Assembly: GCA_017610305.1 (NCBI GenBank)
Contig: JAFCCJ010000004.1
Location: 1-39,785, forward strand
Source of the DNA: Candidatus Iainarchaeum sp.
GTDB lineage: Archaea; Iainarchaeota; Iainarchaeia; Iainarchaeales; JAFCCJ01
Direction: 5' to 3'
Length of the DNA: 39,785 bases
Shown: positions 1-39,785 of the stretch, one piece after another
Layout of the letters: each line of letters begins with the position of its first letter
How positions within the stretch are numbered: position 1 is the first letter of the stretch
The notes under the pieces: model-generated
Databases searched by the model: none
What the model was told of the DNA's origin: nothing
The model's input: only the letters and a program-made list of their open reading frames with translations
Translations under genes and position numbers: made by a program

Positions 1-1
1 A

Positions 2-292
2 TTTGCGACTAATGTGGCTGAAGATGAATCCATCAGGATGACAACAAAGATTATTGTCCGGGGTCGGGAAGAGGGCAAATGCTCTGTTAAGTTCAAGATT
101 GAGAAGGTTGAAACCTTGGGTGAGGTTGATGATCTTGCGGCTTTCATGGTTTCGATGCTGCAGGGCCAGGAAATGGTATGCCTTTTGGACACAGGAAATG
201 TCTCTGAAATAAAAAACCTGGATTTTGACCAAATTATTGACAACTGCTCAGGTAGCCTTGTGGACACAATGAATGCAATCAGTGGCGTGTAA
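2..292 (+). CDS. Unknown protein, C-terminal part (5' truncated by window edge)
   Basis: The reading frame is open to the first base of the window, so this is the C-terminal end of a longer gene. The first in-window start codon is a GTG at 14, but nothing marks it as the true start. About 92 residues are visible, with alternating charged and hydrophobic stretches and two cysteines close to hydrophobic strands (KCSVKF, EMVCLLDT). No signal sequence, membrane segment or known catalytic motif is seen in this part. I do not recognise the family. A T-rich tract follows the stop codon and probably ends its transcript before the serpin gene. Confidence 0.6.
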   Translation, partial: FATNVAEDESIRMTTKIIVRGREEGKCSVKFKIEKVETLGEVDDLAAFMVSMLQGQEMVCLLDTGNVSEIKNLDFDQIIDNCSGSLVDTMNAISGV

Positions 293-308
293 TTAAAGTA
301 GAATCGTT

Positions 309-326
309 CTGTTTTCCTTTTTTCTT
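309..326 (+). terminator. T-rich archaeal terminator candidate
   Basis: A pyrimidine tract (TTCTGTTTTCCTTTTTTCTT) lies 17 bases after the stop codon of the first gene and before the TATA box of the serpin. Archaeal RNA polymerase terminates at oligo-U tracts without needing a hairpin. Assignment rests only on composition and position. Confidence 0.4.
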
Positions 327-363
327 ACTAATAATTCGCCTTTTTCCTAAGCAAGAGGATATG

Positions 364-371
364 TTTAAATA
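364..371 (+). promoter_or_regulatory. TATA box of the serpin gene
   Basis: TTTAAATA is centred 27-28 bases before the ATG at 395, which places the expected transcription start within 1-2 bases of the start codon. The serpin mRNA is therefore predicted to be leaderless. Confidence 0.55.
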
Positions 372-394
372 GAACAACAACGAATTATAAATGT

Positions 395-1630
395 ATGAAG
401 AAAGGCTATTTGTTAATTATCGCTCTGTTTGCATCCAGCATTTTTTTAGCAGGCTGTAATGGCCCTGCTACTCCCTTAGGGGATGAAACAGGCTGGACGT
501 CGGGAGGTGTCAATGATGTCGTTAATGCAAACAACCAATTTGCGTTGGATCTTTATTCCGAATTCAGGGACAATCCTGGAAATGTTTTCTTCTCCCCGTG
601 GAGCATTTCAACCGCAGTTACAATGACTTATGAAGGTGCAAAAGGCCAAACAGCTGATGAGATTAAAGATGTTTTCCACTTTTCAGATAATGATGCTGTG
701 CGTAGGCCTTCCTTTGCGCGGGTGCAGAATAAAATAAATGCCGCCCAGAGCGAATACCTGCTCCGTTCGGCAAACGCATTATGGGCAGAACAAACATATC
801 CTTTTTTGGAAGAATATACTGATTTGGTTGAGAAATATTATTCTGCCAGAGTGGAAAATATGGATTTTATTAATGATCCGGAAGGATCTACTGAAACCAT
901 AAATATCTGGGTTGAAAATCAAACAAATAACAAGATTCAGGATTTGCTTCCTCAGGGAGTTATCAACTCAGATACTGGATTGGTGCTTACAAATGCGATT
1001 TATTTCAAGGGAACCTGGGTTAATGAATTTGATAAAGCAGATACAAAAGAAGGGGACTTTTATATCGCGCCAAATAATACAGTTAGTGCTGAGATGATGA
1101 ATCTTTCAGATGAAGAATTTAATTATGCGGAGAACGACGAGCTCCAGATTTTGGAACTCCCCTACAAGGGCGAGAATCTCTCAATGCTGGTTCTTTTGCC
1201 AAGAGGAAATGATATAATTTCTCTGGAAAATTCCCTTACTGCCGAAAAATTATCTGAATTAAGAAATGAGATGGTGATGCAGGAAGTTATTATTGCGCTT
1301 CCTAAATTCAAAGTTGAAACCAAATATTCTATGCGTCAGACTCTTAAGGACATGGGTATGCCGACAGCATTTAAAGAAGGGGGAGCTGATTTCTCAGGAA
1401 TGGACGGCACAAGAAATCTTTTCATAAGCAATGTTATCCACCAGGCATTTGTTGAGGTTAATGAGGAGGGGACAGAGGCGGCGGCGGCAACAGCTGTTGT
1501 TATGGAAATACTATCATCTGGCCCTATGACTATTTTCAATGCCGACCATCCATTCATCTTCATAATCCAGGAGAAGGAAACCAGAAATATCTTATTCTTA
1601 GGAAGGGTTTCTGATCCGACAAAGCAGTGA
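395..1630 (+). CDS. Serpin (serine protease inhibitor), secreted lipoprotein
   Basis: This is a full-length serpin of 411 residues. The N-terminus is a lipoprotein signal (residues 1-21, lipobox LAGC), so the inhibitor should be anchored on the outer face of the membrane. Serpin hallmarks are present: FFSPWSIS near the start, LVLTNAIYFKGTW in the middle and a C-terminal ADHPFIFII...ILFLGRV block. The reactive-centre hinge is EEGTEAAAAT (residues 357-366), with the small residues needed for loop insertion, so it should be inhibitory. Counting from the hinge puts P1 at Leu373 and P1' at Ser374, but the loop is about two residues longer than in alpha-1-antitrypsin, so P1 is uncertain. A clostripain-type protease follows directly. 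Serpins occur in only some archaea. Confidence 0.95.
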   Translation: MKKGYLLIIALFASSIFLAGCNGPATPLGDETGWTSGGVNDVVNANNQFALDLYSEFRDNPGNVFFSPWSISTAVTMTYEGAKGQTADEIKDVFHFSDNDAVRRPSFARVQNKINAAQSEYLLRSANALWAEQTYPFLEEYTDLVEKYYSARVENMDFINDPEGSTETINIWVENQTNNKIQDLLPQGVINSDTGLVLTNAIYFKGTWVNEFDKADTKEGDFYIAPNNTVSAEMMNLSDEEFNYAENDELQILELPYKGENLSMLVLLPRGNDIISLENSLTAEKLSELRNEMVMQEVIIALPKFKVETKYSMRQTLKDMGMPTAFKEGGADFSGMDGTRNLFISNVIHQAFVEVNEEGTEAAAATAVVMEILSSGPMTIFNADHPFIFIIQEKETRNILFLGRVSDPTKQ

Positions 1631-1657
1631 AAACTGGCCCTGATTTATCAACCAAAT

Positions 1658-1666
1658 TTTAATATA
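1658..1666 (+). promoter_or_regulatory. TATA box of the clostripain-like gene; helps choose its start
   Basis: TTTAATATA predicts transcription near 1688, just before the ATG at 1691. An in-frame ATG at 1673 would lie upstream of that site, so the later ATG is preferred. A weaker TATA-like sequence at 1642-1648 could serve the earlier ATG. Confidence 0.45.
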
Positions 1667-1690
1667 CAAGTTATGCCTATAATTCTACAA

Positions 1691-4450
1691 ATGAGAAAGA
1701 TATTTGCATTGATTTTGGTTCTTGCCCTGCTTTTCGGATGCTTTGAGCCGCCGGCCCCGAACAATAATGGGGGGGTAATTTTTCCGCCTGAAAAGGCGAA
1801 ATGGACAATAATGGTCTACCTCGATTCCGACAACAACCTTGAGCCCGCGGCAGTAATGGATATTGATGAGATGGAGCTGGCGGGCTCGGACGACAATGTA
1901 ATGATAGTAATACAATGGGACAGGGCAGAGGGTTATGATGAAAGCAATGGTGACTGGACAGGAACAAAAAGGTTCCTGATTAAAAAAGACAGCCAGGAGA
2001 GCATTGTGGCATCCCAAGAAATCATGGACCTGGGTGAGGTTGACATGGCCAATCCAGAATCTCTTGCGGGTTTCATAAAATGGGGCATGGAGAATTACCC
2101 TGCGGAGAGATACGCGCTTTTCCTCTGGGATCACGGCGGGGGCTGGACTTCACATTCACAGGATGAAGATAATGGCACTGAGGCAAACCTCCTTGTAACC
2201 AAAGAGGCATTTGAGCTAGCTGAGCTTGGTGAGGGCAAGAGAAAACTTGATTTGCTCATGTTTGACCAGTGCCTGATGGGGCAGATAGATGTTGCCTATG
2301 CGATTGCCCCTTATGCCAAAGTGCTTGTGGCCTCTGAAGATGTCATCCCTTTTTTCAGCATAAATTACAACGACTTCCTCATGAAACTTAAAGACAATCC
2401 GGGTATGGATGACAAGGAATTTGCAGGAGTAATTGTAAACAGCTATGCCGATTTCTATACGAATGATGTTCCTAATCCCTACACTACTCTTACGGCAATT
2501 GACCTCGCTAAGATGGGCAGCATAAACCAGGCATTCAGCAGATTTACCCTCAGCCTGAAAGCCAACCTGCAACAGCACTGGCCGGAGATAGGCAAGAGCC
2601 TTTTCTTTTCCGAATCCTTTGCAACACCTGAGGGAATAGCTGTTGTTAAAGCATTTAGTGTCAACGATTTGGCAGATTTTGCTGACATTGTCAGGCAGAA
2701 AATAGATTCCCAAGAATTGGAACAGTCTGCACAGGCTTTAAAGTTGGCAATTGAGGATGCGATTGTTGCAGAATATCACGGTTCTGAGCACCCTTATGCA
2801 ACAGGCCTGACAATGTATTTTCCTGAGGATGAGATACTTTACAATGAGCACTATCCGCAGCTTTCGGAATTCGGGAAAAATTCGGGCTGGGATGAGTTCA
2901 TCAGGAATTACATTGCACTTGAGAACACAGACACAATTGCGCCTGAGGCAAAAATCAATGAAGTTTCCTCGACTACTGCTAACTTCAACAACCCGGTTGA
3001 GATTTCAGGGGAGGTTAGGGGAAACAACATTGTTGAGGTTTATAGGGTTATGGGAACAATTCAGGGAGACAATATCTTACTTTTCAGTTCATGGCCTTTA
3101 GAGTATACGACAAAGACATATGAGGGGGATAGAAGATTGCCGGATTTTGTTGACGGAACAAACCCCATAATATATGCCTGGGCCACAAGCGGCAGGATAC
3201 TTACAAACGGGACAGACACAACAATAGCTCCTATTCAGTCATTTGGAAACAGCACTTTTTTCTATTCTTCCCGGGGCGAATACCTTGTGGCAGGCGAGCA
3301 GCAGCCTTTCGATGCACTTCTCATATTTGACCTAAGGCATGGTGAACTTTTAGGTGCGTTGCAGGTCGTGCAGATGGGTGAGGGATCAACAATGAAGGAA
3401 TTCATTCCGCAGTCTGGTGATATGTTCACACCATACCTTGAAACATACAACACAAATACTGGCGAGTATGGTTTTGCTAAGGCAGACCCTATCTCACTTG
3501 GGGAAGGGGGCATATGGGTGGATTTTTCGCTTGTGCCTGATGGGAAATATGTTATTGGAATTTTTGTGCAGGATGTTACAGGAAATACAGGCATAATTAT
3601 GAGTGTCATTGACGTTGAGGACCAGAAGGCAAATGACTTCTCAGTCACGGAAGACAAAATTGTGGGAAAGTGGATTGAAGAAGGGGTTGTGCTTGAGATT
3701 AATGAGGACGACAGCTGCAAAACTATTGCCGGTGTGAACGAAAAGCCCTGTACTTACTGGTTCAGAAACAACGGTCTGCCCCTGCTCAGCCTTTTCTCTA
3801 GTGCTGATGAAACAATGTTCATACATTTCGTTGTTGCAGAGGCAAATCAGGATTTTATTGTGCTTGCGGAAGCGCTCGATGGCGAAAGGCACACTTTTTA
3901 CAGGGAAGGAATCGAACCGCCCCATTCAGGTGGCACAATTGACCTTGCCCTGGTAGGAAAATGGGAAAACCAAGTGAGCAGTATTGAGTTCAAACAAGAC
4001 GGTGATTATATTTGGACCCTTGCAGAAACATCAGAAACAGGAACATTTGAGGCCTCAAATGGCACACTTTCAATGGCAAGTGGTGGCAAAACAACTAATT
4101 ATGCCTATAATATTTCTGGCGGGGCCCTTACAATTACGGATTCTGGGGGAAGTTCACTTGTTTACGCCAAATCTACAGGGATTGTTGTGCCCCCGCAGGG
4201 AAATTCCATTGTCGGCAGCTGGTATAATGCAGGGTTTGATGATACTGTAAACTTCAGGGAAGATGGCACATACACCTCCCATGTTTCCGGCACCCTTTTC
4301 ACAAGGGGAACTTACCGGGTTGAAGGCAATAGCCTTACAATTTCCAGCGCATACGGCATATTCTATTACACCTTCCAGATTAGCGGCAACGCACTTACCC
4401 TTTACGATCAGTTCTATGGCACCACCGTAACTTATGTACGAGCTGGTTAG
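1691..4450 (+). CDS. Clostripain-type (C11) cysteine protease, lipoprotein with C-terminal repeats
   Basis: The start at 1691 gives a canonical lipoprotein signal (MRKIFALILVLALLFGC); an earlier ATG at 1673 adds six residues. The N-terminal half is a clan CD C11 peptidase. It has KWTIMVYLDSDNNLE, the catalytic-His motif LFLWDHGGGW (His148 from this start) and the catalytic-Cys motif LLMFDQCLMG (Cys194), followed by VLVASED. C11 enzymes usually cleave after Arg or Lys and mature by self-cleavage. The middle region looks like beta-rich Ig-type sequence. The last 270 residues hold three related units, each beginning VGKW, VGKW or VGSW and continuing with a 'F..DG.Y' and 'G.Y....G..L.I' pattern, typical of lipocalin-like extracellular barrels. 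The protein is probably membrane-tethered outside the cell beside the serpin. Confidence 0.9.
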   Translation: MRKIFALILVLALLFGCFEPPAPNNNGGVIFPPEKAKWTIMVYLDSDNNLEPAAVMDIDEMELAGSDDNVMIVIQWDRAEGYDESNGDWTGTKRFLIKKDSQESIVASQEIMDLGEVDMANPESLAGFIKWGMENYPAERYALFLWDHGGGWTSHSQDEDNGTEANLLVTKEAFELAELGEGKRKLDLLMFDQCLMGQIDVAYAIAPYAKVLVASEDVIPFFSINYNDFLMKLKDNPGMDDKEFAGVIVNSYADFYTNDVPNPYTTLTAIDLAKMGSINQAFSRFTLSLKANLQQHWPEIGKSLFFSESFATPEGIAVVKAFSVNDLADFADIVRQKIDSQELEQSAQALKLAIEDAIVAEYHGSEHPYATGLTMYFPEDEILYNEHYPQLSEFGKNSGWDEFIRNYIALENTDTIAPEAKINEVSSTTANFNNPVEISGEVRGNNIVEVYRVMGTIQGDNILLFSSWPLEYTTKTYEGDRRLPDFVDGTNPIIYAWATSGRILTNGTDTTIAPIQSFGNSTFFYSSRGEYLVAGEQQPFDALLIFDLRHGELLGALQVVQMGEGSTMKEFIPQSGDMFTPYLETYNTNTGEYGFAKADPISLGEGGIWVDFSLVPDGKYVIGIFVQDVTGNTGIIMSVIDVEDQKANDFSVTEDKIVGKWIEEGVVLEINEDDSCKTIAGVNEKPCTYWFRNNGLPLLSLFSSADETMFIHFVVAEANQDFIVLAEALDGERHTFYREGIEPPHSGGTIDLALVGKWENQVSSIEFKQDGDYIWTLAETSETGTFEASNGTLSMASGGKTTNYAYNISGGALTITDSGGSSLVYAKSTGIVVPPQGNSIVGSWYNAGFDDTVNFREDGTYTSHVSGTLFTRGTYRVEGNSLTISSAYGIFYYTFQISGNALTLYDQFYGTTVTYVRAG

Positions 4451-4535
4451 ATTAAGCCTTAAACCACTTCAATATGCTCCGAAATTCCTTGTCCAATAAA
4501 AACCAATAAAAAACCATTCCAACGAATTTCTTAGT

Positions 4536-4982
4536 ATGGAAACAAAAAAATCAGGAAACACAATACTTGTTAGGCTGGATAAGGGTGATGAACTTGTATC
4601 ATCGCTGGAAAAAGCCTGTGAGGGGAATGGGGTTGAGGGAGGCATGGTTTTCGGTCTTGGTGCATTGAGCTCAATGAAAATCATCACTGCCGCCAGCACC
4701 AATAAACTCGCGCCTGAATTCGAGGAAATAAAGGGCCCGATAGAAATCGCCTCCGCAATGGGAAATGTCTCAAAAAAAGAGGGCAAAATATTTGTCCATC
4801 TGCATGCCTCCTTGGGTTTGATGAGGGATGTTGATTCCGGAAATTCTGAGCCGCAATCCTACAACACTCATATCTCGGAGGGGATTATATCCCTAACAGG
4901 GGAATTTTTCATAATTCCTTCAGGAAAACTGGAAAGGAAACTGAATAAGGAAACGGATATGTTTATATGGGATTTGAAGTAG
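4536..4982 (+). CDS. DUF296/PPC-domain protein
   Basis: The 148 residues match the plants-and-prokaryotes conserved (PPC, DUF296) fold along their whole length. Visible family features are GGMVFGLGALSS, a His-x-His metal-site motif (FVHLHASLG), a later His (THISEG) and the closing strand LTGEFFIIPSG. In plants the domain is attached to AT-hooks and binds DNA; the stand-alone prokaryotic forms are trimeric and of unclear role, so a DNA-binding function here is not shown. An AATAAAAAAC tract 26 bases before the ATG could be the TATA element of a leaderless transcript. A ZIP transporter gene follows after 15 bases and is probably cotranscribed. Confidence 0.85.
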   Translation: METKKSGNTILVRLDKGDELVSSLEKACEGNGVEGGMVFGLGALSSMKIITAASTNKLAPEFEEIKGPIEIASAMGNVSKKEGKIFVHLHASLGLMRDVDSGNSEPQSYNTHISEGIISLTGEFFIIPSGKLERKLNKETDMFIWDLK

Positions 4983-4997
4983 AATTGGTGAGATACT

Positions 4998-5747
4998 ATG
5001 CCTGTTGATTTAATTTTAATTTTTGGAAGCATTTTCCTTGTAAGTATTGTATCGATAGTAGGAATACTGCTCCTTAGTTTAAAGGAAAATTTGCTGAATA
5101 AAATTCTGCTTTATCTGGTCAGCTTTTCTGCGGGTGCTTTGCTTGGCGATGCTTTCATCCATCTTCTTCCACACACCGTCGAGCATATGGGTTTTGGACT
5201 GGAGGTTTCCCTTCTGGTGCTCTCAGGAATAGTCCTTTTCTTTTTCATTGAAAAGGTAATCAAATGGCACCATTGCCACGGAATTCCTGGCGGAAAGTGT
5301 GAACACACCTTCACCTACATGAATCTTATAGGTGATGCCGTCCACAACTTCATTGACGGGATGATAGTTGCCGGAAGTTATATGGTAAGCGTTCCATTGG
5401 GGATTGCGACAACCCTGGCGGTACTTTTCCACGAAATTCCCCAGGAGATTGGGGATTTCGGGGTTTTAATTCACGGGGGCTTTTCAAAGAAAAAAGCCAT
5501 TGTATTGAACTTTGTCGTTGCCCTTACCGCATTTTTGGGGGGAGTAGTTGCTATTGTTGCCAGCGGCATAATCGGGGGATTTGAAATGTACCTTCTCCCA
5601 TTTACCGCGGGGGGGTTTATTTACATCGCCGCCTCTGACCTCATCCCGGAACTGCACAAGGATACCAGCTTGAAGAAAGGGGTTTTCCTAGTGCTTTATT
5701 TTATTTTGGGAATTGCTTTCATGGCTCTCCTTCTTTCCGTGGAATGA
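4998..5747 (+). CDS. ZIP-family divalent metal transporter
   Basis: This 249-residue membrane protein has about eight hydrophobic segments, the usual ZIP number. It carries the family metal-path motifs: DAFIHLLPH early, HNFIDGMIVAG in the fourth helix and HEIPQEIGDFGVLIHGG in the fifth. A His/Cys-rich loop (KWHHCHGIPGGKCEHT) between helices 3 and 4 is a likely cytoplasmic metal-sensing segment. The probable substrate is zinc or iron; sequence cannot decide which. A GGTGAG Shine-Dalgarno sequence lies six bases before the ATG, in keeping with translation from a transcript shared with the DUF296 gene just upstream. Confidence 0.93.
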   Translation: MPVDLILIFGSIFLVSIVSIVGILLLSLKENLLNKILLYLVSFSAGALLGDAFIHLLPHTVEHMGFGLEVSLLVLSGIVLFFFIEKVIKWHHCHGIPGGKCEHTFTYMNLIGDAVHNFIDGMIVAGSYMVSVPLGIATTLAVLFHEIPQEIGDFGVLIHGGFSKKKAIVLNFVVALTAFLGGVVAIVASGIIGGFEMYLLPFTAGGFIYIAASDLIPELHKDTSLKKGVFLVLYFILGIAFMALLLSVE

Positions 5748-5798
5748 TAAAAACTAAAATTTATTAACCCTTTACAACATCCAATTATAGGTGATTTT

Positions 5799-6320
5799 AT
5801 GGATATGGAACTTGTGAAAAGGATTGAAGCCGCGCTTTTTATGAGCCCGGGTAAAATTACCCTTAAAGAACTGATGAAAAACACAAAAGGAAATGTTGCT
5901 TCTGTGAGGATAGCGCTTAACCAATTGGTAAATGAATACCATTCAAGGGATTCCGCCCTGGAAATAAAGGAGGATGAGGGCGGCTATAGGATGGCAATAA
6001 GGGAAGAATATGCTAAAGATGTTGACCATTTGGCGGTTTCCCCGGCAATCCATAAGGGAATCCTCAAGACCCTTGCATTTATCTCCTATAAGCAGCCGGT
6101 AAAGCAGTCGGAGGTAATTAATTTTCGCAACAGCAAGGCATATGACCATATTAAGGTCCTGAAGGAAAAGGGATTTATCCGGAAGGAAAAGACAGGAATT
6201 ACCTACAACATTTATACCACAAAAAAATTCCACCAGCATTTCAGCGCAAAAAAGGGTTCTGCCGGGGAAGATATGCGAAGTATTGAGGAAAAACCGGAAA
6301 CTATTTCAGGCGAAATTTAA
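5799..6320 (+). CDS. scpB: Segregation and condensation protein ScpB
   Basis: This is a 173-residue winged-helix protein of the ScpB family, the kleisin-associated subunit of the SMC-ScpAB condensin that compacts and segregates chromosomes. Family signatures are VKRIEAALFMSPGKITLKEL at the N-terminus, a first wing ending YRMAIREEYA, and the second winged-helix motif LKTLAFISYKQPVKQSEVINFR followed by LKEKGFIRKEKTGITYNIYTT. The start at 5799 has GGTGAT three bases upstream. The short C-terminal tail runs 20 bases into the 3' end of the convergent hsp20 gene. No smc or scpA gene is visible in the window. Confidence 0.9.
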   Translation: MDMELVKRIEAALFMSPGKITLKELMKNTKGNVASVRIALNQLVNEYHSRDSALEIKEDEGGYRMAIREEYAKDVDHLAVSPAIHKGILKTLAFISYKQPVKQSEVINFRNSKAYDHIKVLKEKGFIRKEKTGITYNIYTTKKFHQHFSAKKGSAGEDMRSIEEKPETISGEI

Positions 6321-6774
6321 TTTCAACTATCCCGTTATTCAGGGAAATTTTTATCCCTTTGGATTTAACCGGCCTGTCAACCGCAATTCTTTTGTAAAAG
6401 CGGACTTTTCCCTCAGTTAAAATTTCAATATCATTTCCATCAACATTTACCTTCAAATCTTTCTTTTCCACCCCTGGCATTTCAGCAGTGACACTAAGAT
6501 CATCCTCCGAATAAATCAAATCAACAAGCGGTTCACGTGCCTTAAGCACAGCAGGCTTCTTTTTCTTTTTTGTAATATTCCCGAATTCCTGCATTTTGGG
6601 ATTGCCCTCAGAATCAAGCCTTATTGAAAAGCCCATTATTGCCGGCTTCCCCCTAAGGTTTTCCTCCTCGGACTCAAACAGGGCATCCATTAATTCATCC
6701 ATCATATCCTCAAGCTTTTCAAAGTCAAAGGGCAAATCCTCCAAATCCTTTCTTTTTTTCCACTTGCTCATCAT
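6301..6774 (-). CDS. Small heat-shock protein, Hsp20/alpha-crystallin family
   Basis: The 157-residue protein has an acidic N-terminal arm (DLPFDFEKLEDMMDELMD), a Lys-rich linker and a C-terminal alpha-crystallin domain. The domain contains VDLIYSEDDLSVTAEMPGV, the 'PGV.K.DLKV' core found in all Hsp20 proteins, and ends with GIKISLNNGIVEIKF. It is of the archaeal subgroup related to gas-vesicle GvpH. The usual C-terminal I-x-I anchor is not obvious. Its likely role is ATP-independent binding of unfolding proteins. The start lies 5 bases after the rnhB stop codon on the same strand, so the two genes are probably one transcript. The 3' end overlaps scpB convergently. Confidence 0.88.
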   Translation of the reverse strand: MMSKWKKRKDLEDLPFDFEKLEDMMDELMDALFESEEENLRGKPAIMGFSIRLDSEGNPKMQEFGNITKKKKKPAVLKAREPLVDLIYSEDDLSVTAEMPGVEKKDLKVNVDGNDIEILTEGKVRFYKRIAVDRPVKSKGIKISLNNGIVEIKFRLK

Positions 6775-6779
6775 AACAC

Positions 6780-7430
6780 CTAAATCAATTTCTGCTGGAA
6801 CCGCTCATCCAGCAATCGTTGGGAAGTTATCCATGCCTTCCTTGCAAAATGCGGCAGCTTATCATTCTCCGCAATGAATTTTTTTATGAAATTAATTGTA
6901 ATCTCATCATGAGAATAACCAGAACCGATATCTCCATAAATCTTTGCCAGGTTTTTAATCTCCCTATCCCTTTCAACCTTTGCAATGATTGAAGCCGCGG
7001 CAACAATCGGATAATTCAAGTCAGCCTTATGCTCTGCCCTGATGACAACATCAAAAGAAAGATATTTTCTCATCCTGTCCGCAAATGCATGGCTGATTAC
7101 ATCAGGGCTGTCCACAAAAACAACCGAAGGTTTCTCCTTTAAATTGTTCAAAAGCCTTGCAACCCTCATTGCCTCAATTTCATTCAGGCTTTTCCTGTCC
7201 ATAAGCCTGTCCAATTCCTCAACATCAACCTTCTCAACGCCAAATTCATTGACAATGCATTTCAATTCCTTGAATTTGGTCTGCCTTTGTGCGGGGGAAA
7301 GTAATTTGCTGTCCTTAACCCCTATGTTGGAAAGCTTTTCCTCCTCCCTAAAATCAATAGTGGTTATGGCAAGAACCATTGGACCCAAACAAGGGCCCCT
7401 TCCAGCCTCATCAACCCCAGCAATCAACAT
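6780..7430 (-). CDS. rnhB: Ribonuclease HII
   Basis: This 216-residue enzyme removes RNA primers and single ribonucleotides from DNA. The diagnostic motif GVDEAGRG is at residues 5-12, giving catalytic Asp7 and Glu8. The later acidic sites are in VVFVDSPDV and AEHKADLNYPIVAAASIIAKVERD, which includes the archaeal RNase HII 'KAD..Y..V.AASI.AK' block. Length is normal for archaeal RNase HII. It is the first gene of a two-gene transcript with hsp20. A possible TATA element (TTTATTAAT on the reverse strand) lies about 35 bases before the start. Confidence 0.95.
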   Translation of the reverse strand: MLIAGVDEAGRGPCLGPMVLAITTIDFREEEKLSNIGVKDSKLLSPAQRQTKFKELKCIVNEFGVEKVDVEELDRLMDRKSLNEIEAMRVARLLNNLKEKPSVVFVDSPDVISHAFADRMRKYLSFDVVIRAEHKADLNYPIVAAASIIAKVERDREIKNLAKIYGDIGSGYSHDEITINFIKKFIAENDKLPHFARKAWITSQRLLDERFQQKLI

Positions 7431-7489
7431 TTGAATCGTATAAATTAGAGCATTAGCATTAATAAACTTAATTTGCTTCTGCGAATTTC

Positions 7490-7774
7490 CTATCTTAACT
7501 GAACAATCAGCCTATTGATGCGGTCAATCTCTTTATTGCATCCGTCACACTGGCTAACTGCATCAAGGCAGAGCTTTTTGTTGTCAAAGGCGTCATTAAT
7601 TTCATCAACCGAAGCATCCTCTTTTCTCAGGGTGTTGTATTGATCCAAAAAGAAGCTGTAAAGGTCATTAACTGCCTCTTTTGCAATTGCCTGGTGCTCG
7701 TCCCTCGCACCTAAATAGCGCCTTCCTGAGCAGAGTTTGCAGTTCTTCCTTGCCTCATCAATTAATGCTTCCAT
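7490..7774 (-). CDS. Small Cys-pair protein of unknown function
   Basis: The start at 7774 gives 94 residues. A longer in-frame extension to 8041 exists but would run through the promoter region and into the gene on the other strand. The chosen ATG lies about 25 bases downstream of a reverse-strand TATTTAAAC box, so the transcript is probably leaderless. Cysteines form two CxxC pairs: Cys12/Cys15 (CKLC) and Cys76/Cys79 (CDGC), plus Cys69, suggesting a zinc site or redox-active pairs. The rest is predicted helical and highly charged. I do not recognise the family. It is divergent from the membrane-anchored gene at 7875. Confidence 0.65.
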   Translation of the reverse strand: MEALIDEARKNCKLCSGRRYLGARDEHQAIAKEAVNDLYSFFLDQYNTLRKEDASVDEINDAFDNKKLCLDAVSQCDGCNKEIDRINRLIVQLR

Positions 7775-7843
7775 AATTAAGGGATTGATGGAAATGTTTA
7801 AATAGAAAATCATTCCGAAAAACCAGAAACAGGGAAAAGATAA

Positions 7844-7852
7844 TTTTATATA
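7844..7852 (+). promoter_or_regulatory. TATA box of the membrane-anchored GATase-like gene
   Basis: TTTTATATA is centred 26-27 bases before the ATG at 7875, the leaderless arrangement repeated across this window. The divergent gene at 7774 has its own TATA element near 7795-7803 on the other strand. Confidence 0.55.
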
Positions 7853-7874
7853 GTAAGTAATACTTCTATAATTC

Positions 7875-8696
7875 ATGGAAGATGAGATGTCAGGGGGAAG
7901 TTCTGGATTCCCTAGCAAATCGCAGAAAGACCTGATTATTTTGGCATTAATTGTAATCGGGGCGGTTACTGTACTGGCAGTTATTATTTTTGCTATTACT
8001 TTGTTTGTGGATTTTGATATGCTCCCTGTGGAAAATCCCATGAATATGCTGATTATCGGTTCAACATCCCAGGAAGTAATTAATGTTCTGGATAATAATG
8101 ATGATTTGCTGGATTACAGGATTAAAACAGCGGAATCACTTGACAGGAATCCTGGTGAGCAATTGAAAGAATATGATGTTGTAATGCTTGACCAATCTGA
8201 ACAGGTAAGCAAGGAAATTTCCCGCCAGCTTGGGGAAGCCCTCGCAGATTACGTTAACGGTGGCGGGAACTTAATTGTAGTTAAGAATTCAGGAATAAGG
8301 AGGCCTGGCGCAAATGATATCCTTGGCTGGGAAGCCAGCATGGAAGATCTTGTTCCCGTTAGGTGCGATTTGCAGCTTGACAACCGCCCTGTTTGTGATG
8401 AGGCATCAAAGATAACTGTAAGAGGCAGAATTTTGAGAAAGGATGAAAGCCATCCAATTATGGAGGGCATTGAGCAAGCGCCTGCGGGCCCATATTCGGT
8501 TCTGCATCTTTCTACATTTGATGTAGGCCAGGGGGACAATTACAAGGAAATTGCATATATGGAAGATTCGGCAACAGCAAAAACATATCCTGCAATAGTG
8601 GAGAGAACCTCCCTATTGGGAAAAAGCATCTACTTCAACTACAACCCTGGTAAAACAAGGGGAATTCTCGAGAATACGCTTGAGTATTTGCGCTAA
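7875..8696 (+). CDS. Membrane-anchored protein with a class I glutamine amidotransferase-like fold
   Basis: The 273 residues comprise a short polar N-terminus, one strong transmembrane segment (LIILALIVIGAVTVLAVIIF, about residues 20-40) and a soluble domain. The domain starts MNMLIIGST, continues YDVVMLDQSEQ and has ALADYVNGGGNLIVVKNSG, the pattern of ThuA/DUF4159-type GATase-like domains in which a glycine-rich turn follows 'L..YV..GG.lv'. No nucleophilic Cys is visible at the expected elbow (the residue is in KNSG), so glutaminase activity is unlikely. DESHPIMEGIE and SIYFNYNPGKTR are also typical of this group. It probably acts outside the membrane in an unknown role. Confidence 0.6.
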   Translation: MEDEMSGGSSGFPSKSQKDLIILALIVIGAVTVLAVIIFAITLFVDFDMLPVENPMNMLIIGSTSQEVINVLDNNDDLLDYRIKTAESLDRNPGEQLKEYDVVMLDQSEQVSKEISRQLGEALADYVNGGGNLIVVKNSGIRRPGANDILGWEASMEDLVPVRCDLQLDNRPVCDEASKITVRGRILRKDESHPIMEGIEQAPAGPYSVLHLSTFDVGQGDNYKEIAYMEDSATAKTYPAIVERTSLLGKSIYFNYNPGKTRGILENTLEYLR

Positions 8697-8698
8697 TT

Positions 8699-8715
8699 AA
8701 AAAAATAGAAAAAAA
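8699..8715 (-). terminator. Oligo-U terminator of tfb
   Basis: On the reverse strand two runs of seven T follow the tfb stop codon (CTTTTTTTCTATTTTTTTAA). This is the usual archaeal intrinsic terminator form and separates two convergent genes. Confidence 0.5.
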
Positions 8716-8724
8716 GTGGCTGCT

Positions 8725-9630
8725 TTACGCAACCACTTCAATATTCAATCTTTTCTTCAATTCCCTATATCTATTCCGAATGGTGACCTCAGTCACTCCT
8801 GCAACATTAGCAACCTCTTTCTGGGTTCTCCTTTCCCCTTTCAAAAGGCCTGCAATGTAAACCGCTGCAGCCGCAACACCTGTAGGGCCCCTTCCTGAAA
8901 TAAGGCCGTTTCCGATTGCTTCCTCGAGGATTTTTCTTCCCTCTTCCTGGACCTCTCCTGAGAGATTCAGTTCTGAAGCAAACCTAGGAATATAGTGAAT
9001 AGGGTTGGTGAGTGGAACATCTAACTTAAGCTCCCTAACCAGGAACCTGTAAGTTCTTCCAATCTCCTTCTTTGTAAGGCCTGAAGCCTCTGCCATCTCA
9101 TTCAAAGTTCTGGGAACATTATAGGTCCTACAAACTGTGTAGAGAACTGCGGCAACAACTGCCTCAATCAACCTTCCCCTAATCAGGCCTTTCTTCACAG
9201 TCTTCCTGTAAAGAAGTGCCGCAGCCTCAATAAGCTGCTCAGGAATATTCAAGTATGAGGCAACCCTTCTAAGCTCGGTTAAAGCAATTGAAAGATTTCT
9301 CTGCATTGAGGAGCTAATTGAAGCCCTCTTATGCCACTTGATAAGCCTGTACATTTGGGCTCTGCTTTTTGAGGAAAGCTTATTTCCCCTCAAGTCAGTG
9401 CCTCTCCTGTCAATCATTGTGACAAGGCCTTTGTTGAGCTTAACATATTTCATTGGAGACCCGGTTCTAGCTCTTTCCTCCATCTGGTCAGAATCAAAAC
9501 TTCTCCATTCCTTGCCTAAATCTACGATATCCTCTGAAAGAACCAGTCCACATTGGTTGCAAACTATTTCTCCCTTCTCTTCATCCTTTGTAATTTTAGT
9601 ACTTTTACACTCAGGACATTCTGCGCTCAT
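8725..9630 (-). CDS. tfb: Transcription initiation factor B (TFB)
   Basis: TFB recruits RNA polymerase to the TATA-TBP complex. The 301-residue protein has the N-terminal zinc ribbon (Cys5, Cys8, Cys24, Cys27), the B-reader segment DLGKEWRSFD, a linker and two cyclin-like repeats. The second repeat ends in the BRE-reading helix-turn-helix RTQKEVANVAGVTEVTIRNRYRELKKRL. Length and order are normal. A GGTGG Shine-Dalgarno sequence is 7-8 bases before the ATG. The nearest good TATA boxes on this strand are at about 9733-9743 and 9752-9765, giving an unusually long 5' leader of about 80-100 bases with a 14-codon upstream ORF (9682-9726). Confidence 0.97.
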   Translation of the reverse strand: MSAECPECKSTKITKDEEKGEIVCNQCGLVLSEDIVDLGKEWRSFDSDQMEERARTGSPMKYVKLNKGLVTMIDRRGTDLRGNKLSSKSRAQMYRLIKWHKRASISSSMQRNLSIALTELRRVASYLNIPEQLIEAAALLYRKTVKKGLIRGRLIEAVVAAVLYTVCRTYNVPRTLNEMAEASGLTKKEIGRTYRFLVRELKLDVPLTNPIHYIPRFASELNLSGEVQEEGRKILEEAIGNGLISGRGPTGVAAAAVYIAGLLKGERRTQKEVANVAGVTEVTIRNRYRELKKRLNIEVVA

Positions 9631-9801
9631 TTCTCCACCACCTTCTTTTTTAAAAAAAGTTAAATTTTTTGCATTCAGATATCAAGCAATCAAACATGTA
9701 ATTGCATGAAAATAGCGAAAATGCATTAGAACTATATAAATAGCTGCGGGTGTTATATATAAAGCTTTTGCAAGCTCAAAAATTATGCGAGAATAAGGCG
9801 A

Positions 9802-10311
9802 TTATTGCTTCTTTTCTTCTTTGGAATCAGCTGTTTTTGCCGTTTTTTCGGCTTTTTTCTTCTTTTCTACCTTGTGCTTTTTTACCTTCTTTGTTTTTAC
9901 TTCTTCCTTAAATTCCTCAAAAACAGCATTAATATTGCCACTTTGCCCTGGCCTTGAGGTGACTCTTGCGGTTTTTTCCTCATTTCCAACCTTAACCCTG
10001 ATAATTGCCCCTTTTGTAAGGACATTTCTCCTTGTGTACTGCCTGTCGGCGTCATTGGCCAAAACATTTAGAATTTCGCCCTTAATCGCCTTATTGCTTT
10101 TTGGTTCGGTCAGGGTGGCAAATTTAACATATTGGAGCAATATCTTTGATTTTTTGCCCTGTCCCTTCTTTATCTTTCGGGTTTCCGCTTCAGCAATGGT
10201 TGTTGAGGCAAATCTCCCTCCCCTCCATGCCTTTCTCTTATCACTCCTTCGATGAGTAGTGAGAAGCCCGCCGGTGGGCTTTTTTCCGGATTTCATATGC
10301 CATTCTGTCAT
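9802..10311 (-). CDS. rps8e: 30S ribosomal protein S8e
   Basis: S8e is a small-subunit protein shared by archaea and eukaryotes. The N-terminus KKPTGGLLTTHRRSDKRKAW and the internal block ADRQYTRRNVLTKGAIIRV are diagnostic. Archaeal S8e is normally about 125-130 residues; this one has 169 because of a Lys/Glu-rich C-terminal tail of about 40 residues (KTKKVKKHKVEKKKKAEKT...), likely disordered and RNA-binding. The first ATG has GGTGA six bases upstream; a second Met at residue 6 is the family's more common start. The gene lies upstream of tfb on the same strand but a promoter between them suggests separate transcription. Confidence 0.93.
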   Translation of the reverse strand: MTEWHMKSGKKPTGGLLTTHRRSDKRKAWRGGRFASTTIAEAETRKIKKGQGKKSKILLQYVKFATLTEPKSNKAIKGEILNVLANDADRQYTRRNVLTKGAIIRVKVGNEEKTARVTSRPGQSGNINAVFEEFKEEVKTKKVKKHKVEKKKKAEKTAKTADSKEEKKQ

Positions 10312-10489
10312 TTTAATTCACCAAAAAATAAAATAGAAATATTTTACTTCAGTTGAAATTAATTGGACATGGAATAGTTAATAAACCTTATCTATGGCTT
10401 TTTTCGATTTATTCAGCTCTGGAATTTGGATTTTTGTAGTAAGTTTAAATACAAGGGATGCGTTTTGTCTTATGTAACAGGTGATAATA

Positions 10490-10669
10490 TTGCGGCCAAA
10501 GAAACCAAAAGGACCAAAAAAAGTTCAGGATATACGCCCTCCGGAGGGGTGGAGTAAGGGCCGTGAAGGGGCAAGCGCCGAAGAAATTCGTGCCATGGTG
10601 AATGCTATAGCCCATATGCGAAGACATGTCCATGCTAAAAAAAAGGCGCCAGGACCGGAGAATGTCTAA
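10490..10669 (+). CDS. Small basic protein of unknown function (TTG start)
   Basis: A TATA box (TTTAAATA, 10444-10451) is followed by GGTGAT at 10480-10485. This Shine-Dalgarno sits four bases before the TTG at 10490, matching the 3-4 base spacing at scpB and ilvN. The alternative in-frame GTG at 10481 lies inside the Shine-Dalgarno itself, so TTG is preferred. The product is about 59 residues, rich in Lys, Arg and Pro at both ends (KKPKGPKK, RRHVHAKKK) with a central helix ASAEEIRAMVNAIAHMRRHV. It could bind RNA or DNA, but I do not recognise it. Codon use resembles its neighbours. Confidence 0.55.
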   Translation: MRPKKPKGPKKVQDIRPPEGWSKGREGASAEEIRAMVNAIAHMRRHVHAKKKAPGPENV

Positions 10670-10714
10670 AATGCAGCGCAAATAGTTTTAATAAAAACCT
10701 GCCCTAATTATTAA

Positions 10715-11251
10715 ATGCCTGAAAAATTCGACACAAAAAATTTGCGGATTGTTGCAGGGTCAGCTGACATAAAAGATTCAGATTCGGCCATAAAAAAACT
10801 CCTTGCTGAATCCAAAAAACTGAATTCTTTCGCCCAGCTCATTTCCCTGAAGCCAATTGCGTCTGAAGAGCAGATTACCTTCGCCCTGGAGCAATCAATG
10901 GACTCATTTGCTAAAAAGACTAACTTCTCAAAATCCCTCGAATTGGAATTCCTGACTAGGCTTTCAGGGCAAAGGCAGATAAATAAGGCGATGGATTTGT
11001 TCGCACTTGAGAAAGGGAAGAATGAAGTGGCCCTTATCCTCTATTCTGAAAATAAAAAAAATATTCAGGAATTAATTAAGTTTGTTGAGAAAGAGATTGA
11101 TTTTAAGGTGAAAAAGGATTTCATTAAACAGAACGCGAAAAAGAACGGGAAATTCATTGCGGAAATTTACGGAATCGGGGAAGAGGAACTGAAAATCCTC
11201 CCGCTTGAGGAATCTGTCCTCGAAAGGATTGCGATGGTCGCACTTTCGTGA
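10715..11251 (+). CDS. KEOPS complex subunit Cgi121
   Basis: KEOPS makes the t6A modification of tRNAs that read ANN codons; Cgi121 binds the Bud32 kinase and tRNA 3' ends. The 178-residue protein contains the family core KKTNFSKSLELEFLTRLSGQ followed by RQINKAMDLFAL and a strand VALILYSE, matching the Cgi121 pattern 'A..KTNMA.sl..EfLl.LSGsRQI..A'. An extra C-terminal stretch after residue 130 makes it somewhat longer than usual. TTTAATA 25 bases before the ATG predicts a leaderless transcript. No kae1, bud32 or pcc1 gene is in the window. Confidence 0.8.
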   Translation: MPEKFDTKNLRIVAGSADIKDSDSAIKKLLAESKKLNSFAQLISLKPIASEEQITFALEQSMDSFAKKTNFSKSLELEFLTRLSGQRQINKAMDLFALEKGKNEVALILYSENKKNIQELIKFVEKEIDFKVKKDFIKQNAKKNGKFIAEIYGIGEEELKILPLEESVLERIAMVALS

Positions 11252-11259
11252 TGGCAAGG

Positions 11260-11268
11260 TTTATATAT
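11260..11268 (+). promoter_or_regulatory. TATA box of the small basic protein gene at 11290
   Basis: TTTATATAT is centred 26 bases before the ATG, so transcription and translation should start at the same base. It overlaps the space just after the Cgi121 stop codon. Confidence 0.55.
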
Positions 11269-11289
11269 TATAAAGTACTTTTCTAATTC

Positions 11290-11640
11290 ATGCCGCAAAG
11301 AAAAAGGAGAGCAATGAGTAGGACTCAAGATATTACTGCTAGGCGAGATGGCAGAAAAATTGTAAAAACAGTAACTCCTACAAGTGGGCCTGAGAAAGGA
11401 GTAAGAAGAATTGAACGGAGAAAACTAAGAAAAGGAGTTGGGGGAGAATTTGGCCAGGTGGGGCGCCCTTACAAAAGAGACGGATTGGGTGGAATAGAAG
11501 AGACGATTAATGAGAAAACTATTAGCGGCACTACTGAAAAATTGTTTGAAAACAAAGGCATTGGCTCTAGAGGTAAGGGGAAAAAGGGCAAACCTAAAGA
11601 CAAGCATAGCCATATTCGCGACGATAAAAATATACGATAG
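11290..11640 (+). CDS. Small highly basic protein of unknown function
   Basis: The 116-residue product is rich in Lys, Arg and Gly, with no hydrophobic core large enough for a classical globular enzyme. It opens MPQRKRRAMSRTQDITARRD and has an arginine-rich middle (RRIERRKLRKG) and a Gly-Lys tail (GSRGKGKKGKPKDK). The segment GTTEKLFENKG resembles GSARDLYENRG in the 79-residue protein at 17059, so the two may be distant relatives. Its own strong leaderless promoter argues that it is a real, independently expressed gene. A nucleic-acid-binding role is inference from charge only. Confidence 0.6.
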   Translation: MPQRKRRAMSRTQDITARRDGRKIVKTVTPTSGPEKGVRRIERRKLRKGVGGEFGQVGRPYKRDGLGGIEETINEKTISGTTEKLFENKGIGSRGKGKKGKPKDKHSHIRDDKNIR

Positions 11641-11647
11641 TCTTTAT

Positions 11648-13885
11648 TCAATCTTTCTCCCATTTTGAACGGAGAACATCAATAATCTTCTTTGCCTTTT
11701 TTGGGCCCATTTTTTCGACTTCGCGGAGTTTTTTCTCGTCAGCTTCAACTATTGATTTTATAGAGCCAAACTTTCCAAGCAAGGCTTTCGCAAGTGTCGG
11801 GCCAATTGAGGGGAATGACTCAACAATAAAGCGCTGCTGTTCGGCAAGTGTCAGCCCCTTTCTCCCCACGCGAAGGCGAATGTCCTTGTCCTTTGCAAGC
11901 TGCTCCCGTTTCGCAATGGTAATCAAATACTGGGCAGTTTCATTTATATCGCGGGTGAAAATAATGGGCACCCTGTAATTGGTCGCGATGGAAATCAGCG
12001 CGCCGCGGATTGCATTCTCATGGATATCGCGTAACGCAAACAAATCCTCAATGCTCCCTTCAAGCAAAAGAAGGGGGGAATTGCAGTTGGAGGAAAGCAA
12101 AACCAATTGGTTAAACAATCTCCCATCAACCATTGAACTCAAAAAATCCTCAACAGTTTTCCTTTCAACTATAACATCATCACTTAGCATAAAATCCCCA
12201 ACTTCCAATGTGCGAACCTTTACCATGGCATTCTTTTCCTCTAAAATCGAGGCAATTGAGGATTTGCCTTCGCGGGAATCCACCCATACAAGAACCCGTT
12301 CTTCAGGCGCCATGTATTTCCCCAAAGTTGTCTGGGAATCCAGTTTCTGGCCATTGAATGTTTTCTGAATTACCTTAATCGTGTTATGCATTTTCTTCTC
12401 CTTTGCGCGTGCCGCCCAATAAAAACCCTCATCCCTAGTGTCTTTCGCAATAAGAACTATCACCCTTCCTTTTCCAAACCTTCCTGTCCTGCCCCTTCTC
12501 TGGATCATCCTGATTTCACTCGGGACTGGCTCATAAAAAACAACCAAATCAACGGCAGGAATATCCAGCCCTTCCTCAGCAACTGAAGATGCGAGCAATG
12601 TGTTATACTTCCCATCCTTAAGATCCTTAATTGTCGCAATCTGCTCCTTTTGGGTCATGCCCTTTTCATGGCTTTTTGCGGCCTGGCCCACAAACCTTTT
12701 TGCCTTTACCCCTTTCACATTTTTTAGATATTTTGCCATATGGCGAATTGAATCCCTGTAATGGTTGAAAACAATAACTTTGCCATCAGAATTGGCCTTA
12801 AATTGCTGAACCAGAATCTTTTCCAGCTCAAGGAGTTTTGGATGAATCACATTTGCATCATTTAGTTTTTTGGTTATTATAATTGCCTCACCTATTCCTT
12901 CATCCCTGAGCAGGCTTTTGGCGGCTTTTGTGGTTGCTGTTTTCATCCGTTCAAAATAATCGTTCAATGAACTAACTCCCTGTGTTTCAAGAAGGGTGTT
13001 GGCATGTGTAATCTTGATAAGTGCCGCAATTTTTGAGGCGGCGGTGAAAAGCGAAGGCCGTGTTCTTGCCTGCGTGGGGATGTCCCTTCTTATCTGCCTC
13101 TGGATTTCCAACAAGTCCTTCATATTCATGTACTTGCTTTTTGGGGCAAAACCAATTCTTTTCAGGGAAATCAACTGCTCTTTCATAAATATTTCAAGAT
13201 TCTTTTTCACAACAAGAAACTTTTCAGGCAGATTTACGCGAATCCATTCGGTCTTAATCTCCTGCACATATGGCTTTACATCCTCATCAGAATCCTTCTT
13301 GATTTCAAGGTTTTTTATGAAAAGGTTTTTGCAGACATCCTGGATTTTCTCCTCGCCGCTGCCTGGGGAGGCGGTAATTGCGAGAATGAGCGGCTTTTTG
13401 TTTTGCTTCATATATCTTTTCGCAATAAACACATAAGCATAATCCCCCACAGCCCTATGGCTTTCATCGAAAATGAGAAGTGATACCTCCTCCAAATCAA
13501 TTCTCCCCCTCAGCAAATCATTCTCAATAGTCTGTGGCGTGGCAGTAATTATTTGTGAATTGTCCCAAATCTCCGTTCTTTTTTTCGGGGTAATTGTTCC
13601 TGTGAGGAGTTCAATTTTCTCCTCATCAATTTTCAGGAATTTTTTAAAGCTCTTTTGATGCTGCACAGCAAGCGGTTTTGTCGGGGCAAGAAACAGGATC
13701 TTCTTTTTAGGGTGTTTTTGCAGCAATTCTGCCGAAAGAAGCAATGCAACTATTGTTTTCCCCAGTGCAGTGGGGGCAACAACCAATGAATTCCCCCTTT
13801 CCAAAACCCTGGCGGCAAGAACCTGCTGATAAACGCGCGCCTCAACAGATTTCTCCTTAATCAGGGGGTGTTTTACATAAGGCAT
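11648..13885 (-). CDS. hef: Hef-type helicase-nuclease (XPF/ERCC4 family)
   Basis: Hef unwinds and cleaves branched DNA at stalled replication forks. The 745-residue protein (ATG at 13885; an in-frame TTG at 13894 is less likely) has both halves. The helicase half has Walker A APTALGKT (residues 37-44), the DEAH-type box FDESHRAVG, motif III TASPG and motif VI IQRRGRTGRFG. The nuclease half has VDSREGKSS, then the signature GDFML...VERKTVEDF, matching GD...ERKxxxD. Two C-terminal helix-hairpin-helix motifs follow (FPSIGPTLAKALLGKFGS and KMGPKKAKKII). Domain order is that of euryarchaeal Hef. A reverse-strand TTTAAAACT 30-35 bases upstream is the probable TATA box. It is convergent with the small basic gene. 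Confidence 0.96.
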   Translation of the reverse strand: MPYVKHPLIKEKSVEARVYQQVLAARVLERGNSLVVAPTALGKTIVALLLSAELLQKHPKKKILFLAPTKPLAVQHQKSFKKFLKIDEEKIELLTGTITPKKRTEIWDNSQIITATPQTIENDLLRGRIDLEEVSLLIFDESHRAVGDYAYVFIAKRYMKQNKKPLILAITASPGSGEEKIQDVCKNLFIKNLEIKKDSDEDVKPYVQEIKTEWIRVNLPEKFLVVKKNLEIFMKEQLISLKRIGFAPKSKYMNMKDLLEIQRQIRRDIPTQARTRPSLFTAASKIAALIKITHANTLLETQGVSSLNDYFERMKTATTKAAKSLLRDEGIGEAIIITKKLNDANVIHPKLLELEKILVQQFKANSDGKVIVFNHYRDSIRHMAKYLKNVKGVKAKRFVGQAAKSHEKGMTQKEQIATIKDLKDGKYNTLLASSVAEEGLDIPAVDLVVFYEPVPSEIRMIQRRGRTGRFGKGRVIVLIAKDTRDEGFYWAARAKEKKMHNTIKVIQKTFNGQKLDSQTTLGKYMAPEERVLVWVDSREGKSSIASILEEKNAMVKVRTLEVGDFMLSDDVIVERKTVEDFLSSMVDGRLFNQLVLLSSNCNSPLLLLEGSIEDLFALRDIHENAIRGALISIATNYRVPIIFTRDINETAQYLITIAKREQLAKDKDIRLRVGRKGLTLAEQQRFIVESFPSIGPTLAKALLGKFGSIKSIVEADEKKLREVEKMGPKKAKKIIDVLRSKWEKD

Positions 13886-14033
13886 TAGAATCAAATCAAA
13901 TGAATGTTAAAATAGTTTTAAACCTATTCATCCGCGAATTCCAAAATAAAGCCCAAAATGGAATTATTTGCCTGATTTAACCGCATTCTTTATATTTTTG
14001 TCTATTTAGGGATTAATTAGGAGGACATTTCAA

Positions 14034-14249
14034 ATGGGAGACAATATACTGCCTTTTGCTGCCGTTGACAGGCTTATCAGGAAAGCGGGAGCTGGAAGGG
14101 TTAGTGAAGATGCCGCAGTTGCATTGGCCGAAGTGCTGGAGGAAAAAGGAATTGAGGTTTCCCAGCAGGCGATTCAGTTTGCAAAGCACGCAAACAGGAA
14201 AACAGTGACCGCTTCAGATGTAAGGCTGGCAGTAAAATCCGGCCGCTGA
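14034..14249 (+). CDS. Archaeal histone
   Basis: This 71-residue protein is a single histone fold with no tails, like HMfB. Recognisable positions are the N-terminal LPFAAVDRLIRKAGAGRVSEDAA, the second helix ALAEVLEEKGIEVSQQAIQFAK and the DNA-contact loop ANRKTVTASDVRLAVKS. Dimers wrap DNA into extendable hypernucleosomes. GGAGG ends 9 bases before the ATG and a TATATTTTT box lies further upstream, so unlike many neighbours this mRNA has a 5' leader. The stop codon abuts the stop codon of the convergent KaiC-like gene with no gap. Confidence 0.97.
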   Translation: MGDNILPFAAVDRLIRKAGAGRVSEDAAVALAEVLEEKGIEVSQQAIQFAKHANRKTVTASDVRLAVKSGR

Positions 14250-14837
14250 TTATTCTATTCTTACAACCTTGTCAAAGAACAGGGAAAGGTTTTCCACAAT
14301 CAATTCATTTGCCCGAGTTTCCACTGTAATAAAAATTCCCTTTGTCTTCCAGTGATAAATCCTTTCTAAAAGCGCGTGAATAAATTTCTCCACAGTCTTT
14401 TCCTCATTATACACCAAAAGGGTGGAAATTGAATCCATGAAAATAAACTCCGCCCCCCTTTTCTTGCTTTTTATTGCCTTATCGAGGAGAACATTGATTT
14501 CGGTCACATTTTGCGAGGAAAATACCTTTACTCCCCCAACAGATTCCTCGGGCGCCTCCTTTGTGACACAGTCGATGAAAAATAAATTGTCTGCCTTAAT
14601 TCCCTTCTCAAGGAATTTGGCAAGTATCTTTCGAAAAGGCTTGTTGGTTGTGATATAGGTCCCAAAAAGTTTCTGGTCATTAAGGAAAATATCCATAAAT
14701 GCCAGGATAGTTGACTCATAATTTTTGGGCTTAACAATAACAAGCATTACATATTCTTTTGGGAGCGCCCTAAGCTCGTCCATAACTATCTGCTTTATTC
14801 CGTAATTTACGTCTATAATATCTATTTCGCCGGGCAT
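14250..14837 (-). CDS. Degenerate KaiC/RecA-fold protein lacking a Walker A motif
   Basis: The 195-residue sequence follows the strand order of KaiC-like ATPases but lacks the GxxGxGKT loop; the equivalent region reads VMLVIVKPKNYEST. A Walker-B-like strand is kept (AEFIFMDSISTLLVYN), followed by the usual GIFITVE strand. It therefore probably does not hydrolyse ATP. It lies 22 bases downstream of an intact KaiC-like gene on the same strand, which suggests that the two proteins work together, for example as active and regulatory subunits. Similar degenerate KaiC-like proteins occur in other archaea with unknown roles. Confidence 0.7.
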   Translation of the reverse strand: MPGEIDIIDVNYGIKQIVMDELRALPKEYVMLVIVKPKNYESTILAFMDIFLNDQKLFGTYITTNKPFRKILAKFLEKGIKADNLFFIDCVTKEAPEESVGGVKVFSSQNVTEINVLLDKAIKSKKRGAEFIFMDSISTLLVYNEEKTVEKFIHALLERIYHWKTKGIFITVETRANELIVENLSLFFDKVVRIE

Positions 14838-14859
14838 GCCTACACCTTTGAATATGAAA

Positions 14860-15564
14860 TTACTTAATTGCTTCCCACATGATTTCGTCTTTAGGATGAA
14901 TTGTTACGCCCTCTCCAGAAATGTCGAAGGGGTGAATTGTTTTCGAGTGGTCAGTTCCCCTCATCTTCCGTATAAAAATACTTCTGTGCGGAGGCGTGAA
15001 ATACAGTGCAATTACCGCGTCCGCAATGAACTCCTCAACACCAAAGGCACTAAAGTCGGTTTTTCCACCCTTTGTTTCGGAAATCAGGATAGTTGTGCAT
15101 CCCAGTTCTTTCAGGCCATCAGTGAAATTGTACAAAGTGCTCCTTATCTGGCCCTGATCTTTTAGCCAGACAGTGAATGCGGTGGTTGAATCAACCACCA
15201 ATCTTTTGGCGCCCATTTCCTTTACAATTTTGGCAATTGCTTTCAATTCTGCCTCAATCTGCATATCCACATTTTCATTAGGATTAATCTTCAGCCTGTA
15301 AACCTTGAACAGGTTCTTGTCCTGTAAGGGCTTTATGTCCCAGCCAAAATTCTCCATATTCCAGGTTATATTCTTTACATTGGTCTCTAAAGTAACATAA
15401 AGTCCCGCCTCATTGAACTCCTTGGCACCGCGATAGAGATAGGTTGTCCCCATAATTGTTTTGCAGGTTCCGGCTCCCCCCGCAAGCAGTACTGTGCTCC
15501 CTTCAGGAATTCCTCCCTGAATCAGCTCATCAAGGCCTGTTATTCCTGTCTTTATTCTATCCAT
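14860..15564 (-). CDS. KaiC-like RecA-superfamily ATPase
   Basis: A single-domain KaiC homologue of 234 residues. It starts RIKTGITGLDELIQGGIPEG, the classic KaiC opening, followed by Walker A GGAGTCKT (residues 29-36), the catalytic-Glu-type strand YVTLE and Walker B KRLVVDSTTAF. The last strand region (ALYFTPPHRSIFIRKMRGTDHS) matches the KaiC 'R.l.I.KmRgt.h' motif. Single-domain archaeal KaiC proteins act in signalling and archaellum or chemotaxis-linked regulation rather than in a circadian clock. The gene lies between a nucleotide kinase and the degenerate KaiC gene, with gaps of 15 and 22 bases, so the three probably form one transcript. Confidence 0.9.
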   Translation of the reverse strand: MDRIKTGITGLDELIQGGIPEGSTVLLAGGAGTCKTIMGTTYLYRGAKEFNEAGLYVTLETNVKNITWNMENFGWDIKPLQDKNLFKVYRLKINPNENVDMQIEAELKAIAKIVKEMGAKRLVVDSTTAFTVWLKDQGQIRSTLYNFTDGLKELGCTTILISETKGGKTDFSAFGVEEFIADAVIALYFTPPHRSIFIRKMRGTDHSKTIHPFDISGEGVTIHPKDEIMWEAIK

Positions 15565-15579
15565 ATAGGAAAACCTCCG

Positions 15580-16179
15580 TTAGTTTTTAATTTCATAAAA
15601 TTCATAAACTTTATTTTTAACCGTATCAAAAACTTGTTCTGCATTTAGAGAAGTGGTATCTAGTATAAAATGGTATGGGGTAAGGTCTTCGCCGTATTTT
15701 ATGCCATAAAGCTCCTGGAAAATCTTTTTTGTTTTTTCCTCCTTTTCCCTCACTGTTTTAATCAATTCCTCCGAATCAGTGCCATCCCTTTTCATCACCC
15801 GCTTAAACCTGACCTCTTCCTCAGCACTGAGCCATATCTTAAACCCGTCTTTGCTGAGCCAGGGCATTGTCCAGGAATCAAGGACTATATTTCCCTTTGC
15901 AATAAGTTTTAGCAGTTCCTTATCCAGTTTCTTATCAAAACTCTTGTCCTTTTCCCTTTCCTCAATGAATTTCTTTCCCTCTTCACTCTCCCACCAACCG
16001 TCATTTTTGCTCAGATCCGCCTTATTAACCTCACTAAATTCCTTCTCCTTTAGCTGCCTCAAAAGGGAGGATGTGGGATAGTACTCCAGGCCATATTCTT
16101 CCGCAAGCCTTTCGCAAAGGACACTTTTCCCTGTCCCGCTAAGGCCATTTACCAGAATTACCATTTTTTTCATTTCCAT
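15580..16179 (-). CDS. Cytidylate-kinase-like P-loop kinase
   Basis: This is a 199-residue nucleoside-monophosphate-kinase-type protein. Walker A is GLSGTGKS (residues 12-19); the following strand and loop YYPTSSLLRQLKEKEF fits the NMP-binding position, and KGNIVLDSWTMPW plus FKIWLSAEEEVRFKRVMKRD fits the base and lid region of archaeal cytidylate kinases. The match is weaker than for a typical archaeal Cmk and the central part (residues 45-85) is unusually charged, so another substrate is possible. It is followed closely by the KaiC-like gene. An ATTAAAAAG element on the reverse strand about 25 bases before the ATG could be its TATA box. Confidence 0.65.
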   Translation of the reverse strand: MEMKKMVILVNGLSGTGKSVLCERLAEEYGLEYYPTSSLLRQLKEKEFSEVNKADLSKNDGWWESEEGKKFIEEREKDKSFDKKLDKELLKLIAKGNIVLDSWTMPWLSKDGFKIWLSAEEEVRFKRVMKRDGTDSEELIKTVREKEEKTKKIFQELYGIKYGEDLTPYHFILDTTSLNAEQVFDTVKNKVYEFYEIKN

Positions 16180-16216
16180 GATAAAAAGAGGGAATAAGCC
16201 TTTTTAATCCCTTTAG

Positions 16217-16960
16217 TTAAATTCTTTCCACAAGGATATTGTCAAAATAGCTGCCCTTATTTCCCCAGTTGTAAAGCCCGATAGCACCTGAGGCAATTCC
16301 TGGGTCACTTTCATCAAAAATCTTCTCCCCATCGAGAAAGACCTTGATATTGGTTCCTATAGCTTCAATCTTAAGCAGATAATCCTGATTCAGTTTATAT
16401 TTCACAGTATCTTCAGACAGTACCGTAAAATTCCCATTAACATTCTTCACCAATCTCCTGTATTTCCTCTGCCGATCCATTGAAAAGCGGTAATAATTAT
16501 CGGCATTTTTGTACCTAAACATGACACCAATGGCATCATCATCTGTTGACCTCAAAGTAAGGTAAATTGTGTAATCCCTCCAGTCACTTTCCCCAGCCCA
16601 TGCATAGGTCCCGTGCATTTCTATCGACTTTCCGCCGTCCCTAATGTTGGAGTATTGCTGCAGTTCACCATTCAAAACCCGCCATTTTGATGGGGCTCCT
16701 TTGTTCCCCTCATCAACAACAGCCCATGAATCCATCGTCCCTGATTCAAAATCATCCATCAGGAGGATTTTATCCCCTCCCTTATCGCCACCCATCTCCT
16801 CATAAAGCTCATCAATCGACCGTTGGGCATTTTCCTTGGCGGTATTTGCCATATAGAACATAAGCCCTGCAACCGTACTTACAACCAACAATGCCCCGGC
16901 AATCAGCATCAGATACTCCAATGAACTTTGCCCCTTTGTTCTGAACTTCATTTGAACCAT
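16217..16960 (-). CDS. Pilin-like protein with class III signal peptide and lectin-type domain
   Basis: The N-terminus is a class III (type IV pilin-like) signal: a short basic leader, the cleavage motif KGQSSLEYLM and a hydrophobic helix LIAGALLVVSTVAGLMFYM. Cleavage by the archaeal prepilin peptidase should fall just before QSSLEY. After a linker (about residues 40-65) comes a beta-sandwich of the concanavalin/LamG (DUF1080-like) type: DDFESGTMDSWAVVDEG, WRDYTIYLTLRSTDDDAIGVMFRY, YYRFSMDRQRKYRRLVK and GAIGLYNWGNKGSYFDNILVERI. The ATG at 16960 lies about 25 bases from a reverse-strand TTTTTAT element; TTG 16981 and GTG 16972 are unlikely starts. A surface adhesin or sugar-binding pilin is the likely role. 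Confidence 0.82.
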   Translation of the reverse strand: MVQMKFRTKGQSSLEYLMLIAGALLVVSTVAGLMFYMANTAKENAQRSIDELYEEMGGDKGGDKILLMDDFESGTMDSWAVVDEGNKGAPSKWRVLNGELQQYSNIRDGGKSIEMHGTYAWAGESDWRDYTIYLTLRSTDDDAIGVMFRYKNADNYYRFSMDRQRKYRRLVKNVNGNFTVLSEDTVKYKLNQDYLLKIEAIGTNIKVFLDGEKIFDESDPGIASGAIGLYNWGNKGSYFDNILVERI

Positions 16961-17058
16961 TCTAATAACCACTTTATACAATAAAAAGGTTTTTATCCTG
17001 CGTTAGAAATGGGTCCGAGCAGTAAAGCATTAAATACTTCGAGAGTTTTAATATTCTT

Positions 17059-17298
17059 ATGCCTGCAAAAAAACCCTACAACTACAGGGTAGTTAATTCC
17101 CATAAAGGCAAATTTAAACAAGATCGAAGGGAATTAAACCCGAAAGCAAGGGAAAAAATGTCGGGTGTGCAAAAAGGAAAAGACATTGGCGGATCTGCCA
17201 GGGATTTATATGAGAACAGGGGGCCAAAATTTAGGGAAGAATCAAAAAGAAATCCTGAAAGAAAGTTAGGAAAAGCATATGTCTTAAAAAAGAAATAA
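17059..17298 (+). CDS. Small highly basic protein of unknown function
   Basis: This 79-residue protein is very basic, opening MPAKKPYNYRVVNSHKGKFK and closing RKLGKAYVLKKK. The middle contains GGSARDLYENRGPKFREESK. Part of this, GSARDLYENRG, resembles GTTEKLFENKG in the basic protein at 11290. ATTAAATAC, centred 26 bases before the ATG, predicts a leaderless transcript, which supports its being real. An oligo-T tract follows. Function is unknown; nucleic-acid binding is a guess from charge. Confidence 0.6.
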   Translation: MPAKKPYNYRVVNSHKGKFKQDRRELNPKAREKMSGVQKGKDIGGSARDLYENRGPKFREESKRNPERKLGKAYVLKKK

Positions 17299-17303
17299 TT
17301 TAG

Positions 17304-17309
17304 TTTTTT
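17304..17309 (+). terminator. Oligo-T terminator candidate
   Basis: Six consecutive T lie 5 bases after the stop codon of the 79-residue basic protein and just before the TATA box of the next gene. Confidence 0.4.
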
Positions 17310-17348
17310 GCAAAGCTTTTTATATAACCAAGTACATTAATTCCTGAC

Positions 17349-17552
17349 ATGGGAAAGGAATTCAAGAAATCAAAATTTTACCAAATGTCGGCATATCTCT
17401 GGATAGGGTTTGCAATAATCCTTCTTGTGATTCAGGTCGTCCCTTTTGCGATGGGAATAATTGAAGAGCCAAACATTTTCTTCACTATTCTGACTTCCCT
17501 TGCATTAATTATGTTTGGAATCTCACTGGTTCTGGCTAAATTATATGAGTGA
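17349..17552 (+). CDS. Small two-helix membrane protein
   Basis: The 67 residues hold a charged start (MGKEFKKSKFYQ), two transmembrane helices (about residues 15-36 and 44-64) and a short charged end. The loop between them is IIEEPN. No functional motif is seen and the family is not recognised. TTTTATATA lies 26-27 bases before the ATG, again a leaderless arrangement. The stop codon is directly followed by the stop codon of convergent panB. Confidence 0.6.
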   Translation: MGKEFKKSKFYQMSAYLWIGFAIILLVIQVVPFAMGIIEEPNIFFTILTSLALIMFGISLVLAKLYE

Positions 17553-18311
17553 TTAGCGGTAGCTGAATTCTTCAGAGGGGAATTTTCCGCCTTTAACTTC
17601 ATCCCTGAAACTTTTCACCGCATTTTTAATCTCATTCCCTAAATCAGCATACTGCTTTGCGAACTTTGGATTTTTGCCATTGGTTAAACCAAGGACATCA
17701 CTCAGCACCAAAACCTGCCCGTCGCAATATTTTCCAGCACCAATTCCGATTGTGGGAATTTTCACCGATTCAGTAATTTCCTTCGCGAGCGAGGAAGGAA
17801 TACATTCAAGCACAAGAGAAAAACACCCTGCCTTTTCCAGCGCGCTGGCTTCATCTTTCAATCGCTCAGCGTCTCCGCTTTCCTTACCCTGCACTTTGTA
17901 CTGCTCCGCAGTTTGCGGGGTTAACCCAATATGGCCCATAACCTCAATCCCCTTCTCGTGCAATGCCTCAACAACTTCAATCTTCGCTCCCTCAATTTTC
18001 ACCCCATGCGCACCTGTCCCAAGAAATTTCTTTGCATTAATTACTGCAAGCGAGGGATTTGTGTAGGTGTTTATTGGCATATCTCCAATGATTGGGGTAT
18101 TGGCTGCCCCCCTTGCAACCGCGCGGGTGTGGTGAAGCATCTCCTCAAGGGAAATTGATTTAGTATCGGTATAACCCAAAACACAATTTGCCAAACTATC
18201 TCCGACAAGAATCAGTTCAATTCCTGCTTCCTCGAGAAAGTGCGCAGTGGTAGCATCATAAGCGGTGAGCACTGCAAATTTTTCGCCTTTTTTCAGCTGG
18301 ATTTCAACCAT
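17553..18311 (-). CDS. panB: 3-methyl-2-oxobutanoate hydroxymethyltransferase (PanB)
   Basis: PanB adds a hydroxymethyl group from methylene-tetrahydrofolate to 2-ketoisovalerate, giving ketopantoate for coenzyme A synthesis. The 252-residue sequence has the family blocks VLTAYDATTAHFLEEAGIELI, VGDSLANCVLGYTDTKSISL, the active-site region HTRAVARGA, GAHGVKIEGA, MGHIGLTPQ and the catalytic-Glu region LVLECIPSSLAKEIT, ending TIGIGAGKYCDGQVLVLSDVLGL. Length is normal. Its substrate is the IlvD product of the valine pathway encoded further on in this window, though panB is on the opposite strand. The exchanger gene lies 88 bases upstream on the same strand. Confidence 0.95.
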   Translation of the reverse strand: MVEIQLKKGEKFAVLTAYDATTAHFLEEAGIELILVGDSLANCVLGYTDTKSISLEEMLHHTRAVARGAANTPIIGDMPINTYTNPSLAVINAKKFLGTGAHGVKIEGAKIEVVEALHEKGIEVMGHIGLTPQTAEQYKVQGKESGDAERLKDEASALEKAGCFSLVLECIPSSLAKEITESVKIPTIGIGAGKYCDGQVLVLSDVLGLTNGKNPKFAKQYADLGNEIKNAVKSFRDEVKGGKFPSEEFSYR

Positions 18312-18399
18312 AGATATGATTAGAAATAATTCGCTTTAAATAATAATTCATGGATGCAAAAAAAGAAAAGTCATTTGACGAATTAGTGTGGGGAAATAC

Positions 18400-19353
18400 T
18401 CAATATAAGAGAGCAGCTATTACAATATACAAAAGTATGAGAAAAACTGCTTCATGCTTCTTTATGTCAAACTTGTTCGGGATTCTGAAAAGGAAAGGGT
18501 CGAACCAAATTATTATCATAAAAAAGATTACAAGGAGTGCGACAATGGGGAGCAGAAGATTTATCACATGCTGGCTTATGTTGAGTGGATAAAAAATAGC
18601 TATAAGGCCCACAATAAACGGCACTGACACACGCGTATCCCCTATTAGATTGCTGAAGGAAAGTCCGATATTCCCCCTTCTGCTGGCCAAAACCATTACA
18701 CTGGTTTCAGGTAGAATTGCTGCAAGGCCAACTATGATTACCCCTGCAAAGGTTTCTGTAAGAGAAAACTGATTCATTATGCCTTTTGCACCAGTAACAA
18801 CAAGCTCGGCCCCAAAAAACATGACAACAAGAGATATTATGGCAATTAAAGCTATTTTTGCTAGATCGACATTTTCTGGTTTTATTTTTTTGGTTTCTTC
18901 CCTGTGCAGGTTGAATGCATAGAATCCAAAAACAAGTATCAGAATCAAACCATCAACATTGCTCAACAGACCATCCGCCATCAAAAGAACCGTGATAAGT
19001 GAGGAGACACACAAAAACAAGGCATCCCTTTTCACCAATGCAGTTTTCCTTATGATAAATTTCCTCCCAAGCAAGACAGTTATGCCCAGAGCAAGTGTAA
19101 GATTGCCAATGGTATTGCCCAGATTGTTCAAATAAACAAAAGATTCTAATCCATTTAAGATTGAGCTTATGGAAATAAACAGATTTGGCAGGCCGGTAAT
19201 CAAAGGCAGCAGAAGCACACCAACAACAGGAATAGGAATTTTGTTTCCTCTAATAAGCTTACTTGCATACTGAACAAGAATGTCAGCTGTTTTGAATATC
19301 AGCAAAGAGCCTATTATGAGCATTGCCACCGAAACAAAGAAGTCAAACAGCAT
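18400..19353 (-). CDS. Divergent CaCA-type cation exchanger
   Basis: The 317-residue protein has about ten hydrophobic helices in two halves, the arrangement of the Ca2+/cation antiporter family (YrbG/NCX_Mj type). The alpha-2 repeat keeps its glutamate (GLAAILPETSVMVLASRRG). The alpha-1 repeat reads ITGLPNLFISISS where the family normally has GTSLPELxxS, so the ion-binding Glu is replaced by Asn. The second half of each repeat is also altered (NTIGNLTLALG and NLIGDTRVSVP instead of GSNxxN). Transport may use different ions or stoichiometry, or be lost. A reverse-strand TTATTAATAA lies about 26 bases before the start. Confidence 0.8.
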   Translation of the reverse strand: MLFDFFVSVAMLIIGSLLIFKTADILVQYASKLIRGNKIPIPVVGVLLLPLITGLPNLFISISSILNGLESFVYLNNLGNTIGNLTLALGITVLLGRKFIIRKTALVKRDALFLCVSSLITVLLMADGLLSNVDGLILILVFGFYAFNLHREETKKIKPENVDLAKIALIAIISLVVMFFGAELVVTGAKGIMNQFSLTETFAGVIIVGLAAILPETSVMVLASRRGNIGLSFSNLIGDTRVSVPFIVGLIAIFYPLNISQHVINLLLPIVALLVIFFMIIIWFDPFLFRIPNKFDIKKHEAVFLILLYIVIAALLY

Positions 19354-19385
19354 ACTTCAATTATATTTATTTCTTATTAATAATC

Positions 19386-19406
19386 TTTGTCTCAATTAGA
19401 GACAAA
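19386..19406. promoter_or_regulatory. Perfect inverted repeat between the exchanger and ilvE promoters (operator candidate)
   Basis: Eight-base arms TTTGTCTC and GAGACAAA surround the five-base centre AATTA with no mismatch. It sits just upstream of the ilvE TATA box and just beyond the exchanger's reverse-strand TATA element. The symmetry and location fit a dimeric repressor or activator site serving one or both genes. Confidence 0.5.
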
Positions 19407-19425
19407 ATAGACCGAGAGCAAACGA

Positions 19426-19434
19426 TTTATATAC
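19426..19434 (+). promoter_or_regulatory. TATA box of ilvE
   Basis: TTTATATAC predicts transcription near 19456. The gene start at 19474 then has an 18-base leader carrying AAGGTG five bases before the ATG, so ilvE is translated from a Shine-Dalgarno rather than leaderless. Confidence 0.5.
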
Positions 19435-19473
19435 TTTTTAATACTCCCAATTAATACTGTTTAAGGTGCTTTT

Positions 19474-20385
19474 ATGGAAGAGGTTGAATTTATCTGGATG
19501 GACGGGGAGTTTGTAAAGTGGAAGGACGCAACCACTCATATACTTACCCACAGCCTCCACTACGGAACTGCTGTTTTTGAGGGTGTTCGAGCTTATGAAA
19601 CCCCTAAAGGCCCGGCAATATTTCGGCTTAAGGACCACACAAAAAGGCTGCTGAAATCTGCAAAGATTATGCAGATGGAAGTGCCAAATACTTATGATGA
19701 AATTTTTGAGGCATGCAAGCAAATTGTCACCAAAAACAACCTGAAAGAATGTTATATCCGCCCGCTTATTTACTACGGCTATGGGAAGATGGGTCTGGAT
19801 ACTGTAAATGCAAAAGTCAATGTTTCAGTCGCGGCTTGGCCATGGGGCGCATATTTGGGGGAAGAGGGAATAAAGAACGGCATAAGTGTGAGGATGTCCT
19901 CTTACAAAAGGCATTTTGTAAAGGAGGAGCTTGCGCATAGCAAAACCACAGGGCATTACACAATCTCCACCATTGCAAAAATGGAGGCATTGAACACAGG
20001 CTATGAAGAGGCGATTATGGAGGATTTGGAGGGAAATATTTGTGAATGCACAGGGGAGAACCTATTCATAGTAAAAGATTCCAAACTTATAACCCCCACA
20101 ACTAAATCTGCTTTGGTTGGAATTACAAGGGATTCGGTAATGAAGATTGCAAAGGATGAGGGAATTGAAGTTAGTGAGGAAACTTTTGACAAAGAAACTT
20201 TGTATGCTGCTGATGAGGCATTTATGACAGGCACCGCCGCTGAAATGACTCCAATTCGCAAGATTGACGGCAAGGATATTGACGATGGAAAGCCAGGACC
20301 AATCACAAAAAAACTGCGGGAAAAATACTTCGATATAATCCATGGCGAGGATTTGAAGTACGAGGAATGGCTGGACTATTGTTAG
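19474..20385 (+). CDS. ilvE: Branched-chain amino acid aminotransferase
   Basis: This class IV PLP enzyme makes the last step of leucine, isoleucine and valine synthesis, transferring the amino group of glutamate. The 303-residue sequence opens FIWMDGEFVKWKDATTHILT and has HYGTAVFEGVRAYET, the active-site strand YIRPLIYYGYGKMGL, the Schiff-base lysine in SKTTGHY (Lys157) and CECTGENLFIVKDSKLITP. A late ETLYAADEAFMTGTAAEMTP block completes the fold. It lies about 3.5 kb upstream of the leuA operon on the same strand but separated from it by two reverse-strand genes, so it has its own promoter and a palindromic operator candidate. Confidence 0.95.
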   Translation: MEEVEFIWMDGEFVKWKDATTHILTHSLHYGTAVFEGVRAYETPKGPAIFRLKDHTKRLLKSAKIMQMEVPNTYDEIFEACKQIVTKNNLKECYIRPLIYYGYGKMGLDTVNAKVNVSVAAWPWGAYLGEEGIKNGISVRMSSYKRHFVKEELAHSKTTGHYTISTIAKMEALNTGYEEAIMEDLEGNICECTGENLFIVKDSKLITPTTKSALVGITRDSVMKIAKDEGIEVSEETFDKETLYAADEAFMTGTAAEMTPIRKIDGKDIDDGKPGPITKKLREKYFDIIHGEDLKYEEWLDYC

Positions 20386-20393
20386 GTGCTTAC

Positions 20394-20789
20394 TTGAAAC
20401 CCGGAACTAAAAGGCCAGTATTTAATATTGTTCATTTACGAAAACCGAGGTTAACCCTTAAGAGATTTACTGGAAAAACCTATAGGCAAAGAACCAGTGC
20501 CAGAAATGCACTTAGGGCTATTGCAGATATTGAAAACGAGCTTAAAGAAAGGTCTGGAAGTTTATTGGCGATGGGAAAAGAATATTCTGGATTGAAAGAG
20601 GCTACAAACGACATCTTAGAAATGAGAGATCTTGTGCCAGAACAAAAGATTGAATTGATAATAGATTTGGAAGAACTTTCAAAAAAAGCCAAGACATTAA
20701 CCTCCCAACAAATAAAGGCTTTTGAAGCGAGAATATTGCAATTTTTTCTAGAGAATTTAGAATCCGGTAAAATATCAATAAGAAAATAG
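20394..20789 (+). CDS. Charged helical protein of unknown function (probable TTG start)
   Basis: AGGTG at 20384-20388 overlaps the ilvE stop codon and lies five bases before a TTG at 20394, giving about 131 residues. An in-frame ATG at 20367 inside ilvE is the alternative and adds nine residues. The N-terminal part is basic (KPGTKRPVFNIVHLRKPRL); the rest is a long charged helix pair (SARNALRAIADIENELKE, EQKIELIIDLEELSKKAKT). No motif was recognised. It is probably cotranscribed with ilvE. It is A/T-richer than ilvE, which might mean recent acquisition, but this is only an impression. Confidence 0.55.
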   Translation: MKPGTKRPVFNIVHLRKPRLTLKRFTGKTYRQRTSARNALRAIADIENELKERSGSLLAMGKEYSGLKEATNDILEMRDLVPEQKIELIIDLEELSKKAKTLTSQQIKAFEARILQFFLENLESGKISIRK

Positions 20790-20804
20790 GCTTTAATATA
20801 GTTT

Positions 20805-21254
20805 TTATTCTGTAGGAACCTGCGGGCCCTGTGTTAGGGGTTCAATATCCAATGCATAAAGGAAATCCCATGCATCAGTATCCTCTGCCAAAAAATCCAG
20901 AATTTCTTTAGGGGTTGTGCTAATCAACATCTCTTCCCCATCATCAAAATCACATTGTATGGATAAGGTTTCAATATTCCGGTAAATTTCAGGAACTGCC
21001 GAGGCTTTATTTAGTGAGGTTCCAAAAACATATGCCCAAGTCCCATAAACTTCCTTTTCGGATGCTGAAACAGGCTGTGAATAGGTCACCCTGATTTCAT
21101 CTTCCGTAACCTCAACCAAGGTTACATCAATGCCTTCACTGTTAAGTTGTTCACTGATTGATTCCGCAATGTCAAAATAAGGGTCGTTATCATCAGGGCA
21201 GCCTGAAAGCAGGAGCAGTAAAAGAACAAAGCAAAACAATATCTTGAATTTCAT
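20805..21254 (-). CDS. Small lipoprotein of unknown function
   Basis: The 149 residues start with a lipoprotein signal (MKFKILFCFVLLLLLLSGC, Cys19 lipidated). The mature part is acidic, with two alpha-beta units (DVTLVEVTEDEIRVTYSQ and EIYRNIETLSIQCDFDDGE) reminiscent of small secreted ferredoxin-like domains. Its ATG overlaps the stop codon of the upstream cysteine-rich protein gene by four bases (ATGA type), so the two are translationally coupled and may act together on the cell surface. I do not recognise the family. Confidence 0.7.
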   Translation of the reverse strand: MKFKILFCFVLLLLLLSGCPDDNDPYFDIAESISEQLNSEGIDVTLVEVTEDEIRVTYSQPVSASEKEVYGTWAYVFGTSLNKASAVPEIYRNIETLSIQCDFDDGEEMLISTTPKEILDFLAEDTDAWDFLYALDIEPLTQGPQVPTE

Positions 21255-22846
21255 TCCACATCACCAAACCCTTTTATGTATTCAGTATCCGGCGCGCTTG
21301 TTGCCCATAGCAAGCCAGGCTCACCATAATAAACCCCGCCTTCCCTAATCACCTGATCTGCAAATGCTTCAAATCCCTCATCTGCTGAGTGACATGTATG
21401 GTTGTAATAAATATCAAGCGCGATACTGACCTCGGAGTTTGCCTTTAATCTTGCATCCTTTTCGCTCATCCCTTGCCGCATATACCATGCCTTTCTTGCT
21501 CTTGCAAGATGGATAGCAACATCATCAGCTCCCTGGTCCTCAATTGAAGGTTCACTTGCATGCGAGAAATAGGAAACAGCCCCCACATCAGGGTCTGTTA
21601 TTGCCGAAAAAATTGCATCAGACCTTGTTTCATCTGGCTCATCAAGCTTATAGCCCTGATCAAGCATAGTTACCTCATAACCAAGGGCTTTGTAAAATGC
21701 AACAGAATAATGCACTTTCTTAAGAATCCAAATCCTTTCCCTGCCACTTGTAATTGTCCCATTTATCAAAACATATGCCTTCTTGCCCTGCCCAATGTCG
21801 CTGGTAAATTCGTCAACATCAAGTCCAAGCCAGAATTTAATCTTTGCCTTGGTTTTTTCATCAATTTCCGGAATATTAGGATTTTCAGGATGCATTTCAT
21901 CCCCAAACCTATCTTGTAATTCCTCCAAATCCGGAATTCGTATATCTGCCTCCATACACACTCCGTCAAAGCAAACCTTGCCTTCACCGCAACCAGAATC
22001 AACAACGCATTCGCCAGTTATTTCAGGAAGGCAGAGCCCCTCTAAACATGTTTCCCCTTCATCACAGTCAGAATCATTAACACAATCGGTTGCAACTTCA
22101 CAATAGCCCTTAACACATTGAAAGCCACTGCTGCACGCATCATCCATTTTGCACTCCGGGCCCCAACACCAACCAAAGTAACAACTCTCTCCTGCTGAAC
22201 AACTGCCATCTTCTGAACAATCGGTCCCTGTCTTGTAACACGCATCCTCAAAGCATTCAAATCCTTCCCTGCACATTGTGTGCGGACAGCCCTGCAATCG
22301 GCTGCACATGCCATATTTACATTCATAATGCGCAGGGCATTGGCTGTTTCCCTCACAAATAATTTCTATCGGTTGGCAGTATCCTTTAATACAATCAAAT
22401 GTATGAACCTCATACATAGCCTTCCTCTTGCAGTGGGCAGATTCATCACAAATCCAAAGGTTCATCTTACATTTCCCAGATTGAAGACTTTGATCCCAAA
22501 CACACCTTTCTGTACTTGGACAGTCCCCAAGATCCCTACATTCCTTATTTGATGGATTGCAATTAAGGCTATCTGCACAGTCTGGGTCATCACAATCATT
22601 CAACCCATCACTGTCCTCATCAACACTGCTGTGGCACATTTCATAATAATGCACTCCTACTACGCACAAAGTTTTTCCCAAGCAGTAAGTTTTTTCCTCT
22701 GACCAGTCAAAGGAAATTCCCGGTCTCGGTTCTTGGGCGTCAAGCCTGCAATCAACCTGCTTGGAACAATCGGAAGCAGATGCCGATGCAGAAATAAATA
22801 TCAGAAAAAGAAGGGAAATAATTATCGCTGTTAATTTCCTATTCAT
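21251..22846 (-). CDS. Secreted cysteine-rich protein with a caspase-like C-terminal domain
   Basis: The 531-residue product starts with a Sec signal ending ISASASAS (about residue 24). Residues 25-300 are cysteine-rich. There is one calcium-loop-like stretch (DEDSDGLNDCDDPDC) and then repeats of the form 'C...SDC..GE.C..G.C', as in Dickkopf/EGF-like extracellular modules. The C-terminal 200 residues follow the caspase-hemoglobinase (clan CD) pattern: a strand KKAYVLINGTI, a helix and YKALGYEVTMLDQ, a strand ending in His (AVSYFSHASEP, His429) and a second strand ending in Cys (IYYNHTCHSADEGF, Cys485). The His-Cys pair suggests a cysteine protease; a non-protease relative is possible. It is coupled to the lipoprotein gene. 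Confidence 0.65.
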   Translation of the reverse strand: MNRKLTAIIISLLFLIFISASASASDCSKQVDCRLDAQEPRPGISFDWSEEKTYCLGKTLCVVGVHYYEMCHSSVDEDSDGLNDCDDPDCADSLNCNPSNKECRDLGDCPSTERCVWDQSLQSGKCKMNLWICDESAHCKRKAMYEVHTFDCIKGYCQPIEIICEGNSQCPAHYECKYGMCSRLQGCPHTMCREGFECFEDACYKTGTDCSEDGSCSAGESCYFGWCWGPECKMDDACSSGFQCVKGYCEVATDCVNDSDCDEGETCLEGLCLPEITGECVVDSGCGEGKVCFDGVCMEADIRIPDLEELQDRFGDEMHPENPNIPEIDEKTKAKIKFWLGLDVDEFTSDIGQGKKAYVLINGTITSGRERIWILKKVHYSVAFYKALGYEVTMLDQGYKLDEPDETRSDAIFSAITDPDVGAVSYFSHASEPSIEDQGADDVAIHLARARKAWYMRQGMSEKDARLKANSEVSIALDIYYNHTCHSADEGFEAFADQVIREGGVYYGEPGLLWATSAPDTEYIKGFGDVE

Positions 22847-22967
22847 GAGTTTTTATAAGTGCAAAGAGCTATTTAATTCTTGCTGAATTGAAATTTTGAT
22901 TAATTTATGCGATTAATTAGCAATCGACACAATCAAAAAAATTAGCAAATTAGGCAGTATATAAACA

Positions 22968-22976
22968 TTTATAAAT
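22968..22976 (+). promoter_or_regulatory. Probable TATA box of the leu-ilv operon leader
   Basis: The 316-base stretch 22847-23162 before leuA has no long gene. It holds this TTTATAAAT box (predicted transcription near 22998), a TATATATAT run at 22990-22998 that could be an alternative box, the leader ORF, a hairpin and a second TATA-like sequence at 23131. Two copies of GATTAATT at 22898 and 22911 lie upstream and could be regulator sites, but are weak. Confidence 0.45.
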
Positions 22977-23008
22977 GATTTAAGCTACTATATATATTGT
23001 TGATTCAG

Positions 23009-23077
23009 ATGAGTAAGGATAATTTTTTGAATAAATTGCTTGTTTTGCTAGTCCTTGGTCTGATTTTGGTACTGTAA
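23009..23077 (+). CDS. Leucine-rich leader peptide of the leu-ilv operon (candidate attenuator ORF)
   Basis: A 22-codon ORF starts with ATG at 23009 and ends with TAA at 23075. After MSKDNFL the sequence is NKLLVLLVLGLILVL: nine Leu, three Val and one Ile among 22 codons. It ends 85 bases before leuA, the first gene of a nine-gene leucine/isoleucine/valine operon. A hairpin begins at the base after the stop codon. It resembles bacterial leuL/ilvL leaders in composition and place. It has no Shine-Dalgarno, which fits a short-leader transcript from the TTTATAAAT box. The alternatives are a small hydrophobic membrane peptide or a chance ORF; the match to the operon product favours a leader. Confidence 0.6.
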   Translation: MSKDNFLNKLLVLLVLGLILVL

Positions 23078-23115
23078 AGTGCCCTCTGAATCACAAACGA
23101 ATTTTAGAGGGCGTT
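23078..23115 (+). promoter_or_regulatory. Inverted repeat (RNA hairpin) after the leucine leader ORF
   Basis: GCCCTCT (23081-23087) pairs perfectly with AGAGGGC (23106-23112). Three more inner pairs (GAA with TTT, one G-U) and three outer pairs (two G-U) extend the stem to about 13 pairs around a 12-base loop. It starts directly after the stop codon of the leucine-rich ORF, so a ribosome terminating there would cover its 5' arm. A-rich rather than T-rich sequence follows, so it is not a bacterial-style intrinsic terminator. It could also be a DNA operator. Confidence 0.55.
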
Positions 23116-23130
23116 AAAAAAAGAAGAGAT

Positions 23131-23139
23131 ATCTATATA
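23131..23139 (+). promoter_or_regulatory. Possible proximal TATA box of leuA
   Basis: TCTATATAG is centred about 28 bases before the ATG at 23163, the leaderless spacing. If used, it would give a leuA transcript lacking the leader ORF and hairpin. A GAGGT Shine-Dalgarno seven bases before the same ATG argues that leuA can also be translated from a longer mRNA. Confidence 0.35.
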
Positions 23140-23162
23140 GTGGAAGAAAAGAGGTTTTGAGG

Positions 23163-24716
23163 ATGAAGAAGGAAAAAATAGTGATTTTTGACACAACCCT
23201 CCGTGATGGGGAACAGAGTCCTGGTGCAACGCTAAACCATCAGGAGAAGATGATAATTGCCAACCAGCTGGCAAAGCTGGGGGTTGATGTAATTGAGGCA
23301 GGGTTTCCTGTTGCTTCGCCGGGGGATTTTAAGGCGATTAAGGAAATAGGTGAAACTATTAAGGGTCCGAGAGTTGCGGCACTGGCAAGGTGTTTGGAGA
23401 AGGATATTGATTCCGCAGCTGCAGCGCTGAAGAACGCGAAAAACCCAAGAATGCATGTTTTCCTCGCAACTTCCCCAATCCATATGAAGTACAAGCTCAA
23501 AAAGAGCCCAAAAGAGATAATTGCCCTCGGCGTGCAGGGAGTGAAAATGGCAAAGGATAATTTTGATGATATTGAGTTCTCCCCTGAAGATGCCTCGCGC
23601 ACAAAGCCAAAATTCCTTTTTGAGATTCTGGAAAAGGTAATTGATGCAGGCGCAACAACTGTGAACATTCCTGACACTGTGGGATATGCACAGCCATATG
23701 AATTTGCAATGCTTATAAAATCCATAAAGGAGAATGTACCAAACATCGATGATGCAACAATTAGTGTCCATTGCCACAATGATTTGGGGCTTGCGGTTGC
23801 AAATTCCCTGGAGGCAGTAAGGAATGGGGCAAGGCAGGTTGAGTGCACCATCAATGGAATAGGTGAAAGGGCAGGCAATGCCTCTTTGGAGGAAATTGTG
23901 ATGAGCCTTAAAACCAGGAAAGACCATTTTGGTTTTTCGACAGGGATAAAAACAAGGGAAATTTATAACGCCAGCAAAATGGTTTCCGATTTCACAGGTT
24001 TAATAGTTCAGCCAAATAAAGCAGTTGTTGGGAGGAATGCCTTTGCACATGAGGCAGGAATACACCAGCATGGCATGCTGAGCAGCAGGGAGTGCTATGA
24101 GATAATGGACCCAAAAATGATAGGCCTTAAGACTGAATTAGTTATAGGAAAGCATTCCGGGAAGCACGCCGTAAAAAAAGTGCTTAACAACCTGGGTTAC
24201 AGGCTCACAAAAGAACAGCTGAAGCAGATTTCAGCAAAGATAAAATCGCTTGCAGACAAGCAGAAGCATGTTATGAGGGAGGACATAATTGCAATAGCAA
24301 ATGATGTCACCCAGCAGCTTTCCAAAGAGGAAAGGATTATTGAACTGGATGAGATTGTGGTGATGACCGGAAACAGGATAATGCCAACCGCAACAGTCAG
24401 CCTGATAGTTGACGGCAAGATGGTCGGGGGTTTAGGAAAGGGTGTGGGGCCTGTTGATGCTGTGAGCAGGGCAATTTTCTCAGTAGTTGGCAGCGGGGTC
24501 TCCTTAAAAGAATATAATCTCAAGGCAATAACTGGCGGGACTGATGCATTGGCTGAAGTGGCAATAAAGGTGGAGGACAAGAAGAAGAACACATATTCGG
24601 CAGGAGCCATAAACGAAGACGTTATAATGGCTTCTGCAAAGGCATTAATAAAAGGTGCAAACAAGGTTTTGAACTTTGAAAGAAGCAAAAAAAAGAAAAG
24701 GGGCAAAGGAAAATGA
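23163..24716 (+). CDS. leuA: 2-isopropylmalate synthase
   Basis: LeuA condenses acetyl-CoA with 2-ketoisovalerate, the first committed step to leucine. From the ATG at 23163 (a TTG at 23157 is an alternative) it has 517 residues. The TIM-barrel catalytic part opens FDTTLRDGEQSPGATL (metal and substrate residues Arg14, Asp15) and contains VNIPDTVGYAQP, the metal-binding VHCHNDLGLAVANSLEAV and INGIGERAGNASLEE. FAHEAGIHQHGML and GKHSGKHAV follow. The C-terminal 130 residues are the LeuA regulatory domain that binds leucine in feedback inhibition. The catalytic part could also fit citramalate synthase, but full length and operon context favour LeuA. It overlaps ilvB by four bases. Confidence 0.93.
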   Translation: MKKEKIVIFDTTLRDGEQSPGATLNHQEKMIIANQLAKLGVDVIEAGFPVASPGDFKAIKEIGETIKGPRVAALARCLEKDIDSAAAALKNAKNPRMHVFLATSPIHMKYKLKKSPKEIIALGVQGVKMAKDNFDDIEFSPEDASRTKPKFLFEILEKVIDAGATTVNIPDTVGYAQPYEFAMLIKSIKENVPNIDDATISVHCHNDLGLAVANSLEAVRNGARQVECTINGIGERAGNASLEEIVMSLKTRKDHFGFSTGIKTREIYNASKMVSDFTGLIVQPNKAVVGRNAFAHEAGIHQHGMLSSRECYEIMDPKMIGLKTELVIGKHSGKHAVKKVLNNLGYRLTKEQLKQISAKIKSLADKQKHVMREDIIAIANDVTQQLSKEERIIELDEIVVMTGNRIMPTATVSLIVDGKMVGGLGKGVGPVDAVSRAIFSVVGSGVSLKEYNLKAITGGTDALAEVAIKVEDKKKNTYSAGAINEDVIMASAKALIKGANKVLNFERSKKKKRGKGK

Positions 24717-26407
24717 ATGGTGCTGAAGCAATAGTCAAAACCCTAATTGGCGAAAAGACAAAGCATGTTTTTGGCTTTCCCGGCGGGTCTGTAATCCCAC
24801 TTTATGACGAATTCCTGAATTACACCAAAGAGATTAAACATGTTCTTGTCAGGCATGAGCAGGGAGCCGCACATGCTGCTGAAGGCTATGCAAGAGCTTC
24901 AGGAAAGGCGGGGGTTTGCATTGCAACATCAGGGCCAGGGGCGACAAATTTAGTTACGGGAATAATGGATGCTTATATGGATTCTGTCCCCATAATCGCC
25001 TTTGCCGGGCAGGTTCCCACAACCCTAATTGGGAATGATGCATTTCAGGAATCAGACATGATGGGAATAACCGCACCCATTACAAAGCACAATTTTCAGA
25101 TAAGGGACAGCAATCAGATAGAGGCGACCATAAAGAAGGCATTTACCATCGCCATGAATGGGCGGCCAGGCCCTGTCTTCATAGACCTTCCCAAAGATGC
25201 GCAAACCAATAAGGTGACAAAAAAAGTCAATCATGTGATGATTCGCGGATTTAAGCCTAACTTAAAAGGCCATCCAAAGCAGATAAAGGCCGCGGCAGAA
25301 ATGATATTGAAGGCAGAAAGACCGGTTATCCTTGCGGGAGGTGGAATATTGCATTCCTCGGCTTACAATGAATTGCTGTCTTTGGCTGAGAAGTTTGGGA
25401 TTCCTGTGACAACAACCTTTATGGGCAAAAGCGTATTCCCTGAAAGCCATCCCCTTTCATTGGGTGTTTTGGGTATGCACGGGAGAAAGGTCGCAAACTA
25501 TGCAATTGTAAATGCAGATGTGCTAATAGCAGTTGGGTGCAGGTTCTCGGACAGGATAACAGGAAACCTGGACACATTTTTGCAGGATTCAAAAGTGATT
25601 CACATCGACATTGATTCAGCGGAAATAGGGAAGAATGTTGCTGTTGATTTGCCGATTCAGGGAGATGCCAAGCTTGTGCTCGGGGATTTGCTTAAGATGA
25701 TGAAAAAGAAGGCACTAAAAAGCAAGGAATGGAACAATAAAATCAAAAATCTTATCAGGGAATGCCAGTGCGACCAGGATATTGATGACAATCCCCCTGA
25801 CCCGAGAAGGGTTTTGTTTGAATTGCAAAAACTTATTTCAGATAAGGATATAGTCACAACCGGGGTTGGGCAGCAGCAGATGTTTGCCTCACATTTCTTA
25901 AAAAGGGAAAAACCAAGGACCTTTATCTCAAGCGGGGGCGCGGGCACTATGGGCTTTGGGCTTCCTGCGGCAATGGGCGCAAAAACGGCAAAGCCCGATG
26001 TAAATGTTATTGATTTTGATGGTGACGGGAGTTTTGCAATGACCCAGCAGGAACTGGCAACCTGCAAAGAAGAGGGGATAAATGTTAAGGCAGTTATAAT
26101 GAACAACGCTTATCTTGGAATGGTGAGGCAATGGCTGGAACTTTTCTACGATAAAAGATATTCTCAGGTCTACCTAAATAGGAACCCTGACTTTGAGAAA
26201 ATTGCGCAGGCACACAGCTTAAATGGCCATACCGTAACAAGGTCAAGCCAGATTTATCCCGCATTAAAAGAGGCGTTTAAGGAAGACGAAGCTTCGGTCA
26301 TAGATATTCAGGTAGCTGAGGAATCAAACATCCTCCCGATGTTTGCCGCGGGAAAAAATGTGGATGATATGTTTGGATGGTGTATCCCAAAGAAATATTT
26401 CAGGTGA
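24713..26407 (+). CDS. ilvB: Acetolactate synthase, large (catalytic) subunit
   Basis: This ThDP enzyme joins two pyruvates to acetolactate, or pyruvate with 2-ketobutyrate. The 564-residue protein has the usual three domains. The Pyr domain has HVFGFPGGSVIPLYDEF and the catalytic glutamate in RHEQGAAHAAEGYARASG; the central FAD domain follows with GGGILHSSAYNELL; the PP domain has the ThDP-Mg motif FDGDGSFAMTQQELATC ending VIMNNAYLGMVRQW. TSGPGATNLVTGI and DSVPIIAFAGQVP also match. The regulatory small subunit gene follows after 4 bases. Its ATG overlaps the leuA stop codon, showing translational coupling. Confidence 0.97.
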   Translation: MNGAEAIVKTLIGEKTKHVFGFPGGSVIPLYDEFLNYTKEIKHVLVRHEQGAAHAAEGYARASGKAGVCIATSGPGATNLVTGIMDAYMDSVPIIAFAGQVPTTLIGNDAFQESDMMGITAPITKHNFQIRDSNQIEATIKKAFTIAMNGRPGPVFIDLPKDAQTNKVTKKVNHVMIRGFKPNLKGHPKQIKAAAEMILKAERPVILAGGGILHSSAYNELLSLAEKFGIPVTTTFMGKSVFPESHPLSLGVLGMHGRKVANYAIVNADVLIAVGCRFSDRITGNLDTFLQDSKVIHIDIDSAEIGKNVAVDLPIQGDAKLVLGDLLKMMKKKALKSKEWNNKIKNLIRECQCDQDIDDNPPDPRRVLFELQKLISDKDIVTTGVGQQQMFASHFLKREKPRTFISSGGAGTMGFGLPAAMGAKTAKPDVNVIDFDGDGSFAMTQQELATCKEEGINVKAVIMNNAYLGMVRQWLELFYDKRYSQVYLNRNPDFEKIAQAHSLNGHTVTRSSQIYPALKEAFKEDEASVIDIQVAEESNILPMFAAGKNVDDMFGWCIPKKYFR

Positions 26408-26411
26408 TTAA

Positions 26412-26930
26412 ATGATAGAGGGACGAAAAAAGATAACGAAAAAGCGCAGGCATATAGTCGGTTTGCTTGTGGAGGACCAGCCAGGGGTAATGGCAAAAGT
26501 TTCAGGCCTGTTTGCAAGAAGGGGCTTTAACATAGACACTTTAGTTGTTGGGAAAGCCACCCAGAAAGGGGTATCCCATATTGTTGTTAGCTTAATAGCT
26601 GATGACAAAACAGTGGAGCAATTGGAAAAGCAGGTGAGCAAGCTTGTGGATGTGTTTAAGGTTATTGATTTAAATGAAAAACATTCGGTTGTCAGGGAGC
26701 ATTGCCTGCTTAAGGTGAGTTCAACAGCAAAAACCAGAAAGGATTTGGTAAATATTGCAAAGCTGCACCATGCAGAGGTACTGAACATGAATTCCGATTC
26801 CATAATTATTGAAATTTTAGGTGACCCTGAGAAGATAAACAACTTCCTAAAACTTGCGCAAAAGTATGGCATAAAAGAGGTAAGCAGGACAGGGATTAAC
26901 GCAATGCAGTGGGGAAATAATAAAAAATAA
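26412..26930 (+). CDS. ilvN: Acetolactate synthase, small (regulatory) subunit
   Basis: The small subunit stimulates IlvB and carries the valine feedback site. The 172-residue protein has an N-terminal ACT domain (HIVGLLVEDQPGVMAKVSGL followed by FARRGFNIDTLVVG) and the IlvH-type C-terminal domain (LLKVSSTAKTRKDLVNIAK, IIEILGDPEKINNFLKL, GIKEVSRTGINAM). It is slightly extended at the N-terminus by a basic stretch (IEGRKKITKKRR). GGTGAT lies three bases before the ATG. A T-rich gap of 32 bases separates it from ilvC and could allow partial termination. Confidence 0.95.
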   Translation: MIEGRKKITKKRRHIVGLLVEDQPGVMAKVSGLFARRGFNIDTLVVGKATQKGVSHIVVSLIADDKTVEQLEKQVSKLVDVFKVIDLNEKHSVVREHCLLKVSSTAKTRKDLVNIAKLHHAEVLNMNSDSIIIEILGDPEKINNFLKLAQKYGIKEVSRTGINAMQWGNNKK

Positions 26931-26962
26931 TTTTTATTCAATTTATTTTTGGAGGGATTTGA

Positions 26963-27946
26963 ATGGAACTGTATTATGACAAAGATGTTGATGAAAAGGT
27001 TTTGGAAGGAAAAACGATTGCAATAATCGGCTATGGTTCCCAAGGGAAGAACCAGGGTCTTTGCATGAGGGATTCCGGGCTTAATGTGGTTTATGGTTTG
27101 AGAGAGGGTGGAAAGAGCTGGGAGGCCGCAAAAAAAGACGGCTTTGAGGTTTTGCCAATTGCAGAAGCCACAAAAAAGGCAGATGTTATTCACATACTCA
27201 TACCTGATGAGATTCAGGGGGATGTTTACAAGGAGCATATTGGCCCGAATTTAAGTGAGGGGAAGGTGCTAAGCTGCAGCCATGGCTTTAATATTGCATT
27301 TAAACGAATAGTCCCGCCTGAAAATGTTGATGTTATAATGGTCGCGCCAAAATCCCCTGGAAGCGAGGAAAGGAAGCGCTATCTTGAGGGCTTCGGGGTT
27401 CCTGGGCTTGTTGCGGTTTCGCAGGACGCAAGCGGGAACGCAAAGAACATTGCACTTGCAATGGCAAAGGGCGTTGGCTTAACAAGAGCTGGGGTTTTGG
27501 AATGCACTTTTGGGCAGGAAGCATATGAAGACCTCTTTGGCGAACAGGCAGTTCTTTGTGGAGGAGTTGTTGAATTGATGAAGGCCGGGTTTGAAACCTT
27601 GGTGAATAAGGGCTATCCGCCCGAACTCGCATACTTTGAATGTTTGCACGAAATGAAACTGATAATTGATTTGGTCTATGAGAAAGGAATTGAGGGCATG
27701 TATAATGAGGTCAGCAATACCGCCGAATATGGTGGAAGAATGATTGGCCCGAAAATAATTACTGATTCCACAAGAAAGGTTATGGCTGAGACTTTGGAAA
27801 AGGTTGAGAATGGCGAATTTGCTAGGGAATGGATTCAGGAATACAAAGGCGGCATGAAAAACTTCAACAAGATGAAGGAAGAACAGGCAAAGCACCCCAT
27901 TGAGATTACTGGCGAGAAAATTCGTTCACTGTTCAAGAAGAAATAA
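26963..27946 (+). CDS. ilvC: Ketol-acid reductoisomerase
   Basis: IlvC isomerises and reduces acetolactate to dihydroxyisovalerate with NAD(P)H and Mg2+. The 327-residue length is that of short class I enzymes. The Rossmann motif is IIGYGSQGKNQG and the cofactor-selecting loop is GLREGGKSWEAA. SCSHGFNI, VIMVAPKSPGS and DLFGEQAVLCGG (a metal-binding Asp/Glu segment) are conserved. The first metal helix reads FGQEAYEDLFGEQ rather than the common EETETDLFGEQ, so an outer residue differs while the ligand Asp and Glu remain. GGAGGG lies six bases upstream of the ATG. Confidence 0.96.
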   Translation: MELYYDKDVDEKVLEGKTIAIIGYGSQGKNQGLCMRDSGLNVVYGLREGGKSWEAAKKDGFEVLPIAEATKKADVIHILIPDEIQGDVYKEHIGPNLSEGKVLSCSHGFNIAFKRIVPPENVDVIMVAPKSPGSEERKRYLEGFGVPGLVAVSQDASGNAKNIALAMAKGVGLTRAGVLECTFGQEAYEDLFGEQAVLCGGVVELMKAGFETLVNKGYPPELAYFECLHEMKLIIDLVYEKGIEGMYNEVSNTAEYGGRMIGPKIITDSTRKVMAETLEKVENGEFAREWIQEYKGGMKNFNKMKEEQAKHPIEITGEKIRSLFKKK

Positions 27947-27965
27947 TCTTTTTTGAGGCAATTTT

Positions 27966-29588
27966 ATGGAAATAGCCAAAATAAAGGACCTTCCCGCAGC
28001 TCGGGGCCTGCTTGCAGCCGACGGCATAAAAAGCAAGGACCTAATGAAGCCGTTTATTGCTGTTGTTAACAGCTTTAATGAGATTACTCCGGGGCATATC
28101 CACCTTAACCGCTTGGGAAAGAAGGTTAAGGAAGGGATAAAAGCCGCAGGGGGAATTCCATTGGAGTTCCACACTATTGCGATTTGCGATGGCATAGCAA
28201 TGGGTCATGAAGGGATGAAATATTCTTTGCCCAGCAGGGAAACTATTGCAGATAGCATAGAGGAAATGATTGCAGGTCATGGTGTTTTCGCAGGGGCTGT
28301 GTTTATTGCAGGGTGCGACAAAAATCTCCCCGGGCATTTGAAGGCAGCCGCAAGGCTGAATATACCAAGCATTTTTGTAACCTCCGGACCAATGATGCCT
28401 GGCAAGGTTAATGGGAAGGATGCGGATGTTAAAAACTGCTTTGAGGCACTTGCACAGCTTGAAAGGGGAAAAATAACAAGAGAAGAGTATGAGAACATTA
28501 CGGATAATTCCTGTCCAGGTGCGGGGAGTTGCGCTGGGTTGTTTACTGCAAATTCAATGGCGGCAGTCACTGAGGCATTGGGATTAAGCCTTCCATATTG
28601 CGCAACAACCCATGCGATCGATAAAAAGAAGGATGAAATCGCATTTGAATCAGGGGAGAAGATAATGGAATTGGTGGAAAAAGGAGTCAGGGCAAGGGAT
28701 ATAATGACAGAAAAGGCATTTGAAAATGCATTGCGTTTGGATATGGCAATAGGTGCATCAACAAACACAATATTGCACGTGCCTGATGTTGCAAAAGAGG
28801 CAGGATTTGAATTTGACCTGAAAAGAATTAATGAAATAAGTGAAACCACGCCAAATTTGGTTAAACTTTCCCCAAATTCAGATTATCATTTAATTGATTT
28901 TCACAAGGCGGGGGGAGTTCCTGCGGTTTTGAATGAGCTGAATAAGAAGAAACTTCTACATAATGAGAATACGGTGGAGGGAAAACTATTTGATAGATTA
29001 AATGACGCCTCAATAAAGGATGAGAAAGTGATAAGGCCGATTGATAATCCTTATTCAGAAGATGGCGGGATTGCCATACTTTATGGAAACCTTGCTGAAG
29101 AGGGGTCTGTGGTGAAAGAAAGCGGAATTTCCATCGAATTTCCAAAAGTGTTTGAGGGAAATGCATTGGTATTTGATTCTGAGGATGAAATCAATGAATA
29201 CATTGAGAAACAAGAGCCCCCAAAAGGCACTGTGATAGTGATAAGATATGAGGGAAAGATAGGTGGGCCTGGAATGAGGGAAATGCTTTACCCCACAGCT
29301 TCAGTTTCAGGATTGGGGCTGGATTTGGATGTTGCATTGATTACTGACGGAAGATTTTCAGGGGCAACGCATGGCGCCTGCATAGGGCATGTTGAACCAG
29401 AGGCTGCGCGCAGAGGGACAATTGCGGTTGTGAAAAACGGGGATAAGATTAAGATAGATTTTGAGAAGAAGAGAATTGATTTATTGGTTGATGATAAGGA
29501 AATCGCTGCGCGGAAAAAGAATCTAAAAATAAAATTGAAGGAACCGCATGGAAAGGTTTTGGAAAATTACCGGAAGAGGTTTTTGTGA
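27966..29588 (+). CDS. ilvD: Dihydroxy-acid dehydratase
   Basis: IlvD dehydrates dihydroxy acids to 2-ketoisovalerate and 2-keto-3-methylvalerate using an iron-sulphur cluster. The 540-residue protein has IAVVNSFNEITPGHIHLNRL, the block CDGIAMGHEGMKYSLPSRE, the cluster cysteine in IAGCDKNLPGHL and NSCPGAGSCAGLFTANSM with further cysteines. The C-terminal GKIGGPGMREMLYPTA and DGRFSGATHGACIGHVEPEA are conserved. The cysteine pattern is that of the E. coli type; the cluster type cannot be settled from sequence alone. Its product feeds both LeuA and PanB. It touches the following small ORF in a TGATG arrangement. Confidence 0.96.
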   Translation: MEIAKIKDLPAARGLLAADGIKSKDLMKPFIAVVNSFNEITPGHIHLNRLGKKVKEGIKAAGGIPLEFHTIAICDGIAMGHEGMKYSLPSRETIADSIEEMIAGHGVFAGAVFIAGCDKNLPGHLKAAARLNIPSIFVTSGPMMPGKVNGKDADVKNCFEALAQLERGKITREEYENITDNSCPGAGSCAGLFTANSMAAVTEALGLSLPYCATTHAIDKKKDEIAFESGEKIMELVEKGVRARDIMTEKAFENALRLDMAIGASTNTILHVPDVAKEAGFEFDLKRINEISETTPNLVKLSPNSDYHLIDFHKAGGVPAVLNELNKKKLLHNENTVEGKLFDRLNDASIKDEKVIRPIDNPYSEDGGIAILYGNLAEEGSVVKESGISIEFPKVFEGNALVFDSEDEINEYIEKQEPPKGTVIVIRYEGKIGGPGMREMLYPTASVSGLGLDLDVALITDGRFSGATHGACIGHVEPEAARRGTIAVVKNGDKIKIDFEKKRIDLLVDDKEIAARKKNLKIKLKEPHGKVLENYRKRFL

Positions 29589-29824
29589 TGGCTGCTAAAA
29601 AGAGTACTAAAAGGAGGACGACTCCAAATTTCATTGTTAGAACTCCCAGTACTGGCAAGTCAGTTCTTGAATCAGTCGGCCTTACAAAATTGCAAGTAAA
29701 TGAGCTTAGGGCAATTGCAAAAAAACATAAAGTTGACTTAAACGAGATTCCCGCAAGTGTTTTTTTAAAAGGACATAATAGAATTGCTTTAGAAATTCGA
29801 AATAGATCAAAAACAAAACAATAA
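29588..29824 (+). CDS. Small basic protein inserted in the leu-ilv operon, function unknown
   Basis: The ATG at 29588 overlaps the ilvD stop codon by one base (TGATG); a GTG at 29585 is less likely. The product has 78 residues: a basic N-terminus (AAKKSTKRRTTPNF) and a helical part LESVGLTKLQVNELRAIAKK that looks like a SAP-type or helix-extended-loop DNA/RNA-binding unit, then KVDLNEIPASVFLKGHNRIAL. The 'L.......L..IAKKHKV.L' pattern is similar to Rho-N/SAP motifs, but this is weak. It sits inside the operon between ilvD and leuC, so it is cotranscribed with the pathway; a regulatory role is only a guess. Confidence 0.6.
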   Translation: MAAKKSTKRRTTPNFIVRTPSTGKSVLESVGLTKLQVNELRAIAKKHKVDLNEIPASVFLKGHNRIALEIRNRSKTKQ

Positions 29825-29837
29825 TGAGGTAATTATA

Positions 29838-31100
29838 ATGCCACAAACAATAACTGAAAAAATAATCGCAAAGCATTGCGGAAAGGAGGAGGTTTCACCA
29901 GGGGAATTGGTTAACATCGATTTGGATGTTATTCTTGCACATGAAGTAACCACGCCCCCGGCAATTTCTGCTCTTGAGAGAAATGGCATTGACCAAGTGT
30001 TTGATCCCGATAAAATAGTGGTTACCCCCGACCATTTTGTCCCGAATAAGGATGAAAAAACAGCGGAGCTGGCAAAAAGGCTTAGGGATTGGGTAAAGAA
30101 GCACAAAATAAAGAATTATTATGAAATTGGCAGGCACGGGATTTGCCATACAATACTCATTGAGAATGGCCATGTCCTCCCGGGAATGACTGTGGTTGCC
30201 GGAGATAGCCATACATGTACTCACGGGGTTGTGGGGGCATTTGGGATGGGCATAGGCTCAACAGAATTGGCGGCGGCCATCGCTACAGGAAAAAGCTGGT
30301 TTATAGTTCCTGAAACTATTAAGGTGGAGATTAATGGCGAATTGGGCAAGGGAGTTTACAGTAAGGACGTAATGCTGCAGATTCTTTCCAAATTGGGTGT
30401 TGATGGAGCGACTGACAAGGTGATAGAATATGTTGGCTCAACAATTGACGCAATGGAAGTTGAGGATAGGGTTGTTCTTACAAATATGGCGGTTGAGGCA
30501 GGTGCCACTTTAGGGATAATAAATCCTGACAAGAAGACAATTAAATATGTGGAACAAAGAAGCAATAAAAAATATGATTTAGTGAAGTCTGATGCCGATG
30601 CTAAATTTTCTTCCCATAAAAAATTTGACGTTTCTTCACTTGAGCCAATGGTTGCCGTTCCTTCACTCCCCTCAAATGGAAAAACTGTTTCCAAAGTTAA
30701 GGATGTGAAAGTGGACCAGGCTGTTGTGGGGAGCTGCACAAATGGGAGAATTGGCGATTTGAGGGAAGCGGCAGCAGTGTTAAAGGGCAATGAAGTGCAT
30801 AAGGATGTTAGAATGATAGTTATTCCCGCCACCACAAAAATATACAAGCAGGCATTGAGAGAAGGGTTACTGGAACAGTTTATTGATGCAAACGCAACTG
30901 TCTCAACCCCGACCTGCGGGCCTTGTTTAGGGGGCCATATGGGAGTTCTTGCAGAAGGAGAAAGGTGCATTGCCTCCACAAACAGGAATTTTGTCGGGAG
31001 AATGGGCCATCCAAAGAGCGAGGTATATTTGGCATCGCCTGCAACTGTTGCGGCATCTGCAATAGATGGAAAGGTTGCTGACCCGAGGAAATATTTATAG
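29838..31100 (+). CDS. leuC: 3-isopropylmalate dehydratase, large subunit
   Basis: LeuC with LeuD isomerises 2- to 3-isopropylmalate. The 420-residue protein is of the archaeal/short aconitase-like type. It carries VVAGDSHTCTHGVVGAFGMG, the cluster cysteines in VVGSCTNGRIGDLR and TPTCGPCLGGHMGVLAEGE, and ASTNRNFVGRMGHP near the end, all needed for the [4Fe-4S] site. The related homoaconitase (HacA) cannot be excluded from sequence alone, but neighbours leuA, leuD and leuB fix leucine synthesis as its role here. GAGGTAA lies before the ATG. Confidence 0.95.
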   Translation: MPQTITEKIIAKHCGKEEVSPGELVNIDLDVILAHEVTTPPAISALERNGIDQVFDPDKIVVTPDHFVPNKDEKTAELAKRLRDWVKKHKIKNYYEIGRHGICHTILIENGHVLPGMTVVAGDSHTCTHGVVGAFGMGIGSTELAAAIATGKSWFIVPETIKVEINGELGKGVYSKDVMLQILSKLGVDGATDKVIEYVGSTIDAMEVEDRVVLTNMAVEAGATLGIINPDKKTIKYVEQRSNKKYDLVKSDADAKFSSHKKFDVSSLEPMVAVPSLPSNGKTVSKVKDVKVDQAVVGSCTNGRIGDLREAAAVLKGNEVHKDVRMIVIPATTKIYKQALREGLLEQFIDANATVSTPTCGPCLGGHMGVLAEGERCIASTNRNFVGRMGHPKSEVYLASPATVAASAIDGKVADPRKYL

Positions 31101-31108
31101 GTGAGATG

Positions 31109-31600
31109 ATGAAAGGACGGGCGATTGTTTACAAAAAGAATGATATTGATACAGACCTGATAATTCCCGCAAAGTACCTGAATACAGATGACCCTAAAGA
31201 ACTTGCAGAGCATGCAATGGAATTTTTGGATGTAGAATTCCCAAAAAAGGTAAAGGAAGGGGATATTTTAGTTGCAGGAAGGAATTTCGGATGCGGGAGT
31301 AGTAGAGAGCATGCAATATGGTGCCTAACCGGAAATGGGGTACAGGCAGTAATCGCGGAAAGTTTTGCAAGGATTTTTTTCCGTAATGGCATAAATTATG
31401 GTTTGCTTCCAGTTGTATTGGAGGGGGCGACCAAAAAGATTTCAGATGGTGATGAACTGGAGATTGATGTGAAGAAGGGAACTGTGAAAAATATTACTAG
31501 TGGCAAGGAATTTGAAATCAAGCCATATCCTGAATTTGCGATGAAAATAATTAATGCTGGCGGGCTTATGAATTATGTGAAGAAGGAGATGAATAAATGA
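31109..31600 (+). CDS. leuD: 3-isopropylmalate dehydratase, small subunit
   Basis: This is the swivel-domain subunit that completes the active site of LeuC. The family signature is present: [35 protein letters not shown] and [20 protein letters not shown]. The length of about 163 residues is normal. Two ATG codons (31106 and 31109) overlap the spacing window; GGTGAG three bases before 31109 matches the spacing at scpB and ilvN, so 31109 is chosen. The stop codon overlaps the leuB start (ATGA). Confidence 0.95.
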
Positions 31601-32658
31601 GTAAAAAGATTGCAGTTTTAGCTGGAGACGGAATAGGTCCTGAGGTAATTGCCGAAACCCTTAAGGTTTTGCATGCGGTTGAAGAAAAGTTTGGCGCAAA
31701 ATTTGAATTTAATGAGGCATTGATAGGCGGTGCCGCAATAGATGAAAAAGGAAAGGCCCTTCCTGATGAAACTCTGGAATTGTGCAAAAACTGCGATGCA
31801 ATTCTTTTGGGCGCAGTTGGCGGGGACAAGTGGGATAAACTTCCGCCTGAAGAGAGGCCTGAAAGGGCTGCACTCCTTCCATTGCGGAAAGAATTTGATT
31901 TATTTGCAAACTTAAGGCCGGTGAAAGTATTTCCTGCTCTGGCAAATGCATCCACACTGAAAGCTGAAATAATTGAGGGCGGATTTGACATAATGATAGT
32001 GCGGGAATTAACCGGGGGAATTTATTTCGGGAAGAAGGGAAAAGGAAATGACTGGGCAAGTGATGAGCTCAAATATTCAGTCCCTGAAATCGAAAGGGTT
32101 GCAAAAGTAGCTTTTGAGATTGCAATGAAGCGCGGAAAGAAAGTTTGTTCTGTTGACAAGGCAAATGTCCTTTCTTCAATGGTTTTGTGGAGGGAGACCG
32201 TTGAAAAACTGGCGAAAGAGTTTCCTGAGATTGAACTTTCGCATATGTATGTTGATAATGCGGCAATGCAGTTGGTGAGAAACCCAAAGCAGTTTGATGT
32301 TATTGTAACTGGGAATATGTTTGGAGATATTTTAAGCGATGAGGCATCTATGATAAGCGGAAGCATAGGAATGCTTGCATCAGCATCCCTGCGGGAGGAC
32401 TCTTTCGGTTTATATGAACCAATCCACGGCTCAGCTCCTGATATTGCAGGCCAGAATAAGGCAAACCCAATGGCGACCATTTTAAGCGCCGCAATGATGC
32501 TTCGCCATTCTTTTGGAATGGAAAAAGAGGCAAAAGCGGTGGAAACTGCAGTAAATGCAGTTCTTGAAGAGGGGTTTCGCACAGGGGACATAATGCAGAA
32601 AAACTGCAAACAACTGGGAACCAAGGAAATTGGGGATGAAATTGCCAAAAGAGTGTAA
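31597..32658 (+). CDS. leuB: 3-isopropylmalate dehydrogenase
   Basis: LeuB oxidises and decarboxylates 3-isopropylmalate with NAD+. The 353-residue protein opens [20 protein letters not shown] and has [13 protein letters not shown], the substrate-arginine segment [41 protein letters not shown] and the cofactor loop [18 protein letters not shown], whose Asp/Ile region fits NAD+ preference. Isocitrate dehydrogenase is excluded by the LRPVK and GGIYFG motifs. It is the last gene of the operon; the promoter of the aromatic leader begins 27 bases after its stop codon. Confidence 0.96.
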
Positions 32659-32684
32659 AAAATCCCGAGTTTCCACCAACATGC

Positions 32685-32693
32685 TTTTTAATA
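32685..32693 (+). promoter_or_regulatory. TATA box of the aromatic operon leader
   Basis: TTTTTAATA is centred about 27 bases before the leader-ORF ATG at 32717. The same core TTTAATA precedes the Cgi121 gene by 25 bases. Transcription is therefore expected at 32715-32716, making the leader ORF leaderless. The sequence 32659-32889 has no longer gene. Confidence 0.55.
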
Positions 32694-32716
32694 ACTAACT
32701 TCCCCTATAATTAATT

Positions 32717-32809
32717 ATGACATACATCAGCCTGCATAATAGGCCGTCGCTTGTGGTGATGTTAGTGGATGCTCTTTCTTCTATCCCATATTTTTTCTTT
32801 TATTGGTAA
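32717..32809 (+). CDS. Aromatic-rich leader peptide of the aromatic operon (candidate attenuator ORF)
   Basis: A 30-codon ORF from ATG 32717 to TAA 32807 ends SSIPYFFFYW: six consecutive aromatic codons (Tyr, Phe, Phe, Phe, Tyr, Trp) directly before the stop. The genes behind it make the aromatic precursor DAHP and phenylalanine. The start falls where a leaderless transcript from the TATA box at 32685 should begin, which is the arrangement of many genes in this window. A hairpin follows three bases after the stop codon. The resemblance is to bacterial pheL/trpL leaders. The control codons also form a T-rich tract (TATTTTTTCTTTTATTGG), itself a possible archaeal termination signal. Translation is inferred, not shown. 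Confidence 0.72.
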   Translation: MTYISLHNRPSLVVMLVDALSSIPYFFFYW

Positions 32810-32812
32810 TTT

Positions 32813-32839
32813 AGGCAGTACCATTTATGGCGACTGTCT
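32813..32839 (+). promoter_or_regulatory. Inverted repeat (RNA hairpin) after the aromatic leader ORF
   Basis: AGGCAGT (32813-32819) pairs with ACTGTCT (32833-32839) with one G-U pair, and inside it CCAT (32821-32824) pairs with ATGG (32827-32830) around a two-base loop. The stem begins three bases after the leader stop codon, so a terminating ribosome would cover the 5' arm. CTCAAAAAAG follows rather than a T-tract. Confidence 0.5.
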
Positions 32840-32889
32840 TCTCAAAAAAGATTAGATAAGGGAATAGAGGAAGAAAAGGAGGGGAAATT

Positions 32890-33540
32890 ATGAAAATTTT
32901 TATTGATACCGCAAATGTTGAGGAAATTAAGGAGGCCGCTTCCTGGGGAATAGTGGATGGTGTAACCACGAACCCTACTCTCATTTCAAGGGAAGGAAGG
33001 GACTTCAAGGAAGTTGTTAAGGAAATTTGCTCCATTGTTGATGGCCCAATCAGCGCAGAGGCTGTTAGTGAGGATGCTGCAGGAATGGTTAAAGAGGCTG
33101 AAGAACTCAGCAAAATCCACAAAAATATTGTTGTGAAGATTCCGATGACTGCTGAGGGGTTAAAGGCAACAAAAGAGTGCACTGGGAAGGGAATTAAGAC
33201 CAATGTAACACTTATTTTCTCCGCAAACCAGGCATTGCTTGCCGCAAAAGCAGGCGCAACTTATGTAAGCCCTTTTGTGGGGAGATTGGATGATATCGGG
33301 GAAAGCGGAATGCAGCTGGTTGAGGATATTGTTGAAATCTTTAAGAATTATGGTGTTCTGAAAACAGAGATTATTGTCGCAAGCATAAGGCACCCGATGC
33401 ATGTAATTGATGCAGGAATAATCGGCGCCCATATTTCAACAGTTCCATTTGGTGTTTTGGGGAAGATGATTAAGCACCCGCTAACTGATAAGGGAATAAA
33501 TGCATTTTTGGAGGACTGGAAAAAAGTTCCTAAAAAGTGA
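32890..33540 (+). CDS. Transaldolase / fructose-6-phosphate aldolase family enzyme
   Basis: The 216-residue protein belongs to the short transaldolase (TalC/Fsa) group. It has the N-terminal [31 protein letters not shown], the Schiff-base lysine in NIVVKIPMT (Lys83) and [13 protein letters not shown], then [12 protein letters not shown]. Transaldolase moves a dihydroxyacetone unit between sugar phosphates. Next to transketolase and DAHP synthase, its role is probably to supply erythrose 4-phosphate for aromatic synthesis; fructose-6-phosphate aldolase activity is the alternative. GGAGGGG lies before the ATG, so this first structural gene is translated from the leader-containing mRNA. Confidence 0.9.
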
Positions 33541-33546
33541 TTTTGA

Positions 33547-34614
33547 ATGAGTCTGGCAGAAAAAAGAAAGGAAATCGATAAGGTCGATTTGAAGATTCTG
33601 GAATTGCTGAAGGCGAGGGTAAATCTTGCAAAGGATATTGGCAAGGTCAAGGCAAAGGGCAAGGGAGATATTTTCGTCCCTTCTCGGGAAAAGGAAATTA
33701 TCAACAATCTGCTGAAGAAAAACAAGGGCTCTGTCCCTGAGGAATGCATCAGCGGAGTTTATGGGGAAATATTCAGCGCATGCAGGAATATTGAAAGCCC
33801 GCTGAAAATCGCATATCTCGGACCTAAAGCAACATTTACACACATAGCTGCAATAAAGCAGTTTGGCTCATCCCCGGAATTCATTGCAAAGGATTCAATA
33901 AGTGAAGTGTTCTCAGATGTTGAAAAGAAAGTGGTGAGCTATGGGGTTGTGCCTATTGAGAATTCCCAGGAAGGAACCGTCACCCACACCCTGGACATGT
34001 TCCTGAAATATGATATTGACATTGTTTCAGAAAGAATGCTGGAGGTTAAGCACCATCTCCTTTCAAATCATGGGGTGAAGGAAATAAAGAAGATTTACAC
34101 CCACCCGCATGCAATGGCGCAGTGCAGGAACTGGATTGCAAAAAACCTGCCAAAGGCAGAGCTTATTGAGGTTTCCTCAACAACAAAGGGGGCGGAATCC
34201 GCATCCCTTTACCACAGCTCGGCCGCAATAGCCTCTGAACTGGCTGCAAAGGAATATGCTCTCGGCATAATTGCAAGAAACATAGAGGACAGCGGAAAAA
34301 ACCATACCCGTTTCCTTATTATCGGGGAATCAAAGCCAAAAAATACCGGAAAAGACAAAACATCCATGGTTTTTTCTGTGAAGCATGAGTCAGGCGCACT
34401 TTTCAGTGCCCTTAAATCATTTCAGGATTATGGTGTCAATATGACAAAGATTGAGAGCAGGCCCACCAAATTAAAAAACTGGAATTATGTTTTCTTTGTT
34501 GATGTGCAGGGATATATTGACGATGAAAAAATCAAGAAAGCCCTCAAGGATATGGAAAAATCAACAGGGTTTATAAAAATCCTGGGCAGTTACCCGGAAG
34601 AAAATAACAAGTGA
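33547..34614 (+). CDS. pheA: Chorismate mutase / prephenate dehydratase (P-protein)
   Basis: A fusion of three units in 355 residues. Residues 1-85 are an AroQ-type chorismate mutase (KRKEIDKVDLKILELLKARV, then VPSREKEII). Residues 88-265 are prephenate dehydratase, with IAYLGPKATFTHIAA, YGVVPIENSQEGTV, VSSTTKGAESASLY and the catalytic NHTRFLIIG. Residues 275-350 are an ACT domain with the phenylalanine-binding ESRPT motif after FQDYGVNMTKI. It turns chorismate into phenylpyruvate, and the ACT domain predicts feedback inhibition by phenylalanine. Such fusion is common in bacteria; in archaea the domains are often separate. Confidence 0.95.
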   Translation: MSLAEKRKEIDKVDLKILELLKARVNLAKDIGKVKAKGKGDIFVPSREKEIINNLLKKNKGSVPEECISGVYGEIFSACRNIESPLKIAYLGPKATFTHIAAIKQFGSSPEFIAKDSISEVFSDVEKKVVSYGVVPIENSQEGTVTHTLDMFLKYDIDIVSERMLEVKHHLLSNHGVKEIKKIYTHPHAMAQCRNWIAKNLPKAELIEVSSTTKGAESASLYHSSAAIASELAAKEYALGIIARNIEDSGKNHTRFLIIGESKPKNTGKDKTSMVFSVKHESGALFSALKSFQDYGVNMTKIESRPTKLKNWNYVFFVDVQGYIDDEKIKKALKDMEKSTGFIKILGSYPEENNK

Positions 34615-34618
34615 TATT

Positions 34619-35437
34619 ATGAAACTGGATTCACACAAGGATTTGGAGCAGAAGGCAAGAGAGATCAGGAGAGAAATCATTAAAATGCTCTCAATTTCGG
34701 GGAGCGGCCATCCCGGGGGAAGCCTTAGCGCAACTGACCTAATGGTTGCATTGTTCTACCATGAGATGAATTACAATCCCAATGAACCACTATGGCCTGA
34801 CAGGGACAGGTTTGTGTTAAGCAAAGGCCATTGCTGCCCTGCACTTTATGCGATACTTGCAGATTTAGGTTATTTCCCAAAAGAAAAGCTGAAAACTTTA
34901 AGAAAATTGAATTCGCCATTGCAGGGGCATCCATCTTACACACATATTCCCGCGGTTGAGGCAAGCACCGGCCCATTAGGGCAGGGATTGAGTGTGGGAA
35001 ATGGAATTGCGCTTGCAGGAAAACTGGACAAGAAAGATTATCATGTTTATGTTATGCTCGGCGACGGGGAGATGCAGGAAGGAAATGTCTGGGAAGCAAT
35101 GATGACCTCGAGCCATTACAAGACTGATAATTTAACCGCAATAGTGGATTACAATAATTTGCAGATTGACGGAAAGGTTAGTGAGGTTAAGGAAGTTATG
35201 CCCCTGAAGGACAAATTCAAGTCATTTGGCTGGGAAGTGTTTGAGGTTAATGGCCATAAAATGAAGGATATTGTCAAGGTTTTGGGAAAAGCCAGGAAGA
35301 AGAAGGGAAAACCTAGTGTGATTATTGCAAAAACCATTAAGGGCAAGGGGGTTTCTTTTATGGAGAATATTGTTGATTTCCATGGAGTGACACCAAATGA
35401 AGAGGAAACTGCAAAGGCACTAAAGGAGCTGGAATGA
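34619..35437 (+). CDS. Transketolase, N-terminal subunit
   Basis: Archaeal and some bacterial transketolases are split into two proteins. This 272-residue half holds the ThDP pyrophosphate-binding domain: GSGHPGGSLSATDLMVALFY, KGHCCPALYAIL, EASTGPLGQGLSVGNGIALAG and the GDG motif LGDGEMQEGNVWEA ending IVDYNNLQIDG. It interconverts sugar phosphates by two-carbon transfer, giving erythrose 4-phosphate for DAHP synthase. The next gene encodes the other half and overlaps it by four bases. Confidence 0.94.
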   Translation: MKLDSHKDLEQKAREIRREIIKMLSISGSGHPGGSLSATDLMVALFYHEMNYNPNEPLWPDRDRFVLSKGHCCPALYAILADLGYFPKEKLKTLRKLNSPLQGHPSYTHIPAVEASTGPLGQGLSVGNGIALAGKLDKKDYHVYVMLGDGEMQEGNVWEAMMTSSHYKTDNLTAIVDYNNLQIDGKVSEVKEVMPLKDKFKSFGWEVFEVNGHKMKDIVKVLGKARKKKGKPSVIIAKTIKGKGVSFMENIVDFHGVTPNEEETAKALKELE

Positions 35438-36375
35438 TGGACGCAAAGGCGACAAGGGAAGGATATGGAGATGGCCTTGCAGAGCTGGGCGAATCCAGGC
35501 CTGAAGTTGTGGCACTTGATGCGGATTTGGCAAAATCAACCAAATCAATTAATTTTAAGGAAAAATTCCCTGAAAGGTTTTTCGAGATGGGAATCAGCGA
35601 GCAGGATATGGTGGCGACTGCTGCAGGATTTGCCTTAAGCGGAAAAATTGCATATGCATCAAGCTTTGCCTGCTTCATTACAGGGCGAGCTTATGATCAA
35701 GTAAGGACCTCAGTATGTTACTCAAATGTTAATGTGAAACTTGTCGGGAGCCATGCAGGATTAATGACTGGGGAAGACGGAGCAACCCACCAGGCTTTGG
35801 AGGATATTTCATTGATGAGGTCACTTCCTAATATGAAGGTAATTGTCCCGGGAGATTATTTCGAGGCAAAGATTGCGACAAAAAAGGCAGCCGAAATTCC
35901 AGGGCCGGTTTATCTTCGAATGGCAAGGGCAAAAACCCCTATTTATTTCAATGATGATTACAATTTCACCTTAGGAAAGGGGGTTGTGATGGAATCAGGC
36001 TCAGATGTGGCCATAATTGCCTGTGGTGCGCCATTGCAGTATGCCATTGAGGCCGCTGAAAGGCTTAAAAAGGATAAAATTGACGCAGCAGTGGTCAACA
36101 TGCCATCTATTAAACCTTTAGACGCAAAACTTGTTTCTAAGATGGCCACTCAGGCAGGCGCGATAGTAACTGTTGAGGACCATTCAATCTATGGCGGGTT
36201 AGGAAGCGCTGTTTCAGAGGTAATGGCTGAGGAAGGCCTTGCACCTGTTGAAAGGGTTGGAACAAAGGATGTGTTTGGGGAAAGCGGAAAAGGGCCAGAG
36301 CTTTACAAAAAATATGGCCTGGATTCTGATGGAATAATTAATGCAGTTAAAATTGTAATGGGAAAACGGAAGTGA
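35434..36375 (+). CDS. Transketolase, C-terminal subunit
   Basis: The 313-residue second half carries the pyrimidine-binding and C-terminal domains: VVALDADLAKSTKS, the catalytic Glu in FFEMGISEQDMVATAAGFAL, GSHAGLMTGEDGATHQALEDI and PGPVYLRMARAKTP. The C-terminal domain ends in TVEDHSIYGGLGSAV. Two ATG codons (35434 and 35437) overlap the end of the first subunit. Pairing of the two subunits makes one active enzyme. DXS (1-deoxyxylulose synthase) is a related alternative, but split form and operon context favour transketolase. Confidence 0.94.
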   Translation: MMDAKATREGYGDGLAELGESRPEVVALDADLAKSTKSINFKEKFPERFFEMGISEQDMVATAAGFALSGKIAYASSFACFITGRAYDQVRTSVCYSNVNVKLVGSHAGLMTGEDGATHQALEDISLMRSLPNMKVIVPGDYFEAKIATKKAAEIPGPVYLRMARAKTPIYFNDDYNFTLGKGVVMESGSDVAIIACGAPLQYAIEAAERLKKDKIDAAVVNMPSIKPLDAKLVSKMATQAGAIVTVEDHSIYGGLGSAVSEVMAEEGLAPVERVGTKDVFGESGKGPELYKKYGLDSDGIINAVKIVMGKRK

Positions 36376-36379
36376 TAGA

Positions 36380-37393
36380 ATGATAATAGTGATGGGGAAA
36401 GAAGCTGATGCAAACAACGTTAAAGCAGTTATTGAGAAAATAAAATCCGCAGGGTTAAAGGCATTTATTTCAGAAGGTGAATTTGTCACAATTATCGGGG
36501 TTGTGGGAGATGTCACAAAACTAAAGAAGGGCGAATTTGAAAGAATGGACGGCGTTGACAGAATAGTTGCCGTAATGAAACCCTATAAACAGGCATCAAG
36601 GGATTTCCACCCGAAAAATTCTGTTATTGAAGTAGATGGCGTAAAAATTGGCGGGGAAAAGATTACAATTGCCGCAGGGCCTTGTGCAATTGAGTCAGAA
36701 GAGTTTCTCTTTTCTATTGCAGAATCTGTTAAAAAATCAGGGGCGGAAATTTTCAGGGCTTCGGCTTATAAACCAAGGAGCTCACCCTATGATTTTCAGG
36801 GCATGGGTGAGAAGGGCCTGAAAATGCTGAAGAAAGTTAAGGAAGAGACAGGTTTAGTTGTGGAAACAGAGGTAATGGACACGAGAAATGTTGAACTGGT
36901 CGCAAAATATGTTGATATTTTAAGGGTTGGCGCAAGGAATATGCAGAACTTCGACCTGCTTAAGGAAGTGGGAAAGGTGAGCAAGCCAGTTATTCTTAAA
37001 AATGGAATTTCCGCAACGATTAGTGAATTTCTAATGGCGGCAGAATATATTATGAGTGAGGGAAATCACGAGGTAATCCTTTGTTATAGGGGGATAAGAA
37101 CACATGAGCCTGCTGTAAGAAACAGCATGGACATACTTGCAATTCCTCTCCTCAAAGCTAACACACATCTGCCGGTTATAGTTGACCCAAGCCATGCTGC
37201 CGGGAATTTCAGGTTTATTGAGGCAACTAGCAGGGCCGCAATTGCCGCAGGTGCTGATGGCTTGTTGGTTGAGGTGCACTGCAATCCTGAGAAAGCTATG
37301 TGCGATGGCAAACAAAGCCTTACAACACAAAAATTCGACTCCCTGATGAAAAACTTGAAAGCTGTGGCTGCAGCTGTTGATAGAAAAATGTGA
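36380..37393 (+). CDS. aroF: 3-deoxy-7-phosphoheptulonate (DAHP) synthase
   Basis: This enzyme joins phosphoenolpyruvate and erythrose 4-phosphate, the first step of the shikimate pathway. The 337 residues comprise a ferredoxin-like N-terminal domain (about residues 1-70), the feedback domain of AroF-type class I beta enzymes, and a TIM barrel. The barrel has the metal Cys in AAGPCAIESEEF, KPRSSPYDFQGMGEKGL, CYRGIRTHEPA and the metal His in PVIVDPSHAAGNFRFI. It is fed by the transketolase and transaldolase encoded in the same operon. No other shikimate-pathway step except pheA is in the window. Confidence 0.95.
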   Translation: MIIVMGKEADANNVKAVIEKIKSAGLKAFISEGEFVTIIGVVGDVTKLKKGEFERMDGVDRIVAVMKPYKQASRDFHPKNSVIEVDGVKIGGEKITIAAGPCAIESEEFLFSIAESVKKSGAEIFRASAYKPRSSPYDFQGMGEKGLKMLKKVKEETGLVVETEVMDTRNVELVAKYVDILRVGARNMQNFDLLKEVGKVSKPVILKNGISATISEFLMAAEYIMSEGNHEVILCYRGIRTHEPAVRNSMDILAIPLLKANTHLPVIVDPSHAAGNFRFIEATSRAAIAAGADGLLVEVHCNPEKAMCDGKQSLTTQKFDSLMKNLKAVAAAVDRKM

Positions 37394-37398
37394 GCCAG

Positions 37399-38019
37399 AT
37401 GAAAATCTTCCTTGTGCGCCATGGCGAAACTGAAATGAATATGGAAAGGCGCCTTTTGGGAAAGATTGATTCCCCTTTAGTTTCCGAGGGAATAGCGCAT
37501 GCTGAAAAGTTAGGGAATTATCTCAAGGATAAGGGGATGGAGATTGCCTTTTCCAGCACTCTGGGAAGGGTTGTGAAAACCACTGAAATAATCTCCGAGA
37601 AAACCGGCCTGGTTTTTGAAAGACGGCATGAGCTTGATGAAATTTCATATGGGCTTCTCGAGGGCCTTACAAGAGCTGAGGCGGATGAAAAATTCCCGGG
37701 AATCTGGGAAACTCGACTTAAGGACAGGTTTAATTTCGAATTGGAGGGTGCGGAAGATTATTCTGATGTGGCGAAAAGGATGGTGCCATTTGTTGATGAA
37801 TTAAAGGAAAAATATCCTGACAAAACAATACTTATTGCAGGGCATTTCAATACTCACAGGGTTTTGCTTGGGATTCTTTTAGGCCTGAGCCATGAGGAAA
37901 TTGTGGCAATTGATGTCCCGCACCAAATAGTTCATGAAATTGAAATAAACGGCGAAACAAAAGTAAAGCATCATTCCATAGACACAGGAAAAGAGAGCGA
38001 AGGTTTGTTGCATTCTTAA
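37399..38019 (+). CDS. Histidine phosphatase (phosphoglycerate mutase family)
   Basis: The 206-residue protein starts IFLVRHGETEMNMERRLLGK, the RHGE catalytic motif (His8 phosphorylated), and has the second His in ILIAGHFNTHRVLL. The Glu in ELDEISYGLLEGLT completes the active site. A GTG at 37390 overlaps the DAHP synthase stop codon, but the ATG at 37399 gives the normal family N-terminus and is preferred. Family members include phosphoglycerate mutase, fructose-2,6-bisphosphatase and alpha-ribazole phosphatase; substrate cannot be told. As the last gene of the aromatic operon it may act on a sugar phosphate. Confidence 0.85.
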   Translation: MKIFLVRHGETEMNMERRLLGKIDSPLVSEGIAHAEKLGNYLKDKGMEIAFSSTLGRVVKTTEIISEKTGLVFERRHELDEISYGLLEGLTRAEADEKFPGIWETRLKDRFNFELEGAEDYSDVAKRMVPFVDELKEKYPDKTILIAGHFNTHRVLLGILLGLSHEEIVAIDVPHQIVHEIEINGETKVKHHSIDTGKESEGLLHS

Positions 38020-38042
38020 CACTTAAGCGATACCCATTTCTA

Positions 38043-38972
38043 TTATCTAGACTCTGAAGGAAAGCGGGGTGCTTTGGTTCTCCTGCCTTCAGGTCTTGCG
38101 AATATATATTGCCTAGAATAATTATGATAGGTATTCATAAGGTTCTCAGCCCTCTTCTTTTCTAACCCTAACTCCTTCGCTATTTGGCCAATATTTTTCT
38201 TTTCTCCCAAGCGTTTCAGTATTCGCTGCAAAATTCTGCTATCCCCATCAGTAATCCCCAAATCTTGCTTCATCCTATCCTTAGCGTATTCTCTACGGGC
38301 ATAACGTGCCCTCATCGAAACATAAGTGCTGAAGACTAGTTTCTTCTTTCCTTCTTCAGGAACGTGCTGTAACCAGCTTTTAATCCACAAAGGGAGTCTC
38401 TCTGCTGCGTACTGCTTAAATTCTTCTATGTACTCCTTTTTATTTTCCCAAGGAATGAGCGGGTCTGTAGTAGCCGCAATTATTTCTAAAGTTCTGAGTC
38501 CCTCGGGCAGGTATTTAGCCTCTTTTTTTGTAAGAGCCCTAGATTTTCTCTTCATTGGCGGCATTTTTGCTTTTGGCAACTCCTCTCCCTTAGATCTGAA
38601 CTCTTTCCTGACTACTTGTCTGACATGGTTTATTCTAGCTAGACTAACCCTAATTCTTTTGTTTCTTAGAATCTTATCGAGAGATACCCCGCCTAATTCA
38701 GGGTTTTCAAGAACTATTTTTCTAATTTTTAAATTTACGAGATCTTTTTGTAACTTCACTACAGGAAGCTCCGCTCCGGCATTACGTAATCTTTGTCTAC
38801 TATGGCGGACTGAATGAAGAGTAGTATCAATATCTTTTCTTGCTAGCAATTCAACTATCTGTGCAGCAGTCTTGTCAGGATTTATTTGTATTGCGGCCAT
38901 AACCTGCCCGGTTTTGCTTACTTTCTTAATGCCTAATGTTTTCTCAATATTTATTCTTCTATATTTCAGCAT
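38043..38972 (-). CDS. Large basic protein with helix-turn-helix units, function unknown
   Basis: The 309-residue protein is strongly basic. Two N-terminal segments look like repeats of one another: AAQIVELLARKDIDTTLHSV continuing RHSRQRLRNAGAELP, and GVSLDKILRNKRIRVSLARI continuing NHVRQVVRKEFRSKGEELP. A C-terminal helix-turn-helix pattern occurs at LQRILKRLGEKKNIGQIAKE through ELGLEKKRAENLM. These suggest nucleic-acid binding, perhaps a transcription regulator. A reverse-strand CATAAATAG lies about 28 bases before the ATG, so it is leaderless. Its position between the aromatic operon and trpE makes it a candidate regulator of either, but nothing shows that. Confidence 0.6.
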   Translation of the reverse strand: MLKYRRINIEKTLGIKKVSKTGQVMAAIQINPDKTAAQIVELLARKDIDTTLHSVRHSRQRLRNAGAELPVVKLQKDLVNLKIRKIVLENPELGGVSLDKILRNKRIRVSLARINHVRQVVRKEFRSKGEELPKAKMPPMKRKSRALTKKEAKYLPEGLRTLEIIAATTDPLIPWENKKEYIEEFKQYAAERLPLWIKSWLQHVPEEGKKKLVFSTYVSMRARYARREYAKDRMKQDLGITDGDSRILQRILKRLGEKKNIGQIAKELGLEKKRAENLMNTYHNYSRQYIFARPEGRRTKAPRFPSESR

Positions 38973-39057
38973 AATGAACTAGAAGCATTAACCCTATTTA
39001 TGAGTTTGGATTGCTTTTCAGAACTAGCATTACTAATTCTGGTTCTCAAACATAAGG

Positions 39058-39066
39058 TTTATATAC
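39058..39066 (+). promoter_or_regulatory. TATA box upstream of tRNA-Trp and trpE
   Basis: TTTATATAC predicts transcription near 39087, about 130 bases before the tRNA. A weaker TTTATCA at 39161-39167 could start a transcript 27 bases before the tRNA. The 244-base gap 38973-39216 otherwise holds only the small leader ORF and a 5-bp hairpin. Confidence 0.5.
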
Positions 39067-39095
39067 AAAATGCGCCAATAATATTTTGTGATAAC

Positions 39096-39143
39096 ATGAT
39101 TAGAAGGGATTCACTTTGGCTACTCTCATTCTGTTTTGAATAG
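39096..39143 (+). CDS. Possible leader peptide upstream of tRNA-Trp and trpE
   Basis: A 15-codon ORF, MIRRDSLWLLSFCFE, starts with ATG 39096 three bases after GTGAT, the same GTGAT-AA-x-ATG layout as trpE at 39293-39301. It contains one Trp codon (39117-39119) and two Phe codons. It lies a few bases after the predicted transcription start. With a single Trp codon the match to the downstream gene may be chance. It is listed because two clearer leader ORFs exist in the same window. Confidence 0.3.
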   Translation: MIRRDSLWLLSFCFE

Positions 39144-39185
39144 TCTTCGACATAGCTACTTTTATCAATTTTCATCCGGATTTGA

Positions 39186-39202
39186 ATGGCACTGGCAGCC
39201 AT
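39186..39202 (+). promoter_or_regulatory. Short inverted repeat before tRNA-Trp
   Basis: ATGGC (39186-39190) and GCCAT (39198-39202) pair perfectly around a seven-base loop, ACTGGCA. It lies 43 bases after the putative leader ORF and 14 bases before the tRNA. It could be part of leader folding or tRNA 5' processing; five pairs is weak evidence. Confidence 0.3.
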
Positions 39203-39216
39203 CAGCATAAATTATG

Positions 39217-39289
39217 GGGGTCATAGCATAACCTGGCAGTGCAGCTGGCTCCAGACCAGCTGATCAGGGTTCGAATCCCTGTGACCCCA
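39217..39289 (+). tRNA. tRNA-Trp (anticodon CCA)
   Basis: The 73-base sequence folds as a cloverleaf. Acceptor arms are GGGGTCA and TGACCCC with discriminator A at 39289. The D stem is GCAT/GTGC with loop AACCTGGCA. The anticodon stem is GCTGG/CCAGC with loop CTCCAGA, anticodon CCA at 39251-39253. The variable loop is TGAT and the T arm is CAGGG-TTCGAAT-CCCTG. All stems pair, with one T-G pair in the D stem. The 3' CCA is not encoded and there is no intron, although many archaeal tRNA-Trp genes carry one. A trpE-like gene begins 11 bases downstream. Confidence 0.95.
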
Positions 39290-39300
39290 TTTGTGATAAA

Positions 39301-39785
39301 ATGAGTGATGAAATTAAAAAAATGGAAAAGGCAGGAATTGGCTCAATAATGCCAATCTATAGAGCCATGGCCATAGACCAGTGTGCTGTTGAATACTTTT
39401 CAAAGCTCTCAGATTACGGGAGAATGGAAAATGCAATGCTTCTGGAATCTGCCGATATTGTGAAGAAATATGGTGAGCAGAGCATCGGTTCTGTAAATCC
39501 CTGCCTTAAGATAATCGGCAAAAACGAAAATTTTGAGATAAATGCCCTGAACAAATTGGGAGAAAGATTCATTTCCTTCATCAATGAAAGGATGGATTTC
39601 TGTGATGATGTTGAGTATGGGGAGAAAAAAATTAAGGGAACCTTAAAGCCAGTTAGGGGGGATTTTTCCGAGGAGGAGAGGCTGAACCTTAAAACACACG
39701 TCGATATTTTAAGGACCATTGCCTTCGCTTTCCAGCCTACTGAAAAACCAATTGTCCCTTATGGGGGCCTATTTGGGAATATCTC
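39301..39785 (+). CDS. trpE: Anthranilate synthase component I-like protein, N-terminal part (runs off window)
   Basis: The reading frame is open from ATG 39301 to the window end (161 codons). GTGAT ends three bases before the ATG, so the gene is translated from a transcript with a leader that would include the upstream tRNA. The N-terminal pattern fits TrpE/PabB proteins: AMLLESADIVKKYGEQSIGSVNP matches 'fLLES....gryS.ig..P', and PIVPYGGLFGNIS matches the 'P..GG..G..sYD' segment. The catalytic chorismate-binding domain lies beyond the window, so TrpE and PabB cannot be separated from what is visible. The adjacent tRNA-Trp favours TrpE. Confidence 0.7.
   Translation, partial: MSDEIKKMEKAGIGSIMPIYRAMAIDQCAVEYFSKLSDYGRMENAMLLESADIVKKYGEQSIGSVNPCLKIIGKNENFEINALNKLGERFISFINERMDFCDDVEYGEKKIKGTLKPVRGDFSEEERLNLKTHVDILRTIAFAFQPTEKPIVPYGGLFGNI

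Follow-up and report, generated by a model that had tools for sequence, protein, structure and literature searches.

A leucine-rich leader ORF as a probable ribosome-mediated attenuator of the leu-ilv operon in an archaeon

A short, leucine-rich open reading frame (ORF) in front of the leu-ilv operon of an archaeon is probably a ribosome-mediated attenuator, which would sense charged tRNA-Leu, perhaps also tRNA-Val, and control the operon. Attenuation through a leader peptide is classical in bacteria, and no report of it for amino-acid operons of archaea was found in open-access full texts (subscription journals were outside the scope). Comparison of sequences supports the ORF itself, its amino-acid specificity, a hairpin following its stop codon (P1) and, in leucine leaders only, a hairpin with the stop codon in its loop (P0). 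Expression, ribosome-profiling and 3'-end data are not available.

The leucine leader and its operon

The analysed DNA (hereafter the window, 39,785 nucleotides) is one contig from a Diapherotrites genome of 1.24 Mb; all features given below lie on the plus strand unless stated otherwise. The earlier note on this DNA was silent about the host, which is found to be an archaeon, and about a 3:4 terminator hairpin, which is absent. The promoter is of TATA type, and FttA is present: the cut-off of the FttA/aCPSF1 model (TIGR03675) is exceeded here and in 20 of 21 relatives.

The leader ORF (23009-23077) encodes the peptide MSKDNFLNKLLVLLVLGLILVL, whose leucine run reaches the stop codon. According to the earlier note, 9 of its 22 codons are leucine and 13 are for branched-chain residues, an inverted repeat begins at the base after the stop codon, and a nine-gene operon for leucine, isoleucine and valine follows. 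Translation confirms the composition, the repeat is formed by 23078-23090 with 23103-23115, and the operon (23163-32658) indeed comprises nine genes in the order leuA, ilvB, ilv small subunit, ilvC, ilvD, a small ORF, leuC, leuD and leuB. The first gene, leuA (2-isopropylmalate synthase, 23163-24716; TIGR00973, 683.9 bits, cutoff 598.7), belongs to the bacterial equivalog and its ribosome-binding region, read from sequence, contains AGAGG and GAGG (23150-23162). The ninth member, the small ORF that separates ilvD from leuC (approximately 29588-29825, some 78 codons), has no function assigned. Divergently from the operon, the minus strand encodes a 531-amino-acid protein (21251-22846) with weak matches to DUF7107 and acidic double-disulfide repeats. 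A second isopropylmalate/citramalate-synthase-like gene, about 31-33% identical, is present in many of these genomes (G000 and relatives, L019-L028).

Among the 315 ATG ORFs of 15-45 amino acids in the window, the leader ranks first by far both for leucine (8 of the last 13 residues) and for leucine, isoleucine and valine together (12 of the last 13). A composition-blind scan was also applied, requiring an ATG ORF of 14-45 codons outside large frames, a TATA-like box upstream and a hairpin of -8 kcal/mol or lower right after the stop codon. From the window it returned exactly two ORFs, the leucine leader and an aromatic leader starting at 32717. The same scan of 0.72 Mb of fetched loci, picked around leuA, DAHP synthase, hisG and trpE, gave 29 hits, 19 of them leucine or aromatic leaders by our count.

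The earlier note had proposed to look for the ORF in relatives, and there it is conserved. Of the 75 genomes of the order, 19 possess the present type of leuA; the rest of the phylum yielded no further one. All 19 carry a leucine-run ORF ahead of the operon (for example MKTAGSFGTKSTNYLLSLLVLLLVLLLG, MFSGNTSNLTVLVLLVLVLLA and MTKEEKEEFIYINKTPKTIYDRLKELLLLLAL, each followed by the stop codon), 18 of them clearly. In G006 it precedes the first operon gene rather than leuA, and in the atypical case, G002, no ATG was found and the frame continues through the 5' arm of its own hairpin. A leucine-run ORF is further present in six genomes of Nanohalarchaeota (G087, G088, G090, G102, G103 and G118; that of G088 is visible only in part, at a contig end), with tails such as NLVLLLL, NLFVLLLL, MLFLLL and SASALLL directly before the stop codon.

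A putative archaeal promoter of the leader transcript is located at 22958-22976, with TATATAAA at 22958-22965 and TTTATAAAT at 22968-22976. Because a TATA-like box precedes the leader ATG by 22-52 nt in 31 of 36 leaders, a transcription start upstream of the leader appears to be a conserved arrangement, although transcript data are lacking. The boxes form, by eye, two groups. Those near -27 to -32 imply an almost leaderless leader ORF, and those near -40 to -50 are accompanied by Shine-Dalgarno-like GTGAT or GGTGA ahead of the ATG. In the window itself, we infer a weak Shine-Dalgarno-like TTGATT (23000-23005), with AGTGAT and GGTGAA as counterparts in relatives. Transcription starting only at a proximal TATA box (23131-23139), which the earlier note had named as refuting, is not what the upstream boxes suggest; no box at a conserved place matching the proximal one was seen among the leaders. 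The stretch covering it, AGATATCTATATAG (23127-23140), is a member of a AGAAGTCnTTAG-like linear motif, present at +48 to +54 after the stop codon in ten leucine leaders (those of the window, L003, L006, L009, L037-L040 and L042, and L008 as a loose match). No role is assigned to it; in three f16 genomes its pairing with the P1 loop is possible.

Amino-acid specificity and RNA structure

A leader of the same kind, MTYISLHNRPSLVVMLVDALSSIPYFFFYW (32717-32809, ending in SSIPYFFFYW before the stop codon), lies 9.7 kb downstream of the leucine leader and precedes genes for transaldolase, chorismate mutase-prephenate dehydratase, transketolase and DAHP synthase. It ranks first for aromatic residues among the same 315 ORFs (6 of the last 6). 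Altogether, 12 aromatic operons possess a leader ending in Phe, Tyr or Trp, 11 of them in relatives (for example YFAYWYFYFFE, FYFYFWFFK and GFYYFW as final residues). The idea of the earlier note that one control logic is used twice, each time with the matching amino acid, therefore holds.

The two kinds of tails show almost no crossover. The last ten residues of the leucine leaders contain 115 leucines, 29 valines and 1 phenylalanine out of 180 (64% Leu), and those of the aromatic leaders 82 phenylalanines, tyrosines and tryptophans and 1 leucine out of 120 (68% F/Y/W). All six leucine codons are used in the leucine leaders. Since the type of residue switches with the pathway and all six codons are employed, the leader peptide is thus selected for the tRNA needed and not for its chemistry. 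A bias for rare codons was rejected, as the leucine codons of the leaders resemble those of the operon. We hold amino-acid-specific control by the leader for very likely; sensing is strongly supported and stalling of the ribosome is inferred. No credible histidine or tryptophan leader was found upstream of hisG or trpE in the fetched stretches, other amino-acid operons having been only sampled; two tryptophan-rich hits border an apparent tRNA gene and are not credible leaders.

The inverted repeat after the leucine leader forms the hairpin P1 (23078-23115) with the core GCCCTCT/AGAGGGC. Its predicted energy is -16 kcal/mol (z = -4.9), and none of 200 shuffled sequences was as stable. In almost every leader, 0-6 nt separate the stop codon from the start of P1. 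The corresponding hairpin of the aromatic leader of the window (32813-32839) pairs AGGCAGT (32813-32819) with ACTGTCT (32833-32839), with z = -2.7. The string TTAGGCAGTA is common to the 5' arm of this aromatic hairpin (32811-32820) and to the region upstream of the leu TATA box (22950-22959), probably by chance.

Pairing was tested without alignment: each duplex energy within one leader was set against the energies obtained after exchanging segments among leaders. For P1 (segment +1 to +13 with +20/22 to +42 after the stop codon), matched segments surpass permuted ones with z = -7.4 in leucine leaders, -5.3 in aromatic leaders and -10.5 in all, for which no permutation did as well; with added leaders z reaches -11.1 and none of 10,000 permutations is as good. 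Since members of a family are related, one leader was also drawn per family, the families being few. P1 survives this check, with median z of -5.1 for leucine and -4.0 for aromatic leaders.

In the second hairpin, P0 (23068-23083), GGTACT (23068-23073) pairs with AGTGCC (23078-23083) and the stop codon lies in the loop; its counterpart in family f8 is GCTAGGA/TCCTAGC. When the last 24 nt of the ORF are tested with +1 to +13, P0 is supported in leucine leaders (z = -4.2; one leader per family, median -2.9, against -1.3 for a neighbouring control segment). As a class it is unsupported in aromatic leaders (z = -0.6, matched against permuted). P0 and P1 are mutually exclusive, because the segment after the stop codon is common to both. 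In leucine leaders they are the counterparts of the 1:2 and 2:3 regions in bacterial attenuators.

Two other pairings found no class-wide support. The start region of the leader (23001-23009, TGATTCAGA) can pair with the 5' arm of P1 (23085-23093, TCTGAATCA) over a perfect 9 nt in the window. This pairing is not class-wide (p = 0.20), being probably a chance match or private to the genome of the window. A class-wide pseudoknot between the P1 loop and a downstream segment is not above permutation (z = -0.9), in a test that is weak if both segments are conserved; single leaders, those of G067 and the aromatic one of G007, are able to form it. A search against Rfam gave nothing near the gathering score and no T-box match.

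Proposed mechanism and competing explanations

In the mechanism we propose, ribosome stalling, the reasoning from the ribosome footprint, the assignment of P1 as the ON structure, output through U-tract or FttA, and derepression at starvation dependent on translation of the leader are all inferences. As the 5' leader is short or nearly absent, a ribosome would occupy the leader ORF right upon its transcription. Under shortage of Leu-tRNA, it would halt in the leucine run and cover the last codons (region 1), so that P0 is blocked. The stalled ribosome would leave region 2 behind the stop codon free; P1 (2:3) could then fold, hiding a U-tract in its loop, and transcription would carry on into leuA. 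When Leu-tRNA is plentiful, the ribosome would reach the stop codon and cover region 2, and P1 would not be formed in time. Ribosome-free RNA after the stop codon, without P1, would be open to archaeal termination through the U-tract and/or FttA. In the absence of translation, P0 would capture region 2 and the same OFF outcome would be expected. That P1 is the ON structure is a reasonable, if not secure, inference: the direction from structure to output rests on analogy with the bacterial 2:3 helix.

Termination in archaea uses U-rich tracts and/or FttA and requires no hairpin (PMC8716108, PMC11616081). The candidate signal in the window is TTTT in the P1 loop (23102-23105), whose function is inferred. 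Runs of at least four U at +11 to +32, the zone of the P1 loop, were counted in 18 of 34 leaders, where 4.5 would be expected (7 at +39 to +60). In the window, the U-tract is no longer than four U in the leucine leader and is missing from the aromatic one. With no support for a terminator hairpin or for pairing to the ribosome-binding site of leuA, the OFF state would most likely be ordinary archaeal termination. Output through FttA or the U-tract nevertheless stays tentative, only about half of the leaders having such a run in the P1 loop. Beside the missing experimental data, the lack of support for P0 in aromatic leaders also speaks against our main reading. Somewhat short of an even chance, in our view, is the general form of this idea: in at least two DPANN groups, amino-acid operons would be under ribosome-mediated attenuation, in which a hairpin adjacent to the stop codon forms only upon stalling and shields a U-tract from FttA/U-tract termination, one module being fitted with leucine or aromatic codons.

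The most serious rival, unlikely though it seems to us, is translational attenuation: the leader would control not transcription but the exposure of the leuA ribosome-binding site, through a base stem of leucine codons with the Shine-Dalgarno sequence or through pairing of the latter with region 2. Such a leucine-codon stem has been proposed for actinobacterial LEU elements (PMC1262725), and the window allows pairing of region 2 with AGAGG in the Shine-Dalgarno sequence of leuA (-9.8 kcal/mol) and of the leader codons with this sequence and the start (-10.3 kcal/mol). Matched duplexes of leader and ribosome-binding site are, however, no better than permuted ones, whether region 2 (p = 0.78), the ORF tail (p = 0.40) or region 3 (p = 0.36) is taken, and the distance from the stop codon to leuA varies between 77 and 166 nt in the 15 leaders measured. 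Both results are evidence against direct sequestration of the site. The leader of G011 (L029, approximately 1335-1470) leaves room for a translational output, to the detriment of our main reading: there, roughly one base lies between the end of P1 and the leuA Shine-Dalgarno sequence GGAGGTGA, and this compact leader may act on translation.

An attenuator of the classical bacterial type, complete with 3:4 terminator hairpin and acquired alongside bacterial biosynthesis genes, would agree with the bacterial equivalog of leuA and with strong downstream helices of some leaders (for example those of G027, G067 and the aromatic one of G007). We regard it as improbable, because pairing of the P1 3' arm (region 3) with downstream sequence is not above permutation (z = 0.4-0.5), the leucine leader of the window has no fold once +1 to +12 is masked (z = +1.2) and no U-run after P1, and a terminator hairpin is dispensable for archaeal RNA polymerase (PMC8716108). 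Still less can be said for an untranslated structured RNA or a protein-binding site with an incidental ORF. P1 is the best-supported RNA element and the linear motif at +48 to +54 recurs in ten leaders, but the identity of the amino acid is kept across all six leucine codons and tracks the pathway. The main alternative of the earlier note, a functional hydrophobic membrane micropeptide, for which the strongly hydrophobic C-terminal half of the peptide might speak, is excluded in its generic form by pathway-matched tails (Leu/Val or Phe/Tyr/Trp) almost without crossover, and has the least to recommend it, given an N-terminal half that is not conserved and a stop codon locked to a covarying hairpin.

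Comparison with known attenuation systems

If attenuation by a leader peptide is confirmed, archaea use the coupling of transcription and translation as a regulatory sensor, and archaea with small genomes gain control of biosynthesis without a regulatory protein. The leaders would also present a natural test case for competition between the ribosome and termination of FttA type; structural work on FttA poses ribosome-FttA competition as an open question (PMC11616081).

The archaeal leaders share with the bacterial trp, leu, his and phe attenuators a short ORF rich in codons for the end product directly ahead of the operon and, in leucine leaders, two helices around the stop codon (1:2 and 2:3) of which only one can form at a time. 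They differ in the archaeal host with its TATA-type promoter, in critical codons that reach the stop codon with the hairpin only 0-6 nt beyond, and in having no supported 3:4 terminator hairpin with U-run. The archaeal leader thus works like an attenuator, yet fails the classical definition at the terminator. T-box leaders likewise would sense tRNA charging; here, in contrast, a translated ORF is the sensor and no Rfam match exists.

The actinobacterial LEU element, located upstream of leuA, also combines an ORF with a run of leucine codons, conserved structure and no obvious terminator. For this element, a pseudoknot and a base stem between leucine codons and the leuA Shine-Dalgarno sequence were proposed (PMC1262725), both of which are unsupported as class features in the archaeal leaders (p = 0.40 for the stem), and the archaeal design also serves aromatic operons. 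Mycobacterial cys leaders have their run of regulatory codons near the stop codon as well and also lack a terminator hairpin, suggesting factor-dependent termination. Unlike the archaeal leaders with their conserved hairpin, they are bacterial, Rho was proposed as their factor and no conserved hairpins were reported (PMC1262725). With their other defining elements unsupported here, the actinobacterial LEU element and the mycobacterial cys leaders are the nearest parallels to the archaeal leaders.
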